A stretch of DNA of 64,000 nt from Aquibacillus rhizosphaerae (GTDB lineage: Bacteria; Bacillota; Bacilli; Bacillales; Amphibacillaceae): assembly GCF_030282825.1 (NCBI RefSeq), contig NZ_JASTZU010000041.1, positions 124,001-188,000 on the forward strand. The letters are read 5' to 3'. The notes under the pieces were generated by a model. It was given only the letters and a program-made list of their open reading frames with translations, had not been told where the DNA came from and did no database searches. Within the stretch, counting starts at the first letter, position 1. The number at the start of each line of letters is the position of its first letter. This document shows, piece by piece, positions 1 to 64,000 of the stretch. Position numbers and translations under genes: made by a program.

Positions 1-275
1 TTGGATTTTCAAATTTGCATGAACCAATACCAGACGATAATAGAAAAATTAACAAAGACAAAATAGATGTTATGATTGTTCCAGGATTAGTATTTGATAG
101 AAAAGGATACCGTATTGGATATGGAGGTGGATATTATGATCGATACCTTAATAATTTCAAAGGTATTACACTTTCATTAGCCTGTAGTTTCCAAATTGTA
201 GATACAGTACCAAGGGAACCTTTTGATATTCCAGTTAATTATCTAATTTCTGAATATGGCTTTCTCGATAATTAA
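1..275 (+). CDS. yqgN: 5-formyltetrahydrofolate cyclo-ligase, C-terminal part
   Basis: The gene is cut by the left window edge; the first complete codon is at position 3. It should convert 5-formyl-THF to 5,10-methenyl-THF using ATP, in the cytosol. The visible ~90 residues hold the family signature: a VPGLVFD stretch followed by RIGYGGGYYDRYL, which forms the substrate and nucleotide pocket. The ending is typical of the family. yqgO and gluP follow, as in B. subtilis. Identification rests on the signature and synteny. Only the N-terminal half is missing, because of the edge and not because of decay. Confidence 0.93.
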   Translation, partial: GFSNLHEPIPDDNRKINKDKIDVMIVPGLVFDRKGYRIGYGGGYYDRYLNNFKGITLSLACSFQIVDTVPREPFDIPVNYLISEYGFLDN

Positions 276-350
276 ATGTTTTTGATAGTCATATTTTTAA
301 CAAATACGAGCACACTATACATATTCACATTAAGGTAAAGAAAGGGTGTT

Positions 351-542
351 ATGATGAGGTCTTTCTTAGTAATATGTTCTGTTATAATTGGCTCAACTGT
401 TGTATTTAAAAAAAGGTACAAAATTCTAAATATGTTACTAGCTGTTAATATAATAAGAAAGATTATTGTGAGTATTTCAATGAATATGCCTTATATACGT
501 AAAAGAATACTACCGAGTATTCTGGGACGTTCAGCTGTCTAA
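351..542 (+). CDS. yqgO: small basic membrane protein, YqgO-like
   Basis: A 63-residue protein with one hydrophobic segment (about residues 4-16) followed by a basic, partly hydrophobic remainder. It lies between yqgN and the rhomboid gene, the place of yqgO in B. subtilis. A GGGTG-type ribosome site precedes two adjacent ATG codons (351 and 354), and either could be used. The stop codon lies inside the stem of the downstream terminator. I infer the name from position and size. Its function is unknown. Confidence 0.55.
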   Translation: MMRSFLVICSVIIGSTVVFKKRYKILNMLLAVNIIRKIIVSISMNMPYIRKRILPSILGRSAV

Positions 543-559
543 CAGCTGAACGTTTTTTT
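527..559 (+). terminator. intrinsic terminator after yqgO
   Basis: A perfect 12-bp stem (527-538 with 542-553), a 3-nt loop and a run of six T. The stem contains the last codons and stop of yqgO. Confidence 0.9.
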
Positions 560-564
560 CGTAT

Positions 565-625
565 CATAAGATATTATAGATATAATGTCTTATGGAAAAC
601 TGACTATTAGCATGTACTACATCTA
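565..625. repeat. 30-bp imperfect palindrome next to a dispersed repeat fragment
   Basis: 565-594 is an imperfect palindrome (CATAAG...CTTATG). It abuts a ~28-nt segment (597-625) beginning ACTGACTATTAGCATG that recurs with a few transitions at about 44560. Together they look like a decayed intergenic repeat. The remainder up to the gluP ribosome site at 740 shows no gene. Confidence 0.4.
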
Positions 626-756
626 GCTCAAGTAAACCCGCATTTTCTTATTCTTTTCAATGGCATAAAACCATACATATCTTGATGTGAGAATCATTTT
701 ACTTAAACTAATTCTTAGGAACATGGTAATATGATGGAGAGAGGTGGGGGAACGCT

Positions 757-2325
757 TTGTTTTTAGAAGAGAAGTATCTATTAAATCGTTTAACTTACAA
801 CTTCATTCATGATTATGAATGTAATATTGTTCTTATAAATAATAGAAGTTCGGAAGTATGGTTAGAAAAGAAAATAAAAGGAAAATCTCACCTAATTCGA
901 ATTATTCAACGCAGTTTTGATTGGCAGAATCGTTTAAAGCAAGAGGTTGATTTAACGATTGAAAATGTGAAGAAATTAAAAAGATTAATAATCGGAAGAA
1001 GTGTTCATGTACATAATGTGTACATTGCTACGCATCCTCCTGTAGATGAGTGGGAATATTTAAAAAAACCAATATCTATAAAAGATAATAAATTTACTAC
1101 GATGAATGTCTATTATTTGGATGAAGACAATAGAGAATACGAGGCTAAACGCTTACATGACAACATTGGAATAGATTACAAACCGGTCGAATTTCCAAAT
1201 ACAGAAATTGAGATGGAACAATTAACACATTACTTAAAAACATTAATAGATAGTGAATATCAAAAAAATATAAAAGAGACAGAAAAACTATTTCAGAATG
1301 GAAAACCAGTAATAACTTACTTACTTCTCATTGCTAATATTCTAATGTATATTGTTTTAGATATTAATGGAGGAAGTACTAATCCTGAAGTGCTAGTAAA
1401 TTATGGAGCTAAGTACAATCCAGCAATAATTGATGGAGAATGGTGGAGAATAATTTCTTCCATGTTTCTTCATATTGGATCATTACATCTTTTCATGAAT
1501 ATGTTAGCTCTTTTTTATGTTGGGACTGCAGTTGAAAGAATGTATGGAAGTACTAGGTATAGCATTATTTATTTTCTAGCTGGTATTGTTGGAGGTCTTT
1601 CAAGCTTCGCTTTTAGTCCTCAAATTGCTGCTGGAGCATCAGGAGCTTTATTTGGATTGTTCGGTGCACTATTATTTTTTGGGATAAATTACAAAAGGGT
1701 ATTTTTTCAAACAATGGGTTGGAATGTGATTTTTGTAATTATTCTTAATATCTTGTGTGGATTATTAGTCCCTTCTATAGACAATAGTGCTCATATGGGA
1801 GGATTATTAGGAGGATTTATTGCATCTTCTATTGTATTCTTCCCGAAGAAGAAGAAGTGGTTTGTTCAACTAATTTCTTTTATTGTTTATATAGGTATTA
1901 TTTCTGGACTAATTTTATATGGACTATCAAACACTTCCGTTGAAATGGATGAAACATTACAACTTCAAAGAACTCAAGAGCTAATAGAAGCAGAAAAATT
2001 TGATGAAGTTGTAGAGATAACTAGTAAGGCAATTAAATATTCTAATGATACAATTAATTATTCTAGTGATTATGAAGCAGAACTGTTGTTTTATCGATCC
2101 TTTGCATTAATTCAGTTAGATGACTTAAACAAAGCTAAAAAGGATTTAGAAAAGGTAGTTATGATTAACCCGGATATGGCTGAAGCTCATTACAATCTTG
2201 CAATCTTGTTCTTAGATGAAGGAAATAGCGAAAAAGCAATTTCACATGCAAAGACTGCTCTTGAACTCCAACCAGATAATAGGAGTTTTGCTGATTTTCA
2301 TCAACGATTGTTAAATGAAGGATAA
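757..2325 (+). CDS. gluP: rhomboid family intramembrane serine protease with TPR tail
   Basis: A membrane serine protease of 522 aa, close to the ~507 aa of B. subtilis GluP/YqgP. Residues 1-180 are a soluble N-terminal domain. The rhomboid core (about 185-390) has the GASG motif with nucleophile Ser295 and the partner His346 in SAHMGG. Residues 400-522 form two to three TPR-like helical repeats facing the cytosol. The start is TTG, chosen because AGAGGTGGGG lies just upstream. In B. subtilis the enzyme is linked to membrane protein quality control and Mg/Mn transporter turnover. The 3' end overlaps the convergent gene at 2301 by 25 bp. Confidence 0.93.
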   Translation: MFLEEKYLLNRLTYNFIHDYECNIVLINNRSSEVWLEKKIKGKSHLIRIIQRSFDWQNRLKQEVDLTIENVKKLKRLIIGRSVHVHNVYIATHPPVDEWEYLKKPISIKDNKFTTMNVYYLDEDNREYEAKRLHDNIGIDYKPVEFPNTEIEMEQLTHYLKTLIDSEYQKNIKETEKLFQNGKPVITYLLLIANILMYIVLDINGGSTNPEVLVNYGAKYNPAIIDGEWWRIISSMFLHIGSLHLFMNMLALFYVGTAVERMYGSTRYSIIYFLAGIVGGLSSFAFSPQIAAGASGALFGLFGALLFFGINYKRVFFQTMGWNVIFVIILNILCGLLVPSIDNSAHMGGLLGGFIASSIVFFPKKKKWFVQLISFIVYIGIISGLILYGLSNTSVEMDETLQLQRTQELIEAEKFDEVVEITSKAIKYSNDTINYSSDYEAELLFYRSFALIQLDDLNKAKKDLEKVVMINPDMAEAHYNLAILFLDEGNSEKAISHAKTALELQPDNRSFADFHQRLLNEG

Positions 2326-3170
2326 TTTTGTTTTAGCTTTTGCATTTTTTTATGTTGATCTTGAAACAAGACCAACAAATGTTCACCTTGTTTATCAAAA
2401 AGGATTAATGGTATAAAGCTATTAACGGGTTGTTCATCACGAGTAATGGTTAAAATGTAATTTTTATATAGTCCTTCCCATAACTGCCCAATTACTTGTT
2501 TTGTTTGATTTTTCGTAAGGGTTGGTATGGGATTATCCTCATAATGTTGTAAATCTGTTAATGGTACAAAAACATACCTATCTTGTGGAATCTTAAAATA
2601 GTTTATTAATTGTTTCCAATGATAACTAAGTTGCTGATTTGTCGCGTGATCCAAAGTTTTTTTCCATTCTGTTTGAGAATGATTTGTAGGTACTTCAAAC
2701 GATTCTAGGGCAGTATGAGGGGAATCAATTACGTATAATTCATCATACGACATCCTATGGATACTTTTAATTTTGTCATCTGGATAATGAATCTCTCCAT
2801 GGTGAAAAGAAATGGTTTGAAAATGGCTACTATCTTCACCATGAATCTTAGAATTTAATATGATGTCTTTTTCACTTTCCTTCCATTTGCTTAAAATTCC
2901 TTTTAAACGTCCATCTGTATATAGCAATGATACATCTTGGCGTAAGTAAATAGGTGTACGAAGCTTTGAAGATGAACTCCAGTTTATATCGTATTCATCC
3001 TGATCAGTTTCTGATATTAGGCTTATCTCTGTGTTATAAGAAGAGAAAGATATGGATTCATCTATAGGGAAAAACTTAATGACACTCGTATTGTCTTTAT
3101 AAAATAATAATATAGACATGAAAAATGAACAGATGATGATTAATAAAAATACATTTTTTTTGTTTTTCAT
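2301..3170 (-). CDS. unknown membrane-anchored extracytoplasmic protein
   Basis: A 289-residue protein with one strong N-terminal transmembrane or uncleaved signal segment (about residues 6-23), then a soluble domain rich in Asp, Ser and aromatic residues and predicted to lie outside the membrane. I do not recognise the family. It has no lipobox, although a Cys at residue 15 lies inside the hydrophobic stretch. Transcription converges with gluP, and the last 25 bp overlap the end of gluP. The AAGGAGG-like site (AGGAGGAGTTTG) before the ATG supports the chosen start. The gene looks intact. Confidence 0.75.
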   Translation of the reverse strand: MKNKKNVFLLIIICSFFMSILLFYKDNTSVIKFFPIDESISFSSYNTEISLISETDQDEYDINWSSSSKLRTPIYLRQDVSLLYTDGRLKGILSKWKESEKDIILNSKIHGEDSSHFQTISFHHGEIHYPDDKIKSIHRMSYDELYVIDSPHTALESFEVPTNHSQTEWKKTLDHATNQQLSYHWKQLINYFKIPQDRYVFVPLTDLQHYEDNPIPTLTKNQTKQVIGQLWEGLYKNYILTITRDEQPVNSFIPLILFDKQGEHLLVLFQDQHKKMQKLKQNYPSFNNR

Positions 3171-3363
3171 AGAACAAACTCCTCCTAATCTTATCCGAGC
3201 CTGTACACCTTACAATATATGTGACAGGTTCTTTATATATGAAAGTACTTTTTTGCAATTCGATAAAGTGTCTATTAGTCATAATAACTAGGGATGTATG
3301 GTAAACCGAAATAAGTGCAAGCTATAGAAGTAGAAAAGTACTTATAAAATATAGGGTGAGAAT

Positions 3364-4821
3364 ATGGAAAATCAAAAAAAGCCAATGTATCAACAGTTTA
3401 GTGAAAATGTATCGTATATGCGTGAAAGGTTAGGGGTAGATAAAAGCTTTGATGTGATCCAACTAGACCTCGAATATGCGAATCGTAAAATGGCGATGTT
3501 TATGGTTGATGGTTTCGTTAAAGACGATATCCTACACCTTTTAATGAAATTTCTTTCCAAGCTTCAACCAGAGCAACTTGAACCAGATCCATTAGACAAA
3601 TTACTGAAGACGTATTTACCTTATGTGGAACTTGAAAAAGTTGATGATTTGGATGTAGCCACCGATACTGTTTTAGCTGGACCGACTGCCTTAGTAATTG
3701 AAGGTATAGACCAAATAATCATGATTGATGCTAGAACTTATCCTGTTCGTGGACCACAAGAGCCTGACTTAGAAAGGGTTGTACGTGGATCAAGAGATGG
3801 TTATGTAGAAACAATTGTATTTAATACTGCCTTAACGAGACGGAGGATAAGAGATCGTTCCTTACGAATGGAATATACGAGTATTGGAAGAAGATCGAAG
3901 ACGGATATATGTGTTTGTTATATAGAAGACGTTGCAGATCCAGAGAAAGTGAAAACATTAAAAAACAATTTACAAAAGATAGATACTGATGGACTTCCTA
4001 TGGCGGAAAAAACTGTTGAAGAATTCCTTGGAGGACGGCATTGGAATCCCTATCCTACAATTAGATATACGGAAAGGCCTGACACAGCTGCAGCTCATTT
4101 ATATGAGGGACATATCATTTTAATCATTGATGGTTCACCTAGTGTTATGATAACACCTGCAACATATTGGCATCATTTGCAACATGCGGAGGAATATAGA
4201 CAAAAACCTTTAGTAGGTGCCTATTTACGATTAGTGCGCTTTATTGCTGTAATTGCATCTATTTTTGTATTACCTTTATATTATTTATTTTCTGTTAACC
4301 CTAATTTGCTTCCAGGTGAATTAGAGTTTATTGGACCAAATGAATTTGGAGCTATACCTCTGTTATTGCAGTTTTTAATCGCAGAAATAGGAATAGATAT
4401 GTTGAGGATGGCAGCTATCCATACACCTACAGCATTAGCTACTGCTTTGGGTCTAGTCGCAGCAATTCTTATAGGGCAAGTGGCTGTTGAGGTAGGTTTG
4501 TTTTCAAACGAAGTTGTTTTATATTTGGCAGTAGCTGCCATTGGTACTTTTGCTACGCCTAGTTATGAGTTAAGCTTAGCAAATCGTATTTTTCGAGTCG
4601 TTCTCTTAATTGTTACTGCAAGCTTCGGTGTATTAGGTTATGTAGCTGGTATTACGTTATGGATTATTTATTTACTTAGAATGAATTCTTTCAATACTGC
4701 TTATCTATGGCCGTTTATCCCATTTTCACCAAAAGCATTTACAGACGTACTAGTACGTACTCCAGTCCCATTAAAAAGGAGTAGACCGTCCTTTTTAAAC
4801 CCACAGGATCCGGATCGTTAA
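3364..4821 (+). CDS. GerA-family spore inner-membrane protein, SpoVAF-like
   Basis: A 485-residue GerA/SpoVAF family protein. The first ~290 residues are soluble, with the conserved 'QLDLEYANRKMAMFMVDGF' region near residues 37-55. The last ~190 residues carry about five membrane spans and end in a proline-rich cytoplasmic tail. The length equals that of SpoVAF, and the N-terminus (KKP.YQQFSEN) resembles SpoVAF more than GerAA. The family acts in spore germination at the spore inner membrane. It stands alone here, without gerB/gerC partners or other spoVA genes, so the exact paralogue is uncertain. The start is ATG after AGGGTGAG. Confidence 0.85.
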   Translation: MENQKKPMYQQFSENVSYMRERLGVDKSFDVIQLDLEYANRKMAMFMVDGFVKDDILHLLMKFLSKLQPEQLEPDPLDKLLKTYLPYVELEKVDDLDVATDTVLAGPTALVIEGIDQIIMIDARTYPVRGPQEPDLERVVRGSRDGYVETIVFNTALTRRRIRDRSLRMEYTSIGRRSKTDICVCYIEDVADPEKVKTLKNNLQKIDTDGLPMAEKTVEEFLGGRHWNPYPTIRYTERPDTAAAHLYEGHIILIIDGSPSVMITPATYWHHLQHAEEYRQKPLVGAYLRLVRFIAVIASIFVLPLYYLFSVNPNLLPGELEFIGPNEFGAIPLLLQFLIAEIGIDMLRMAAIHTPTALATALGLVAAILIGQVAVEVGLFSNEVVLYLAVAAIGTFATPSYELSLANRIFRVVLLIVTASFGVLGYVAGITLWIIYLLRMNSFNTAYLWPFIPFSPKAFTDVLVRTPVPLKRSRPSFLNPQDPDR

Positions 4822-4842
4822 TTGCGATTTGGGTCTTTTTTG
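4799..4842 (+). terminator. weak terminator over the stop codon of the GerA-type gene
   Basis: AACCCA ... TTGGGTC pairs around a small ATCG/GCGAT hairpin and is followed by six T. The stem contains the stop codon. The helix has several interruptions, so this is tentative. Confidence 0.45.
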
Positions 4843-4854
4843 TTTCCAAATTAA

Positions 4855-4968
4855 TCAATTTCATAATACCAATTTTGTCGTCATCTAAAGGCCATATATA
4901 GTTGGATAAAACCATTTCCAAACTATATATGGCCTTTAGATGACTGAATAAGGTAATTATGAAATTGA
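4855..4968. repeat. covarying hairpin repeat, copy A (114 bp)
   Basis: The outer ends TCAATTTCATAATACC and GGTAATTATGAAATTGA are near-perfect inverted repeats. Inside, 882-903 and 921-942 form a perfect 22-bp stem around a 17-nt loop ending in ACCATTTCC. Two more copies lie at 35807-35918 (inverted) and 41687-41798. The inner stem differs between copies on both arms together. The element lies just behind the GerA-type gene and fills most of the gap before yqgQ. It encodes no protein. Confidence 0.92.
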
Positions 4969-5118
4969 CTCATATATATATGAAATTTCCTCTGTGACTA
5001 AGAAGTTAATGTCTCAAGAATAACATGGTCTTTAAAGTTAAAAATTAATTGTGAAGTATTTAATAAACTTATTTAATCTTATCAATAGAATTTGTTATAA
5101 TAACAGAGGTGATAAAAA

Positions 5119-5328
5119 ATGAAAACAATCTATGATGTTCAACAACTACTTAAAAAATTTGGAACAATAATTTATCTGGGTGACCAATTAGCAGATTTGG
5201 AATTAATGGAAGATGAAGTTAAAGAGTTATACCAATCCCAGTTTATAAAATCGGATGACTATCAAATGGCGACACTATTATTAAGACAAAGAGCTACTAA
5301 AATTCGTGAGGATAGGGGATATAAATAA
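5119..5328 (+). CDS. yqgQ: YqgQ family small protein (DUF910)
   Basis: A 69-residue, mostly helical acidic/basic protein of the YqgQ family (DUF910), which is almost always found directly before glucokinase in Bacillaceae. The ATG follows AGAGGTGATAAAA. The stop (TAA) is one base before the glcK start, indicating co-translation. The family has a three-helix fold in the known structure and a suspected nucleic-acid-binding role; nothing here proves it. Confidence 0.88.
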   Translation: MKTIYDVQQLLKKFGTIIYLGDQLADLELMEDEVKELYQSQFIKSDDYQMATLLLRQRATKIREDRGYK

Positions 5329-5329
5329 A

Positions 5330-6292
5330 ATGGAAGAGCAAATTTTTATCGGTGTAGATATAGGTGGAACGACAGTTAAAATTGCTTTTATTAGTTCAAA
5401 AGGAGCAATTATAGAAAAATGGGAAATACCAACTAGATTAGAAAATAGTGGAGTACACGTTCCTAAAGATATTTGGAACTCTATCGACGAGAGGATTGTG
5501 CGTCTGAAACTAAACAAGCAGAATATCAAGGGAATTGGTGCAGGGGCACCAGGGTTTGTGGATACACCAACTGGAGTAGTGTCTGTGGCTGTAAACATAG
5601 GCTGGAAAGACTTCGAATTAGGAGCACAGTTAGAAAGACTGTCAAATTTACCCGTTTACATTGATAATGATGCTAACATTGCTGCTATAGGTGAAAATTG
5701 GAAAGGGTCAGGCAATAAAGCCGATAATCTTATTGCAATTACCCTAGGTACTGGTGTAGGCGGTGGAATTATTTCAAATGGCCAGATAATAAATGGTGTT
5801 AATGGTACAGCTGGTGAGATTGGTCACCTCACTGTTGATCCTGAAGGAGCTGCATGTAATTGCGGTAGAAGAGGGTGTCTTGAGACAGTGGCATCAGCTA
5901 CGGGAATTGTAAGACAAGCTACTGAATCAGCCCAATCCAATCAACACTCGTTACTCAGAAAGATACTGAATGCAAATGGTGAACTTACTTCAAAAGATGT
6001 TTTTCATGCTGCTTCACAAGGTGATCAAGAGTCGATAGAAATAATTGAGCGAGTCGCTAATGTATTAGGTTTAGCAATAGCTAATACTGCGACAATAATT
6101 AACCCTTCAAAAGTCGTAATAGGTGGTGGAGTATCAAAAGCTGGAAATGACTTGCTTTTACCATTGAAAGAAGCTTTCAACAAGTATGCTTTACCGCGAG
6201 TTAGCGATGCATGTGAACTTGTTATAGCAGAACTAGGAAATGACGCAGGTGTTTTTGGTGGAGCATATTTAGTTATAGAGGGTGAAAAATGA
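5330..6292 (+). CDS. glcK: glucokinase (ROK family)
   Basis: Phosphorylates glucose to glucose-6-phosphate in the cytosol. It shows the ROK order: the phosphate-1 loop GVDIGGTTVKIAF at the N-terminus, catalytic Asp in IDNDANIAA, LGTGVGGGII, the EIGH motif, and the zinc-binding CNCGRRGCLE cluster. About 320 aa, matching B. subtilis GlcK. I chose the ATG at 5330 over an upstream in-frame ATG because homologues begin at MEEQ/MDEI and AGGGGAT lies ~10 nt upstream. It is coupled to yqgQ. Confidence 0.96.
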   Translation: MEEQIFIGVDIGGTTVKIAFISSKGAIIEKWEIPTRLENSGVHVPKDIWNSIDERIVRLKLNKQNIKGIGAGAPGFVDTPTGVVSVAVNIGWKDFELGAQLERLSNLPVYIDNDANIAAIGENWKGSGNKADNLIAITLGTGVGGGIISNGQIINGVNGTAGEIGHLTVDPEGAACNCGRRGCLETVASATGIVRQATESAQSNQHSLLRKILNANGELTSKDVFHAASQGDQESIEIIERVANVLGLAIANTATIINPSKVVIGGGVSKAGNDLLLPLKEAFNKYALPRVSDACELVIAELGNDAGVFGGAYLVIEGEK

Positions 6293-6642
6293 TTAAGGTC
6301 TTTTTTCCATTTTAAAATAAAGATTGTAATATCCTTAAAATGTAAGTATAATGGTTGTTACTTGCTGTAAATATTCGTACTTACTTATATCTTGTTATAC
6401 ACCAACATAACAAGACTAAAATATTCCCTTTTGTAGGGTTTATTTTTTTGGTATCGTCAAGTAAAATAGTAATTATTAATTTTTTGTTAAAATAATTTTA
6501 AAAAAGTGAAACTTATTTCAGTTGCATAACGTCTAATGTATATGTAGTTTTAAATTGGTTACTAGTGGTATAGTTATAAAATGTTAATAAAACGTAAATT
6601 CAAATTAATAAATATAGATAGATTGTGTAAGGAGGAAATTTA
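6293..6642. other. 350-bp intergenic region
   Basis: Very AT-rich. It holds a perfect 8-bp hairpin at 6391-6414 (CTTGTTAT...ATAACAAG) without a T-run, possibly a weak end signal for glcK. A plausible promoter for the next gene ends near TAAAAT at ~6575. No gene is seen. Confidence 0.5.
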
Positions 6643-8544
6643 ATGCAGAAAAAGCAATTTTTCAATTTACCATTATATATAATAGCAAGTATATTGTTTG
6701 GTATTAAAACGTATATTGTTTATCGATTTTTGTTTAATATATCTTTAGAAAATATCATGCAGGAAGTAATCTTATTTATTAACCCTTTTGCATCGGCGTT
6801 TTTATTTTTTGCGATTAGTGTATGGTTTAAAGAAAAGGGACAAATGAGATTTTTGAGGTACGCCTCGTTAATTGGTACGCTCATTCTTTATTTTAATCTC
6901 GTCTTTTATCGTAATTTTACTGACTTCATTACTATACCTGTTTTATTTCAAGGGAGTAATGCAGCAGATTTAGGAACTAGTGCTTTGGCGTTAATGCACA
7001 TCCCGGACCTATTACTATTTCTAGATGTTATTATTGTGTGGTACTTGAGTAAGAAATATACGGATGATTTTAAAGTTGATTATAAAAAGCGATCAAAGGT
7101 ACTTGCATTAACCTTTTCTGTTGGTTTTTTATTGTTTAATTATTTGTTAGCAGAAGCAGAAAGACCACAGCTACTGCAAAGAACTTTTGATAGAGAGTAT
7201 CTTGTTAAAAATATAGGCCTGTTTAACTATCATATTTATGATATTGCTTTACAATCTAAATCACAGGCACAACGTGTTTTTGCAGATGGTAATGAAATGC
7301 CTGAAATTGAAGATTATACTAAACAGCATAAAACTAGTGCTGAGAACTCGGAGCTTTTTGGGATAGCAGAGGATAAAAATGTTATTTTTATCTCCTTAGA
7401 GTCAATCCAAAGCTTCGTTATTAATAACACAGTTAATGGAGAGGAAGTAACTCCATTCCTAAATGATTTGATTGAGGATAGTTTTTATTTTGAAAATTTC
7501 TATCATCAAACAGAGCAAGGTAAAACGTCTGACTCTGAGTTTCTAATTGAAAATTCTTTATACCCGCTACCACGTGGAGCAGTGTACTTCACACATGGAC
7601 AGAATGAATATAACGCTATGCCAGAAGTTTTAAATTCCAATGGATACAACTCGAATGTTTTCCATGCAAATAATAAAAGTTTTTGGAATCGTGATGTAAT
7701 GTATGACAATATAGGTTATGACAATTTTTATGATGTTACTGCTTATGAAGTTGATCAAGAGAACTCAGTTGGCTGGGGATTAAAAGATAAAGAATTCTTT
7801 GAACAGTCGATAAAGTATCTACAATCGTTGCCAGAACCTTATTATAGTAAATTTATTACGCTAACGAACCATTATCCGTTTGAATTAAGTGAAGAAGATG
7901 CATCTATTGAACCGTATAATTCCAATTCTAAAACATTAAATCAATATTTCCCTACAGTTCGATATACGGATGAGGCAGTAGAGGCGTTCTTTGAGCAATT
8001 AAAAGAATCTGGCGAATATGAAAACTCAATTATTGTATTAATGGGTGATCATTATGGTATTAGTGATTTTCATGATAAGGCAATGAGCATGTATTTAGAA
8101 AAAGATGAGATTACTGCGTACGATCATATTCAATTACAACGTGTACCTTTCTTTATTCACATACCAGGTGTGGATGGAAAAGTAATTTCTGATATTGCTG
8201 GACAAATTGATGTAAAACCAACACTTTTACATTTACTCGGGATAGAAACTACTGAAGATATTATGTTTGGCCAAGATTTATTTGCTAGTGAATCGAAGAA
8301 GGATTTCGTTGCATTGAGAGACGGTAGCTTCATTACTGATGAATATGTTTATAGTAAAGATCAATGCTTTAATCGAGAAACTGGTGAATTGTTAGGTACG
8401 GAAGTAAACCAACTTGGTAATGAGGAAGCAGCAGGAGAGACAGCTTGTACACCAATCAAAGCTGATGTAGAGCAAGAGTTATCCTACTCAGATAAAGTGA
8501 TTTATGGTGATCTCTTCCGGTTTTACAATTTTAATAATGAATAA
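6643..8544 (+). CDS. yqgS: lipoteichoic acid synthase-type sulfatase-fold membrane enzyme
   Basis: Polymerises glycerol phosphate from phosphatidylglycerol on the outer face of the membrane to build lipoteichoic acid. Five N-terminal membrane spans (to about residue 180) are followed by an extracytoplasmic sulfatase-fold domain. The GKTSDSEF motif places the catalytic Thr at residue 295; further metal ligands are in FISLES and MGDHYG. 633 aa is usual for the family. GGAGG lies seven bases before the ATG. B. subtilis has several paralogues (LtaS, YfnI, YqgS, YvgJ), and synteny favours YqgS. Confidence 0.93.
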   Translation: MQKKQFFNLPLYIIASILFGIKTYIVYRFLFNISLENIMQEVILFINPFASAFLFFAISVWFKEKGQMRFLRYASLIGTLILYFNLVFYRNFTDFITIPVLFQGSNAADLGTSALALMHIPDLLLFLDVIIVWYLSKKYTDDFKVDYKKRSKVLALTFSVGFLLFNYLLAEAERPQLLQRTFDREYLVKNIGLFNYHIYDIALQSKSQAQRVFADGNEMPEIEDYTKQHKTSAENSELFGIAEDKNVIFISLESIQSFVINNTVNGEEVTPFLNDLIEDSFYFENFYHQTEQGKTSDSEFLIENSLYPLPRGAVYFTHGQNEYNAMPEVLNSNGYNSNVFHANNKSFWNRDVMYDNIGYDNFYDVTAYEVDQENSVGWGLKDKEFFEQSIKYLQSLPEPYYSKFITLTNHYPFELSEEDASIEPYNSNSKTLNQYFPTVRYTDEAVEAFFEQLKESGEYENSIIVLMGDHYGISDFHDKAMSMYLEKDEITAYDHIQLQRVPFFIHIPGVDGKVISDIAGQIDVKPTLLHLLGIETTEDIMFGQDLFASESKKDFVALRDGSFITDEYVYSKDQCFNRETGELLGTEVNQLGNEEAAGETACTPIKADVEQELSYSDKVIYGDLFRFYNFNNE

Positions 8545-8545
8545 C

Positions 8546-8582
8546 AAAAAAGAGCGCAGTTATAAAAGGCGCTCTTTTTTGT
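8546..8582 (+). terminator. intrinsic terminator after yqgS
   Basis: Stem AGAGCGC/GCGCTCT flanked by A and T runs, which extend the pairing and supply the U-tract. Confidence 0.9.
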
Positions 8583-8667
8583 TTTATATTTAAAAGTTTA
8601 GAAAGCATTATAAATTTCTTGTTTAGAAGGAGCTTGTGCTTTTCTTATAACAGTAATTAGGACAAAT

Positions 8668-8700
8668 AAAAAACCCCTTGTTAATACCAAGGAGTTTGAA
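8668..8700 (-). terminator. intrinsic terminator of yqgW
   Basis: On the minus strand AACTCCTTG pairs with CAAGGGGTT (one G.U) and is followed by a T-rich run. Confidence 0.75.
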
Positions 8701-8707
8701 AGATGAA

Positions 8708-8869
8708 CTAAAATAATGGTGACAACAGAGTTGCAATAGAGAAAAATCCAAAAACTAACGTGGAAATACCAGCAAAACCTACAGCGAAAAAGTTTTTTGT
8801 CTTAAGTTCTCTAAAGACTGCTATCGCACACAATATGGTTACTACTAAAAATAGAACGGCAAGTACCAT
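8708..8869 (-). CDS. yqgW: YqgW family small membrane protein (DUF2759)
   Basis: A 53-residue protein with two membrane spans (about residues 2-18 and 28-50) separated by a short charged RELKTKN loop. It is preceded by an excellent AAGGAGG eight bases before the ATG and followed by its own terminator. The two-span pattern and its place between yqgS and yqgX match B. subtilis YqgW (DUF2759). Its function is unknown. It is divergent from yqgX. Confidence 0.85.
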   Translation of the reverse strand: MVLAVLFLVVTILCAIAVFRELKTKNFFAVGFAGISTLVFGFFSIATLLSPLF

Positions 8870-9025
8870 ACTTTCGACCTCCTTGTAATTCCAACACCAT
8901 TTGCATATGGCTTGTTATTATAATAATATGTAATAGTTAATTATCTCTCATACATTTTAAAGGAAATTTTTTATTTTGTCGAGATAAAAATTAATATTTA
9001 ATTTTAATTGAGAAGGAGAAATTTT

Positions 9026-9646
9026 ATGAAATTAGAAAAAATCCCATTAGGTCCGTTGGGAACTAATTGTTATGTGGTGCATAATGATAAACAAGCTATT
9101 ATTTTTGATCCAGGTGGGGAAAGCGGCAAATTAATTGACTTAATAAATGAAAAAAATTTAAAACCTATTGCTGTTTGCCTTACACATGCTCATTTTGATC
9201 ATATCGGAGCTGTAGATGATATTAAAAATTATTATAACATTGAAGTGTATGTGCATAAAAATGAACAAGAGTGGTTAACAGATGCTAATTTAAATGGTTC
9301 AGCTTTGTTTATGGGTGGTGGAATCACAACAAGTGCTGCAGAACATTACTTAAAGAATGGACAGATGACACTAGGTTCTTTTAGATTTGAAGTTCGTCAC
9401 GTGCCTGGACATTCACCTGGTGGAGTCATATTTATATTTCATGATGAAAACTTTGTTATTGGTGGAGATAGTTTGTTTCACAATGGGATAGGTAGAACAG
9501 ATTTACCTGGTGGCAATATGGAGCAACTATTAAAAAGTATTAAAAAACAAATGTTCACATTGCGTAATGACTATATTGTACATCCAGGTCATGGAAAAGA
9601 AACAACTATAGAATACGAGAAAAAAAATAATACATTTTTAAAATAA
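9026..9646 (+). CDS. yqgX: metallo-beta-lactamase fold hydrolase (glyoxalase II-like)
   Basis: A cytosolic MBL-fold hydrolase of about 206 aa. The dinuclear metal motif THAHFDHIG sits near residue 57, followed by the HVPGHSPGG and FHNGIGRTDLPGG motifs and a C-terminal HPGHGKETT. The family includes YqgX, which resembles hydroxyacylglutathione hydrolases; in bacilli the substrate may be a bacillithiol thioester (inference). The start at 9026 is chosen because of AGAAGGAGAA directly before it; an upstream in-frame start is unnecessary. Confidence 0.93.
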   Translation: MKLEKIPLGPLGTNCYVVHNDKQAIIFDPGGESGKLIDLINEKNLKPIAVCLTHAHFDHIGAVDDIKNYYNIEVYVHKNEQEWLTDANLNGSALFMGGGITTSAAEHYLKNGQMTLGSFRFEVRHVPGHSPGGVIFIFHDENFVIGGDSLFHNGIGRTDLPGGNMEQLLKSIKKQMFTLRNDYIVHPGHGKETTIEYEKKNNTFLK

Positions 9647-9689
9647 AGTCTCCAGTAACAAAATAATCAATTTCTTTTATCTCTCACAA

Positions 9690-9915
9690 GTTGAGTGATG
9701 ATATGCCGCTATGACAAAACACTCGCTTTCCATTGGGAACGCTACCTTGAAAAGAATAAGACTTTTTCTACGTGCGATTTCATTTCACTGGAGCTTTCCT
9801 TACTATTGTGGGGTCTTCACACTGTTCCTTTCCCACTGAGGACTCGCATTTTTTCTTCGATGAGTATAACTTACATGAGAAAGGTGAGTCAAAAGCGTAG
9901 CGCGTTTCTTTAGCC
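9690..9915. repeat. degenerate Bacillaceae intergenic repeat (MITE-like)
   Basis: The segment starts at about 9711 with ATGACAAAACACTCGCTTTCC and ends near CACTGAGGACTCGCATTTT. This pattern is typical of a dispersed inverted-repeat family in Oceanobacillus-like genomes, whose intact copies begin ACTCGCTTTCCGCGGG. A 72-codon open frame across it is not gene-like. Many substitutions show that it is a relic. Assignment is from memory of the motif and not from a search. Confidence 0.5.
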
Positions 9916-9930
9916 TGATAAAAAGTTTAA

Positions 9931-9961
9931 AAAAACCCATTCTTCGCTAGAATGGGTTTTT
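9931..9961. terminator. intrinsic terminator
   Basis: A perfect stem AAAACCCATTCT/AGAATGGGTTTT, symmetric enough to work in both directions, between yqgX and yqgY. Confidence 0.85.
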
Positions 9962-10070
9962 AAGGGGATGTGTGTTGCTTGTCGGTTAGGAATAAAGCAA
10001 TATTATTTTAAATTAACTAGAATAACTTACTTGTCACAAGAGAATTATCTATATTTTAAAACTTACTAAT

Positions 10071-10313
10071 TTAATGTCCGAAACCGGGAACTAGTATGAA
10101 GTTCGTATAATAAGTGAACCCAACCATAAACACGGTACAATAAGCACCAAATAAGTACATGTACATGCGTTCAGATAAATTTAGGAAACCGACCCCTAAG
10201 AAGAAAACAGTTTGTGCTAAAAATAAGAAAGCCATGCTATGCATATCCCCAACAAAAAACATAACAGTGAAAATCGCTGTCCAAAAAGAAAGCACCCGAA
10301 ACATTCTGTCCAT
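10071..10313 (-). CDS. yqgY: YqgY family membrane protein (DUF2626)
   Basis: An 80-residue protein with three hydrophobic segments (about 6-20, 26-45 and 53-72). It carries the family motifs MDRMFRV at the start, NLSERMYMY in the middle and a PGFGH ending. This matches B. subtilis YqgY (DUF2626), which lies at the same place. GGAGG lies upstream of the ATG on the minus strand. Role unknown. Confidence 0.88.
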   Translation of the reverse strand: MDRMFRVLSFWTAIFTVMFFVGDMHSMAFLFLAQTVFFLGVGFLNLSERMYMYLFGAYCTVFMVGFTYYTNFILVPGFGH

Positions 10314-10446
10314 ACTTTCCCCTCCTTTACATAGTTATGTATCATCGTTATTATATACGAGTTATAAGAGATTGTAAATCAATCTTAATATATCCATCGT
10401 TTTTTTGTATATACTATTTTATTAATTAATTTCAGTTAATATAAAT

Positions 10447-10476
10447 AAAAATGCTCTTGGTGTACAAGAGCATTTT
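10447..10476. terminator. bidirectional terminator after tRNA-Gln
   Basis: Stem AAAATGCTCTTG/CAAGAGCATTTT, downstream of the minus-strand tRNA. Confidence 0.85.
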
Positions 10477-10492
10477 ACATTATCAGGGTATA

Positions 10493-10564
10493 CTGGGCTA
10501 GCTGGATTCGAACCAACGAATGACGGAATCAAAATCCGCTGCCTTACCGCTTGGCTATAGCCCA
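10493..10564 (-). tRNA. trnQ: tRNA-Gln (anticodon UUG)
   Basis: Read on the minus strand, a full cloverleaf is seen: acceptor TGGGCTA/TAGCCCA with discriminator G, the D arm GCC...GGC, an anticodon stem CGGA/TCCG whose loop TTTTGAT contains TTG, and a T arm with GGTTCGAATCC. No CCA is encoded. It lies between yqgY and the end of comGG. Confidence 0.96.
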
Positions 10565-10623
10565 ATGTCTTACAACAATAGCTTTGACATTTTTTATAAT
10601 TCTATACATTTTTTTAGCTTATT

Positions 10624-11007
10624 TTAAAGATTCATTTCGATTTTTTCTATTCTGCCATAATTACCACCATTGTCGGATGTGGCATGGTACTCAATAATTA
10701 ATTGGTTCCCACCTCTAATCTTATAATTAATTTTAACAAATCCGTATGGATATTCGTATGTTAGTTGTCCGTCTTCAGTAATATCCTCCATCACTAATTC
10801 TTTTGAGAATTGATAGTCACTCATTTGAAGTAAGGTTTCTAGTTTAATTTGTTCTAATTGCAGTTCTGTCATTTCGATATGGTTCTTATAGATGGAAAGA
10901 CAGGATGTAAGCACCATTAATACAAGTACAGCTAGGAACATTATATAGGGGAAAATAAACCCATTACTATTATGCATTGTTTTAGTAAAAGCTGATTTTT
11001 TTTTCAT
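10624..11007 (-). CDS. comGG: ComGG, minor competence pseudopilin
   Basis: The last gene of the comG operon. It has an N-terminal hydrophobic helix (about residues 17-38) preceded by NSNGFIFPYIM, a diverged prepilin-like region, then a small soluble domain. The ATG at 11007 is chosen over an upstream in-frame start because AGGGAGAATTGT precedes it. It overlaps the end of comGF by a few codons. In B. subtilis ComGG joins the minor pseudopilin complex of the DNA-uptake pilus. Assigned mainly by position and topology. Confidence 0.82.
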   Translation of the reverse strand: MKKKSAFTKTMHNSNGFIFPYIMFLAVLVLMVLTSCLSIYKNHIEMTELQLEQIKLETLLQMSDYQFSKELVMEDITEDGQLTYEYPYGFVKINYKIRGGNQLIIEYHATSDNGGNYGRIEKIEMNL

Positions 11008-11428
11008 ACAATTCTCCCTGTAATGTTGTGATTTTAATATGGACTCCAAAAGATGTATCTTCAATAAGCATTTCTTTAATATCCCTTAGCAATATTTCAT
11101 GACCAGTTCCTTTTAGTTGTCTTCGTATTAATTGGTTGTATTGTTCTATTGTTAATATGTCACCATTAGATTGTTGAAGGGATAAGGTGGAATTATTAAC
11201 GGAATAGTTTGTGGCGTTATGAAGTTCATCTGTAACAAAGTGAAAGAATTGTCTAGTAGCAAGTTCATCATAAAAAGAAGTTTGGTCTGTTAAGCTGAAT
11301 ATAAATGGAATCAGAGGTAGCATAATAAATAATACTGTCAGTGCAAAAAGAACTGATATAAGAGAAAAACCTTTTTCACTTTTTTGTATAACCGTAAAGG
11401 CAGAGTTCTTCTTTAACTTGTTTTGCAT
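10982..11428 (-). CDS. comGF: ComGF, minor competence pseudopilin
   Basis: A pseudopilin with the motif KGFSLISVLFALTVLF (prepilin peptidase site before the hydrophobic helix) and a soluble C-terminal domain of about 100 residues. It is a component of the transformation pseudopilus at the cell membrane. The start is unclear: an ATG at 11428 or a GTG at 11443, both inside comGE and neither with a strong ribosome site, so translation is probably coupled to comGE. Both choices give a leader longer than usual. Confidence 0.85.
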   Translation of the reverse strand: MQNKLKKNSAFTVIQKSEKGFSLISVLFALTVLFIMLPLIPFIFSLTDQTSFYDELATRQFFHFVTDELHNATNYSVNNSTLSLQQSNGDILTIEQYNQLIRRQLKGTGHEILLRDIKEMLIEDTSFGVHIKITTLQGELYEKKISFY

Positions 11429-11717
11429 TATTCCAACGTGCACACCCTTTCACTAATGAACTATCTTCCGTAAATGAGACCTCGACCTTTTGGTTGTCTA
11501 TGTTGATATCTTTTTTAATAGGAGTTTTGAAGTCTGTAGCTAAGACAATTTGTAATTCATCATGGAGAACTGATTGTATGTTTCGTCGCTCTTTTAAGAT
11601 ATGTTCTTCTATTGTTAACTGATAAAAAATAGGTGTTACCGTAAGCATGATCGTTACAAAGACACTAAAAGATGCAACTACTTCTGTTATCAGAAAACCT
11701 CTAGAGTTCATTTTCAA
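11376..11717 (-). CDS. comGE: ComGE, minor competence pseudopilin
   Basis: A short pseudopilin. SRGFLITEVVASFSVFV is the type IV prepilin signal and helix, and a cysteine pair (KGCARW, ELCLYG) lies in the C-terminal domain. I place the start at TTG 11717 because AAGGAGC lies 7-8 bases upstream; the next ATG (11711) would have a 14-base spacing. The 3' end runs into comGF. Role: minor subunit of the DNA-uptake pilus. Confidence 0.83.
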   Translation of the reverse strand: MKMNSRGFLITEVVASFSVFVTIMLTVTPIFYQLTIEEHILKERRNIQSVLHDELQIVLATDFKTPIKKDINIDNQKVEVSFTEDSSLVKGCARWNNAKQVKEELCLYGYTKK

Positions 11718-12144
11718 TAATATAGCTCCTTCCTTTACCAAATGGAAAGTAAATACTATACTTCCGTGTAGGCGTTTTTACATAAAACATACCTGGTTTT
11801 TTAATGGTGCCGTTAATTGTAAAAGAGATTGGTGCTGATAGAGTATTCAAATCAACCAACCAATTTTTTGGATATTCTCGTTTAACGAGAACTTCTCCAA
11901 GGCCACCTGTTTTAATTTCATAGCTATGTTCATTTGGCAATATTGTTAAGTAGGCATTGTCTCTACTGACCATTGAGATTTGTTGTAGATATAACACATC
12001 GCTTTGAAATAGCCGGAAAAACTGGTTTGCTTGATTTTGATATAAACTATGTGACTGAAATGACAAACCTATAACTAAAAATAAAGAAACAATACTTAAA
12101 ACTATTAGAGTTTCAATTAATGTAAATCCTTGTTCTTGTCTCAT
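11701..12144 (-). CDS. comGD: ComGD, competence pseudopilin
   Basis: A class III prepilin: the QGFTLIETLIVLSIVSLFLV N-terminus (cleavage after the Gly), one helix, then a beta-rich domain. Its ATG overlaps the comGC stop (TAATG), so the two are translationally coupled. Part of the competence pseudopilus that brings DNA through the cell wall. Confidence 0.9.
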   Translation of the reverse strand: MRQEQGFTLIETLIVLSIVSLFLVIGLSFQSHSLYQNQANQFFRLFQSDVLYLQQISMVSRDNAYLTILPNEHSYEIKTGGLGEVLVKREYPKNWLVDLNTLSAPISFTINGTIKKPGMFYVKTPTRKYSIYFPFGKGRSYIIENEL

Positions 12145-12458
12145 TATTCAATTACTACGACTTCAATCGGTTTCGTTTTATCTTCTGTCAGTTGAATTTT
12201 TTTGGTGCCATTAGCACAAGTATCTTTTTTTAAATACCCTTCACTAATTAATATAGTAACTGACTGCGGGGCAGATCCGTTATCGATTTTATATGATTGT
12301 AGTTGATTTTCTGCCATTTGTACTAAGGCATCGCAACCTTTGTTTTGAACTTGTTCATTTTTATCTGCTAAATTTGGTATCAGTAAAATTAATAATGTAC
12401 TAATAATTGTTAATACAATGAGCATTTCTATTAATGTAAAAGCTTTTTCGTTTTCCAT
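12144..12458 (-). CDS. comGC: ComGC, major competence pseudopilin
   Basis: The main pilus subunit of 104 aa. The prepilin signal is KAFTLIEMLIVLTII: the residue before the cleavage site is Ala, where most homologues have Gly. Cysteines in KGCDAL and DTCANG can form the stabilising disulfide seen in B. subtilis ComGC. A GAGG-type ribosome site lies upstream. ComC peptidase is not in this window. Confidence 0.94.
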   Translation of the reverse strand: MENEKAFTLIEMLIVLTIISTLLILLIPNLADKNEQVQNKGCDALVQMAENQLQSYKIDNGSAPQSVTILISEGYLKKDTCANGTKKIQLTEDKTKPIEVVVIE

Positions 12459-12474
12459 TTGAGAATTCCTCTTT

Positions 12475-13533
12475 TCAAATATTTTGTATAAGTTGAAACA
12501 TAGGTAGCATAAGTGATAAGTAAATAAAGATAATCAATGCAGCCATTACAATGAAAAAAATTGGTTGAATTAAAGAGATTATTTTTTTCATCTTTTCTTC
12601 CATATAATTCATTAAAAATTCAGCATACATGGTTAAATCGACAACTAAATCATCATTATTTGAATTTTTTTGAAAGATGGAGGATAACTCATTTTCTAGT
12701 AAATAACAGGATGGGAGTGCAGAAGTTAGAGGGTGGCCTTTTTGTAATTCATTAATTAAGAGATCCGAATAAAAAGAGATAATAGGGATGTTTGGGTTAG
12801 CTTTTAATATGTGTAAGCTTTGTTTAAGAGAAATTCCAGCATAAAGAAGAGAGCTTAAATGGATGGAAAATAAAAAGGTTGTGTTCAGTCTTTGGAAAGT
12901 TCGTATAATTGGTATTTTTTTATAAATATTAATTTGTTCTTCAGCATCCAGTTTATCCTTCTTAACCATCCAATATAGAAAGAAACCTATAACTATGATT
13001 GATCCAACAAAAATTCCGTTAAATAATATATCTATAATAGATATAGAAATTTTGTTAAACAACGATGATTGTCCTGTTGATGAGAATAACTGTATAAAAG
13101 AAGGATATACGGAGTTCTTAACGAAATAGAGTAAGATAATAAATAACAAGAACAATACAAGTGGATACCTAGTTGATTGTTTGAATTTCTTTATGAAATC
13201 TAACTGTTGTTGTAGCATCAAACAACATTGTTTTAAGGATGTTTTCAAATCACCATGTGCCATCGCAAAATACATAAAAGATACAATTTTTTCATCAAAG
13301 TTTGCTTGAAATAATGCTTGGTTTAGTGGTTTTCCTTGCTTTAAAGTATTAGAAATAGATGAAGCTTTCTCTACCCATCTATGGTCCCATTGGATTACTT
13401 CTAATGCGTTTGTTAAGGTGTAGCCATTTTCTAATAAACGATGTAGTTGTGATAAAAACTTATGTTGTTCTTGAATTGGTAATTTTGTTCTTTTATTTTG
13501 TAAATACTTCTTCGGTCGTAAAACCGTAGGCAT
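12475..13533 (-). CDS. comGB: ComGB, pseudopilus assembly membrane protein (GspF family)
   Basis: A polytopic GspF/PilC-type platform protein of 352 aa. Two homologous cytoplasmic helical domains (about 20-120 and 225-320) each precede membrane segments near 135-155, 180-200 and 325-348. It anchors the ComGA ATPase and assembles ComGC at the membrane. The start at 13533 has a textbook AAGGAGGAAAGCAT leader and overlaps the end of comGA by 41 bp. Confidence 0.93.
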   Translation of the reverse strand: MPTVLRPKKYLQNKRTKLPIQEQHKFLSQLHRLLENGYTLTNALEVIQWDHRWVEKASSISNTLKQGKPLNQALFQANFDEKIVSFMYFAMAHGDLKTSLKQCCLMLQQQLDFIKKFKQSTRYPLVLFLLFIILLYFVKNSVYPSFIQLFSSTGQSSLFNKISISIIDILFNGIFVGSIIVIGFFLYWMVKKDKLDAEEQINIYKKIPIIRTFQRLNTTFLFSIHLSSLLYAGISLKQSLHILKANPNIPIISFYSDLLINELQKGHPLTSALPSCYLLENELSSIFQKNSNNDDLVVDLTMYAEFLMNYMEEKMKKIISLIQPIFFIVMAALIIFIYLSLMLPMFQLIQNI

Positions 13534-14500
13534 ATGCTTTCCTCCTTAATTGTTCAAAGGAAGTAAAGGCCTCTTTAGCGCTAATCTTATTATTTTGAAT
13601 GGCCTGTTTAAGCTGGTTTTTATCTAGTAACTCTAAAATGGCAGCTCTTGAGGGTAGGTGAGAGTTTGTGGTGATTGGGAGTAGCTGTAGAGATGCGACT
13701 GCAATTAAACTTTGTTCTAGGTCGGTTTTTTTTATCCCCATTTCCAGTAAGCGGTGAATAGTACCGATAGCATTCTTAGCATGAAGTGTGCTTAACACTA
13801 GGTGACCAGTATAAGATGCATGAAAAGCGAAGTGTGCCGTTTCTCTATCTCTAATTTCACCGACCATAATAATATCTGGATCATGGCGCAATGCAGCTTT
13901 TAGTCCGACATTATAGCTAACACCCGACTTTTCATTTACTTGCACCTGAAGTATATTACTTATTTCTTTTTCGATTGGATCTTCTAAAGTTATTGTTTGG
14001 AAGGAATGTTCAGTAAGAAGTGATTGAAGTAGGGCGTAAAGTGTAGTAGTCTTACCGCTCCCTGTTGGTCCGGTGAATAAAATAATTCCTGAACGATGTG
14101 TAATCCATTGTTTTATTTTACTTAATTGGTTTGGGAATAAAAATAACTGCTCTAACTGAAGTAATTCTTGTTGAGGAAGCAAACGAATGGCTAAACTTTC
14201 TTGTGAATTGACAGGAAGTGTTGATAATCGTAAGGAAAAATTGTGTTGAATTGTCTTAAAGGAGATCGTCCCATGTTGAGGTTTTCTTGTTTCACCAATA
14301 TCCATTCCTGATGTGAATTTATAATAGGTGAGAAGTGTTTCATATTGGTTTAATCCAATAGTGTGGTGGGATATTCGTTTACCATGTACTCGAAAATAAA
14401 TGGCTGTTTCTTTTTCAGAAGGACAAAAGTGGATATCTGATGCGGTAGCTTGGATGGCTGATAGAAGTAATTTGTTGGAAAATACTGCTGCTGGATTCAA
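13493..14500 (-). CDS. comGA: ComGA, competence pilus assembly ATPase (GspE family)
   Basis: The cytoplasmic secretion ATPase that powers pseudopilus assembly. Walker A is FTGPTGSGKTTTLY, followed by the Asp box LEDPIE, Walker B PDIIMVGEIRD and the His box STLHAKNA. I prefer the TTG at 14500: GAGGTG lies 9 bases upstream and the alignment with B. subtilis ComGA (LIEEA...ASDIH) then fits. A GTG at 14512 is the alternative but overlaps that ribosome site. The upstream region is rich in A and T runs, as expected for ComK sites, but I cannot define a clear AT-box pair. Confidence 0.94.
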   Translation of the reverse strand: MNPAAVFSNKLLLSAIQATASDIHFCPSEKETAIYFRVHGKRISHHTIGLNQYETLLTYYKFTSGMDIGETRKPQHGTISFKTIQHNFSLRLSTLPVNSQESLAIRLLPQQELLQLEQLFLFPNQLSKIKQWITHRSGIILFTGPTGSGKTTTLYALLQSLLTEHSFQTITLEDPIEKEISNILQVQVNEKSGVSYNVGLKAALRHDPDIIMVGEIRDRETAHFAFHASYTGHLVLSTLHAKNAIGTIHRLLEMGIKKTDLEQSLIAVASLQLLPITTNSHLPSRAAILELLDKNQLKQAIQNNKISAKEAFTSFEQLRRKAYAYGFTTEEVFTK

Positions 14501-14600
14501 TAAATAGTTCACCTCGCTTTTTCTAGATGATACAATATTCGACAGGAAAAAAATATATCCTTCTAAAAATATAAAATATTTTCAACAAAGGAGATTTTAA

Positions 14601-15095
14601 ATGAAAAGTATATATTTAATTGGTTTTATGGGAAGTGGCAAGACTAGTGTAGCAAAACGCTTATCAGAGGTATTGCATGTATCTCTTATTGACACAGACG
14701 ACTTGATTGAAGAAACTTACCAGACAACCATTGCTAATATCTTCGCTAAAAGTGGAGAAAAAACATTTCGTGATTATGAAACAGATATTTTAAGAAAAAC
14801 TCCAATAAAAGATAGGATTATATCAACAGGTGGAGGTATTATCGAGCGCCAGGAAAATATTGATTGGTTGAAGAGTAATGGTATTGTAATTTATTTGCAG
14901 ACAAGTTGGCAAGAAATTGTACATAGACTAAAAGATGATTCTGCACGTCCGATTTGGAATAATGAACAGAGAGATAAGAAAAAAATGTTAGAAAAAAGAG
15001 ATATAAAGTATAAAGAAACAGCAGATTACATTATTATTACGGATGGCAAAACACCTGAGATGATTGTGAATGAACTTATTACACTTATAAAATAA
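14601..15095 (+). CDS. aroK: shikimate kinase
   Basis: Phosphorylates shikimate at O3 with ATP (aromatic amino acid pathway). 164 aa. Walker A GFMGSGKTSVAK is at residues 8-19, the shikimate-binding DTDDLIEE and GEKTFRDYE motifs follow, then STGGGII and the lid Arg in DSARPIW. AAAGGAG precedes the ATG. It is divergent from comG, as in B. subtilis. Confidence 0.95.
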   Translation: MKSIYLIGFMGSGKTSVAKRLSEVLHVSLIDTDDLIEETYQTTIANIFAKSGEKTFRDYETDILRKTPIKDRIISTGGGIIERQENIDWLKSNGIVIYLQTSWQEIVHRLKDDSARPIWNNEQRDKKKMLEKRDIKYKETADYIIITDGKTPEMIVNELITLIK

Positions 15096-15142
15096 TCAAT
15101 TAAGGATAAAATAGACATATAACATAAACTGAGGTGATATTA

Positions 15143-15328
15143 ATGTCCGGTAATGATTATATGAAATTTATGACCCAAGAGATAGTGAAGTATATGGATA
15201 TGCCTCAAGAAGAAAAAAAGAAAAGAAAACAGGAAAAACATTTTCGCAAAAAACAAGAAAGCATGTCTAGTCGGTGGTTTGGATTGTTACCGTTTGCCTT
15301 TAAACTATTAGTGAAAAAGAAAAAGTAG
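15143..15328 (+). CDS. yqzE: YqzE family small basic protein
   Basis: A 61-residue protein. The helical N-terminus MSGNDYMKFMTQEIVKYM is followed by a highly charged Lys/Glu/Arg stretch, then a hydrophobic RWFGLLPFAFKLL segment and a KKKK end. It matches B. subtilis YqzE by sequence pattern and position after aroK. The start at 15143 follows GAGGTG with seven-base spacing. Function unknown. Confidence 0.85.
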   Translation: MSGNDYMKFMTQEIVKYMDMPQEEKKKRKQEKHFRKKQESMSSRWFGLLPFAFKLLVKKKK

Positions 15329-15359
15329 TAGGTTCCTTAGTGGATCCTACTACTTTTTT
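15321..15359. terminator. bidirectional terminator between yqzE and yqhG
   Basis: Stem AAAAGTAGTAGG/CCTACTACTTTT with T-runs on both strands. It overlaps the ends of both convergent genes. Confidence 0.9.
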
Positions 15360-16182
15360 GATTATCTGAACTAGGGGAAAGCATTATTCTGTTAGAGGTC
15401 ACTTGGGATAAATAAAACAAACCACCGTTTATTACTGATAGATGAATGGTTGGTTTAAAAAGACTTTCTATGTCTTTTACTTCCTGTTCAAATCGATTTT
15501 CATAGGCTTCATCATCTGTTGTGTTGTGATAAAAATGTTCAAGTAACTTTTTTTCTTCTTGTAGATGATTCCAAGACTCTTCTGCCCAGGAATGGTCTTT
15601 ATGCTGTAAATAATCTTCAAAGTAATTTATGATTCGTTGATATCCACTTTTTAGCCGTATCATCGGTGTCATCGTGTAACTAAAATCTGCAATAGATGAT
15701 TGTAATCTTACTTGTTCAAGGTGATTCATCATGTCTATTTTCATTGCACCATTTATTAATTGAAGTCCCATCGAAATAATTTCGTCTTTTTTGTGTTTGC
15801 CTGTATAGCTTATTTCCATATTTATGATAAGCCAAGGAACGAGAGCGGTTCTTTGTCCGGTCTCTATTTGTTCAAAAAGTCTAGCGAATTTACCTTGGGT
15901 CGTAAGTGTATAAAATATTTGATGTAATCGTGGACTTCCAAAGTGAATCCATTCGCCTTCTTCTTCACGTCTATCTGGATTAGTAATTAAGCTCATTTTC
16001 ATTGGTTCACCTGGATAACCTAGCTTTTTAACATATTGCCAGTAGAAAGGACGGTTCATGAGGAGCTCATCCATTGTATCGTTTAGTTGTATTTGTAATT
16101 TTCCATTGTGATTTTCTATTACTTCACATTCGTTTGCTGTAAAATAATCCGTGAGAAAATCATGAAGATTCGCGAGTGTCAT
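15337..16182 (-). CDS. yqhG: YqhG family protein
   Basis: A 281-residue cytoplasmic protein, mixed alpha/beta with a long charged helical region near residues 190-230. It matches the conserved neighbour of the SNF2 helicase YqhH in Bacillus. The start at 16182 is set by GAGGAGGACTTCA; the first codons overlap the end of yqhH by 23 bp, so the two are coupled. The biochemical role is unknown, but constant pairing suggests a helicase partner (inference). Confidence 0.88.
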   Translation of the reverse strand: MTLANLHDFLTDYFTANECEVIENHNGKLQIQLNDTMDELLMNRPFYWQYVKKLGYPGEPMKMSLITNPDRREEEGEWIHFGSPRLHQIFYTLTTQGKFARLFEQIETGQRTALVPWLIINMEISYTGKHKKDEIISMGLQLINGAMKIDMMNHLEQVRLQSSIADFSYTMTPMIRLKSGYQRIINYFEDYLQHKDHSWAEESWNHLQEEKKLLEHFYHNTTDDEAYENRFEQEVKDIESLFKPTIHLSVINGGLFYLSQVTSNRIMLSPSSDNQKSSRIH

Positions 16183-17830
16183 TGAAGTCCTCCTCAGAAT
16201 AATTATTTTGTGCATAGGATATGACGGAAGAGAGATTCTCTAGTTTGATTTTTGCTTCGCCCTCCGTTGCAGATTCTTGAAAAATAGATTGTATTTCTTC
16301 TTCCACATCTCCTATTTCTAATTCAGCTAAAATAGCATCTAAGTTTCCTACAACACGTTCGAAAAGTTGTATTTTTTCATATAGAAGTTTTAACACATGT
16401 TCTTCCATTGTATTTTTAATGGCAAAATTATAGATGTTTACATCGTGTTCTTGACCAAAACGATGAATTCGTCCAATCCTTTGCTCTAAGCGCATAGGAT
16501 TCCAAGGAAGATCATAGTTAATCATATTGTTACAAAACTGAAGATTAATACCCTCACCACCAGCTTCCGTAGCGATTAAAACTTGAGCTTTATTTTGGAA
16601 TAATTGTCTCATCCAGTCTTTTTTACCTCTTTTGAAGCCTCCTCGAAAAGGAACCGAAGAGATGCCATGTTGTTGAAGGTACAATTGTAAATAAAATTGA
16701 GTCGCTCGATATTCCGTGAAAATAATAAACTTTTCATCTGTATCTTCAATTAATTCAATTACCTTTTCAGCTTTCGCGTGATGTGGCATCTCTTCAATTA
16801 GATTTAAGAAGTTTTCAAAATCGGTTCTATTGGCTATTCCTTTATCCTGATTAAGCATTTTTTTTAGCGAAAGATAACATGCTTCCCTTGATGAACATAA
16901 TTCCCGTGTATAAGTAATCGATGAAAAATTGGCGGCTTCACTAGTAATTCTTTTTAGCTCATTATATGCTTCTTGTTCTTTTTCTGAAAAATCAATGTAG
17001 ATCGTTTCAACTTTCCTTTTTGTCCAATCAATTCCCGTGTCTTCCCTTCGGTTTCTAACCATTACTTTTTGAATTAATTGTTTTAAATGCGCATCATTAA
17101 ATAAGTTTTTTCTGTCTCTACCAAATTGCTTCGTGAACTCTTCATAATTCCCAAGGTAACCTGGCTTAAGAATCGACACCAAATTAAAAATGTCCGATAA
17201 TTTATTTTGAACAGGTGTTGCCGTTAATAATAGGCAATACTTCTTCTTCAACTTTCGTACAAATTCATAATTTTTTGTTTTATGGTTTTTTAATTTATGT
17301 GCTTCATCTATTAAAACGAAATCATATTCTTGTTCTAGAATAATGTCTCTATGAGGTTGTCTTTTTGCTGTATCAATAGAAGTAATCACTATATTGTTTT
17401 GGTCCCAAACAGGACGCTTTCTTTGTGAAATAGCTGGAATATAGAATTTTTGACTTAATTCATTAGCCCATTGATTAACCAAGGATGCTGGCACTAGAAT
17501 TAAAGCTTTTTTCACTAAGCCACGAATCATGTATTCTTTTAAAATAAGACCTGCTTCGATAGTCTTACCTAAACCAACCTCATCTGCTAAAATTCCACGT
17601 CCATTCATTTCTTCAACAACTTGTTGAGCGCATTCTAGTTGGTGATTTAAGAAATTCATTTGTGGAAGACGCTTAGGTGCAGTTAATCCTTTAAAATCTT
17701 TTGTTACTGTAGCCAGGGAAGATTGATAAGACATTTTAAATATGTCCCAAGTGCTAAATGGACCATCATGATCGAGTTTAGTTTCTAGTTGGTCAATAAA
17801 GTCATAGTCACGATTAAGTTCTATATTCAT
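16160..17830 (-). CDS. yqhH: SNF2/RapA-type DEAD/H helicase
   Basis: A 556-aa SNF2-family ATPase. Motif I is ADEVGLGKTIEAG near residue 85, motif II DEAHKL, motif III LTATPVQN, and the C-terminal helicase lobe ends in QRIGRIHRFGQ (motif VI). Length matches B. subtilis YqhH. Family members remodel protein-nucleic acid complexes such as RNA polymerase (RapA); the exact target is unknown. The start at 17830 is the ATG eight bases after AGAGGTGG. It is co-transcribed with yqhG and divergent from the glycine riboswitch. Confidence 0.92.
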   Translation of the reverse strand: MNIELNRDYDFIDQLETKLDHDGPFSTWDIFKMSYQSSLATVTKDFKGLTAPKRLPQMNFLNHQLECAQQVVEEMNGRGILADEVGLGKTIEAGLILKEYMIRGLVKKALILVPASLVNQWANELSQKFYIPAISQRKRPVWDQNNIVITSIDTAKRQPHRDIILEQEYDFVLIDEAHKLKNHKTKNYEFVRKLKKKYCLLLTATPVQNKLSDIFNLVSILKPGYLGNYEEFTKQFGRDRKNLFNDAHLKQLIQKVMVRNRREDTGIDWTKRKVETIYIDFSEKEQEAYNELKRITSEAANFSSITYTRELCSSREACYLSLKKMLNQDKGIANRTDFENFLNLIEEMPHHAKAEKVIELIEDTDEKFIIFTEYRATQFYLQLYLQQHGISSVPFRGGFKRGKKDWMRQLFQNKAQVLIATEAGGEGINLQFCNNMINYDLPWNPMRLEQRIGRIHRFGQEHDVNIYNFAIKNTMEEHVLKLLYEKIQLFERVVGNLDAILAELEIGDVEEEIQSIFQESATEGEAKIKLENLSSVISYAQNNYSEEDFNDTRESS

Positions 17831-18008
17831 ATAATAATCCACCTCTTTTAAGCTGTTTTCTAAAAATTCTTAACACAAACATGTTTTGCTATGATATAAT
17901 ACTTTTAATTTCTTGTATGAAAAGTAGTTGTAATAGTAGTTTGGAAGTATAATCATAATTATTAGTATGTCCAGGTTTTAATAATTTAAAATAAGCGAAT
18001 GATTACAA

Positions 18009-18171
18009 GAGGAGAGACTACTTTTGTGGCGCCGAAGGAGCAAGCAACTAATTGCGAATCTCTCAGGCAAAAAGACTTTTGTATGACGCAACTCTGGAGA
18101 ATGTTTACATCACTTGTAAACTACCCAAGAAGCAAGCCTATAAGACTAGGCCAAACTTTCTGGTTCAAGGA
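18009..18171 (+). promoter_or_regulatory. tandem glycine riboswitch
   Basis: Two aptamers lie in a row. Aptamer I (about 18009-18100) has GAGAG..., GCCGAAGGAGCAA and ATCTCTCAGGCAAAAAGAC ... AACTCTGGAGA. Aptamer II (about 18101-18171) has CCCAAGAAGCAAGC ... AAACTTTCTGGTTCAAGGACAG. These are the canonical conserved cores. The element precedes gcvT and ends at a terminator, so glycine binding should turn on the glycine cleavage genes. Confidence 0.96.
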
Positions 18172-18211
18172 CAGGGATTTCACTAAATATTGGTGAAATC
18201 CCTGTTTTTTT
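18172..18211 (+). terminator. riboswitch-controlled terminator before gcvT
   Basis: A perfect 12-bp stem (18172-18183 with 18193-18204) and a T-run. Its 5' arm overlaps the GGACAG end of aptamer II, giving the expected switch between aptamer closure and termination. Confidence 0.9.
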
Positions 18212-18241
18212 ATGTTAAAAATCTATTTTTGGGGTGGGAAA

Positions 18242-19345
18242 ATGACGAATTTAAAACGTACACCTTTGTTTCCAGAGTATGAGAAACATGGAGCAAAGAC
18301 GATTGATTTTGGTGGGTGGGATATGCCTGTTCATTTTGTCGGTATTAAAAAGGAACATGAAGCGACGAGAACAGCAGCAGGATTATTTGATGTATCACAT
18401 ATGGGAGAGATTTTTGTAGAAGGCAAAGATAGCGAACGATTTTTACAAAAAATGTTAACAAATGATGTTTCTAAGTTAACACCAAACAAGGCACAGTACA
18501 CAATGATGTGCTATGAAGACGGTGGTACAATTGATGATTTGATTGTTTATAAACTTGCAGAGAATAATTTTCTTTTAGTAGTAAATGCAGCAAACACCAC
18601 AAAAGACTTTGATTGGCTAGTAAAGGATAAGTATGGGGATGTTCAGATATCCGATCGTACAGCTGAGTATGTACAAATTGCAATTCAAGGTCCTAAAGCT
18701 GAAACCATTTTACAAAAACTAACAAAAACAGATTTGTCCAAGATAAGTTTTTTTAATTTTGAGTCAGAAGTGTTATTTGAAGGTATAAATCAAAATGCAA
18801 TAGTGTCAAGAACAGGGTATACAGGTGAAGACGGATTTGAAATATACATAAATGCTGATTTTGGTAGCGAACTTTGGAATTTAATCTTACAAGCAGGTAA
18901 GGATATTGGGATTCAACCAATTGGATTGGGTGCTAGAGACACTTTGCGTTTTGAAGCTAACTTAGCTTTATATGGTCAAGAATTAAGTAAATCCATAACT
19001 CCGATAGAAGCAGGATTAGGATTTGCTGTCAAGACAGATAAAAAAACAGACTTTATTGGAAAAGAAGTACTTAAGCGTCAAAAAGATGAAGGTGTAAGAC
19101 GAAAACTAGTTGGATTAGAAATGATTGACAAAGGCATTCCACGCCATGGTTATCGGGTGTTAGACATGGGAAGAGATATCGGGTTTATTACAACAGGTAC
19201 ACAGTCACCAACACTTAAAAAAAATATTGGATTAGCATTAATTGAATCCCAATATTCAAAGATAGGAACGGAATTGTTTGTTCAGGTGAGAAATAAAAAA
19301 CTAAAAGCGGTTGTTATATCAACACCATTTTATAAACGCGGATAA
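18242..19345 (+). CDS. gcvT: glycine cleavage system T protein (aminomethyltransferase)
   Basis: Transfers the aminomethyl carbon from lipoyl-GcvH to tetrahydrofolate, releasing ammonia. 367 aa. The family start ([20 protein letters not shown]), the DVSHMGE folate-site motif, [14 protein letters not shown] and the [11 protein letters not shown] region are all present. The start is the ATG at 18242 after GGGGTGG, not the upstream in-frame ATG inside the terminator. First gene of the riboswitch operon; no gcvH is present here. Confidence 0.96.
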
Positions 19346-19367
19346 CTAGGGACGAGGGGGATTAATT

Positions 19368-20714
19368 ATGGAATTTCGTTACTTACCAATGACAAAAGAA
19401 GACAAACAAGAAATGCTCGAGAAGGTAGGAGTTTCACGGACAGAGGATTTATTTAGTGATATTCCGAAACAAGTTCGATTAAACCGGCATTTAAATCTTC
19501 AGAAGCCAACGAGTGAATCACAATTAATGAAAGAGTTAACCAAGAAAGCTAATAAGAATGTTAATGTAAAAACGCATACATCTTTTTTAGGGGCAGGGGT
19601 GTATGATCACTATATACCGTCGATTGTTGATCATACCATATCTAGATCTGAGTTTTATACAGCTTATACACCTTACCAACCTGAAATTTCACAAGGTGAA
19701 TTACAGGCAATTTTTGAATTTCAAACGATGATTTGTGAACTTACGAGTATGGATGTTGCAAATTCTTCGATGTATGATGGCCCGACAGCTCTTGCTGAAG
19801 CTGCTAACTTAAGCGCTGCACAAACGAAACGTAAAAAAATTCTTGTTTCAAAAACGGTTCATCCAGAATCGATAGAAGTTATTCATTCTTATGCCAAAGG
19901 GCAAGGAATAGAGGTAGTTGAGGTGGATCATAAAGACGGAATCACTGATATCAATGCCTTAGAAAATGAATTAAATGATGATATAGCAAGCGTGATTATC
20001 CAGTATCCTAACTTCTTTGGACAAATAGAGCCTCTTGAAAAAGTCCAACAATTAGTTGCAGATAAAAAGACAATGTTTATTGTGTCGAGTAATCCATTAG
20101 CATTAGGGTATCTTACGCCACCGGGTGAGTTTGGGGCGGATATTGTTGTAGGTGACACACAGGTATTTGGTATACCGTCTCAGTTTGGAGGTCCACATTG
20201 TGGATATTTTGCTACTACAAAAAAACTCATGCGCAAAACTCCAGGCAGACTTGTCGGCCAAACTGTTGATGAAGATGGTAGGAGAGGGTTCGTTTTAACA
20301 TTACAAGCAAGGGAACAACATATCCGTAGAGATAAAGCCACTTCAAATATATGCTCAAACCAAGCGTTAAATGCTCTGGCATCTTCTGTAGCTATGAGTT
20401 CACTTGGAAAACAAGGAATTAAGCAGATGGCTTGGTTAAATATGCAAAAAGCACATTATGCTAAACGTAGATTTCAGGAAAAGGGAATGGAAGTTGTATT
20501 TAGTGGTTCCCTATTCAATGAACTGGTAATTAATGTAAAGTTCTCTGTTACAGATTTAAATAAAGCACTTTTAGAAAAGGGTTTTATTGGTGGATTTGAC
20601 CTAGAACGAGTAGATAAGAATTATAGTGGCTATATGTTAGTAGCTATTACAGAAATACGTACGAAGGAAGAAATTGATGTATTTGTTGAGGAAGTAGGTG
20701 CTCATATTGGCTAA
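19368..20714 (+). CDS. gcvPA: glycine dehydrogenase (decarboxylating) subunit 1
   Basis: The N-terminal half of the two-gene P protein, 448 aa. It starts with [15 protein letters not shown] and carries the [24 protein letters not shown] and [10 protein letters not shown] motifs of the PLP-fold type I subunit. With GcvPB it decarboxylates glycine onto lipoyl-GcvH. GAGGGGG precedes the ATG, and the end overlaps gcvPB by 8 bp. Confidence 0.96.
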
Positions 20715-22164
20715 TCAAGATTTTCCATTAATATTTGAACATAGTAAACCTGGTCGCACAAGTTTCAGTTTGCCAGAACTAGATGTACCGGAGGTTGATG
20801 TTGCTGAATTAATAAATGATGTGTACATTCGTAAAACTGCTCCAGAGTTACCAGAAGTTAGCGAACTTGAAATAGTAAGACACTATACAGGGTTATCGAG
20901 GAGAAACTACGGTGTAGACTCTGGATTCTATCCGTTAGGCTCTTGCACGATGAAGTATAACCCTAAGATTAACGAAGATGTTATTCGCTTAGATGGTTTC
21001 AGTCATATTCATCCATACCAAGATACTAGTACTGTCCAAGGTGCATTAGAAGTGATGTATGACTTACAGTGTTCATTAGCAGAAATTACTGGTATGGATG
21101 AAGTATCGCTTCAACCAGCGGCTGGAGCGCATGGGGAGTGGACTGGATTAATGATGATTCGTGCATTTCATGAAGCGAATGATGATTTTAATAGAACAAA
21201 AGTAATCGTTCCAGACTCTGCTCACGGTACGAATCCAGCTTCGGCTACGGTAGCTGGTTTCCAAGCCGTTACTGTGAAATCAAACGAGCGTGGCTTAGTA
21301 GATTTAGAGGACTTAAAACGTGTTGTTGGAGATGATACAGCTGCTTTAATGTTAACAAATCCTAATACGTTAGGGTTATTTGAAGAAGAAATTTTGGAAA
21401 TGGCTAAAATTGTTCATGAAGCTGGTGGTAGGCTCTACTATGATGGTGCGAATTTAAATGCAATTATGGGTTATACACGACCTGGAGATATGGGATTTGA
21501 TGTTGTTCATTTAAATCTGCATAAAACGTTCACTGGTCCCCATGGTGGGGGTGGACCAGGATCAGGTCCGGTTGGAGTTTCCAAAGAATTAGCGAAATTT
21601 TTACCAAAGCCTATATTGAAAAAAAATCAGAACTCCTTTGTTTTTGACTATGACCGACCAAATTCAATCGGTAGAGTAAAACCATATTACGGTAATTTTG
21701 GTATTAACGTTCGTGCTTATACGTATATACGCACAATGGGTGCAGAGGGACTGAAAAAAGTAAGTGAGTATGCGGTATTGAACGCGAATTACATGATGAG
21801 AAGTTTGCAAGACGAATACGTTTTACCTTATCCACAACATTGTAAGCATGAATTTGTTTTATCCGGCAAAACGCAAAAAAAATTAGGTGTTCGTACACTT
21901 GACATTGCTAAAAGACTGTTGGATTTTGGTTATCACCCACCTACAATCTACTTCCCATTAAATGTGGAAGAGGCAATGATGATAGAACCAACAGAGACTG
22001 AATCAAAAGAAACTTTGGATGGATTTATTAATACGATGCTCGATATAGCAAATGAAACAAAAGTGAATCCTGAGATTGTACAGGAAGCTCCATACACAAC
22101 GATTGTAAAACGCATGGATGAAACAACGGCTGCAAGAAAGCCCATATTGCGTTACAAAAAGTAA
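20707..22164 (+). CDS. gcvPB: glycine dehydrogenase (decarboxylating) subunit 2
   Basis: The PLP-carrying half of the P protein, about 485 aa. The Lys in [19 protein letters not shown] is the PLP attachment site; [12 protein letters not shown] and [10 protein letters not shown] are family landmarks. I set the start at TTG 20707, which gives the family N-terminus ([10 protein letters not shown]); a GTG at 20698 is in frame but lengthens it. Overlap with gcvPA implies translational coupling. Confidence 0.95.
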
Positions 22165-22171
22165 ATAGATG

Positions 22172-22209
22172 AAAAAAACACCCACTTCATTTAAAAATGA
22201 AGTGGGTGT
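22172..22209. terminator. bidirectional terminator between gcvPB and yqhL
   Basis: A perfect 15-bp stem (22178-22192 with 22195-22209). The strongest U-tract is on the minus strand, so it serves yqhL best. Confidence 0.9.
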
Positions 22210-22218
22210 CTCATTTAA

Positions 22219-22611
22219 TTAATAGTTTGCTTTTTTGGACTTCTTAACTTTACCATTCCATTTCTTAAATCCACCTTTAAGCTGATTTAAGTCTTTGTAG
22301 CCTTTTTTGTTAAGAAGCATGGCAGCTCTTATTGTACGTGAACCATTCTGACAATAGAGATAGACTGGTTGATCTTTACGAAGCTCTATTAAGCGCTGAC
22401 GCATTTGTGTTAGTGGAATATTCCGGGCACCTAAAATATGACCTGCTTCAAATTCTTTTGGTTCCCTTACGTCAATAAGCTGGGCTTTACGATACCCTTC
22501 ACGAAACTCGTCTTCTGTTAATGTAGTTAACACCTTTTTTTGTTTGAAGTATCGATAGACGCTAAATAATATTAACACTATAACTAGTCCTATTAAAAAA
22601 TATAACTCCAT
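22219..22611 (-). CDS. yqhL: membrane-anchored rhodanese-like protein
   Basis: 130 aa. One N-terminal membrane span (residues 2-17), then a single rhodanese domain with the active-site Cys in YCQNGSRTIRAA and the DVREPKEFEAGHI motif. It probably handles persulfide sulfur on the inner membrane face; the substrate is unknown. It matches B. subtilis YqhL in place and layout. GGGGGAAATTAGCA precedes the ATG. Confidence 0.92.
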   Translation of the reverse strand: MELYFLIGLVIVLILFSVYRYFKQKKVLTTLTEDEFREGYRKAQLIDVREPKEFEAGHILGARNIPLTQMRQRLIELRKDQPVYLYCQNGSRTIRAAMLLNKKGYKDLNQLKGGFKKWNGKVKKSKKANY

Positions 22612-23054
22612 TGCTAATTTCCCCCGTTTATCTTTAAGTTCTGTATAGCTATTATATGACGATTATATCATTTTTTGAAAGATATTTCTTTAAGAAAATA
22701 TTAGGTAGTGTAAATAGGAGGTTGGCTTTGCTTCCAAAAAGAGATTTGTCAGGATTTGTCGTAATATTGTCTTTAATAAAACATTGTTTTTATTTTCGCA
22801 AACCGAAAAAAAGTCTTAATCTAAATAAAATGAAATAGTTATCTTGAATTATCTATTAAATACATGAGAATTCGTAGATTTTTATCGTTTGACAAAATTA
22901 AGAATAATGGTTCTTTTTTCCATATGTAGTATTAATATAAATTAACTATACAATATATTGTTTTAACTCCTTGGTTTGTGTTAAATTAGAAATTATAAAT
23001 AACATCATAGATTTACATAAGTGTAATCTATTTAAAAGAGGAGAGATGTTTTAA
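22612..23054. other. 443-bp region upstream of nrdJ
   Basis: AT-rich. It contains a TTGACA hexamer at ~22893, two NrdR-like boxes (listed separately) and a small hairpin near 23010-23032 (TAGATTTACA...TGTAATCTA) just before the nrdJ ribosome site. A 36-codon frame after AGGAGG at ~22720 has no recognisable features. No cobalamin riboswitch motif was recognised. Confidence 0.5.
22917..22963. promoter_or_regulatory. tandem NrdR boxes
   Basis: Core CAATATATTG (22951-22960) fits the NrdR consensus CwATATATwG exactly. A weaker core CCATATGTAG (22920-22929) lies exactly 31 bp upstream, the three-turn spacing typical of NrdR operators. They sit before a ribonucleotide reductase gene, which is the expected target of NrdR. 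Confidence 0.75.
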
Positions 23055-25886
23055 ATGGGAGCTGTGACAGAAATCCAGATGGAGATTAATGTCGAAAAGT
23101 TAAATGAAGACATTAGATCGTTCCCCCAAGTCCACAAGATAACAAGTGATATGAGGTTAACTCATAAAGGCGTTTCTAGACTAGTTATGTTAGATCGTTA
23201 TGCGTTTAAGGATACAGAAAAGACGACGTTGTCTGAAGGTGACTTTGTTGTTTTAACAGTTAAAGCAGACCCAAAATTCCCAGCTAGAGGGTTTGGATAT
23301 GTTAAATCTATTAATTGGAAAAGTAAGCAAGCAGATATTCAAGTAGACAAAGAGTTTATTTCAGTGCTAGATAATGAAGCAGAATCAAAAACTGGAGTTG
23401 TAACTAGATCACTTGACGTGATTGATAAACCGTTAGAGATTTACTATGAGCAAATAGCACTTCGTAATGCTACTGGGTTATCTCAAGTTGAAACATCGGA
23501 AGAAAATAAGCAAGTATGGTTTGAAAAATTTTATAAAGAACTATCAAGCTTGAATTTCATTCCAGCAGGTCGTGTGCTTTATGGTGCAGGTGCAGACACA
23601 GATGTAACGTACTTTAATTGCTATGTAATGCCGTTTGTAAAAGACTCACGTGAAGGGATTTCTGATCACCGAAAGCAAGTAATGGAAATAATGAGTCGTG
23701 GCGGTGGCGTTGGCACAAACGGTTCGACACTTAGACCGAGAAATACTCTAGCTCGTGGTGTGAATGGTAAATCTTCTGGTTCTGTATCGTGGTTAGATGA
23801 TGTCGCTAAGTTGACACATCTTGTAGAACAGGGTGGATCCCGTAGAGGGGCACAGATGATAATGCTTAGTGATTGGCATCCAGATATTATTGAATTTATT
23901 ATTTCAAAAATGCAAAATCCAAGAATTCTTCGGTTCTTGATAGAAAATACAGAAGATGAACAAATCAAACATTTAGCTAAAGAAAAATTAAAGTTTACAC
24001 CATTAACTGAAACAGAGCGTGATATGTATCAAGGAATTGTAAATTATAAAACTATTCCTGGTCTGGGAGGATTTCCAGAGCGTGCTATTAAAGAAGCAGA
24101 AGAGAAGTTAAATATCGGCGGTACTTACAGCGTACATAATGCAGAATTTTTGACTGGTGCAAATATTTCTATATGTTTAACGAAAGAATTTATGGAAGCA
24201 GTTGAGAATGATGATTATTATGATCTTCGTTTCCCCAATGTGGAAAATTATTCACAGGAAGAAATGAACTCATACAACGAAACGTGGCATGAATATGGTG
24301 ACGTACGTAAGTGGGAAAAACAAGGCTATGAAGTTCGTGTTTATCGACGAATTAAAGCGAAAGAATTATGGGATTTAATAAACATTTGTGCAACATATTC
24401 TGCTGAACCTGGTATTTTCTTTATAGATAATGCCAATGACATGACCAATGCAAAAGCTTATGGTCAGCAGGTAGTTGCAACAAATCCATGTGGTAAATAG
24501 TTTGCCTCATGTAAAAAACTGCGGAATGAAGCGGGAAGGCTGAAACGCTAATCCGAACCGAAGGCTAATCTAAGATTAGTCAGGGGCAACGCATAGCAGG
24601 TGAAAAGATATAATCCTGCCACGAGGCCGCAGCATTACAAATTGAGTATCTATATAAAGGTTGTCTAGTTTATGAAAGATATTTGTAATGAATAGATATG
24701 CTGAACTTGCACGAAAAACAAGTGTAAGAATCAAAGGATAAAAAGCCTTTGAGATAACAAATTGGAACAACCTCTAGCACCATATAGTGTTTGTAATCTA
24801 GCGGCAGTAAATCTTGCATCTGTTGCAGATAAAGGGAACAAAAAAGTAGATTTTGAAAAGTTAAAACAAACAGTAGAAACTGGTGTTAGATTACAAGATA
24901 ACGTAATTGACGCTACACCATATTTCCTTGAACCAAATAAAAAACAAGCTTTAGGAGAACGCCGCGTTGGGCTAGGAGTAATGGGGCTACATGATTTATT
25001 AATTTATTGTGAAACTGAATATGGTTCACCAGAAGGTAATCAACTAGTTGATAGTATTTTTGAAACTATTGCAACGACAGCGTATAGAACTTCAATAGAA
25101 CTAGCTAAAGAAAAAGGTAGTTTCCCATTTCTAGTTGGAGTAACAGAAGCTGAAACAAATCAACTTCGTCATAACTTTATCAATACAGGTTACATGAAAA
25201 AGATGCCTGAAGACATACGCGAAAACATCTTGAAATATGGAATTAGAAACTCGCATTTACTAACTGTTGCACCGACTGGTAGCACAGGGACAATGGTTGG
25301 AGTTTCTACAGGGTTAGAACCTTACTTCTCGTTTTCTTATTACAGAAGTGGTAGGTTAGGTAAATTTATTGAAGTGAAAGCAGAAATAGTCCAAGAATAC
25401 CTTGATAATCATCCAGAAGCAGATCCGAATAATCTACCGAAATGGTTTGTCTCTGCAATGGAGCTTGCACCTGAAGCGCATGCAGATACCCAGTGTGTTA
25501 TTCAAAGATGGGTGGATAGTTCCATTTCTAAAACCGTAAACGCTCCTAGAGGGTACGCGGTTGAACAAGTAGAAGGTGTCTACCGGAGATTGTATAATGG
25601 TGGTGCCAAAGGCGGTACTGTGTACGTTGATGGAAGTCGTGATTCACAGGTATTAACTTTAAAGGCTGAAAATAATAATTTTGATGAAGAAGATGAAACA
25701 GGAACACAAGGTAATAAGCCACACGTAGTCTTAATGGATACGATTCAGGAGCTTGAGAAGACCAATGTTACAATTGGATCAGAAGTAGGAGATACGTGCC
25801 CGGTTTGTCGAAAAGGTACTGTAGAAGATATTGGTGGTTGTAACACATGTACAAATTGTAATGCCCAATTAAAATGTGGACTGTAA
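23055..25886 (+). CDS. nrdJ: class II (adenosylcobalamin) ribonucleotide reductase, split by an intron
   Basis: Exons are 23055-24494 and 24765-25886, joining to 853 aa. It reduces ribonucleotides to deoxyribonucleotides using a cobalamin radical, so it needs no NrdB and no oxygen. Exon 1 carries FNCYVMPF, RGGGVGTNGS, the active-site region GANISIC and NPCG. Exon 2 resumes EQPLAPYSVCNLAAVNL, and the C-terminus CPVCRKG ... CNTCTNC ... CGL holds the redox and zinc cysteines. Without splicing, translation ends two codons into the intron (TAG at 24498). The start has GAGGAGAGATG upstream. NrdR-like boxes precede it. Confidence 0.95.
24495..24764 (+). ncRNA. group IA self-splicing intron (270 nt, no homing endonuclease)
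   Basis: Exon 1 ends ...GGT (U at the splice site) and the intron ends in G24764, as group I rules require. P1: exon 24487-24494 pairs with guide 24504-24511, with a U.G at the splice site and one mismatch. P3: CTGCGG 24519-24524 with CCGCAG 24627-24632. P6: 24563-24569 with 24575-24581. P7: GCATA 24591-24595 with TATGC 24697-24701. P7.1: GCAGG/CCTGC 24596-24619. P8: 24633-24642 with 24681-24690. P9: 24706-24712 with 24722-24728. P9.x: TCAAAGG/CCTTTGA 24731-24752. The extra P7.1 helix is typical of IA introns. Removal restores the NPCG-EQPL reading frame. Confidence 0.95.
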
Positions 25887-25976
25887 TAGGAATTTCAGAA
25901 TAAAAAGCGTGGCTTTGAAATAAAGTCGCGAAGAAGTACCTCTTTGGATATTTTTTGTCTAAAGGGGTGTTTTTTT

Positions 25977-26305
25977 ATGTCTAAAAGAACTAGCACACCT
26001 AAAATTGATAAAGGTGTTAAATAAGGTCGTGGCTCTGAAATAGGCTCAGATTATAAGTCTTGGTTGGTTATTTTGGACGTTTCTTCACCTGGTCGTTCTA
26101 CTCGATTATGACGAATTTAAAAACGTAGTCAACAGAAATTTTGTCATACTTAGAATGAAACTACTTTTATATGACGGATGACTTTGAATTTCTTACTGAT
26201 ATGCTAGAACAATTTCCTTTATTATCGTTGGAAGAAACCATTGGCATTGCGGATGATTTAGGTATTAAACCGGTTTTCATGGGAAATGGTGTAATTTGTA
26301 CTTGA
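25977..26305 (+). pseudogene. tnsA: decayed tnsA (Tn7-like transposon endonuclease subunit)
   Basis: Conceptual translation gives MSKRTSTPKI..., a stop, then GRGSEIGSDYKSWLVILDVS followed by SPGRSTRL, matching the TnsA N-terminus (GRGxGxGxxYKPWLxxxDVxSxGRSTR). After a frame change it continues LSYLE*NYFY and then LEQFPLLSLEETIGIADDLG, the TnsA DIREQFPLLPLEET region. There are several stops and shifts, and the C-terminal half is missing. It is a Tn7-like transposon remnant; no tnsB, tnsC or ends are seen. The gap between nrdJ and this remnant holds nothing else. Confidence 0.8.
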
Positions 26306-26360
26306 CTCTATGTATAGTTTGGTTTACATTATGTATATAATAATTTACTTTATGTAAATA
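26303..26360 (+). promoter_or_regulatory. promoter with two operator-like repeats
   Basis: TTTACATTATGTA (26323-26335) and TTTACTTTATGTA (26344-26356) are direct repeats with one mismatch, 21 bp apart (two turns). The second is a perfect TTTAC/GTAAA palindrome. A TTGACT hexamer is at 26303. They sit directly before the membrane protein-XRE operon and probably bind that regulator (inference). Confidence 0.6.
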
Positions 26361-26383
26361 GGAGTGTACAGGAGGGGTGAACC

Positions 26384-26830
26384 ATGACCTATCAAGAAAA
26401 GAAGAGCTTCGTATCACTGATCAGCACTATCATTATTTTCGGTGCTTATTGTGCCTACATGTATCCTCAGTATCCCGATGGTGTGCAGGAGTCGACGGAA
26501 ACTTTTCGTTTTTGGGGTTCCTTCGTTCTCATTTTGACGTTGGTTCAAATTGTTGCACATATCGTGAACAGCATTGTTTTTAACATCATCTTCCGGATAA
26601 CAACGGGAGAAAAGGAACCATCTTTTGCAGATGAAATGGATAAAATCATTGAACTGAAATCATTTAGAAATTCTTTCTTTGTGTTTGTTCTTGGTTTTCT
26701 TCTTGCCATGGGACCGTTGGTAATCGAACAGCCGTTACAGCTGATGTTCGTTATCTTAATCATCTTCGGATTTATCTCAGATGTGACCGGTTCTTTCACG
26801 AAACTTTATCATTACCGGAAAGGAGTCTAA
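26384..26830 (+). CDS. membrane protein paired with an XRE regulator
   Basis: 148 aa with four hydrophobic segments (about 10-28, 44-66, 97-112, 118-135) and a short charged loop GEKEPSFADEMDKII. An excellent GGAGGGGTGA lies before the ATG. It ends one base before the following regulator gene, so they form a pair. Such small membrane proteins (DUF2178-like) commonly accompany a short XRE regulator in Firmicutes. Its role is unknown; a sensor for the regulator is possible. Confidence 0.8.
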   Translation: MTYQEKKSFVSLISTIIIFGAYCAYMYPQYPDGVQESTETFRFWGSFVLILTLVQIVAHIVNSIVFNIIFRITTGEKEPSFADEMDKIIELKSFRNSFFVFVLGFLLAMGPLVIEQPLQLMFVILIIFGFISDVTGSFTKLYHYRKGV

Positions 26831-26831
26831 T

Positions 26832-27056
26832 ATGAGCAAAACTCTTGTCGGCAATCATATCAGAAAATTACGCTTCAACTATGATGAAATGACCCAGCTG
26901 CAATTGGCTGACAAGGTAGGCGTAACAAGACAAACCATCGTGGCTCTAGAAAAGGGAAACTACTCCCCGTCTCTAGAACTTGCTTTTCGAATTGCTAACG
27001 CCTTTAACTTACCTTTAGAAGAGGTATTCTTTTATGGGGACAATACAAAGCAGTAA
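26832..27056 (+). CDS. short XRE/Cro-type transcriptional regulator
   Basis: 74 aa consisting almost only of an HTH_3 domain: QLQLADKVGVTRQTIVALEK spans helices 2-3, and NLPLEEVFF is the usual end. This is the YvaO/Xre-like class that pairs with small membrane proteins. The start is ATG after AAAGGAG inside the upstream gene. It likely binds the repeats at 26323-26356. Confidence 0.9.
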   Translation: MSKTLVGNHIRKLRFNYDEMTQLQLADKVGVTRQTIVALEKGNYSPSLELAFRIANAFNLPLEEVFFYGDNTKQ

Positions 27057-27114
27057 GAACTATGATTGTTATTGATTTACCGTTTATAAGTTTGTGAAAA
27101 GAGGGCGATAAAAA

Positions 27115-27450
27115 TGGAATTAATTCTTGGCCTTTTAGTGGTTTGAACTTCAACTTTTTCTCTTAAGCCAGATTGGAGAGTAGAATGAAGATAATAACCT
27201 CGAATCTCATCCTTGGGGAGGGTTTACAGCTATGGTGGCATGGATCCTTTTCATAATCATTCAGTCGATCCATCTATATGAAAATCTTTCGTCAGTAACT
27301 ACCAACGCATGGACAATTATCCATTACTTGGCCATCGGCATGTCTCTCTTTGACCTAATCTGCATTTCTACGTTTTACGTCGGGCAAGTGAAAGAAGCTG
27401 ATTGGCTTGAAAATGTGCTCTGGTTTGAAAGGCCAGAGCAATCTATTTAA
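27115..27450 (+). pseudogene. probable remnant of a small membrane protein gene
   Basis: An open frame from the ATG at 27232 gives 72 aa with two membrane segments (about 2-12 and 25-48). In the same frame the coding pattern extends upstream (NLESHPWGGFTA) to a stop near 27180. A separate short frame, MELILGLLVV, after GAGGGCGATAAAA at 27114 ends at once. This looks like a membrane protein gene whose 5' part has decayed. No family is recognised. It precedes the DUF2306 gene by 11 bp. Confidence 0.5.
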
Positions 27451-27461
27451 GGAGCTGAATT

Positions 27462-28169
27462 ATGAAAACGAATGTCTACGATGAAGGTCAAGCCACCGAT
27501 GTTCCTCAACATAATAATATAGGGAAACCTATACCTCAGAAAACCAAAGCACCGAAAAAAGCTGTATCGTCAAAGTGGATTATCGTGGCATTACTCGTGT
27601 TGAGCGTCGTTCCGATCGCGGCAGGGTCCTTCCGTCTTACTGAGCTGGCGGGCGGCGCGGAAATCACACCGGACAACGCACGCTTCTTTGCTTCACCCCT
27701 GCCGGTGGTCTTGCATATCTTGAGCGCTAGTGTATATGCCGTCCTGGGCGCGTTCCAGTTCGCAACTGGTTTCCGGCGGCGCAGGCCAGCTTGGCATCGC
27801 GCGGCCGGGCGGTTCCTGGTTCTATGCGGCCTATTGGCTGGGCTTTCAGGTCTGTGGTTGACCCTGTTCTATCCCCGCCCGGAAGGCACCGATCTCCTTT
27901 ATGCATTACGGCTTCTGTTTGGAACCGGTATGGTTGTGTCCATCCTTCTCGGCTTTGCCAAGATCCTGCGAGGGGACGTAATTCGGCACCGTGCATGGAT
28001 GATTAGAGGCTATGCAATTGGGCTTGGTGCTGGTACCCAAGTTCTGACCCTTTTGGGTGGGACATTAATCATTGGCCCACCGGGTGAGCTCAGCGAAGCG
28101 CTATTGATGGGTGCAGGCTGGGTGATCAACCTCGCTGTGGCCGAATGGGCTATCCGCAAACGGTCATAA
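27462..28169 (+). CDS. DUF2306 membrane protein with low-GC head and high-GC body
   Basis: 235 aa. Residues 1-40 are soluble, polar and AT-rich in DNA. From about 27590 on, the DNA is markedly GC-rich (GGCGGCGCGG, GGCCGGGCGG) with codon use unlike every neighbour. Six hydrophobic segments follow (about 42-58, 84-103, 115-135, 147-166, 182-202, 214-230). HRAAGR and RHRAWMIRGYAI are the DUF2306 (YozB-like) landmarks. Function unknown. The start has AAGGAGCTGAATT. The composition change inside one frame suggests acquisition from a high-GC donor and fusion to a native start. Confidence 0.85.
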   Translation: MKTNVYDEGQATDVPQHNNIGKPIPQKTKAPKKAVSSKWIIVALLVLSVVPIAAGSFRLTELAGGAEITPDNARFFASPLPVVLHILSASVYAVLGAFQFATGFRRRRPAWHRAAGRFLVLCGLLAGLSGLWLTLFYPRPEGTDLLYALRLLFGTGMVVSILLGFAKILRGDVIRHRAWMIRGYAIGLGAGTQVLTLLGGTLIIGPPGELSEALLMGAGWVINLAVAEWAIRKRS

Positions 28170-28250
28170 TAGTGTATCTGTATTTTACTGGTCTATTTAT
28201 TCGTAATATTGATATTAAATTAATAAATAAACAAATCTGAGGTGGGTATA

Positions 28251-29231
28251 ATGAAAGCTATTGTGTACTCAAGGTACGGTCCTCCTGATGTTCTTGAACT
28301 GAAACAGGTAGAAAAGCCTATTCCTAAGGATAATGAAATACTGGTAAAAGTAAAAGCGACAACTGTAACAGTAGCAGATATTCGTGCACGGAGTTTTACA
28401 GTTCCTCTTTCTGTTTGGCTGCTTGCCCGAATAGCATTGGGTTTTAGACAACCCCAAAAAAATATATTGGGAATGGAATTAGCTGGAGAAGTAGAGTCAG
28501 TAGGAAAAGATGTCAAGCGATTTAAGGAAGGTGACCAAGTATTTGCAGCTTCCTTAGTGGGTTTTGGTGCTTATGCTGAGTATAAGTGCCTACCTGAAGA
28601 CGGCCCAGTATCTATTAAACCCAACAATCTATCTTTTAAGGAAGCCGCAACTATACCGATAGGGGCAAGAACAGCATTGTGTCATCTTAGAAAAGCAAAC
28701 ATTAAAAAGGGTCAAAAGGTTCTTGTCTATGGCGCTTCTGGAAGTGTAGGGAGCTATGCAGTACAAATTGCCAAGTGTTTTGGAGCAATAGTTACAGGGG
28801 TATGTAGCACAAAGAATTTAGAATTGGTAAAATCTCTAGGAGCCGATAAGGTAGTTGATTACACTAGTGAAGATTTTTCAAGTAAAGGGGAGAATTATGA
28901 TGTTATCTTTGAAGCGGTAGACAAGAGTTCCTTTTCAGCTTGTATGAAATCGCTAAAGAAGGATGGAACCTATATAAATGTTTCTGTACAGGTACCAGGT
29001 GTAAGAATCCTATGGACTAAAATGACAAGCAGCAGGAAAATAATTTTGGGTCGAAATTCACCTGAAAATTCTAAAGCACTAAACTTCCTCAAAGAACTTG
29101 TTGAGGCGGGAAAGTTAAAAGTGGTCATTGATAGGTACTATGAGCTTGAAGAAATAGTAGAAGCACATAGGTATGTCGAGAAAGGACACAAGAGAGGAAA
29201 TGTCGTTATTAATGTGGAACATAAACACTAA
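28251..29231 (+). CDS. MDR-family NAD(P)-dependent oxidoreductase
   Basis: A zinc-free quinone-oxidoreductase/alcohol dehydrogenase-like protein of about 326 aa. The N-terminal GroES-like domain ([20 protein letters not shown]) is followed by a Rossmann domain with [17 protein letters not shown]. No structural zinc cysteines are seen. The substrate is not predictable. The ATG at 28251 follows GAGGTGG; an upstream GTG is less likely. Composition is normal again, unlike the preceding gene. Confidence 0.88.
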
Positions 29232-29327
29232 TCTAAGGTGTATTAAAAACATACCTCTTGAAGAATATCTAGATGGTGTTAATTGGTGTACCCGTCTATT
29301 AAAAAGTAAGATTTGTAAAGCTGCAAG

Positions 29328-29354
29328 AAGACGACTAATATAGTCGTCTTTTTC
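29328..29354 (+). terminator. intrinsic terminator before mntR
   Basis: A perfect palindromic stem AAGACGACTA/TAGTCGTCTT followed by a T-run. Confidence 0.85.
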
Positions 29355-29445
29355 CTATATGGACAAGGAATTAGCTTGTCTCATAAAGTATTTTGGTGTA
29401 TCCTTTTTATGATAAGAAAAAAGCGGAATGAAATGGAGGCGCAAT

Positions 29446-29865
29446 ATGCCAACACCCAGTATGGAAGATTATATTGAACAAATATACATGTTAATCGAAG
29501 CAAAAGGATATGCAAGAGTATCTGATATAGCAGAAGCACTTCAAGTACATCCTTCCTCCGTAACGAAGATGGTTCAAAAACTTGATAAAGATGAATATTT
29601 AAATTACGAAAAATATAGAGGATTAATCTTAACTCCTCAAGGTAAAAAAATTGGAAAACGTTTAGTATATCGCCATGAATTATTGGAGCAGTTTCTAGAA
29701 CTAATTGGTGTAGATAAAGAAAATATTTATGAGGACGTAGAAGGAATTGAACATCATCTAAGTTGGAATTCAATTGATCGAATTGGTGATTTAGTCCTAT
29801 ATTTAGAGAACAACCCGAATCGGGTAGAGGAACTAAAAGAAATACATAAAAAAAACGAACAATAA
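29446..29865 (+). CDS. mntR: manganese transport regulator MntR
   Basis: A DtxR-family Mn(II)-responsive repressor of 139 aa. The winged helix [20 protein letters not shown] is nearly identical to B. subtilis MntR. Metal ligands are visible: Asp near residue 8 (MEDYIEQ), Glu/His in [10 protein letters not shown] and the GIEHHLSW motif. The start at 29446 follows GGAGGCGCAAT; an upstream in-frame ATG is rejected. It should control Mn uptake genes elsewhere. Confidence 0.96.
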
Positions 29866-29892
29866 AAGTCTCGCCAATGCGAGGCTTTTTTT
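29865..29892 (+). terminator. intrinsic terminator after mntR
   Basis: Stem AAGTCTCGC/GCGAGGCTT with a T-run. Confidence 0.88.
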
Positions 29893-30130
29893 GTAGGAAT
29901 AAATTTAGTGGGAATTTGTCGCGCGATTATTTGGTATCAAACAGGTTTTCAGAGAAGATATTCCAACACATGGATAATAAAAGTTTATTAGTTATAATTT
30001 TGTACCCCCTTTACTTGTTCATTGATTAAACTAGTTTAATCACAAGAGAAGTATAGAATTTTCCATTTCTTATGACATAATAAATATAGTTAAAGTAACC
30101 ATAGATATAACTCATTTTAGGGGGAATATA

Positions 30131-30802
30131 ATGATTTTCTTTGATATTGACGGAACTTTACTTGACCATACACTTGCAGAAAGACAAGGAGCACTTGATT
30201 TCTATCATAGATTTGCAGATGAGTTCATTTATTCAGAGAGTCAATTTGTGAAAAAGTGGAATGACCTATCTACTAAGCATTTTCAATTGTTTTTAGATAA
30301 CAAATTAACTTTTCAACAACAGCGCCAAATGAGAATGAAGCAATTATTTAAACATAAACAGTTAACCGATTCCGATGCAGATGCAATGTTTGCTGTATAT
30401 GTATCCTTGTATAAAAATAATTGGGTGATTTATAAAGATGTTATTTCTTGTCTGGAAAGTTTTAAAAAACAAGGTGTATCTTTAGGGATAATTAGCAACG
30501 GTGATTTCTCTCAGCAAAAAGAAAAGTTAGATAACATAGGTGTATTAGATTACTTTTCTGTAATAATAACTTCCAGTCAAGTAGGAGAAGCAAAGCCTAG
30601 TCTGAACATTTTTACAGAAGCAGCATCACAAGCTAATTTTAGGGTTGAAGACTGTTACTATATTGGGGATAACCTAAATGTAGATGCAATCGCAGCTTGT
30701 CACGCGGGTATGCAAGGTATTTGGATCAATAGGCTAAATGGGAATAAATCAAGCCAAATAAAAACAATAAGTAGCCTTATTGAACTAGATGAGATTATAT
30801 AA
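30131..30802 (+). CDS. HAD-superfamily hydrolase (YjjG/PynA-like)
   Basis: A 223-aa HAD phosphatase. Motif I is FFDIDGTLLD at the N-terminus, with a helical cap, motif II ISNG, motif III Lys in GEAKPSLNIF and motif IV YIGDNLNVDA. It is probably a nucleotidase or other small-phosphomonoester phosphatase; the substrate cannot be read from sequence. AGGGGGAATATA precedes the ATG. Monocistronic in appearance. Confidence 0.88.
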   Translation: MIFFDIDGTLLDHTLAERQGALDFYHRFADEFIYSESQFVKKWNDLSTKHFQLFLDNKLTFQQQRQMRMKQLFKHKQLTDSDADAMFAVYVSLYKNNWVIYKDVISCLESFKKQGVSLGIISNGDFSQQKEKLDNIGVLDYFSVIITSSQVGEAKPSLNIFTEAASQANFRVEDCYYIGDNLNVDAIAACHAGMQGIWINRLNGNKSSQIKTISSLIELDEII

Positions 30803-30974
30803 AAATAAAAAAAGTAGTTGTAACATAGATAATAAGGCGATATTATTGTTATTTCATAAACAACTATGTTTAAAACACCGATGGATAATTAAGAGAGCCA
30901 TCCTGAAATAATTTCGTTCTAAATTGACTGTCATCTTCTTATAAATAGTAGAAAAGTAATAATTGAGGTGACCC

Positions 30975-31862
30975 ATGAAGATTGATGGTGTTTTCTCTGG
31001 TGGCGGAGTTAAAGCCTTTGCGTTTATTGGAGCTTTAGAAAAATTAGAGGACGAGGGCTATACATTTTCTCGGTTAGCTGGAACATCTGCTGGTGCGATT
31101 GTAGCTGGTTTAGTTGCTGCCGGGTATAAGGCGACAGAAATAGAAGATTTACTCACTGAGTTAGATTTGAAATCGTTTTTAGATACAACCGATATTGGGA
31201 AGTATTTGCCTTTTCTAAAGTGGTTTAAATTATATTTTACGATGGGATTGTATAAGGGGAATGCTTTTGAAAATTGGTTATATAAAGTACTAGCTCAAAA
31301 AGGGGTTTATACATTTCATGATCTACCCAGAGGTTCACTTAAGGTTATTGTTTCCGATTTAACATTAGGAAGAATGGTCGTTTTACCAGATGATTTAAAA
31401 AGTCTTTATGGGATTAATCCAAATAGTTTTCTTATTTCAAAATCGATTCGCATGAGTGCAGGAATTCCTTACTTTTTTAAGCCGGAAAAAATAACAGGTT
31501 TAAGTTATGGTAAAAGTGTTATCGTAGATGGTGCTTTATTAAGTAACTTACCGATGTGGGTTTTTGATAAAGATCGATCAACTAAAAAAAGACCGATAAT
31601 CGGAATGAAATTAAGTGAGACAATTGGAAGAATACCTTCAAAAAAAATAGATAATGCCATTGATATGTTACAAGCTTTGATTACAACCATGATGAAAGCA
31701 CACGATACAAGATATGTGTCTAAAAAGCATATAAATGATGTTTTGTTTTTACCAGTAAAGGATGTTGATACTACAAATTTTGAATTAACTCAACAAGCAA
31801 AAGCGGATTTAATTAAATTAGGACGAAAGCACACTGCTACATTTTTAAAAAAGTGGCCTTGA
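30975..31862 (+). CDS. yqhO: patatin-like phospholipase family protein
   Basis: 295 aa. The oxyanion hole GGGVKAFAFIGAL, the nucleophile elbow GTSAGA (Ser about residue 38) and the catalytic Asp in VDGALLSN define a patatin Ser/Asp lipase fold. B. subtilis YqhO occupies the same neighbourhood. Substrate unknown. GAGGTGACCC lies before the ATG. Confidence 0.92.
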   Translation: MKIDGVFSGGGVKAFAFIGALEKLEDEGYTFSRLAGTSAGAIVAGLVAAGYKATEIEDLLTELDLKSFLDTTDIGKYLPFLKWFKLYFTMGLYKGNAFENWLYKVLAQKGVYTFHDLPRGSLKVIVSDLTLGRMVVLPDDLKSLYGINPNSFLISKSIRMSAGIPYFFKPEKITGLSYGKSVIVDGALLSNLPMWVFDKDRSTKKRPIIGMKLSETIGRIPSKKIDNAIDMLQALITTMMKAHDTRYVSKKHINDVLFLPVKDVDTTNFELTQQAKADLIKLGRKHTATFLKKWP

Positions 31863-32125
31863 AAATTATGAGTCCTTAACTAGTGTTTTATAGTTTTATT
31901 TCGTAGTCGAATGGAAATCGGGTGTAACTTCATTATTATTGCAGGATTTCCAACGCTGCGAAAAAACTCGCTTCCCGCGGGATACTTCAGTCTCCTCGTA
32001 AGCAAAAAGCACCCAATGCGAAATATTCTTTCCGAACGCATCATGACACTTAACCTTCATTAATATTTTCATGACTAGACACTTTATAGGTGTTTAATCA
32101 CAAACAGTCTATTATAAATTTATTA
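31863..32125. repeat. intergenic stretch with a decayed MITE-like fragment
   Basis: Around 31955-32005 the pattern CGCTGCGAAAAAACTCGCTTC, CCGCGGGATAC and CAGTCTCCTCG resembles one half of the same dispersed Bacillaceae repeat as at 9711. No second half and no gene are seen. Confidence 0.45.
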
Positions 32126-32126
32126 A

Positions 32127-32176
32127 AAAAAAGAAAAAATCGAGATCTTAAAAAGATGCTCGATTTTTTCTTTTTT
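32127..32176 (-). terminator. terminator of yqhP
   Basis: Stem 32131-32144 with 32159-32172 (AAGAAAAAATCGAG/CTCGATTTTTTCTT), overlapping the last codons of the minus-strand gene. Confidence 0.75.
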
Positions 32177-32531
32177 GTTTGTTTCCTTCGATTACCCGGA
32201 GATGTGTAGCACGTGCATTAGATTGCTTTCGTTTATTTAGTAGTGGTTTTTGTTTTTTTACAGCTTGTGTGTGTGTCTTATTTCCTGTTCTGTCACTTTT
32301 ATATTTCATTTTTGACTGTTTAACTGCTTTTTTATATTTTTTAAGGTCATTTGAACTGCGTTTTCTTAGGAAAAAATAGTAGACGGCACCATAAATGAGA
32401 GCACCTACTGCAACCATTATAAATAAATTCATAAGCAGTGAAGTCGTATTTGTTAATAGGTTAAACGCGAAACCAAATATTGCAAGGCCGATAAGCACAT
32501 ATATCAAAAGGGAAAGCTTATGGCGTATCAT
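32148..32531 (-). CDS. yqhP: SA1362/YqhP family membrane protein
   Basis: 127 aa. Two N-terminal membrane spans (about 8-24 and 31-54) are followed by a strongly basic tail rich in Lys, Arg and Gln. The layout fits the YqhP/SA1362 family, which lies between yqhO and yqhR in B. subtilis. Function unknown. GGAGGATTTGTTAA precedes the ATG on the minus strand. Confidence 0.8.
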   Translation of the reverse strand: MIRHKLSLLIYVLIGLAIFGFAFNLLTNTTSLLMNLFIMVAVGALIYGAVYYFFLRKRSSNDLKKYKKAVKQSKMKYKSDRTGNKTHTQAVKKQKPLLNKRKQSNARATHLRVIEGNKQKRKNRASF

Positions 32532-33056
32532 TTAACAAATCCTCCTTTCGTTGTAAGTCGCCTACAAAAAACTATCTTACTACCATGTATACCACTTAAT
32601 GCATTTATTTCTACATGATTTATTAAAAAAATGTAAAAATAAATCATGTTATCTAGAAAACCAAACTTCATAACTTAATTTTTAATTGTTAAGTTTGGAA
32701 AGTAGCAACATTGAAAAGATAATTTGTTTTACCTAGTAATAGGCGAATTGTTTAATAGATGTTACCGTTATCGTAAGAGTTTTAAAAATCCTGTACAATG
32801 AGAATTTTTTTAATCCTAACTATTAAAGATTCTTTCCTTTCTAAGGAAAAATATTCAATACTTTTCTTTTTTTTATATATCATTTTTAAGTGTGAGTTTA
32901 TAATTTTATTTTACTAGAAAGCCAACAGATTCACTAGCAGATTATTTTTTATATGTGTAGAATTTTCTAATTGTTAAATTACAAGGTGAGCCTCCATTAA
33001 GAAATGGATGAAAGTTTTACAAATTGGTCATTCTAAAGGGTGGAGGTGTTCTATAA
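32532..33056. other. 525-bp AT-rich intergenic region
   Basis: Lies between divergent yqhP and yqhR. It is full of A and T runs. No open frame, repeat copy, tRNA or RNA motif was recognised. Confidence 0.5.
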
Positions 33057-33551
33057 ATGGACAATCAAGAGCTAGAACAAAATAAACATGAAAAACCGAT
33101 ACCGCTTCTACCAAAGGCGTTATTAACTGGATTTATTGGAGGTGTTTTGTGGAGTGTAGTTGGTGCAATTGCAGCTTATTTTAATTTTACATCAGTTTCA
33201 CCAGCATCTTTCATATTACGTTCTTGGTTACATACCAACTGGTCTGATGGCTGGCTAGGACAACTTATATCCATTACTGTAATTGGTTTATTATCTGTTT
33301 TAACAGCTATTTTATATTATGGTCTGTTAAGAAAGACAAAAGGAATTTGGCCAAGTGCTACTTTTGGTGTGGCCCTTTGGTTTATAGTTTTCTATTTATT
33401 ACAACCGATTTTTCCTAATGTTTCACACATGACCGACTTAGATATAAATACGATTGTGACAACACTTTGTTTATTTTTATTATACGGGATATTTATTGGC
33501 TACTCGATTTCATATGAATATTTAGATACAGTAACAAAAGATAATGTGTAA
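33057..33551 (+). CDS. yqhR: YqhR family membrane protein
   Basis: 164 aa with four membrane spans (about 22-44, 70-90, 101-120, 132-150) and a polar N-terminal 20 residues. It matches YqhR, a conserved Bacillaceae membrane protein beside aroQ. Role unknown. GGGTGGAGGTG precedes the ATG. Confidence 0.85.
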   Translation: MDNQELEQNKHEKPIPLLPKALLTGFIGGVLWSVVGAIAAYFNFTSVSPASFILRSWLHTNWSDGWLGQLISITVIGLLSVLTAILYYGLLRKTKGIWPSATFGVALWFIVFYLLQPIFPNVSHMTDLDINTIVTTLCLFLLYGIFIGYSISYEYLDTVTKDNV

Positions 33552-33681
33552 TACAGCGCGTTAGTTCTTTGTTTATGGATAATTAATTTTAATAACAATC
33601 CTTGATCATACAAAATACACACAATTATGATAAACTAGAATTGCGATTCACTTTGAACTGGCTAGTGGGGTGATTTTAGTT

Positions 33682-34113
33682 ATGAAGAAAATATTGTTAT
33701 TAAATGGGCCGAATCTAAACCGTTTAGGTAAACGAGAACCGGATATCTATGGTATAAAGACATTAGAAGATATCGAGCAAGAACTTAGTCAGGTAGTTAA
33801 GACTCATCATGGTACGTTGCAAGCCTATCAATCGAATCATGAAGGGGAACTAATTGATTTTATTCATCAATCGGACGGGGAGTATGATGGAATTATTTTT
33901 AATCCTGGAGCATACACACATACAAGTATTGCTCTTAGAGATGCGATAAGTTCTATAGCTGTGCCTGTAATTGAAGTGCATATATCAAATGTGCATCAAC
34001 GGGAATCTTTTCGTCATACTTCGCTGCTAGCACCTGTGTGCCAGGGGCAAATAGTAGGATTAGGTATAAAGGGATATGAATTAGCAGCATTAGCATTTTT
34101 ACAAGAGGATTAA
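33682..34113 (+). CDS. aroQ: 3-dehydroquinate dehydratase, type II
   Basis: Dehydrates 3-dehydroquinate in the shikimate pathway. About 143 aa. LLLNGPNLNRLGKREPDIYG holds the catalytic Arg and Tyr, FNPGAYTHTS the Asn and His sites, and VHISNVHQRESFR the rest of the active site. The start at 33682 follows GGGGTG and gives the family N-terminus MKKILLLNGPN. B. subtilis yqhS equivalent. Confidence 0.95.
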   Translation: MKKILLLNGPNLNRLGKREPDIYGIKTLEDIEQELSQVVKTHHGTLQAYQSNHEGELIDFIHQSDGEYDGIIFNPGAYTHTSIALRDAISSIAVPVIEVHISNVHQRESFRHTSLLAPVCQGQIVGLGIKGYELAALAFLQED

Positions 34114-34133
34114 CAGAAAGGAATGAGTTTATT

Positions 34134-35195
34134 ATGGGGAAACTTAAACAACTCCGTGAATCAATCAAGGAAAAAAACTTGGATGGTTTACTAATCACTA
34201 GCCCGATAAATAGAAGGTATGTTACTGGATTTACTGGTACTGCCGGAGTAGTACTGGTTACAGAAACAGATGCACTACTAATTACTGATTTTAGATACAT
34301 AGAACAAGCGAATGATGAAGTTAACGAATTTAAGGTAGTTGAACATAAACAGACAGTGGGAGTAGAAATTTCCGAGCAAGTAAAACGTTTAGGAATACAC
34401 CAGCTAGGTTTTGAAAAAGACGATGTGTCTTTTGGTGTTTATGAACAATATAAAAGTGAAATAGCTGCTGAGCTAATTCCAACTAGTGGTACGGTGGAAA
34501 AGTTACGCTTGATTAAGACAGAAGATGAGATTAATATATTAAAGGAAGCAGCTAAAATTGCTGATGGAGCTTTTGATCATATCCTTACTTTTATTAAACC
34601 AGGTGTAAGGGAAATAGATGTATCTAATGAATTGGAATTTTTCATGAGGAAACAGGGTGCAACATCTTCTAGCTTTGATATTATTGTAGCGTCAGGATAT
34701 CGTTCGGCTCTGCCACATGGTGTTGCATCAGAGAAAAAAATCCAAGCTGGAGAGTTAGTAACGCTTGATTTTGGTGCGCTTTACAATGGATATTGTTCTG
34801 ATATTACTCGAACAGTGGCTGTTGGCGAAATTAGTGAAGAGCTAAATACCATTTATCATACTGTATTAGAAGCTCAACTCAAAGGTATGGAAGGAATTAA
34901 AGCAGGTGTAACAGCCAAACAAGCGGATGCATTTACACGTGACTATATTAAAGAAAAAGGTTATGGAGAGTATTTTGGACATTCCACAGGACATGGACTT
35001 GGATTAGAAGTACATGAAGGACCTGGTTTATCATTTCGTTCCAATCAAGTTTTGGAAGAAGGAATGGTAGTGACAGTAGAACCAGGAATATATGTGCCAG
35101 GTGTTGGTGGTTGCAGAATTGAAGATGATACTGTAGTAACGAAACAAGGCAATGAAAAGCTTAACTTTTCACCTAAAGATTTAATTATTTTGTAA
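34134..35195 (+). CDS. yqhT: Xaa-Pro dipeptidase/aminopeptidase (M24B)
   Basis: A 353-aa pita-bread metallopeptidase. Residues 1-125 form the creatinase-like N-terminal domain; the C-terminal catalytic domain has metal ligands in [33 protein letters not shown] and [10 protein letters not shown]...RIEDD. It cleaves X-Pro peptides in the cytosol. It lies between aroQ and efp, as in B. subtilis. Confidence 0.94.
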
Positions 35196-35218
35196 GCAAA
35201 GCAATAGGAGGAGTAGTA

Positions 35219-35776
35219 ATGATTTCTGTTAATGATTTTAAAACTGGTTTAACAATTGAAGTAGATAATGGTATATGGCAAGTGCTTGATTTCCAACATG
35301 TAAAGCCAGGAAAAGGCGCTGCTTTTGTTCGTTCAAAGCTTCGTAACCTTAGAAATGGTAATATTCAAGAAAAAACATTTCGTGGTGGAGAAAAAGTAAG
35401 TAAAGCTCATATTGAGAATAGAAAAATGCAATATTTGTATGCTTCCGGTGCAGTACATACATTTATGGATACTACTACGTATGAACAGTTAGAACTACAG
35501 GCTTCTCAAATTGAATATGAACTTAAATTTTTGAAAGAAAATATGGAAGTCCACATTATGACATATGAGGGAGAAACGTTAGGTGTAGAACTTCCGAATA
35601 ATGTTGAATTAACCGTTACAGAAACAGAACCTGGAATTAAAGGTGATACAGCAAGTGGTGGTACAAAACCAGCTACTGTTGAAACTGGACTTGTGGTACA
35701 GGTGCCATTTTTTGTTAATCAAGGAGATGTTTTAGTAATTAATACAAGCGATGGAAAGTATGTTTCTCGCGGATAA
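35219..35776 (+). CDS. efp: translation elongation factor P
   Basis: 185 aa with three beta-barrel domains. The loop [10 protein letters not shown] carries the Lys that receives the modification (5-aminopentanol in B. subtilis), and the C-terminus has [16 protein letters not shown]. It rescues ribosomes stalled at polyproline. GGAGGAGTAGT precedes the ATG. Confidence 0.97.
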
Positions 35777-35806
35777 TATTTGGAATAAAAATTCACATTA
35801 ATTGAG

Positions 35807-35918
35807 TCAATTTCATAATTACCTTATTCAGTAATCTGCGACAATATATAGTTTGGAAATGGTTTTATCCAACTCTATATTGTTGTAGATGACGACAAAA
35901 TTGGTATTATGAAATTGA
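35807..35918. repeat. covarying hairpin repeat, copy B (112 bp, inverted)
   Basis: The reverse complement aligns end to end with copies A and C: the same TCAATTTCATAATACC and GGTAATTATGAAATTGA ends and the same ATAAAACCATTTCCA loop. Its inner stem (CTACAACAATATAGAG against ATATATTGTCGCAG) differs from both and is interrupted; on the plus-strand RNA the differences read as G.U pairs. Located between efp and its terminator. Confidence 0.92.
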
Positions 35919-35924
35919 TATCAT

Positions 35925-35968
35925 AAAAAAGATTCACTGCCAGTATATTGGCAGTGAATCTTTTTTTA
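35925..35968. terminator. intrinsic terminator after efp
   Basis: A perfect 18-bp stem (35925-35942 with 35949-35966) with flanking A and T runs. It works in both directions and lies directly after repeat copy B. Confidence 0.93.
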
Positions 35969-36040
35969 TACTTTCTATCAACTCGGTATAAAAAGCTTAT
36001 AAACATTCTAGTAACAATCTATTAATTTCATTTTCTATAG

Positions 36041-36068
36041 TCATATATAGGACAGGGTAGCATACATA
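36041..36068 (+). promoter_or_regulatory. putative sigma-E promoter of spoIIIA
   Basis: TCATATA and CATACATA, separated by about 13 bases, fit the sigma-E -35/-10 pattern (ATA ... CATACA). The position ~50 bp before spoIIIAA matches the known mother-cell control of this operon. Confidence 0.6.
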
Positions 36069-36116
36069 TACAATAAAGAAACCTTGATTGGTAAATAGGA
36101 AGAAGTGAAATGAATT

Positions 36117-37094
36117 ATGGACGAGATAATACGTTTGTTTCCTCCCAAATTGAAAAGCAGAATAGTAAGCGACATAGGTTCCGATTGGTCATCTCTTCAA
36201 GAAATACGGATTAGAGTTGGACGAACTATCGAGTTAATTTTTGATAATCATACAAAATGGGTTAACAATTTGTTGCCTTCCATGGAGGATGGGGTATTTC
36301 TAATTAATCAACTTAGTCAATTTTCGTTATATCGTATTGAAGATGAATTGCGCGAAGGGTTTATTACAATTGAGGGTGGGCATCGAGTTGGGCTTACAGG
36401 AAAAGTCAATACATCGCATGGTGCAGTAAAAGCAATTAAACATATTTCTTCGTTTAATATACGAATAGCGAAAGAAAAAATAGGAGTTGCATCTAATTAT
36501 ATTTCTTATTTATATGAAAAACACTTATTAAATACACTAATAATTGGACCACCTCAAACTGGAAAAACGACTTTATTAAGAGATTTTGCGCGACTAATAT
36601 CGAATGGTTGGAAAAATAACTCACCACTTAAGGTTGGTATTGTTGATGAACGTTCAGAAATTGGTGGAAGTATCAAAGGGATTCCACAACATGATTTGGG
36701 AAAAAGAACTGACATTATGGATGCTTGTCCAAAAGCAGAGGGACTCATGATGATGATTCGATCTATGTCACCTGATGTGATAATTGTCGATGAAATCGGT
36801 AGTGAAAAAGATGTTTTAGCTTTACTGGAGGCGATGCATGCCGGTGTAAGAATCATCTGTTCCGTTCATGGAGATTCTTTATCTGACATAAAAAAAAGGC
36901 CATCGTTACAACTCTTACTTAAACAACAGGCATTTGATCGATTTATATGTTTAGAAAGAACAAATACACCAGGCAAGGTAAGTACGATTTTGATGAATGA
37001 TGGGAAAAATATTCTAAGGAAACCGAGGTGCACACAAGATGAAATGGATCGGGGCACTTCTCCTGTTATGCAGCACTACTTGGGTAGGATTTGA
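36117..37094 (+). CDS. spoIIIAA: SpoIIIAA, AAA-type ATPase of the engulfment channel
   Basis: 325 aa. Walker A GPPQTGKTTLLRDFAR is near residue 142 and Walker B VIIVDEIGSEKD follows. It resembles secretion ATPases and powers or regulates the SpoIIIA-SpoIIQ feeding-tube channel between mother cell and forespore. The ribosome site is modest (GAAGAAGTG). The 3' end overlaps spoIIIAB by 56 bp. Confidence 0.96.
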   Translation: MDEIIRLFPPKLKSRIVSDIGSDWSSLQEIRIRVGRTIELIFDNHTKWVNNLLPSMEDGVFLINQLSQFSLYRIEDELREGFITIEGGHRVGLTGKVNTSHGAVKAIKHISSFNIRIAKEKIGVASNYISYLYEKHLLNTLIIGPPQTGKTTLLRDFARLISNGWKNNSPLKVGIVDERSEIGGSIKGIPQHDLGKRTDIMDACPKAEGLMMMIRSMSPDVIIVDEIGSEKDVLALLEAMHAGVRIICSVHGDSLSDIKKRPSLQLLLKQQAFDRFICLERTNTPGKVSTILMNDGKNILRKPRCTQDEMDRGTSPVMQHYLGRI

Positions 37095-37551
37095 ACTAGC
37101 TAGAAAACTAAATGATCGTCCGAAACAAATTCGTCAATTAAAAAATGCGCTTCAAATATTAGAAGCTGAAATATTATATAGTCAATCACCTATTATTGAA
37201 GCGTGCTTCAATGTGTCTAAACAATTGCCACATCCAGTAGCATGGTTTTTTAAAGCGGTTAGTGATGATTTGCAAAAGAAAGCTACGAGTCTATCTGACA
37301 TATGGATAAAAAATTTGGATGATTTTTGGCCATTAGTTTCATTAGGTTCAAATGAAAGGGAAATTTTGCGTCAATTCGGTCTCACATTAGGACAACATGA
37401 TTTCACACAACAACAAAAACATATTCAATTAGCTCTTACCCATTTAGAAAGAGAACTTCAAGAAGCACAGGATTACCAGTATAGATACAGTAAGATGATG
37501 AAAAGCTTGGGCTTTCTTACAGGCTTACTGGTTGTAATACTCTTGATTTAG
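37039..37551 (+). CDS. spoIIIAB: SpoIIIAB
   Basis: 170 aa with N- and C-terminal membrane segments (3-17 and 152-170) and a helical GspF-like domain between. The TTWVGFELARKL and RPKQIRQLKNALQILEAEI motifs are typical. The start inside spoIIIAA matches the natural N-terminus of the family. Acts as a channel platform protein in the mother-cell membrane. Confidence 0.95.
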   Translation: MKWIGALLLLCSTTWVGFELARKLNDRPKQIRQLKNALQILEAEILYSQSPIIEACFNVSKQLPHPVAWFFKAVSDDLQKKATSLSDIWIKNLDDFWPLVSLGSNEREILRQFGLTLGQHDFTQQQKHIQLALTHLERELQEAQDYQYRYSKMMKSLGFLTGLLVVILLI

Positions 37552-37566
37552 AAAGGAGTAAGATGA

Positions 37567-37773
37567 ATGCTTGGCGACGCATCAGTATTATTTCAAATTG
37601 CTGGAATTGGAATTATTGTAGCAATGATTCACACCATTTTGAAACAGATGGGAAAAGAAGAGTATGCACAGTTCGCTAGTTTAGTAGGGTTTATCATTGT
37701 GCTTATATTTGTAATAAATGGAATTTCAGATCTTTTTCAAGAAATTAAATCAGTTTTTTTATTCCAGGGGTAA
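37567..37773 (+). CDS. spoIIIAC: SpoIIIAC
   Basis: 68 aa with two membrane spans separated by LKQMGKEEYAQ, the canonical SpoIIIAC pattern. A small membrane component of the SpoIIIA channel, paralogous to part of SpoIIIAD. GAAAGGAGTAAGATGA lies before the ATG. Confidence 0.95.
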   Translation: MLGDASVLFQIAGIGIIVAMIHTILKQMGKEEYAQFASLVGFIIVLIFVINGISDLFQEIKSVFLFQG

Positions 37774-37777
37774 TGAT

Positions 37778-38167
37778 ATGGAAATAATACAAATCGTAAG
37801 TATAGGGATTGTAACAAGTTTGCTAGTTCTTGTAATTAAAGAGCAGAAGCCATCATTTGCTTTCTTTCTAATATTACTAACCGGGATAACAATATTTGTG
37901 ACAGTTATTCAATATATTTCGGAGATACTTCAGTTAATTCAATATCTAGGTGATAAAGCTAATGTTAATGGAATGTATATAGAAACAATACTACAAATCA
38001 TAGGAATTGCTTATATTGCAGAATTTGGGGCGCATATTGTTAGGGATGCTGGTTTAACAGCTGTAGCAGCTAAAATTGAACTTGCGGGAAAAGTGTTGAT
38101 TCTCGTTTTAGCTGTTCCGATATTGACGGCAGTTATTGAAACCATTATAGGGTTTATCCCGACCTAA
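37778..38167 (+). CDS. spoIIIAD: SpoIIIAD
   Basis: 129 aa with four membrane spans. The EFGAHIVRDAGLTAVAAKIELAGK motif region is diagnostic. The start at 37778, directly after AGGGGTAATGAT, is preferred over an upstream in-frame ATG inside spoIIIAC. Membrane part of the SpoIIIA complex. Confidence 0.95.
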   Translation: MEIIQIVSIGIVTSLLVLVIKEQKPSFAFFLILLTGITIFVTVIQYISEILQLIQYLGDKANVNGMYIETILQIIGIAYIAEFGAHIVRDAGLTAVAAKIELAGKVLILVLAVPILTAVIETIIGFIPT

Positions 38168-38192
38168 CATGGAAGGGAGTAAGATTAAGTGA

Positions 38193-39380
38193 ATGAAGCA
38201 GCTGAACAGATTGATAAGTACTGCAATTGTAATATTCGTTCTCTGTTTGATTTTTCCTCTTCAGATTTCCGCAGCTAATGATCAGAGTAATGAAATAGAA
38301 GCTCAGAGTTTTAATTTTGATGATATATCATTTGGTGAAGTGAAAAACTATTGGGATAAAGTTGTAAATGAGTATGGTGGTTACTTACCAGGACTACAAA
38401 AGACTACATTTTTGGAGTTTGTTAAAAATAGAGAAAACTTATCAGTAAAAGAATGGATAAGTGGAATTGTAGAGTTTTTATTTTTTGAATTGGTTATGAA
38501 TGGAAAGTTATTGGGTTCTTTAATTATGCTTACTTTATTTTGTATGATTTTACAAACATTACAAAATTCATTTGAAAATAAAACAGTAAGTAAAGTGGCA
38601 TATGCCATTATATATCTCGTATTAATTGTATTGGCACTTAATAGTTTTCAATTAGCCGCTTCTTATGTGAACGATACGATATCAACCATGAGCGGATTTA
38701 TGATTGCCTTGCTCCCATTAATGTTAGGTCTGATGGCCTCTTTCGGGAATCTTATGGCAGTATCATTTTTTCACCCAATTATTGTGTTTTTAATTCACAC
38801 AAGTGTACTGCTTATCTCTAAGGTTGTAATTCCGTTGTTTTTTTTATCTGCACTGTTAAATATTGTTAGTACGTTAAGTGAAGGTTATAAAGTAACACAA
38901 TTAGCAAATTTATTAAAAAATATTGGATTAGGTTTACTTGGAGCTTTTTTAACTATTTTTTTAGGTGTGATATCCGTTCAGGGCGCTGCAAGTGCTATTC
39001 AAGACGGTGTTGCTATGAAAACTGCAAAATTTGTTACAGGAAATTTTATTCCTGTTGTTGGAAGGATGTTTACAGATGCTACTGACACAGTATTAAGTGC
39101 ATCCTTATTGTTAAAAAACGCAGTTGGGATTGTTGGAGTTGTCATATTATTAGCAATTGTTTTATTCCCGGCAATAAAAGTTTTTGTTATCGCCATTATT
39201 TACAAGTTAACTTCCGCGTTGTTGCAGCCAATAGGAGATGGTCCAGTAATAAAATGTATGGAAATTATAAGTAAGCACATTATTTATATATTTGCTGCAT
39301 TACTAGTAGTTTCATTCATGTTCTTTTTAGCGATTGTTATTTTAGTAGCTTCAAGTAATCTAACATTAATGCTTAGATAA
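38193..39380 (+). CDS. spoIIIAE: SpoIIIAE
   Basis: 395 aa. A cleavable-looking signal peptide (cut near ISAA-ND), an extracellular segment of ~70 residues, then seven or more membrane spans. The largest membrane protein of the channel, resembling a permease-like core. GGAAGGGAGTAAG lies upstream; a GTG at 38189 is out of frame with the ATG used here. Confidence 0.94.
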   Translation: MKQLNRLISTAIVIFVLCLIFPLQISAANDQSNEIEAQSFNFDDISFGEVKNYWDKVVNEYGGYLPGLQKTTFLEFVKNRENLSVKEWISGIVEFLFFELVMNGKLLGSLIMLTLFCMILQTLQNSFENKTVSKVAYAIIYLVLIVLALNSFQLAASYVNDTISTMSGFMIALLPLMLGLMASFGNLMAVSFFHPIIVFLIHTSVLLISKVVIPLFFLSALLNIVSTLSEGYKVTQLANLLKNIGLGLLGAFLTIFLGVISVQGAASAIQDGVAMKTAKFVTGNFIPVVGRMFTDATDTVLSASLLLKNAVGIVGVVILLAIVLFPAIKVFVIAIIYKLTSALLQPIGDGPVIKCMEIISKHIIYIFAALLVVSFMFFLAIVILVASSNLTLMLR

Positions 39381-39415
39381 AGGGGGAGGTAGCAGTTGAT
39401 TTATTAATAGATTGG

Positions 39416-40015
39416 GTGACACAAATAATTCTGTTTTTGTTATTGGCCATGGTTATTGAATTGATCTTGCCTAACTCTTCCATGAAAAAATATATCGACA
39501 TGGTTGTTGGTCTACTACTCATTCTTATTTTTTTACAACCAATATTTCACTTGTTCCAAGTAGATGTACAAGAGTTAGTTAATAAGGCAATCCCTGAGTT
39601 AGACACTTCTTTTCAGGAAGAAAATATGAAAAATTCAATAGAATTAAAGAAAAATGAAATACAAGCCTCACAAGATGCATATGTTGTAGAAGAGATGGCT
39701 GTCCAAATGAAAAATCAAGTGGAAGAGGGGTTGAATGAACAATATGGTGTAGGCATTGTAGATATCACATTTCAGTTTAATGAAGACGAAGAATCAACAA
39801 TTAATATGGAAAACTTAGAAACAATTAACATTATACTTAATGAAACTGAACAAGAGCAAGAAGAAGGTACAGTCAAAGAAGTTGTTATCTCCGTTGAAGA
39901 TTCTAATCAAAAAGACGAGCCGAAACCCGAAGTAGAAGAAATAGAGTCTTATTTATATGAATCTTGGCAGCTAGAAGATCAAAACATATCAATTCTATGG
40001 GAGGGAGGGGTATAG
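39416..40015 (+). CDS. spoIIIAF: SpoIIIAF (start uncertain)
   Basis: 199 aa from the GTG at 39416. Two membrane spans (about 3-17 and 26-44), then a cytoplasm-distal acidic domain containing KNEIQASQDAYVVEEMAVQMK, as in B. subtilis. The strong ribosome site GGGGGAGGT lies at 39382-39390, but no ATG, GTG or TTG is in frame at the right distance: GTT stands where a start is expected. Homologues begin ~8 residues earlier (LLIDWVTQ). The true start may be non-canonical. Confidence 0.88.
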   Translation: MTQIILFLLLAMVIELILPNSSMKKYIDMVVGLLLILIFLQPIFHLFQVDVQELVNKAIPELDTSFQEENMKNSIELKKNEIQASQDAYVVEEMAVQMKNQVEEGLNEQYGVGIVDITFQFNEDEESTINMENLETINIILNETEQEQEEGTVKEVVISVEDSNQKDEPKPEVEEIESYLYESWQLEDQNISILWEGGV

Positions 40016-40668
40016 TGGAAAATCCATTAAAGAGATTTTTCTCTCAATTAAAATTTAAAACAGAAGATGGTAAAAAAACAACTAAAATGGGATATATCCT
40101 TGTGATAGCACTACTTGGTTTACTTGTTCTAATCGTTAGTAATATGTTTCAAGGCCAAGCAGAGGATAATAATTCACTTTCACTATCTGATAATAATGTA
40201 TCAAGTAGTGAAGAGGAAACTTTTCTTAGCAAAGATGACGATGAGAAAAGCGAAGAAGTAAAACAAGTAGAGGGACAATATGAAAAGGATTTAACAGACC
40301 TATTGGAAAAAATCTCAGGGGTATCAGAAGTTGAAGTAATGGTGAATCTGGATTCTTCTGAAAAGAAAGTGTTTGAAAAGGATTTAATTATTGGTACTCA
40401 AACCACAGAAGAAACAGATCAAAATGGTGGAGAAAGACATGTGGAAGATTCTACTGAAGAACAACATGTGGTTATCGTAAGGCAAGGAGATAAAGAGGTG
40501 CCACTCATTGTTCAGACAAAAAAACCTGAAGTTAGAGGTGTACTAGTAGTAGCTAAAGGTGTTGACCATATAGAACTAAAACAATGGGTAGTAGAAGCTG
40601 TATCAAGGGTGCTAGATGTCCCATCTCATAGAATAGCAGTAATGCCTAAAAATAAAGGGGAGGAATAA
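40015..40668 (+). CDS. spoIIIAG: SpoIIIAG
   Basis: 217 aa. One membrane span (about 29-46), a Ser/Glu-rich linker, then the ring-forming RBM domain (LLEKISGVSEVEVMVNLDSS). It forms the large SpoIIIAG ring in the intermembrane space. The GTG start overlaps the stop of spoIIIAF (TAGTG) after GGGAGGGGG. Confidence 0.94.
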   Translation: MENPLKRFFSQLKFKTEDGKKTTKMGYILVIALLGLLVLIVSNMFQGQAEDNNSLSLSDNNVSSSEEETFLSKDDDEKSEEVKQVEGQYEKDLTDLLEKISGVSEVEVMVNLDSSEKKVFEKDLIIGTQTTEETDQNGGERHVEDSTEEQHVVIVRQGDKEVPLIVQTKKPEVRGVLVVAKGVDHIELKQWVVEAVSRVLDVPSHRIAVMPKNKGEE

Positions 40669-40670
40669 TA

Positions 40671-41276
40671 ATGTTAAAAAAACAAACGGTGTGGTTATTG
40701 ACCATGTTAAGTCTAATGATTGTGTTAAGTGTTTATTACATGAGTTCACCAAATGGGGAGGACCTTGCTTTTATTAATAATGATGGTTTAGAAGATCAAA
40801 CAGCCACAACAGAGTTGGGTGAAGAAGATACTAGTTTAGAAGAAGGGAACACCGATGAAGCAATGGAAGATACTACAGAAGGAGAAGAACCGTTAGAAGG
40901 GGAAGTAACTTCTTCAACTGCAACAGATGAAATATTTACAACAATCCGAATGGAATTACAAGATGAAAGAAGCATGGAGAAAGAAAGATTAGAAGAAATT
41001 TTTGCTTCAAGCACAACTACTTCTGATGAAAAAGAAGAAGCATATGAGAAAATCAAGCAGATTGACACTGTTTCAACCCAAGAAGACATTTTAGAGCAAA
41101 CCCTAAAATCAGAAAAAGGTTACCAAGATGTTTTAGTTCAATCAACAGGAGAAGATGTTCTTGTAACAGTCAAAGCTGATGAACTATCTAAAACAGAAGC
41201 TAACAACATTGTGAAAATGGTTAGTGATAAATTTGGTCAAGTAAAAGTTGAAGTTAAATTCCAGCCGGTTAGTTAA
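40671..41276 (+). CDS. spoIIIAH: SpoIIIAH
   Basis: 201 aa. An N-terminal membrane anchor (about 7-22), a long acidic Glu/Thr linker, then the YscJ/FliF-like domain that binds forespore SpoIIQ. The linker is strongly acidic, a feature common in halotolerant species. Last gene of the operon. Confidence 0.94.
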   Translation: MLKKQTVWLLTMLSLMIVLSVYYMSSPNGEDLAFINNDGLEDQTATTELGEEDTSLEEGNTDEAMEDTTEGEEPLEGEVTSSTATDEIFTTIRMELQDERSMEKERLEEIFASSTTTSDEKEEAYEKIKQIDTVSTQEDILEQTLKSEKGYQDVLVQSTGEDVLVTVKADELSKTEANNIVKMVSDKFGQVKVEVKFQPVS

Positions 41277-41300
41277 AGTGTAAAAAAATACAAAAAGTAA

Positions 41301-41341
41301 AAACTGGCTCGCAAGGTTATATTCTTGTGAGTCAGTTTTTT
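41301..41341 (+). terminator. intrinsic terminator of spoIIIA
   Basis: A 14-bp stem (AACTGGCTCGCAAG with CTTGTGAGTCAGTT, two G.U pairs) and a T-run. Confidence 0.88.
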
Positions 41342-41389
41342 AGAGCTTAAAAATAAGGTTCTTTTATATATGTTGGGGTATGAAAAAAA

Positions 41390-41570
41390 TTAAGCATAAG
41401 AAAACACGCAAGCTCCTATATCCTTTACACTTGAATTGACGAGAAACAAATCAAAGGGGATAGGAGATGCGTGTATATGCAGTTTAACATGAATTTGCCT
41501 GGATTAGAAAGTGTTATAGTCACTAAGATGGAGGAGCTAGAGGTATTTAGGCCTTAATTCCATGTACTAT
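41390..41570 (+). pseudogene. 5' fragment of an ISLre2/UPF0236-type transposase
   Basis: A frame from 41477 gives 26 residues (MQFNMNLPGLESVIVTKMEE then LEVFRP) and a stop. The beginning resembles the start of ISLre2-family (UPF0236) transposases. The preceding ~90 bp, with TCCTATATCC ... GGGGATAGGAG inverted arms, would be the left end. Everything after the N-terminus is lost. Confidence 0.6.
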
Positions 41571-41686
41571 AACGAAACATATTTAAAAAATCAACTATCA
41601 CAAGAAAGATTATGCAAATAGATTTTGTTTGAGGAGCGGGGGCGCAGCTCTAGTACAGACTTTATATGTTATTTGTCACAAATTAA

Positions 41687-41798
41687 TCAATTTCATAATA
41701 CCAATTTTGTCGTCACCTACAACGATATATAGTTGTATAAAACCATTTCCAAACTATATATCGTTGTAGGTGACTGAATAAGGTAATTATGAAATTGA
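41687..41798. repeat. covarying hairpin repeat, copy C (112 bp)
   Basis: The same orientation and outer ends as copy A. The inner stem 41714-41734/41752-41772 is a perfect 21-bp helix whose middle (CTACAACG against CGTTGTAG) differs from copy A (CTAAAGGCC against GGCCTTTAG) on both arms. The loop is identical except for one base. A further lone end-like sequence (TTATGAAATTGA) is at 41949-41960. Confidence 0.92.
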
Positions 41799-42024
41799 CT
41801 CAAATAACAAACTTTTAGAAAACCGCTAAAAAAATATATTTTCGTATGAAGTATAACAATATAAAGTGTAACAAGCATATTTTAAAGGTTAATCATTAGT
41901 TTTGATACTGTGACAATCTTTTTTAGATATAACAAAATATATTTTTTGTTATGAAATTGACCTGTGTTATTATAAGTACAACGGTTAAATGTTGGGAAAA
42001 ATAGAAATCATATAAAAGCAAAGG

Positions 42025-42053
42025 TTGCAGTTTTAGCTTCCTTTTCGTAATAT
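42025..42053 (+). promoter_or_regulatory. sigma-A promoter of accBC
   Basis: TTGCAG, a 17-base spacer and TAATAT. Predicted transcription start near 42060. Confidence 0.75.
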
Positions 42054-42067
42054 ATTAAGAGGAGTTA

Positions 42068-42084
42068 TTAGTACCTGTTATTAA
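42068..42084 (+). promoter_or_regulatory. FapR operator
   Basis: TTAGTACCTGTTATTAA matches the FapR consensus TTAGTACCTRNTACTAA at all but one position. It begins about eight bases after the predicted start site, where bound FapR would block transcription and malonyl-CoA would relieve it. Confidence 0.8.
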
Positions 42085-42109
42085 ATGCAAAATACAGAGG
42101 GGTGCAAGA

Positions 42110-42601
42110 ATGTTGAAAATTAATGAAATTCATGAACTTATTAAACGGATTGATGAATCATCTATTGATGAATTTACTTTTGAAACGAATGAAACAAAAC
42201 TATCACTTAAAAAACATAAAGGCGAAGTAGAAACTATGCCTCAAAAGTCAAATCCGGTAGTTACTACATCAACTACGTCTGTTGATACAGCTAACAATGG
42301 ACATCAGATTATTAAAGAAGATAGTGATTTTAGTGAAGAAAAAGAAACAGTAAAGAACTATGACCATGAAATTGTATCACCAATGGTTGGTACATTTTAT
42401 AGTTCACCGTCACCAGATAAAGACGTATTTGTCAAAAATGGTGAAAAGGTTAATAAGGATACAGTAGTATGTATAGTAGAAGCAATGAAGCTATTTAATG
42501 AAATTGAAGCGGACATAGATGGTGAAATTGTGGACGTTTTAGTTGGAAATGGTGAGCTTGTTGAATATGGCCAACCATTATTTAGAGTAAAGACAGTGTG
42601 A
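42110..42601 (+). CDS. accB: biotin carboxyl carrier protein of acetyl-CoA carboxylase
   Basis: 163 aa. A short N-terminal helix-rich part, a linker rich in Thr, Ser and Glu, and a C-terminal biotinyl domain with [10 protein letters not shown]; the biotin Lys is residue 127. It carries the carboxyl group for malonyl-CoA synthesis. AGAGGGGTGCAAGA precedes the ATG. Operon with accC under a FapR-type operator. Confidence 0.96.
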
Positions 42602-42617
42602 GTGAGGGGATGACAAC

Positions 42618-43973
42618 GTGATTAAGAAGATCTTGATTGCTAATCGGGGAGAAATAGCAGTTCGAATCATTCGTGCTTGTAAAGAGCTAGATATCGAGAC
42701 AGTGGCTGTGTATTCAGAAGCTGATAGTGACTCATTACATGTTCAACTTGCAGATGAATCATACTGTATTGGTCCTAAATATAGCAAAGATAGTTATTTG
42801 AATTTCACAAATATTATGAGTGTAGCAACATTAACAGAAGTAGATGCTATCCATCCTGGATACGGTTTTCTTTCCGAAAATGCAGATTTTGCTGAGATCT
42901 GTAAAGCATGTAATATAATTTTTGTCGGACCAAGCCCATATGCAATACAAAAAATGGGAACCAAGGATGTAGCAAGAGAGACCATGAAACAAGCTGGCGT
43001 ACCAATAGTACCCGGTTCAAACGGCATTATACATGATGAGCAAGAAGGTATCGCAATTGCCAATGAAATTGGTTATCCAGTAATAATCAAAGCAACTGCT
43101 GGAGGCGGTGGAAAAGGCATTCGAGTGGCTAGGTCTGAAGAAGACTTAATCAAAGGAATCCGTGTAACACAAAATGAAGCAGAAAAGGCTTTTGGAAATC
43201 CTGGAGTGTATATTGAGAAATTTATAGAGGACTTTCGCCATGTGGAAATTCAGGTATTAGCTGATAACTTCGGTAATGTTGTCCATTTAGGTGAAAGAGA
43301 TTGCACAGTCCAAAGACGTCTACAAAAATTAATCGAAGAGACACCGTCACCAGCGATTGATCCGCAAATGCGTAAAAAGATGGGTGATGCTGCAGTGAAA
43401 GCAGCAGCAGCAGTGGATTATTCAGGGGCAGGAACTATTGAATTTATTTTTGATAAGAAACAGGAAACGTTTTACTTTATGGAAATGAATACAAGAATTC
43501 AAGTAGAACATCCTGTAACAGAAATGGTTACTGGTGTTGACCTGATTAAAGAACAAATAAATATTGCAAATAATGAAAAACTTTCATTTTCACAAGAAGA
43601 GATACAATTTAATGGATGGGCTATTGAGTGTAGAATTAATGCTGAGAATCCATTCAAAAATTTCATGCCCTCTCCAGGAGAAATTAGCATGTATTTAGCA
43701 CCGGGTGGTTTTGGCGTAAGAGTTGATTCTGCGGCGTATCCAGGTTATAAGATACCGCCGTATTATGATTCAATGATTGCAAAATTAATTACATATGGTG
43801 CAACTAGGAAAGAAGCCGTTGATCGGATGAAACGAGCCCTTGATGAATTTGTTATTGAAGGTGTTTTTACTACAATTCCGTTTCATAGCAGAGTGATGAG
43901 GCATCCGGTTTTTGTTGAGGGAGACTTTAATACGAAATTTTTGGAAAAGTATTCTATAATGGATAGTGATTAG
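42618..43973 (+). CDS. accC: biotin carboxylase subunit of acetyl-CoA carboxylase
   Basis: 451 aa ATP-grasp enzyme. It has the start [15 protein letters not shown], the glycine-rich ATP loop [23 protein letters not shown], and [14 protein letters not shown], with the catalytic region near residue 290. It carboxylates biotin on AccB. GTG start after GTGAGGGGATGACAAC. Confidence 0.96.
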
Positions 43974-44075
43974 TATTAAAGTGGGTTAAAATATTTTTAC
44001 GAAATTTTTGGAAAAAATTATCCTTCATTAAATCAATTAATTTTGAATTGTTTAAATATAAAGGAGTGTATGCAA

Positions 44076-44474
44076 ATGAGCGAGAACTCTTTGTTAAATG
44101 TAAGTGAGGATTCCAATCTAGGAAAAGTAGAAATAGCTCCCGAAGTTATTGAAGTTATTGCTGGAATTGCTACCACTGAAGTGGCTGGTGTATCCCATAC
44201 TAGAGGCAACTTTGCTACTGGTGTAGCAGAGCGATTAGGAAAGAAAACTCATGGTAAGGGCATAAAGGTTGAATTAACCAATAGTGGTGTTTTAATTGAT
44301 GTGTTTGTAATTATTGATTACGGTGTTAGAATCCCTGAAGTCGCACAAAAAATACAGACTAATATTCGCCAAGCATTGAAAAACATGACTTCACTCGAAA
44401 TTGATGAAATCAATGTGCATGTAGTCGGTGTTCATATGGATTTGAAGGAAGAAACGGGCGAATCACAAGAATAA
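44076..44474 (+). CDS. yqhY: Asp23/YqhY family protein
   Basis: 132 aa Asp23/Gls24 family. It has the core LGKVEIAPEVIEVIAGIATTE and IKVELTNSGVLIDVFVIIDYG. B. subtilis YqhY sits between accC and nusB and is functionally tied to acetyl-CoA carboxylase activity. The start at 44076 has AAAGGAG nine bases upstream; the ATG at 44070 is too close. Confidence 0.92.
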   Translation: MSENSLLNVSEDSNLGKVEIAPEVIEVIAGIATTEVAGVSHTRGNFATGVAERLGKKTHGKGIKVELTNSGVLIDVFVIIDYGVRIPEVAQKIQTNIRQALKNMTSLEIDEINVHVVGVHMDLKEETGESQE

Positions 44475-44483
44475 GCTTGTTTA

Positions 44484-44529
44484 AAAAGGGGCCCAAGAGA
44501 CGATATGTCTCTTTACGGCCTCTTTTTTT
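44484..44529 (+). terminator. intrinsic terminator after yqhY
   Basis: A nested stem: AAGGGGCC with GGCCTCTT around AAGAGAC/GTCTCTT, then a T-run. Confidence 0.85.
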
Positions 44530-44796
44530 GTAGCATAGGTTGGTATAGATTTTGCGGATAACTGACTGTTAGCATGTGCCACGTTTAGTTACAGCCGCTA
44601 CCCGAGTCAATCCTCTATGTGGGTAAAATTCCAGACTAGCTTAATTGCCTTATGTTGAGCCAGGCACCCCGAGCTTTTCGTATTGAACCAAATACTTTGA
44701 TTAGGTAGATGAATTTAAGTATAACCATGAATATAGCATTGCATTGTGGAAAATGTTATCATTTGAAACAGATATGAGCTAATAAGGAGATTGAAA
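44530..44796. repeat. dispersed repeat fragment upstream of nusB
   Basis: 44554-44586 begins GGATAACTGACTGTTAGCATG and matches 594-625 with a handful of transitions. The rest of the region (to 44780) has no gene; its higher GC suggests decayed mobile DNA. Confidence 0.4.
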
Positions 44797-45183
44797 ATGA
44801 TGAAAAGAAGAACAGCAAGAGAAAAAGCATTTCAAATTCTTTTTCAAATGGATATGAATGATATTGAGCCACAAGAAGCAATTGAACAAGTATTGGAAGA
44901 AGAAGAAGAGGATTTGTTTTTAACAAATATCGTAGTCGGAGTAACAGAAAATAGACAAGCTATCGATCAAAAGATAGAGGAGAATCTGGAAAAATGGAGC
45001 TTTTCTCGATTGGCATTTGTGGAAAAAGCATTACTACGGATCGCAGCGTATGAACTGTTCTATAGTGTAGAAGAAATTCCACAAGGTGTAATTATAAATG
45101 AAGCTTTAGAAATAGCCCATATATATGGCGATGAAAAATCAGCTAAATTTATTAATGGTGTACTTTCTAAAATGATTAAATAG
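44797..45183 (+). CDS. nusB: transcription antitermination factor NusB
   Basis: An all-helical RNA-binding protein of about 128 aa. It has the start KRRTAREKAFQILFQMD and the C-terminal YGDEKSAKFINGVL motif. With NusE it binds boxA in rRNA leaders. AAGGAG precedes two adjacent ATGs (44797 and 44800); family comparison favours MKRRT, and both are possible. Confidence 0.95.
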   Translation: MMKRRTAREKAFQILFQMDMNDIEPQEAIEQVLEEEEEDLFLTNIVVGVTENRQAIDQKIEENLEKWSFSRLAFVEKALLRIAAYELFYSVEEIPQGVIINEALEIAHIYGDEKSAKFINGVLSKMIK

Positions 45184-45196
45184 GGGGAAATCAGAA

Positions 45197-46051
45197 ATGG
45201 TAGCAGAAGTAATTTATGGTAGTGAGTTAGCTGAAAGCTTGCGTGAAGAAATGCGTGAAGAGGTAACAAGTTTAAGGCAACAAGGTATTGTACCAGGTTT
45301 AACAGTAGTTTTAATTGGAGAAGATCCTGCTTCGCAATCGTATGTACGTGGAAAACAAAAAGCGTGTGATTTTGTAGGGGTTAATTCTAATTTAATAGAA
45401 CTGCCGAGCAGTACTTCTGAAAAAGAACTGTTAGAGCTTATTGATAACTTGAATGTTGATAAGAATGTACATGGTATATTAGTGCAACTCCCACTACCAA
45501 AACATATTAACGAGCAAATAATCATTGAAGCAATCAGTCCGGAAAAAGATGTTGACGGTTTTCATCCAATAAATATTGGTCGTATGATTGCAGGTAAAGA
45601 TACTTTTTTCCCTTGTACACCGTTTGGTATTATAACAATGCTAAAATCTAAGAACATTGAGATTGAGGGTAAGAAGGCTGTTATTGTAGGTCGAAGTAAT
45701 ATTGTCGGTAAACCAGTGGGTCAACTGTTATTAAATGAAAATGCAACGGTGACTTATTGTCATTCAAGAACAAAGAATATGAAACAATATACGATCGATG
45801 CTGACATTTTAATTGTTGCAGTTGGTAAAGCGCACTTTTTATCTGGTGAAGATATTAAAGAAGGTGCAGTAGTTATAGATGTTGGTGTAAACAGACAGGA
45901 AAATGGAAAATTAACAGGCGATGTTGAGTTCGAATCGGCAAAAGCAAAAGCTGCTTACATTACACCAGTTCCTAAAGGCGTTGGGCCAATGACAATTACA
46001 ATGCTATTACATAACACAATAAAATCAGCAAGAAAGTTTCACCAACTTTAA
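45197..46051 (+). CDS. folD: bifunctional methylenetetrahydrofolate dehydrogenase/cyclohydrolase
   Basis: 284 aa. Catalytic Tyr-Lys in SQSYVRGKQKACDFVG, the HGILVQLPLPKHI and DVDGFHPINIG motifs, and the NADP site VVGRSNIVGKP. It interconverts methylene- and formyl-THF, linking with the gcv genes upstream. GGGGGAAATCAGAA lies before the ATG. Confidence 0.96.
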   Translation: MVAEVIYGSELAESLREEMREEVTSLRQQGIVPGLTVVLIGEDPASQSYVRGKQKACDFVGVNSNLIELPSSTSEKELLELIDNLNVDKNVHGILVQLPLPKHINEQIIIEAISPEKDVDGFHPINIGRMIAGKDTFFPCTPFGIITMLKSKNIEIEGKKAVIVGRSNIVGKPVGQLLLNENATVTYCHSRTKNMKQYTIDADILIVAVGKAHFLSGEDIKEGAVVIDVGVNRQENGKLTGDVEFESAKAKAAYITPVPKGVGPMTITMLLHNTIKSARKFHQL

Positions 46052-46099
46052 GACCAAAAGCAATCATACAAAACCTTATAATGATTTGGGTGTGTTTCG

Positions 46100-47461
46100 A
46101 TGAACGATAAATATTTAACTGTAAGTGCACTTACAAGATATATGAAACGAAAGTTTGAATTAGATAAGCATTTAAAAGAAGTGTGGTTGAAAGGTGAAAT
46201 ATCAAACTTTAAACACCATAGTCGTGGTCATATGTATTTGACGATTAAAGATGATAATTCTAGAATTCAAGCAGTCATGTTTGCTGGGAATAATCGCAGT
46301 TTAAAATTCAAGCCGGAAAACGGGATGAACATATTAATTAAAGGTGAAGTAAGTATTTATGAACCACAAGGCCAATACCAGTTATATATTCAACAGATGG
46401 AGCCAGACGGGATTGGTGCTCTCTATCTTGCTTTTGAACAATTAAAACAGAAGTTGACTGCAGAGGGGTTATTTGATGAATCAAATAAAAAATCCATTCC
46501 TGAATATCCAACTCATATAGGGGTTGTAACTTCTCCTACAGGTGCAGCTGTACGTGATATCATTACTACAATTCGTCGCCGTTATCCAATAGTGAAAGTA
46601 ACTATTATACCTGTATTAGTCCAGGGGGATCAGGCTGCGTCATCCATTGTAAAAGCAATTCAGTTTGCCAATCGTTTGAAGACGTTTGATGTATTAATTG
46701 TTGGACGTGGTGGAGGATCTATTGAAGAACTGTGGAGTTTTAACGAAGAAATCGTAGCAAGATCCATTTCTGATTCCAGTATCCCAATTATATCTGCTGT
46801 AGGTCACGAGACAGACTTTACTATAAGTGATTTCAGCGCAGATATTAGAGCAGCAACCCCAACAGCTGCAGCGGAAATAGCAGTGCCTTCTCAATACGAA
46901 ATTAAAGACAGAATTTTAGCGTTTGAACGATCGCTTAAACGTTCCATCTCTGAACAAGTATCAAGGTCAAATGAACGGTTATTGAAACTGAAAAGGTCCT
47001 ATGCGTTTCGTTATCCAGAGCAATTAGTTAAACAAAAAGAACAGGAATTAGATAAAAATGTTGATCGTTTAACTAAAGCCCTGGTGCGTACACAAGAACA
47101 ACACCAGACCCAATGGATGTTTTTGCATAAACGATTAATGCAACAACACCCCGAGAGACAAATCAATCAATTGAATGAAAACATTAATCAATTAAAGTTA
47201 AGAAGTAAACGTGCATTTCAAGCAATATATAAAGATGAAGAAAAAAGATTTGCATCAACTCTTGAGAAACTTGCTTTATTAAATCCTTTAAACACAATGA
47301 AAAGAGGATATTCGATATCCTACTCCAAAGAAGGAAAAGTAGTTAACTCTATAGATCATGTGCAAGCTGGTGACCAAATAAAGGTGAATATTGTTGATGG
47401 CATATTGGATTGTCAAGTTTTAGATGTTGAGGAGGAGAAAACAGATGACAAAGAAAGATGA
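46100..47461 (+). CDS. xseA: exodeoxyribonuclease VII large subunit
   Basis: 453 aa. N-terminal OB-fold ([20 protein letters not shown]), the catalytic domain with [14 protein letters not shown] and [17 protein letters not shown], then a long coiled-coil region (about 270-400). Degrades single-stranded DNA with XseB. GGGTGTGTTTCG precedes the ATG. It overlaps xseB by 17 bp. Confidence 0.96.
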
Positions 47462-47678
47462 ACTATCTTTTGAAGAAGCGATGAAGAAATTAGAAGAAAT
47501 TGTTGATAAGTTAGAAGAAGGTGAAGTTCCGTTAGAAAAAGCTATCAATTATTACCAAGAAGGAATGAACTTGTCTAAGGTTTGTAGCGACAAGTTAACG
47601 AACGTCGAGAAGCAAATGGAACAAATTGTGAATGAGCAAGGTGACTTTCAAGCATTTTCAATTCAGGAGGAAGAATAG
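47445..47678 (+). CDS. xseB: exodeoxyribonuclease VII small subunit
   Basis: 77 aa, two helices: [20 protein letters not shown] is the family signature. Binds the XseA coiled coil. The ATG at 47445 follows GAGGAGGAGAAAACAG inside the end of xseA, indicating coupling. Confidence 0.96.
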
Positions 47679-48569
47679 GTGGAAAATACGAATACGTTAA
47701 CGGAGTATTTAACGGAACGGCAGAAGTTTGTTAACGATGAAATAACTAATTTGATAAAACAAATGGACGCACCACTTCAATTAAAAGATTCAATGTTATA
47801 TTCAATGGAAGCTGGTGGGAAAAGGTTACGCCCAATCTTAATGATGGCTAGCTGTGAATCGTACGGAGGAAATTATAAGTCCGTTATGACGATAGCGGTG
47901 GCACTAGAAATGATACATACATATTCATTAATTCATGATGATTTACCGGCAATGGATGATGATAATTTTCGTAGAGGAAAACCAACTAATCATCGTAAAT
48001 TTGACGAAGCAACAGCTATATTAGCTGGAGATGGACTACTTACACACAGTTTTACGGTCATATCTGAAGACAATCAATTAACATCAGATCAAAAGGTTTT
48101 TCTTATTCAAGAACTGGCTAATGCAAGTGGACCAACTGGTATGGTAGCAGGTCAAATCTTGGATATTGAGGGAGAAAAAGTTGAAACATCTTTAGAAGAC
48201 TTAGAAGAGATACATTTACTGAAAACAGGACAATTAATAAAGTTTGCAATTGTTAGCGGTGCCTATATTGGTGGGGCTTCAACACATCAACTGGAATCAA
48301 TAAATGATTTTGCTTATTACTTAGGTTTGATTTTCCAAGTGCAAGACGACATATTGGACGTTTCAGGTGATCAAGAATTAATGGGAAAACCTGTAGGTAG
48401 TGATGAAAATAATTTCAAGAGCACATACCCAAAATTGCTTGGCCTAGAAGGAGCAATTGAGCAAAAAGAAAAATATGTACAAAAAGCAAAAGAAGCTCTT
48501 AAATCTGCAGGAATTAAGAACTCACTTTTAGAAGAATTAACTGATTATTTGAGCAATCGCGATTATTAA
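47679..48569 (+). CDS. ispA: farnesyl/geranyl diphosphate synthase
   Basis: 296 aa trans-prenyltransferase: first Asp-rich motif HDDLPAMDDD, the GGKRLRP substrate site and the second Asp-rich motif QVQDDILD. Makes farnesyl diphosphate for undecaprenyl and menaquinone synthesis. GTG start directly after the xseB stop, with AGGAGGAAG. It stands before dxs with OLE and oapA between, as in B. halodurans. Confidence 0.95.
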   Translation: MENTNTLTEYLTERQKFVNDEITNLIKQMDAPLQLKDSMLYSMEAGGKRLRPILMMASCESYGGNYKSVMTIAVALEMIHTYSLIHDDLPAMDDDNFRRGKPTNHRKFDEATAILAGDGLLTHSFTVISEDNQLTSDQKVFLIQELANASGPTGMVAGQILDIEGEKVETSLEDLEEIHLLKTGQLIKFAIVSGAYIGGASTHQLESINDFAYYLGLIFQVQDDILDVSGDQELMGKPVGSDENNFKSTYPKLLGLEGAIEQKEKYVQKAKEALKSAGIKNSLLEELTDYLSNRDY

Positions 48570-48577
48570 CCGGGTGA

Positions 48578-48606
48578 TTGAGTAAACTGATTATCTGTGT
48601 TATATT
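48578..48606 (+). promoter_or_regulatory. sigma-A promoter of OLE RNA
   Basis: TTGAGT, a 17-base spacer and TATATT. The predicted start (about 48613-48618) coincides with the first base of the RNA closing stem. Confidence 0.7.
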
Positions 48607-48617
48607 ATTTATACATT

Positions 48618-49221
48618 AGGAATGGTGCAGTATTCTAGTCAGTCCTCCGTTTCTGAAGGCGGGCCTAAAAATCCGCCAAAGGGCACATCGATGAAGTTCC
48701 TTGTGCCGGCTTGAGGCGCCCAGCCTTGGGTCGGTGCTGGGAGTTAAGGTTGTAGGGCGATCCACAAAGGCATGTGGGCGAGGACCCTACTTCCGCGGAG
48801 GCCCATCTCTGTGGTGACTGCTTAGCCAAGGAGTTGCTATGGAATGGGGTATGAACCTACGTAATTGGGATGGGGAATCCTTGTTCGTAGCGTAGCCTGC
48901 CTTGAGTGGTGCTTGAGGGGATTATGGTCACAAGTGCATGAAGAAGATGGCCACTTCTTAAAGCGCTTTTCTGCCATATGAAATCAGCACTGCAAAAGAG
49001 GCTAGGAAACGGTTAAGGGCTGTTGAGGAAATCTCCTAGACTGTTCCAATGGACATTTATTAGGGATTATAGTGCGGACTAAGTGGTAATCCAGTCTAGC
49101 TGTTGGTAACAACGCTAAGATGGGTTTAAAGGGGAACCGCCAGAATGGCAACATTCGGTACCCATCTGGGAAAACCTACTGGACCTAAGCCGCAGTTTTT
49201 ACCTAATAAATGACCATTCCT
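48618..49221 (+). ncRNA. ole: OLE RNA (ornate large extremophilic RNA)
   Basis: About 604 nt of structured, GC-richer, non-coding sequence between ispA and oapA, exactly where OLE RNA lies in B. halodurans, and of the right length (~610 nt). AGGAATGGT (48618-48626) pairs perfectly with ACCATTCCT (49213-49221), closing the RNA; T-residues follow. The interior shows many local hairpins (e.g. GGCGGGCC...GGCGC, TCCGCGGAGGCCC). The RNA binds OapA at the membrane and is known for roles in cold, alcohol and Mg stress. Confidence 0.93.
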
Positions 49222-49260
49222 TTTTACATAGTAAAATATTTTCATATTTGGGGTAAAATA

Positions 49261-49839
49261 ATGTCTAAATCGCAATTACAAAAGTCGATAAAATTCAGTT
49301 TAGGTATTGCCGTTATCACGTTTGTGTTAGCGGCTATTTTTTCAGTAGTCTCCTCAGCATTATTAGGAGAAGTTATTTGGATTGCTGGATTACTAATTGT
49401 ATTTTTAATCGTATTTATTGGTGTTTTCTTTGATATGTTAGGAATAGCAGCTACTGCTGCAGATGAAGTTCCTTTCCATGCAATGGCAGCGGAGAGGGTA
49501 AGCGGTTCCAAACAAGCGATTATTATCGTGAGAAATGCTGACCGATTTGCCAGTTTTTGTAATGATGTGATTGGGGATATATCTGGTATTGTTAGTGGAA
49601 CTGCGTCAGCTATTGTTGTGCTTCAAGTAGCAAATGGGTTTGGATATGGAGATGGTTCCACGTTTCAAATCGTTGTATCTGTAATCCTAACGAGTTTTAT
49701 TGCTGCCTTAACTGTAGGTGGTAAAGCAATCGGTAAGTATCTGGCGATTCATGCTTCTACACAAATTATCTTTTTTGTAGGTAAAATGATTGCCTTCATA
49801 GAAGATAAATTTAAAATTAAGATATTGAAGAAAGATTAA
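49261..49839 (+). CDS. oapA: OapA, OLE-associated membrane protein
   Basis: 192 aa from the ATG at 49261 (GGGGTAAAATA upstream); an earlier in-frame ATG at 49210 lies inside the OLE closing stem and is rejected. Four membrane segments (about 10-30, 34-56, 106-126, 140-160). The central region FDMLGIAATAADEVPFHAMA and the DVIGD (DxxxD) motif are typical of this family. It recruits OLE RNA to the membrane, usually as a dimer. Immediately followed by dxs. Confidence 0.92.
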   Translation: MSKSQLQKSIKFSLGIAVITFVLAAIFSVVSSALLGEVIWIAGLLIVFLIVFIGVFFDMLGIAATAADEVPFHAMAAERVSGSKQAIIIVRNADRFASFCNDVIGDISGIVSGTASAIVVLQVANGFGYGDGSTFQIVVSVILTSFIAALTVGGKAIGKYLAIHASTQIIFFVGKMIAFIEDKFKIKILKKD

Positions 49840-49894
49840 ATTAAACGTAAATGAACAAACAGATAGATATTAAACTAAAAGGGGAGGAATCCCA

Positions 49895-51787
49895 ATGGAT
49901 CTTACCAGAATTAAAAATCCTTCGTTCTTAAAATCATTAACTAACGAAGAGTTGGAAGTTTTATCCTATACAATTAGACAATTTTTAATCGAGAAGTTAT
50001 CTGTTACAGGAGGGCATCTTGGAGCAAATTTAGGTGTAGTGGAATTAACGTTGGCATTGCATAAGAATTTTAATAGTCCGGAAGACAAATTAATATTCGA
50101 TGTCGGTCATCAGTCTTATATTCATAAAATGTTGACTGGGAGGTCTGGTCAATTTGAAACATTAAGAAAATTCAAAGGCTTATGCGGCTTCCCAAAAATG
50201 AGTGAAAGTGAACATGATGTTTGGGAAGCCGGGCATAGTTCTACTTCTTTATCAGCAGCAATGGGGATGACAATTGCTCGGGATATTAAAGGGGACAGTA
50301 ATTATATAGTTCCAATCATTGGTGATGGTGCTTTAACAGGTGGGATGGCACTAGAAGCATTAAACCATATTGGTCATGAAAAGAAGAATATTATCGTGAT
50401 ACTTAACGACAATGAAATGTCGATTGCTAACAATGTTGGAGCACTTCACAATGCTTTAGGTAGGATGAGAAGTGCAGGAAAGTACAATCGTGTTAAAGAT
50501 GAGTTGGAATGGTTATTGAAAAAGATTCCGGCAGTTGGTGGAAAACTTGCTCACACGGCTGAGCGTGTCAAAGATAGTATGAAATATTTCATGATACCCG
50601 GCATGCTTTTTGAAGAGTTTGGTTTCACGTATTATGGACCAGTGGATGGACATGATTTTAGCGCGCTTCAAGAAAATTTACAGTATGCAAAAAAGACGGA
50701 TGGACCAGTGCTTATTCATGTTATTACGCAAAAAGGAAAAGGGTATCGACCAGCAGAAGCAGATATAAAAGATAAATGGCATGGTGTAGGACCTTATAAA
50801 ATAGATTCTGGGGAAAAAATCACACCATTAAATGCTCCACCTGCTTGGAGCTCTGTTGTAAGTGGTACATTACAAAAGATTGCTAGGGAAGATAAACGTC
50901 TAACTGTTGTCACTCCTGCTATGATTTTAGGTTCAAAATTAGACAAGTTTCAATTAGAATTCCCTGATCGATTATTTGATGTGGGTATTGCTGAACAACA
51001 TGCTACAACGATGTCAGCTGGAATGGCAACGCAAGGATTGAAGCCATTTTTAGCTATTTATTCAACTTTTCTACAGCGTGCGTATGATCAATTGCTACAT
51101 GATGTATGTAGACAAAACTTGAATGTTGCATTTGGTATTGATCGTTCCGGTTTAGTAGGGGCGGATGGTGAAACACACCAAGGCGTATATGATATTTCAT
51201 TTTTAAGACATATGCCTAACATGGTAATTATGATGCCTAAAGATGAAAACGAGTGTCAGCACATGGTAAATACAGCAATTCAGTATGATGATGGTCCAAT
51301 TGCTGTTAGGTTTGCACGGGGAAATGCACTAGGTGTTCCAATGGATGATATATTGTCTACAATTCCTATTGGATCTTGGGAAGTTTTAGAAGAAGGAACA
51401 GACGCTGTTATATTAACGTTTGGCACGACAATAGGAATGGCCTTAGAAGCTAGTGAGCAATTAAAAAAACAAGGTTATTCTGTAAGAGTAGTGAACGCAC
51501 GTTTTATTAAGCCATTAGATGAGGACATGCTACATGACATAATGTCTAGTGATATGCCAATACTTACACTTGAAGAAACTGTCTTACAAGGTGGATTTGG
51601 TAGTGCTATTTTAGAATTTGCAGAAGCTAATCTATATACCCTGAATAATATTCGCAGAATGGGCATTCCTGATCATTTTATTGAGCATGGTAAAGTAGAA
51701 GAACTCTTAGAAGAAATTGGTTTAACAAAAGAGATTGTAGTTGAAACTGTTCAACAAATGCTTCCAAGTAAACAAAAGAGGACATGA
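49895..51787 (+). CDS. dxs: 1-deoxy-D-xylulose-5-phosphate synthase
   Basis: 630 aa thiamine-diphosphate enzyme, the first step of the MEP isoprenoid pathway. It has the [15 protein letters not shown] site, the TPP motif [14 protein letters not shown]...NDNEMSI, a pyrimidine domain with GIAEQHA, and a transketolase C-domain. GGGGAGGAATCCCA before the ATG. It feeds ispA upstream. Confidence 0.97.
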
Positions 51788-51794
51788 TTGAGTT

Positions 51795-52625
51795 ATGAGT
51801 AAAAAAACTAGGCTCGATATTCTGCTAGTTGAAAGGGATCTAATCGAGACTCGCGAAAAAGCAAAACGATCAATAATGGCGGGATTAGTCTTTTCAGACC
51901 AAGTCCGTCTAGATAAACCTGGGATGAAGGTAGATGACGACATTCCTCTAACTGTTAAAGGAAAATTGATTCCTTATGTTGGGAGAGGCGGTCTTAAGTT
52001 AGAAAAGGCATTAAAGCTGTTTAAACTAGATATTACTGGAAAAACAATGATAGATGTTGGATCCTCTACTGGCGGTTTCACTGACTGTGCTTTACAAAAT
52101 GGAGTTAAGTTAAGTTACGCTGTCGATGTAGGTTATAACCAATTGGATTGGAAACTACGAAACGATGATCGAGTAGTGGTTATGGAAAGAACCAACTTTC
52201 GCTATGTTACTCCGGATATGTTAGAGTCTGGACAACCTGATTTTGCGTCGATAGATGTATCTTTTATTTCTTTAAAATTAATTCTACCTGTCTTAAATCA
52301 ATTGTTGAAGAACGAAAGTAATATCGTTGCTTTAATTAAACCGCAATTTGAAGCAGGAAGAGACCAAGTTGGTAAAAAGGGAATTGTCCGTGACCGAAAG
52401 ATTCACGCACAAGTTTTAACTAATATTTTAACATTTGCAATAAGTCTTGGGTATCAGGTTAAAGACTTGACTTATTCTCCAATTACTGGTGGAGATGGAA
52501 ATATTGAATTTTTAGCTCTTTTGCATTGGAATGAGTTAGATGAAGAAGGAAATACAGAGTTTCCTGTTGAAATTGATAAGGTAGTCGATGAAGCACATAA
52601 AATACACAAACAAAACAAATCGTAA
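51795..52625 (+). CDS. yqxC: TlyA-family RNA methyltransferase/hemolysin-like protein
   Basis: 276 aa. An N-terminal S4 RNA-binding domain (about 5-65: RLDILLVERDLIETREKAKR), then an FtsJ-type SAM methyltransferase with DVGSSTGGFTDC and ASIDVSFISL. Family members 2'-O-methylate rRNA. It begins 7 bases after dxs. A B. subtilis YqxC equivalent by order (dxs-yqxC-ahrC-recN). Confidence 0.93.
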   Translation: MSKKTRLDILLVERDLIETREKAKRSIMAGLVFSDQVRLDKPGMKVDDDIPLTVKGKLIPYVGRGGLKLEKALKLFKLDITGKTMIDVGSSTGGFTDCALQNGVKLSYAVDVGYNQLDWKLRNDDRVVVMERTNFRYVTPDMLESGQPDFASIDVSFISLKLILPVLNQLLKNESNIVALIKPQFEAGRDQVGKKGIVRDRKIHAQVLTNILTFAISLGYQVKDLTYSPITGGDGNIEFLALLHWNELDEEGNTEFPVEIDKVVDEAHKIHKQNKS

Positions 52626-52711
52626 TTTCATTGGGCTGCACCATTTTGTAGCTCAATTTTATCATGCACTCGTTTTTTAACCGCAGTTCCATTTAAAAGG
52701 AGGGATTAAAT

Positions 52712-53161
52712 ATGAACAAAGGACAACGACATATTAAAATTCGTGAGTTAATAACAGATAACGAAATAGAAACCCAAGATGATTTGGTTGAAGAACTAAG
52801 AAATCTTGGGTATAACGTGACACAAGCAACTGTATCAAGAGACATTAAGGAATTACATCTTGTTAAGGTCCCAATGATTGATGGTAGGTATAAATATAGC
52901 TTACCTGCTGATCAGCGTTTTAATCCATTAGAGAAGTTAAGAAGATTAATGATGGATGCGTTTGTCCGAATCGATACAGCTGGTCATTTCATCGTATTGA
53001 AAACATTACCAGGAAATGCAAATGCTTTAGGTGCGTTAATTGACAATTTAGATTGGAATGAAATTATTGGAACCATTTGCGGTGATGATACAATACTAAT
53101 TATATGTCGCGAGGAAGGCGATAATGAAAGAATTAAAGAACAGTTATTAGCAATGTTATAA
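52712..53161 (+). CDS. ahrC: arginine repressor AhrC/ArgR
   Basis: 149 aa. The winged helix ([20 protein letters not shown] ... [12 protein letters not shown]) is followed by the C-terminal hexamer and arginine domain with [14 protein letters not shown]. It controls arginine synthesis and breakdown. AAAAGGAGGGATTAAAT precedes the ATG. Confidence 0.96.
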
Positions 53162-53198
53162 ATTTCATAATTTTATTAGTAGATTGGGGTGGAATGAC

Positions 53199-54926
53199 GT
53201 GTTAACGGAACTTTCCATTAAGGATTTTGCTATTATAGACGAAATTACAATTACTTTTAATGACGGTTTAACAGTTTTAACAGGAGAAACTGGTGCAGGA
53301 AAATCAATAATAATTGATGCTGTTGAGCTGTTAGCAGGTGGTCGTGGTTCGGTGGAGTTTGTTCGATATGGAACAAGCAAGGCAAACTTAGAAGGACTTT
53401 TTATTGTAGAAGATGGATCACATCCAATATATAAAAAGGGTAAATCGTATGGTATTGAAATTGAAGAAGACGGAATGGTTGTGCTAAATCGAACTATAAC
53501 AGCTAATGGCAAAAGTATTTGTCGTGTAAATGGTAAGTTGGTTACATTAGCAATTCTAAAAGAGTTTGGAAAAACACTGATTGATATCCATAGCCAACAT
53601 GAGACGCAATCATTGATGGATACTGATCGTCATATTGAATTATTGGATTTGTATAAAAAAGATACCATTGATCAAGTGAGAGATGACTATTTAACTTATT
53701 ATAATAAATTAAATTCTTTAAGGAAACGATATAAGCAACTAAGTGAAAATGAACAAGAAATGGCTCAACGATTAGATTTACTGCAATTTCAACTAAATGA
53801 ACTTATAGAAGCTGATCTATCGCCTAATGAAGATGAACAATTAGCAGAAGAACGTCTAAAGCTTTTTAATTATGAAAAAATTTATAATGGCATAAATGAC
53901 GCCTATAATGCTTTACATGGAGAACAAAAAGGATTAGATTGGTTGTCATTAGCTTTAAACGGGATAGAGTTAGCTGGTGAGTACGATGAAAACATGGTTG
54001 AAAAAAAAGAATCATTTTCAAACCATTATTTCCTTATTGAGGAATTATCGTATGAGTTAAGAAATTACCTTGATGGACTAGAATTTGATCCGGATCGACT
54101 AAACTACTTGGAAGGTAGATTAAATGAAATCAGTCGATTGAAAAAAAAGTATGGTCAAACAGTTGCTGACATGCTCGAGTATTCAGCTCGAATAGAAGAA
54201 GAAATCGATGAAATTCAAAATAGAGACTCGCATTTATTAAAAATGCATCAAGAACTCATTGATATTGGGAAAGACGCTTTATTAGAAGCAAAACAATTAC
54301 ATGACTTACGAAAAAAAGCTTCTGTGTTATTAATAAAAGAAATTCATAAAGAATTAAAGGACTTATATTTAGAAAAAGCATCCTTTGATGTCAATATGTC
54401 AAACAAAAAGGGTTCTCAAGACGATCCGGAATTTGAGGGGATGCCAGTAAGTCTAACACCAACTGGTTTTGATAACATTAAATTTTTAATTACAACCAAT
54501 CCCGGCGAGCCACTTAAAGAGATAAACAAGGTTGCATCTGGTGGGGAGCTATCACGAATTATGTTAGCTTTAAAAAAGATATTTGCTAAACATCAACGAG
54601 TAACGAGCGTTATTTTCGATGAAGTAGATACCGGTGTCAGTGGAAGAGTAGCCCAAGCGATTGCTGAGAAAATTTATAGTATTTCAACTGGTTCTCAGGT
54701 ATTATGTATAACACATTTGCCGCAAGTTGCTTCAATGGCTGATACGCATTTGTTAATTGAGAAGCATGTAACCAATAAAAGGACAAGTACAACGGTGGAA
54801 CAGTTGGCAAAAGAATTGCGAGTCGAGGAAATAGGTAGAATGATTACTGGTACGGAATTGACTGAAACATCAAAAGAACATGCACGTGAACTAATTGATT
54901 TAGCAGAAGAATATAAAAAGTCCTAA
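53199..54926 (+). CDS. recN: DNA repair protein RecN
   Basis: 575-aa SMC-like ATPase. N-terminal Walker A LTGETGAGKSIIIDA, a coiled-coil middle, C-terminal signature VASGGELSRIMLALK and Walker B VIFDEVDTGVSG. It gathers DNA ends at double-strand breaks. GTG at 53199 (six bases after GGGGTGG) gives the family N-terminus MLTELSIKDFAII. No LexA box recognised upstream. Confidence 0.96.
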   Translation: MLTELSIKDFAIIDEITITFNDGLTVLTGETGAGKSIIIDAVELLAGGRGSVEFVRYGTSKANLEGLFIVEDGSHPIYKKGKSYGIEIEEDGMVVLNRTITANGKSICRVNGKLVTLAILKEFGKTLIDIHSQHETQSLMDTDRHIELLDLYKKDTIDQVRDDYLTYYNKLNSLRKRYKQLSENEQEMAQRLDLLQFQLNELIEADLSPNEDEQLAEERLKLFNYEKIYNGINDAYNALHGEQKGLDWLSLALNGIELAGEYDENMVEKKESFSNHYFLIEELSYELRNYLDGLEFDPDRLNYLEGRLNEISRLKKKYGQTVADMLEYSARIEEEIDEIQNRDSHLLKMHQELIDIGKDALLEAKQLHDLRKKASVLLIKEIHKELKDLYLEKASFDVNMSNKKGSQDDPEFEGMPVSLTPTGFDNIKFLITTNPGEPLKEINKVASGGELSRIMLALKKIFAKHQRVTSVIFDEVDTGVSGRVAQAIAEKIYSISTGSQVLCITHLPQVASMADTHLLIEKHVTNKRTSTTVEQLAKELRVEEIGRMITGTELTETSKEHARELIDLAEEYKKS

Positions 54927-54961
54927 AAAACCTTCCCATTGCTCTGGGCAAGGTTTTTTTG
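54925..54961 (+). terminator. intrinsic terminator after recN
   Basis: Stem AAAACCTTCCCA/TGGGCAAGGTTTT with one mismatch, then a T-run. Confidence 0.9.
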
Positions 54962-55214
54962 TATTTCAGCTAAAAATTAACCTTATTATTAAATCTTAAA
55001 AGGAAACACTAAAAATGTTGCATTATATATTATCAACAGTTACTGATTCGGGTATAGCATCTGCAAATTAAGCAATTATACAAAGAAAACAGAGATATTC
55101 AACAGGAAAAGATAACCCTATTTTCTCATCTTTGCTTGGTTTAAAAACTGCCTTCTAAGGTCAAATTAGGAGTACACAAATAAAATATGGGTTAGGAACG
55201 AGGAGAGTGAAATA

Positions 55215-56504
55215 ATGAAAAATAACGTAATTAGAAATGGACTAGGAATAATACTCCTTGTTGCTTTCCTTTGTATTCCATTTATAACACCAATTCAGAC
55301 GTATCTTTCTTTACCGAATCAAATTACTACGTTTAATAATACAAATGAAACATTAACTCTTCCTGCTATGGGTAGTAGCGTTCAAGTCAATAATAGCGAA
55401 TCAGATGAAGTAATTGAGGCAATTGATGCCTCAGAATTTCGAACATTAACAAGCGGTAAAAGTGATATTGTATATGAGATGGCAGGAATTCCAATAAAAA
55501 GAGTAAACGTTGATGTACTTGATGACTTTAAGATAATCCCTGGTGGCCAATCAATAGGTGTAAATCTTCAAACCTTAGGTGTGTTAGTTGTAGGGCATCA
55601 CTTAGTAGATACAAGTGATGGAAAAGTTTCTCCAGGAGAGGATGCAGATATTCAAGTGGGTGATACGTTACTAAGTATTAATGGAGAAAAGATTAATAAC
55701 ATGAAAGAAGTTACGCCATATGTAGATAAGGCTGGTGAAAATGGTAATGAACTTACAGTGGAAGTAAAGAGAGATGAGGAGACATTTAAAACTCAATTAA
55801 AACCCTATTTGGACTCAAAAGATGATAGCTACAGAATTGGGTTATATATTAGAGACTCTGCAGCAGGGATTGGTACGATGACTTTTTATGAACCAAAATC
55901 AAAGAAATACGGTGCTTTAGGTCATGTTATATCCGATATGGATACAAGAAAGCCAATAGAAATCAACAATGGTACAATTGTTAGGTCAAATATAAAGTCG
56001 ATTGATAAAGGTAGCAATGGAACTCCTGGAGAAAAGCAAGCTGAGTTCTCTTCAGGTGAAAATCAAATAGGTAATATAACTAAAAATAGCCCATTTGGCG
56101 TTTTTGGTAAATTGGATAAACAAATAAATAACGGACAAATGGATAAGCCAATGCCAATCGCATTGCCACATGAAGTGAAAGAAGGACCTGCAAAAATTCT
56201 TACTGTAGTTGAAGGTGAAGAAGTAGAAGAATTTGATGTGAAGATTGTAAATAGTGTACAACAAAAATTCCCAGCAACCAAGGGTATGATTGTCAAAATA
56301 ACAGACAAAGAACTTCTTGATAAAACAGGTGGTATTGTACAAGGAATGAGTGGTAGTCCAATTATTCAAGATGGTAAAGTAATCGGAGCAGTAACGCATG
56401 TATTTGTGAACGATCCAACGTCAGGCTACGGTGTCCATATTGAATGGATGTTAAATGAAGCTGGAATTGATATTTACAAGGAAGAAAAACAAGAGGCTAG
56501 CTAA
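55215..56504 (+). CDS. spoIVB: SpoIVB peptidase (S55)
   Basis: 429 aa. An N-terminal membrane anchor (about 8-25), a PDZ domain (about 110-195, LGVLVVGHH...LLSINGEKI), then an S55 serine protease domain with VIGAV and GMSGSPI; the nucleophile lies in Ser379-Ser381. Secreted from the forespore, it cleaves SpoIVFA and starts sigma-K activation. GAGGAGAGTGAAATA precedes the ATG. It sits between recN and spo0A as usual. Confidence 0.96.
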
Positions 56505-56511
56505 TACGATC

Positions 56512-56546
56512 AAACTCTTATCAGATTTCTGATAAGAGTTTTTTTA
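56512..56546 (+). terminator. intrinsic terminator after spoIVB
   Basis: Stem AAACTCTTATCAG/CTGATAAGAGTTT and a T-run. Confidence 0.92.
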
Positions 56547-56779
56547 GGAACTAAGATGTTATTATGAATTTCGGAGATGTTCATTTTAAATGCCTTAGTT
56601 GAGTACAAAAAAATACATCGCAGAAACCGATTTTTTTTCTGTTTCGATGGTGCCCTGCGCTTTTCTTAGGAAAATGTCATTTATAGTATCTTTAAAATAG
56701 TTTTTATTATTAATTGTTATTTTTTACTAAAATTAAATGTACGTGATAAATAATTATGATACAATAAATATAAAGATTT

Positions 56780-56920
56780 TTCGACAATAGCGTGAAATTG
56801 TATTATTTTTTTGTCATAAAACATCGAAATACTATGTAAATTAAAGAAAAGTAAAGCAAATTGAAAAAAATATAAAGTTTTTTCCGGAAAAGAAGGATTT
56901 TTCGAACTTGTGTCGAAATT
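56780..56920 (+). promoter_or_regulatory. spo0A control region with 0A boxes and a sigma-H-like promoter
   Basis: TTCGACA at 56780-56786 and TGTCGAA at 56911-56917 are perfect 0A boxes on opposite strands. GAAGGATTT (56892) followed by GTCGAAAT fits the sigma-H promoter pattern, and the second 0A box covers its -10. This matches the autoregulated sporulation promoter of spo0A in B. subtilis. The remaining ~230 bp of the gap upstream is AT-rich without genes. Confidence 0.7.
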
Positions 56921-56961
56921 GTATCGTGGAACAGGTGGAATACGTTAAGGAGGAACTGAAT

Positions 56962-57747
56962 GTGGAAAAAATTAAAGTTTGTTTAGTCGATGACAACCGA
57001 GAGTTAATTCAGCTTATGGAGGAGTATTTTGATGATCAAGCGGATATTGAGATCATCGGCACCGCTTATAATGGGAAAGAGTGTCTGGAATTACTAGATG
57101 AGATCGAACCAGATGTTTTGGTTCTTGATATTATTATGCCGCACATTGATGGGTTAGCGGTATTAGGAAAAGTAAAGCAACAAGAAAGAGCTAAAAATCC
57201 AAATGTAATCATGCTAACTGCTTTCGGCCAAGAAGAAGTCACGAAAAAAGCAGTTGATTTAGGTGCTTCTTATTTCATTTTAAAACCTTTCGATCTAGAA
57301 AGTTTAGGAGAGCAAATCAGACAGGTTCACGGTGCTAAATCAGTAATGGGTAGTAAAGGACTTAAGCAAAAAAACTCAAAAGAAAATCATAAACGTGATT
57401 TAGAAGCAAATATAACTCATATTATTCATGAAATTGGAGTACCAGCACATATTAAAGGGTATATGTACTTAAGAGAAGCAATAACGATGGTCTATAATGA
57501 TATTGAACTACTTGGTTCAATTACAAAAGTGCTTTATCCAGACATTGCTAAAAAGTTTAATACGACAGCATCACGTGTGGAACGTGCTATCCGACATGCA
57601 ATAGAAGTTGCTTGGAGTCGTGGTAATATGGATTCAATTTCATCCTTATTTGGTTATACTGTAAGTATTTCAAAAGCAAAACCAACAAATTCAGAATTTA
57701 TTGCGATGGTTGCTGATCGTTTGCGGTTAGATCACCGTGCAAGTTAG
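56962..57747 (+). CDS. spo0A: sporulation master regulator Spo0A
   Basis: 261 aa. A receiver domain with acidic pocket VDD and the phosphorylated Asp56 in LVLDIIMP, a linker, and the C-terminal DNA-binding domain with the recognition helix region [19 protein letters not shown]. Start is GTG 56962 (as in B. subtilis) after AAGGAGGAACTGAAT; the longer upstream frame lies in the promoter region. Confidence 0.97.
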
Positions 57748-57775
57748 TTAAACTTCTTTTCTTAATTAGAAAAAT

Positions 57776-57828
57776 AAAACCTCTTCGTTCATTTTGATAA
57801 TTATCATGATGAATGAAGAGGTTTTTTA
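57776..57828 (+). terminator. intrinsic terminator after spo0A
   Basis: A 17-bp stem with one mismatch (57776-57792 with 57809-57825) and a T-run. Confidence 0.9.
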
Positions 57829-57905
57829 GTTAATTATGAATAGGGAAACAAGCGGTTGGAAAATATAGATAAATAAGTTTGAGAATAGATTGCGGGGTAA
57901 ACTGA

Positions 57906-58577
57906 ATGGTAATTGAATTAATAAAGTTAGTCAGTTTATTTTTATTAATATTTATAGTTATGCGACTTTTAGGGAAATCTTTAATGTCACAGTGGACCTC
58001 TTATGATTTATTAACAATCGTTTTTTTATCTTATTCAGCATTTAGTTCGGTTGAGATTTTAAGTTTTATACATTCAGTTTTAAATATTGTAGTAATAGGT
58101 TTCGTTTATTTAATTGTGGCCCGATTAAGTCTTATTCAACCTATTAGTCAAATGATTATAGGTGAGCCGATTATTCTTATTAAACACGGAAAAGTAATTA
58201 AGAAAAATTTAAAGCGAAGTTTATATTCTTTATCTGAACTTTTATCAAGTATTCGTTCTGAGGGAAATCCAGATATAAAAGATATTGATTATGCGTTATT
58301 AGAACCTAATGGAAAAATAAGCATCATTATTAGTCAGGACGTAAGCCCAGTTACACCAAAACATTTAAACATATCAACTAAGTATAAAGGACTACCATTG
58401 TCGATGGTTATTCAAGGTAAAGTACAACATAATAATTTGTCATTGATTAATAAAGATGAATTGTGGTTGAAACAAGAATTAGAATCGAAAGGAATTACTT
58501 CTATAAAAAGTATTTTTTATGCCTATGTAAACGACCAAAACAATTCCTTAACGGTGGATATGGGAAAAGACAATTAA
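57906..58577 (+). CDS. DUF421 membrane protein (YetF/YrbG-like)
   Basis: 223 aa. Three membrane spans in the first ~80 residues, then two cytoplasmic alpha/beta repeats: LIQPISQMIIGEPIILIKHG and KAKNLKRSLYSLSELLSSIR-like pattern. The family (YcaP/YetF/YkjA, DUF421) has no firm function; some members affect spore germination. A weak GGGGTAAACTGA lies before the ATG. Appears monocistronic. Confidence 0.85.
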   Translation: MVIELIKLVSLFLLIFIVMRLLGKSLMSQWTSYDLLTIVFLSYSAFSSVEILSFIHSVLNIVVIGFVYLIVARLSLIQPISQMIIGEPIILIKHGKVIKKNLKRSLYSLSELLSSIRSEGNPDIKDIDYALLEPNGKISIIISQDVSPVTPKHLNISTKYKGLPLSMVIQGKVQHNNLSLINKDELWLKQELESKGITSIKSIFYAYVNDQNNSLTVDMGKDN

Positions 58578-58666
58578 AGTAAAAATAAATTAATCGAAAA
58601 TTATTTTATCTAGTACGAATAAAAGCTTCCGTTCGAGGGATTTTATCATTATAGGAGGATGATAAA

Positions 58667-59263
58667 ATGAAAAAAACATTGTTTTTAGCTTTATTGTTAT
58701 TTGTATTTGTACCATTTACAGTAACAGCAGCAGATACTTATACAGTTCAACCAGGGGATAGTATGTGGAAGATTGCGATGAAATATCAAATTGGGGTTAC
58801 TGAGATAATCGAAGCAAATCCTCAAGTGGAAAATGCCAATCTGATTTACCCAAATCAAAAACTTAACATTCCTAATATTGATCAAATTAAGCACACGGAA
58901 CATCAAGTTATTCAATTGACGAACCAAGAACGTGCAAAACATGGTCTTTCTGCATTAAAACCTGATTGGGAGTTATCACGTGTAGCCAGATATAAATCGC
59001 AGGACATGCATGACCGTAAATATTTTGCGCATGATAGTCCAACGTATGGGTCTCCTTTTACTATGATGAAAAATTTTGGTATTACTTACAGAAAAGCAGC
59101 TGAAAATATTGCCAGAGGTCAACGTACTCCTCAAGAGGTAGTAAATGCTTGGATGGATAGCCCAGGCCATCGTAAGAACATACTAACTCCTGAGCTAACA
59201 CATATAGGTGTTGGGTATGTTAAAGATGGTAATTATTGGACGCAAATGTTTATTACTAAATAG
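58667..59263 (+). CDS. secreted LysM-CAP domain protein (YkwD-like)
   Basis: 198 aa. A signal peptide (cut near TAA-DTY, about residue 22), one LysM domain (YTVQPGDSMWKIA ... NLIYPNQKLNIP, 24-68), then a CAP/SCP domain with LTNQERAKHGL, the His in HDRKYFAHDSP and AWMDSPGHRKNIL. It binds peptidoglycan; Bacillus relatives (YkwD, SafA-associated) occur in the spore or wall. AGGAGGATGATAAA precedes the ATG. Confidence 0.9.
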   Translation: MKKTLFLALLLFVFVPFTVTAADTYTVQPGDSMWKIAMKYQIGVTEIIEANPQVENANLIYPNQKLNIPNIDQIKHTEHQVIQLTNQERAKHGLSALKPDWELSRVARYKSQDMHDRKYFAHDSPTYGSPFTMMKNFGITYRKAAENIARGQRTPQEVVNAWMDSPGHRKNILTPELTHIGVGYVKDGNYWTQMFITK

Positions 59264-59269
59264 AATGGA

Positions 59270-59301
59270 AAGGGTCTTGATTTGATATCAAGGCTTTTTT
59301 T
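59270..59301 (+). terminator. intrinsic terminator
   Basis: GTCTTGAT pairs with ATCAAGGC, followed by seven T. Confidence 0.85.
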
Positions 59302-59478
59302 ATTCTATTTTTGAGCATAAAGTGATAAAATGAATTATCACAATAGTATAATGGCAGAAAAACGCAAGAATGCTTCTAGATATTATACATTAAGCGTGTC
59401 CTTCTTAATAACAATATTTAACGAAGTATGTTAATATTTTGAATTGTACATAAAACTTATAAATGGAGAGGTTATAAA

Positions 59479-60825
59479 ATGAAAGTAGCAAAATTCGGTG
59501 GAAGTTCAGTAGCTAGTGCTGAGCAGTTAAGAAAAGTAGCTAATATTATTATGGATGATCCAGATAGGAAGGCGATTGTCGTCTCTGCTCCTGGAAAAAG
59601 ATCTAAAGAAGATACTAAAGTAACTGATTTATTAATAGCACTTGGTGAAGCGTATCAATCCAACCAACCATATGATAATCATTTAGCACAAGTAATTGCC
59701 CGATTTAGAGATATTACAAGCAAACTTGAATTATCTGATCAGGTATTAACAGAAATTAAACAAGATGTTGAGATGACATTAACATCCGATTATAGTGATG
59801 AGTTGAAGATGGATGCAATAAAAGCTATCGGAGAAGATTCGTTAGCAAAGGTACTTAGTGAATATCTGAAGTCATTAGGTGTTGAGGCGACATATCTGAA
59901 TCCGAAAGATGCCGGGATTATTGTAAGTGATGAACCTGGTAATGCGCAATTGTTGGACGAAAGCTTTGACCACTTATTAAGATTGAGAGACCGAAATGAG
60001 ATTGTTGTAATACCAGGTTTCTTTGGCTATAGTAAGCAAGGCCGATTAGTTACTTTCTCAAGAGGTGGTTCTGATATTTCAGGGTCAATTGTTGCAGCGG
60101 GAGTTCAAGCGGATTTATATGAGAATTTTACAGACGTAGATTCTGTTTACTGCGTGAATCCAACTATTGTAGAAAACCCTAAAGAAATTACATCTCTTAC
60201 TTATAAAGAAATGCGTGAACTTTCCTATGCAGGATTTTCTGTCTTCCATGATGAAGCATTAATACCAGCATTTAAAGCAAGTATTCCCGTTTGCATTAAA
60301 AATACAAACAATCCGACAGGCTTAGGAACAATTATTGTTTCTAAAAAGGAAACGAGTGAAAATCCAGTAGTGGGTATAGCCAGTGATACGGGGTTCTTAA
60401 GTTTATATGTAAGTAAATATTTGATGAATAGAGAATTAGGATTTGGGCGTAAGTTATTAAATATCTTAGAAGATGAATGTATTTCATTTGAGCACACTCC
60501 ATCGGGTATTGATGACATGTCCGTAATTATAAGAGAAAGTCAATTACCGAAAGATAAAGAGCAAAAAGTTATCGAACGGATAGAAAATGAATTAGACCCT
60601 GATATGGTTTACATTGAAAGAGATCTTGCTTTAGTAATGATTGTTGGTGAAGGTATGAACAGTACAGTTGGTATTGCTGAAAAAGCTACTGCTGCTTTTT
60701 CTAAAGCAAATGTAAATTTAGAGATGATGAACCAGGGCTCATCTGAAGTATCCATGATGTTTGGTATTAAATCAACTGGTGTTGATGCAGCTGTAAAATC
60801 ACTTTATAAAGCATTTTTTGAATGA
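59479..60825 (+). CDS. aspartate kinase (monofunctional, class III-like)
   Basis: 448 aa. The KFGGSSVASAEQLRKVA start is the kinase nucleotide site. FSRGGSDISGSIVAA and the FTDVDSVY motif follow, then two C-terminal ACT domains (about 310-448) with VGEGMNSTVGIAEKA. It makes aspartyl phosphate for lysine, threonine, methionine and dipicolinate. The length and single-gene form resemble YclM (aspartokinase III) and not the alpha/beta LysC type. No lysine riboswitch was recognised upstream. Confidence 0.92.
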   Translation: MKVAKFGGSSVASAEQLRKVANIIMDDPDRKAIVVSAPGKRSKEDTKVTDLLIALGEAYQSNQPYDNHLAQVIARFRDITSKLELSDQVLTEIKQDVEMTLTSDYSDELKMDAIKAIGEDSLAKVLSEYLKSLGVEATYLNPKDAGIIVSDEPGNAQLLDESFDHLLRLRDRNEIVVIPGFFGYSKQGRLVTFSRGGSDISGSIVAAGVQADLYENFTDVDSVYCVNPTIVENPKEITSLTYKEMRELSYAGFSVFHDEALIPAFKASIPVCIKNTNNPTGLGTIIVSKKETSENPVVGIASDTGFLSLYVSKYLMNRELGFGRKLLNILEDECISFEHTPSGIDDMSVIIRESQLPKDKEQKVIERIENELDPDMVYIERDLALVMIVGEGMNSTVGIAEKATAAFSKANVNLEMMNQGSSEVSMMFGIKSTGVDAAVKSLYKAFFE

Positions 60826-60826
60826 A

Positions 60827-60873
60827 AATAGAAAAGACTAGTTCATATTAATGAACTAGTCTTTTCTATTTCT
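60827..60873. terminator. bidirectional terminator between aspartate kinase and yqzF
   Basis: A perfect 20-bp stem (60827-60846 with 60851-60870). The right arm overlaps the end of yqzF. Confidence 0.92.
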
Positions 60874-61098
60874 ACTAAATCTTCCTTTTGTCAGGTTTCT
60901 CTTACGGTCCCTATGTAAAATAAAACCTCCAATAAAGGCTAATCCTGCTAAGAAAATAAATAATCCAAATATAAATTGTATGATTGAATGAAAAAACAGA
61001 AAGAAAAATTCTCCAAACAAAGCATCACGCATCAGTTTAACTCCCAATACAGCAATAAGACCGGGTATTACTATTATAATTAAAGCGAGTAATCTCAT
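60856..61098 (-). CDS. yqzF: YqzF family membrane protein (DUF2627)
   Basis: 80 aa with two membrane spans (about 3-22 and 40-62), the motif GVKLMRDALFGEFF between them and a basic C-terminus. It matches YqzF/DUF2627, conserved upstream of bkdR. GAGGAGAAGATAATAAC precedes the ATG on the minus strand. Function unknown. Confidence 0.9.
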   Translation of the reverse strand: MRLLALIIIVIPGLIAVLGVKLMRDALFGEFFFLFFHSIIQFIFGLFIFLAGLAFIGGFILHRDRKRNLTKGRFSRNRKD

Positions 61099-61189
61099 TG
61101 TTATTATCTTCTCCTCTCACCATTGTAGTATAGCAAAGCAATTACATATTGAAAACAAGATAGATTCTTGATAATAGTAATGTGTTTTT

Positions 61190-61223
61190 TGCACAAAATG
61201 AGCATACCTTGCCAAATTGTGCA
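61190..61223 (+). promoter_or_regulatory. inverted repeat upstream of bkdR
   Basis: TGCACAA (61190) and TTGTGCA (61217) form a perfect 7-bp inverted repeat 20 bases apart, ending about 50 bp before the bkdR start. A possible operator; the regulator is unknown. Confidence 0.35.
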
Positions 61224-61271
61224 GTAAAGTATAAAATGAGTTTATGCAAAAATATGCAGGATGTGATATGA

Positions 61272-63356
61272 GTGAAGCGTGTATTGATTATTGGTGCCGG
61301 AAATGGCGGGACTGCATTGCTTAAGCTAATGCAAGCATCGAAACGAATGAATATCGTAGCTATTATTGATATAGACTTATCCGCACCAGGATTAAAAATT
61401 GCAAAAGATTATCACGTTACAGTAGGTGAAAAATGGCTTGACTGGATATATAATGATATAGATATTGCCATAGATGCTACGGGAACTAATGAGGTATATG
61501 AGCAAATTATGGCTGTGAAAACAGAGGATACAATTGTTCTTACAGGATCCATAGCTTATCTGACAGTAGAACTTTTAGAAGAAAAAGAACAATTATTACA
61601 TAAGTTAAAGTTACAAACAGTAAAGCAAGATTTAATTTTAAATAATATACATGAAGGTATGATTGTCGTAGATGACAATGAAAAGGTAACTTTTGTTAAT
61701 AAGAGAGCAGAAGAGATAGTAGGTGTAGCAAAAAGGGATTTTATCTCACAACCAGTCCGAAAAATCATTGATCAAACAAGACTACCGGAAATATTAAGGA
61801 CGAGGCAGAAAGAAGTAAATAAAAAACTTAAATTAGAAAATGGAAAACAGATTATTTCTACGAGAATTCCGATAATTGATACAGATCACAACCTTAAAGG
61901 TGCATTTTCAATATTTAGAGACATTACTGAAGTGGCTGAACTAGCTGAAAAAGTAACAGGTTTAAAAGAAGTGAAAAAGATGTTAGAAGCGATTTTTCAC
62001 TCTTCTGAAGAAGCAATAAGCGTTGTTGATGAACAAGGTTACGGTATTATGGTTAATCCAGCATATACACGTATTACTGGTATGGGAGAAAAAGATATAG
62101 TTGGAAAACATGCCTCTGTTGATATTGTTGAGGGAGAAAGTATGCATATAAAAGTACTTCAAACAAGAAGAGCTGTTCGAGGTGTGCGAATGAAGGTGGG
62201 ACCTTTAAACAAAGATGTGATTGTCAATGTCGCACCAATTATAGTTGATGGAAAGTTAAAAGGAAGCGTTGGTATTCTTCATGATATGTCTGAAATACAA
62301 TCCCTGACAAGTGAATTAAGAAGAGCAAGAAAAATCATTCGAAACTTAGAAGCGAAATATACGTTTGATGACATTATTGGTTTATCTTCTGAGATGATTT
62401 TAGCTATAGAGCAAGCCAAAGTGGGTGCAAAAACACCCGCTATAGTACTTTTGCGCGGGGAGTCGGGGACAGGCAAAGAACTTTTTGCACATGCCATTCA
62501 TAATCAAAGTAACCGCAGGCATAATAAGTTTATTCGTGTTAATTGCGCTGCGACTTCTGAAACAATGCTAGAATGTCAATTGTTTGGCTATGAAGATGGT
62601 GCGTTTTCAGGTGCCAAGCTTGGTGGTGAAACAGGTTATTTTGAAGAAGCGAATTACGGTAGTGTGTTTTTAGATGAAATCGGTGGGTTATCACTTAGTA
62701 TGCAAGCAAAGCTATTACGTGTAATAGAAGAAAGCGAAATAGTTAGAGTGGGTAGCACAAAACCAATTCCAATAGATGTGCGAATAATAACAGCAACGAA
62801 TGTTAATTTAGAAAAAGCAATAATGAATGGAAAATTTAAAAAAGATTTGTATTATCGCTTAAATCGCTTGCCAATTTATGTTCCATCCCTTAGGGAAAGA
62901 ATGGATGACTTAGAAGAGTTAATAAACGATTTTATTCATAAAATAAATCAAGCTTATGGAAGAAATGTTAAAACGGTCGAAGATAGAGCACTCGATTACT
63001 TAAGAGCATATGATTGGCCAGGTAATATTCGTGAACTTGAAAATGTAATAAGTAGAGCGATGATTAATATGGATATGGATGAAGATATTATTCAATTCAA
63101 TCATGTACCAGCGTTAAAGGTTTCAGAAGGTTATTATAATCAAGAAGTGAAATCTGGGGATTACCTGAATTTCAAAAATAGAACATTGCAACAATCACTT
63201 GATGCTCATGAAAAGCAAGTAATTGAAATGTCGTTAAAAATACATAATTATAATAAAACAAAAACAGCACAAGCATTAGGTATTTCAATAAGAAGTTTAT
63301 ACTATAAAGCTAATAAATATGGAATTTCTCGAGAGAGTATGAAGAATAATATTTAA
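61272..63356 (+). CDS. bkdR: sigma-54-dependent activator BkdR-like
   Basis: 694 aa. An N-terminal Rossmann-like segment (VLIIGAGNGGTALLKL, 1-110), two PAS domains (about 125-235 and 240-350), the AAA+ domain (about 365-595: Walker A GESGTGKE near 396, the loop GAFSGA near 443, Walker B FLDEIGGLS), and a Fis-type HTH at the C-terminus (KTKTAQALGISIRSLYYK). The sigma-54 contact loop reads GAFSGA where most have GAFTGA. It activates branched-chain keto-acid catabolism; ptb follows. Confidence 0.93.
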   Translation: MKRVLIIGAGNGGTALLKLMQASKRMNIVAIIDIDLSAPGLKIAKDYHVTVGEKWLDWIYNDIDIAIDATGTNEVYEQIMAVKTEDTIVLTGSIAYLTVELLEEKEQLLHKLKLQTVKQDLILNNIHEGMIVVDDNEKVTFVNKRAEEIVGVAKRDFISQPVRKIIDQTRLPEILRTRQKEVNKKLKLENGKQIISTRIPIIDTDHNLKGAFSIFRDITEVAELAEKVTGLKEVKKMLEAIFHSSEEAISVVDEQGYGIMVNPAYTRITGMGEKDIVGKHASVDIVEGESMHIKVLQTRRAVRGVRMKVGPLNKDVIVNVAPIIVDGKLKGSVGILHDMSEIQSLTSELRRARKIIRNLEAKYTFDDIIGLSSEMILAIEQAKVGAKTPAIVLLRGESGTGKELFAHAIHNQSNRRHNKFIRVNCAATSETMLECQLFGYEDGAFSGAKLGGETGYFEEANYGSVFLDEIGGLSLSMQAKLLRVIEESEIVRVGSTKPIPIDVRIITATNVNLEKAIMNGKFKKDLYYRLNRLPIYVPSLRERMDDLEELINDFIHKINQAYGRNVKTVEDRALDYLRAYDWPGNIRELENVISRAMINMDMDEDIIQFNHVPALKVSEGYYNQEVKSGDYLNFKNRTLQQSLDAHEKQVIEMSLKIHNYNKTKTAQALGISIRSLYYKANKYGISRESMKNNI

Positions 63357-63420
63357 TATTAATTTAATTTAAAACAGTGTAAGCAGAGGAACTAGAGAAA
63401 CTACCCCATGGAGGGTCTAA

Positions 63421-64000
63421 ATGAAATATCTGCATCTCTTATTGAACAAAATAGATAGGAATAATAAAAAAACAGTCGCAATAGCCCAGGCAGCTGATGA
63501 ATCGGTGTTGCTAGCAGTTAAGCATGGATTAACGCTTGAAATAGCCAACTTCAGACTCTATGGTAATAAAAGTGATATGGAGGAAATTGCTAAGTCTGTA
63601 AGTTTAGATTTATACCAGAAGGAAATAACTATTATTAATATAGAATCAGAACAATTAGCAGTCCGTGAAGCTATTAAATCCATAAATAATGGAACAGCAC
63701 ACGTGTTAATGAAGGGAAATCTACCAACAAAATCACTGTTAAAATCAGTGCTTGATAAGCAATTAGGATTACGATTAGGAACTATATTGTCTCAGGTTGC
63801 TATATTTGAGGTTCCAAATCAAGAAAAACTACTGCTTCTAACTGATGCGGCAATGAACATCTCCCCAAGTCTAAATGATAAAATAGAAATATTGAAAAAT
63901 GCTGTAGATGTTGCTGCTAGAGTAGGTATTAAAAATCCAAAAGTGGCCGCTATGACAGCGATAGAAACCGTAAACCCTTCTATGCAAGCTACCCTCGATG
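63421..64000 (+). CDS. ptb: phosphate butyryltransferase, N-terminal part
   Basis: The open frame runs off the right edge; 193 residues are visible. NNGTAHVLMKGNLPTKSLLK, LSQVAIFEVP and LLTDAAMNISP are Ptb/Pta-family landmarks. It exchanges CoA and phosphate on butyryl or branched acyl groups, the first step of the bkd (yqiS) operon. GGAGGGTCTAA precedes the ATG. A clear -24/-12 element was not recognised in the 64-bp gap after bkdR. Confidence 0.93.
   Translation, partial: MKYLHLLLNKIDRNNKKTVAIAQAADESVLLAVKHGLTLEIANFRLYGNKSDMEEIAKSVSLDLYQKEITIINIESEQLAVREAIKSINNGTAHVLMKGNLPTKSLLKSVLDKQLGLRLGTILSQVAIFEVPNQEKLLLLTDAAMNISPSLNDKIEILKNAVDVAARVGIKNPKVAAMTAIETVNPSMQATLD

Follow-up and report, generated by a model that had tools for sequence, protein, structure and literature searches.

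The region between ispA and dxs of Aquibacillus rhizosphaerae raises the question of whether it holds a complete OLE RNA-OapA locus, as the original prediction proposed for positions 48570-49839 of the window, that is, of the whole 64,000-nt stretch of DNA that was analysed (contig NZ_JASTZU010000041.1, positions 124,001-188,000, forward strand). The prediction described a structured block of about 604 nt between the two genes and suggested a search with the Rfam OLE covariance model. In this search, RF01071 covered positions 48606-49233 on the plus strand over the whole of its length (1-616 of 616), with 545.7 bits and an E-value of 2.9e-157 against a gathering score of 50. The match was the single one in the organism's own draft genome (4,690,508 bases in 63 contigs, all of them searched), and its score ranked fourth among the 108 matches in the host family. 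Standard pairs were found at 152 of the 158 mapped Rfam position pairs. The P7, P8 and P9 regions, named here by their order along the published model, were all there, identifying the RNA as the full-length type and not as one of the shortened variants 1 or 2 described in PMC11332333. The protein genes beside it were as follows:

47679-48569, plus strand: ispA (farnesyl diphosphate synthase), the upstream neighbour; NF045485, 404 bits, cut-off 275
49261-49839, plus strand: oapA, a 192-aa membrane protein with a DxxxD motif (D102, D106); from relatives, motif and fold
49895-51787, plus strand: dxs, the downstream neighbour; TIGR00204, 922.5 bits, cut-off 465.95

The wider gene order was folD, xseA, a small ORF, ispA, OLE, oapA, dxs, tlyA, argR, a 580-aa ORF, and then spoIVB and spo0A; placed by position, the small ORF (47424-47678) occupies the site of xseB and the 580-aa ORF that of recN. 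This order agrees with PMC12265935, where OLE genes are described as clustering with isoprenoid-synthesis, DNA-repair, translation and sporulation genes. The locus resembles the studied example of RF01071, the OLE of H. halodurans, in its full-length match, its kind of gene neighbourhood, its conserved loops, the adjacent oapA and an own promoter, and it is a typical representative of a class already described rather than the first of a new one. We put at roughly 0.93 the probability of the whole reading, namely that an OLE RNA gene, complete and intact, lies here together with oapA, and that their products would form a stress-tuning membrane ribonucleoprotein. Our literature search found no paper naming OLE RNA together with Gracilibacillus or Aquibacillus. 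Clean, intact OLE loci are useful because OLE ranks among the largest bacterial RNAs that still lack a known chemical function. The expectation that each new OLE sequence helps covariation models now carries little weight, because 8,585 non-redundant OLE sequences have already been used in print; by itself this locus adds little, and its worth lies in the comparison across the genomes of its family, described below.

Relatives of OapA were found in at least 548 stretches, the best 80 being kept. An nhmmer match to OLE lay just upstream, on the plus strand, in all 80 of these best relatives, and Rfam confirmed OLE in 20 of the 20 kept stretches that were tested. Across 81 aligned OLE sequences, 180 pairs were 92.5% paired, with double changes at 122 of the 180, as compared with 39-46% pairing for slid strands. 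The elements of the RNA were located as follows:

48618-48626, plus strand: closing stem P1, 5' arm AGGAATGGT; perfect 9 bp with the 3' arm
48640-48653, plus strand: P3.1 and P3, 5' strand, from covariation; 14 nt in 79 of 81 sequences
48658-48677, plus strand: P4 hairpin with the A-rich loop CCTAAAAA; AAAAA in 81 of 81, stem 100% paired
48681-48696, plus strand: J4a/5 GGGCACATCGATGAAG, the 5' part of the published OapC kink turn; cytosine 48689 invariant in 81
48697-48743, plus strand: P5/P5.1 hairpin, loop GCCCA; loop identical in 81 of 81
48748-48794, plus strand: P6/P6.1 (the published bS21 site), loop AAGGCA complementary to L5.1; GGCA in 81 of 81
48932-48968, plus strand: apical P9 hairpin with the palindromic loop GGCC (48949-48952); GGCC in 81 of 81
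49006-49022, plus strand: P3 and P3.1, 3' strand, from covariation; 17 nt in 73 of 81 sequences, 16-19 in the rest
49097-49167, plus strand: 3' domain hairpins around the OapB site known from print (P12.2/P13), the site being assigned by position; three helices with 94-99% pairing and numerous double changes
49213-49221, plus strand: closing stem P1, 3' arm ACCATTCCT; perfect 9 bp with the 5' arm, the two arms enclosing 604 nt

The perfect 9-bp closing stem noticed in the original prediction was present, and compensatory change was seen within it: P1 was 97.5% paired in the 81 sequences, with double changes at five of its nine pairs. The bare stem is mildly unusual, as 9 Watson-Crick pairs between the flanks were reached by 39 of 1000 dinucleotide-shuffle pairs, and for this reason it was rejected as sole evidence. 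The same shuffles are the one point in favour of a chance or mis-called structured region; given the E-value of the Rfam match, which already refutes this explanation, and the strong covariation, its probability is negligible. The structured block between ispA and dxs is therefore real, as shown by the full-length match and by compensatory change throughout the alignment.

The alignment also gave information on individual helices. P3, which is unpaired in the Rfam structure, was 97.7% paired, with double changes at seven of seven pairs. The outer four pairs of P3.1 were 100% paired, three of them with double changes; the inner two were 67.3% paired, the sixth and last pair being broken in 53 of the 81 sequences. 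The P3 stem has been proposed to cross the membrane (PMC12265935). The P3.1-P3 strands were near-constant in length, whereas the apical P9 hairpin varied from 29 to 42 nt across the set; P5 and P6 were equally constant, however, so that the constant length of P3 alone is not proof of a membrane role.

All of the loops with a published role in dimer contacts were kept, each in every sequence of the set: L4 AAAAA, L5.1 GCCCA, L6.1 GGCA and L9 GGCC. The A-rich loop of P4 has been described as a dimer bridge (PMC12286853), and the GGCC loop of P9 as a dimer kissing loop (PMC12286853 and PMC12265935, which treat the roles of the dimer loops). Published variation of the L9 palindrome runs from GGCC to GAUC or AGCU, and neither variant was seen in the 81-sequence set. 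The variable middle of P9 aligned poorly, and the low pairing of its helices 15 and 16 (48-54%) probably reflects misalignment. In the OapC kink turn, the cytosine C85 of H. halodurans, reported to be essential there (PMC9723947), corresponds to the invariant position 48689 when matched through the primers printed in PMC12054373.

P6 differed from that of the H. halodurans OLE in one respect: the CCTCCT mimic of the 16S anti-Shine-Dalgarno (anti-SD) sequence was absent from the A. rhizosphaerae P6, and it was present in 3 of the 81 sequences compared. P6 kept its three inner G-C pairs in 81 of 81; by numbering, these include the pairs described as important for bS21 binding in PMC12054373, where mutants in which the anti-SD mimic was altered and pairing retained were still able to bind bS21. 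The outer-middle part of P6 (helix 7) was 79.6% paired, three of its nine pairs being broken in 23 to 69 of the 81 sequences, and this poor pairing appears in line with the alternative folds published for this part of the RNA.

A probable promoter was located directly upstream of the Rfam match:

48578-48606, plus strand: probable sigma-A promoter of OLE (TTGAGT, 17 nt, TATATT, with TG before the -10); by pattern, 9 of 12 matches, and by conservation

Sigma-A-type sites found by pattern in the region numbered 5 against 4.2 expected, so that the pattern alone was dropped as evidence and only its conservation was counted. The extended -10 motif TGnTAnnnT was present 5' of OLE in 79 of the 79 anchored sequences, with about 12% expected in shuffles; the other two of the 81 (L054 and L062) had no anchor and were left out of the count, and the motif was visible by eye in both. 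In a lenient test that allowed three spacers, the best -35 match reached at least 4 of 6 positions in 61 of the 79. An own promoter of ole has already been published for H. halodurans (PMC9723947), and we therefore do not present it as a new finding. Transcription would most likely begin a few bases past the -10 box ending at 48606, and the 5' end of the RNA would then lie downstream of 48570, where the predicted locus begins.

The structured block might also be thought of as a cis-regulatory leader of oapA or dxs rather than a free RNA, as it lies directly 5' of oapA on the same strand and a U-rich stretch follows P1. However, a match over all 616 OLE positions and the conserved own promoter are hardly expected of a leader, a scan of positions 48400-50000 gave no terminator-like hairpin (1.1 expected by chance), and the OLE of H. 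halodurans has been reported to be an abundant free RNA about 630 nt long (PMC9723947). The leader was rejected on the full OLE match and the result of the hairpin scan, and we consider it highly improbable. A free OLE RNA is thus the reading adopted below.

A gap of 27 nt separated the 3' end of the Rfam match from the ATG of oapA. A longer ORF of 209 aa, starting at 49210, would add 17 codons that overlap the 3' end of OLE. These codons are not conserved, since a stop was found within 16 codons upstream of the corresponding start place in 68 of the 80 relatives (the best 80 of at least 548), and the ATG at 49261, giving the 192-aa form, is therefore the most likely start. The protein was 64-86% identical to the 80 kept relatives with OLE just upstream, again the best 80 of at least 548, the best of them sharing 86%. 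The DxxxD motif that had been noticed in the protein next to OLE was found in one copy, DVIGD at residues 102-106, together with long hydrophobic stretches, and it was invariant in 38 aligned OapA proteins (37 of the 80 kept relatives and that of the window). In H. halodurans, the OapA mutant D100A/D104A (PM1) is reported to have stress defects worse than those of the deletion (PMC9723947). An AlphaFold2 model of middling confidence (mean pLDDT 74.6, pTM 0.64) showed four long helices (27-35 residues each), a further one of 19 residues and two that were short, and the long helices and hydrophobic stretches would be compatible with four spans.

For the suggested search with an OapA HMM, no ready-made model of OapA was present in the libraries searched: the NCBIfam search gave nothing convincing and no model naming OapA, and in Pfam the CNNM domain matched at 19.6 bits, below its cut-off of 28.4, with no other Pfam domain found. 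Because the libraries searched have no such model, the identity of OapA rests on its relatives, the DxxxD motif and the fold. With these and the Rfam match, the reading of the locus as a complete OLE RNA-OapA pair was borne out. The model aligned best to CNNM/CorB structures, with a Z score of 12.5 (7m1t; rmsd 2.1 over 128 residues) against 8.1 for the best non-CNNM row, a value to be read with the aligner's caveat that, among helical bundles, a Z under about 13 may reflect no more than a shared arrangement. Foldseek also ranked CNNM structures first, none of them at E <= 0.001. A CNNM-like fold is thus predicted for OapA. The sub-threshold Pfam match agrees with PMC11332333, where, in a CNNM search, the OapA cluster came closest after that of MpfA.

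Compared with the OapA of known OLE loci, the protein was alike in the gene adjoining OLE, the four long model helices, the invariant DxxxD and the predicted CNNM-like fold, and nothing notable was different in its 192 aa. It shares with the CNNM magnesium transporters MpfA, CorC and CorB the predicted fold of the membrane part and the weak CNNM match. Unlike them, it had no CBS or CorC_HlyC domain in the Pfam search and carries DxxxD, a motif that CNNM domains are described as lacking in PMC11332333. Identification as an MpfA was rejected, as only the sub-threshold CNNM match was found from the set of CNNM, CBS and CorC_HlyC.

Partner proteins were found elsewhere in the genome, where the original prediction had proposed to look for oapB and oapC. 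OapB is encoded directly upstream of infA as a 111-aa protein matching the PDB chain 7k9b_A, "OLE-associated protein B", at E = 4.5e-32. An L7Ae-family protein (65.9 bits) is encoded between ORFs that read by eye as RpoC and ribosomal protein S12, and a second L7Ae protein follows an ORF that reads by eye as NusA. The place between RpoC and S12 is the expected site of ybxF (OapC), and the first protein would fit the OapC type. An OapC-type L7Ae protein is present in the ybxF place, its tentative assignment as YbxF and not as the paralogue YlxQ being made by gene order. bS21 was present in one copy.

With the sequence, the conservation of its structure, the gene order, the partner genes and the co-occurrence with OapA observed here, a working model can be drawn for expression, binding, the dimer, membrane location and a stress role by inference from work on H. 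halodurans and the cryo-EM of other OLE RNAs. Transcription of OLE would most likely begin at the conserved sigma-A promoter in front of it, with read-through from ispA as a probable second source. The RNA would then fold and dimerise through the conserved loops in P4, P5.1/P6.1 and P9. OapA would hold it at the cell membrane, with OapB, OapC and bS21 bound, and the particle would tune the response to stresses such as cold, alcohols and high magnesium, probably through the CNNM-like fold of OapA.

The distribution of the locus was examined in 154 genomes of the host family, each at least 90% complete, by an OLE search with stricter filters, under which some weak matches were lost. OLE was present in 108 and OapA in the same 108, both being absent from the other 46, which repeats within one family the near-complete mutual inclusion of OLE and OapA published in PMC11332333. 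MpfA-type proteins were counted as CorC_HlyC matches, a count that may take in further proteins carrying this domain; one of the 108 genomes, G075, carries only remnants and was left out, leaving 107 OLE genomes. These had a mean of 1.49 matches and a median of 1 (ten genomes with none, 59 with one, 23 with two, eight with three, five with four and two with five), as compared with a mean of 2.78, a median of 3 and no genome at zero among the 46 without OLE. The difference gave p 3e-12, a value that overstates independence because the genomes are related. In two genera that include genomes of both kinds, the means with and without OLE were 2.17 (6 genomes) and 2.95 (21 genomes; p 0.054) in one, and 1.33 (3 genomes) and 3.0 (8 genomes; p 0.014) in the other. 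The published OLE-MpfA anticorrelation (PMC11332333) therefore holds in the host family. According to the same source, OLE genomes typically carry no more than one MpfA; in contrast, 38 of the 107 OLE genomes of this family had two or more.

The A. rhizosphaerae genome encodes three full CNNM-CBS-CorC (MpfA-type) proteins (L002, L003 and L004), a high number for an OLE carrier: at least three CorC_HlyC matches were found in just 15 of the 107 OLE genomes, this one included, and G012, of the same genus, had five. Such numbers could mean that the locus, although its sequence is intact, has become functionally redundant or is near decay, with MpfA-type proteins having taken over, the more so as loss is known in the family (the 46 genomes without OLE and OapA, and the decayed copies of G075). 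Against this, the OLE score ranks fourth of 108 with standard pairs at 152 of the 158 mapped positions, and the frame of oapA is open and 86% identical to the best relative; we consider redundancy very unlikely and retain the reading of an intact OLE locus. Three full MpfA-type proteins beside OLE are not predicted by a simple replacement of MpfA by OLE. A more speculative idea, which we regard as doubtful, is that OLE-OapA is more than an RNA-based substitute for MpfA: in the genus that includes Aquibacillus koreensis, and in some of its relatives, the particle would work beside three to five MpfA-type proteins, the second, unlinked DxxxD OapA of a few genomes (see below) might form mixed or OLE-free complexes, and the full covariation of P3 with its near-constant 5' strand would fit a membrane-thickness constraint. 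The 108 genomes with OLE and OapA and the 46 with neither, differing in MpfA-type counts, offer natural test pairs, some within one genus, for the question of what OLE does beyond MpfA.

The remnants in G075 (L089:3297-4261) consisted of 394 nt of OLE (133.8 bits) and, next to it, what is left of oapA, interrupted by stop codons, dxs being missing there: OLE and oapA are decaying together. In seven genomes (G031, G134, G135, G136, G137, G138 and G140), a second OapA-like gene of 38-48% identity was found away from OLE, those of G134 and G137 containing stops. DxxxD was kept in three of the three second proteins aligned (L092:2604-3215, L093:2614-3207 and L096:2424-3020), which were 42-44% identical to the OapA of the window. 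No OLE was found within at least 2.4 kb on each side of these paralogues in the four stretches searched (L092, L093, L094 and L096); the same search did find OLE in L095, beside a broken oapA, and the remnant in L089. The former is from the one-contig genome G106 (L095:1036-1621, minus strand), where the oapA frame break beside a good OLE (508.6 bits) may be a mutation or a sequencing error.

A search of phages with OLE gave no match at E 1e-5. OLE-like DNA was found on a 504-kb plasmid of Pusillibacter faecalis (NZ_AP023421.1:200851-201348), the sole plasmid record matched, covering 36% of the query at 77.3% identity. Elsewhere in the window, an ordinary glycine riboswitch aptamer (71 bits) lies at positions 17999-18088, just 5' of a 377-aa ORF at 18212.
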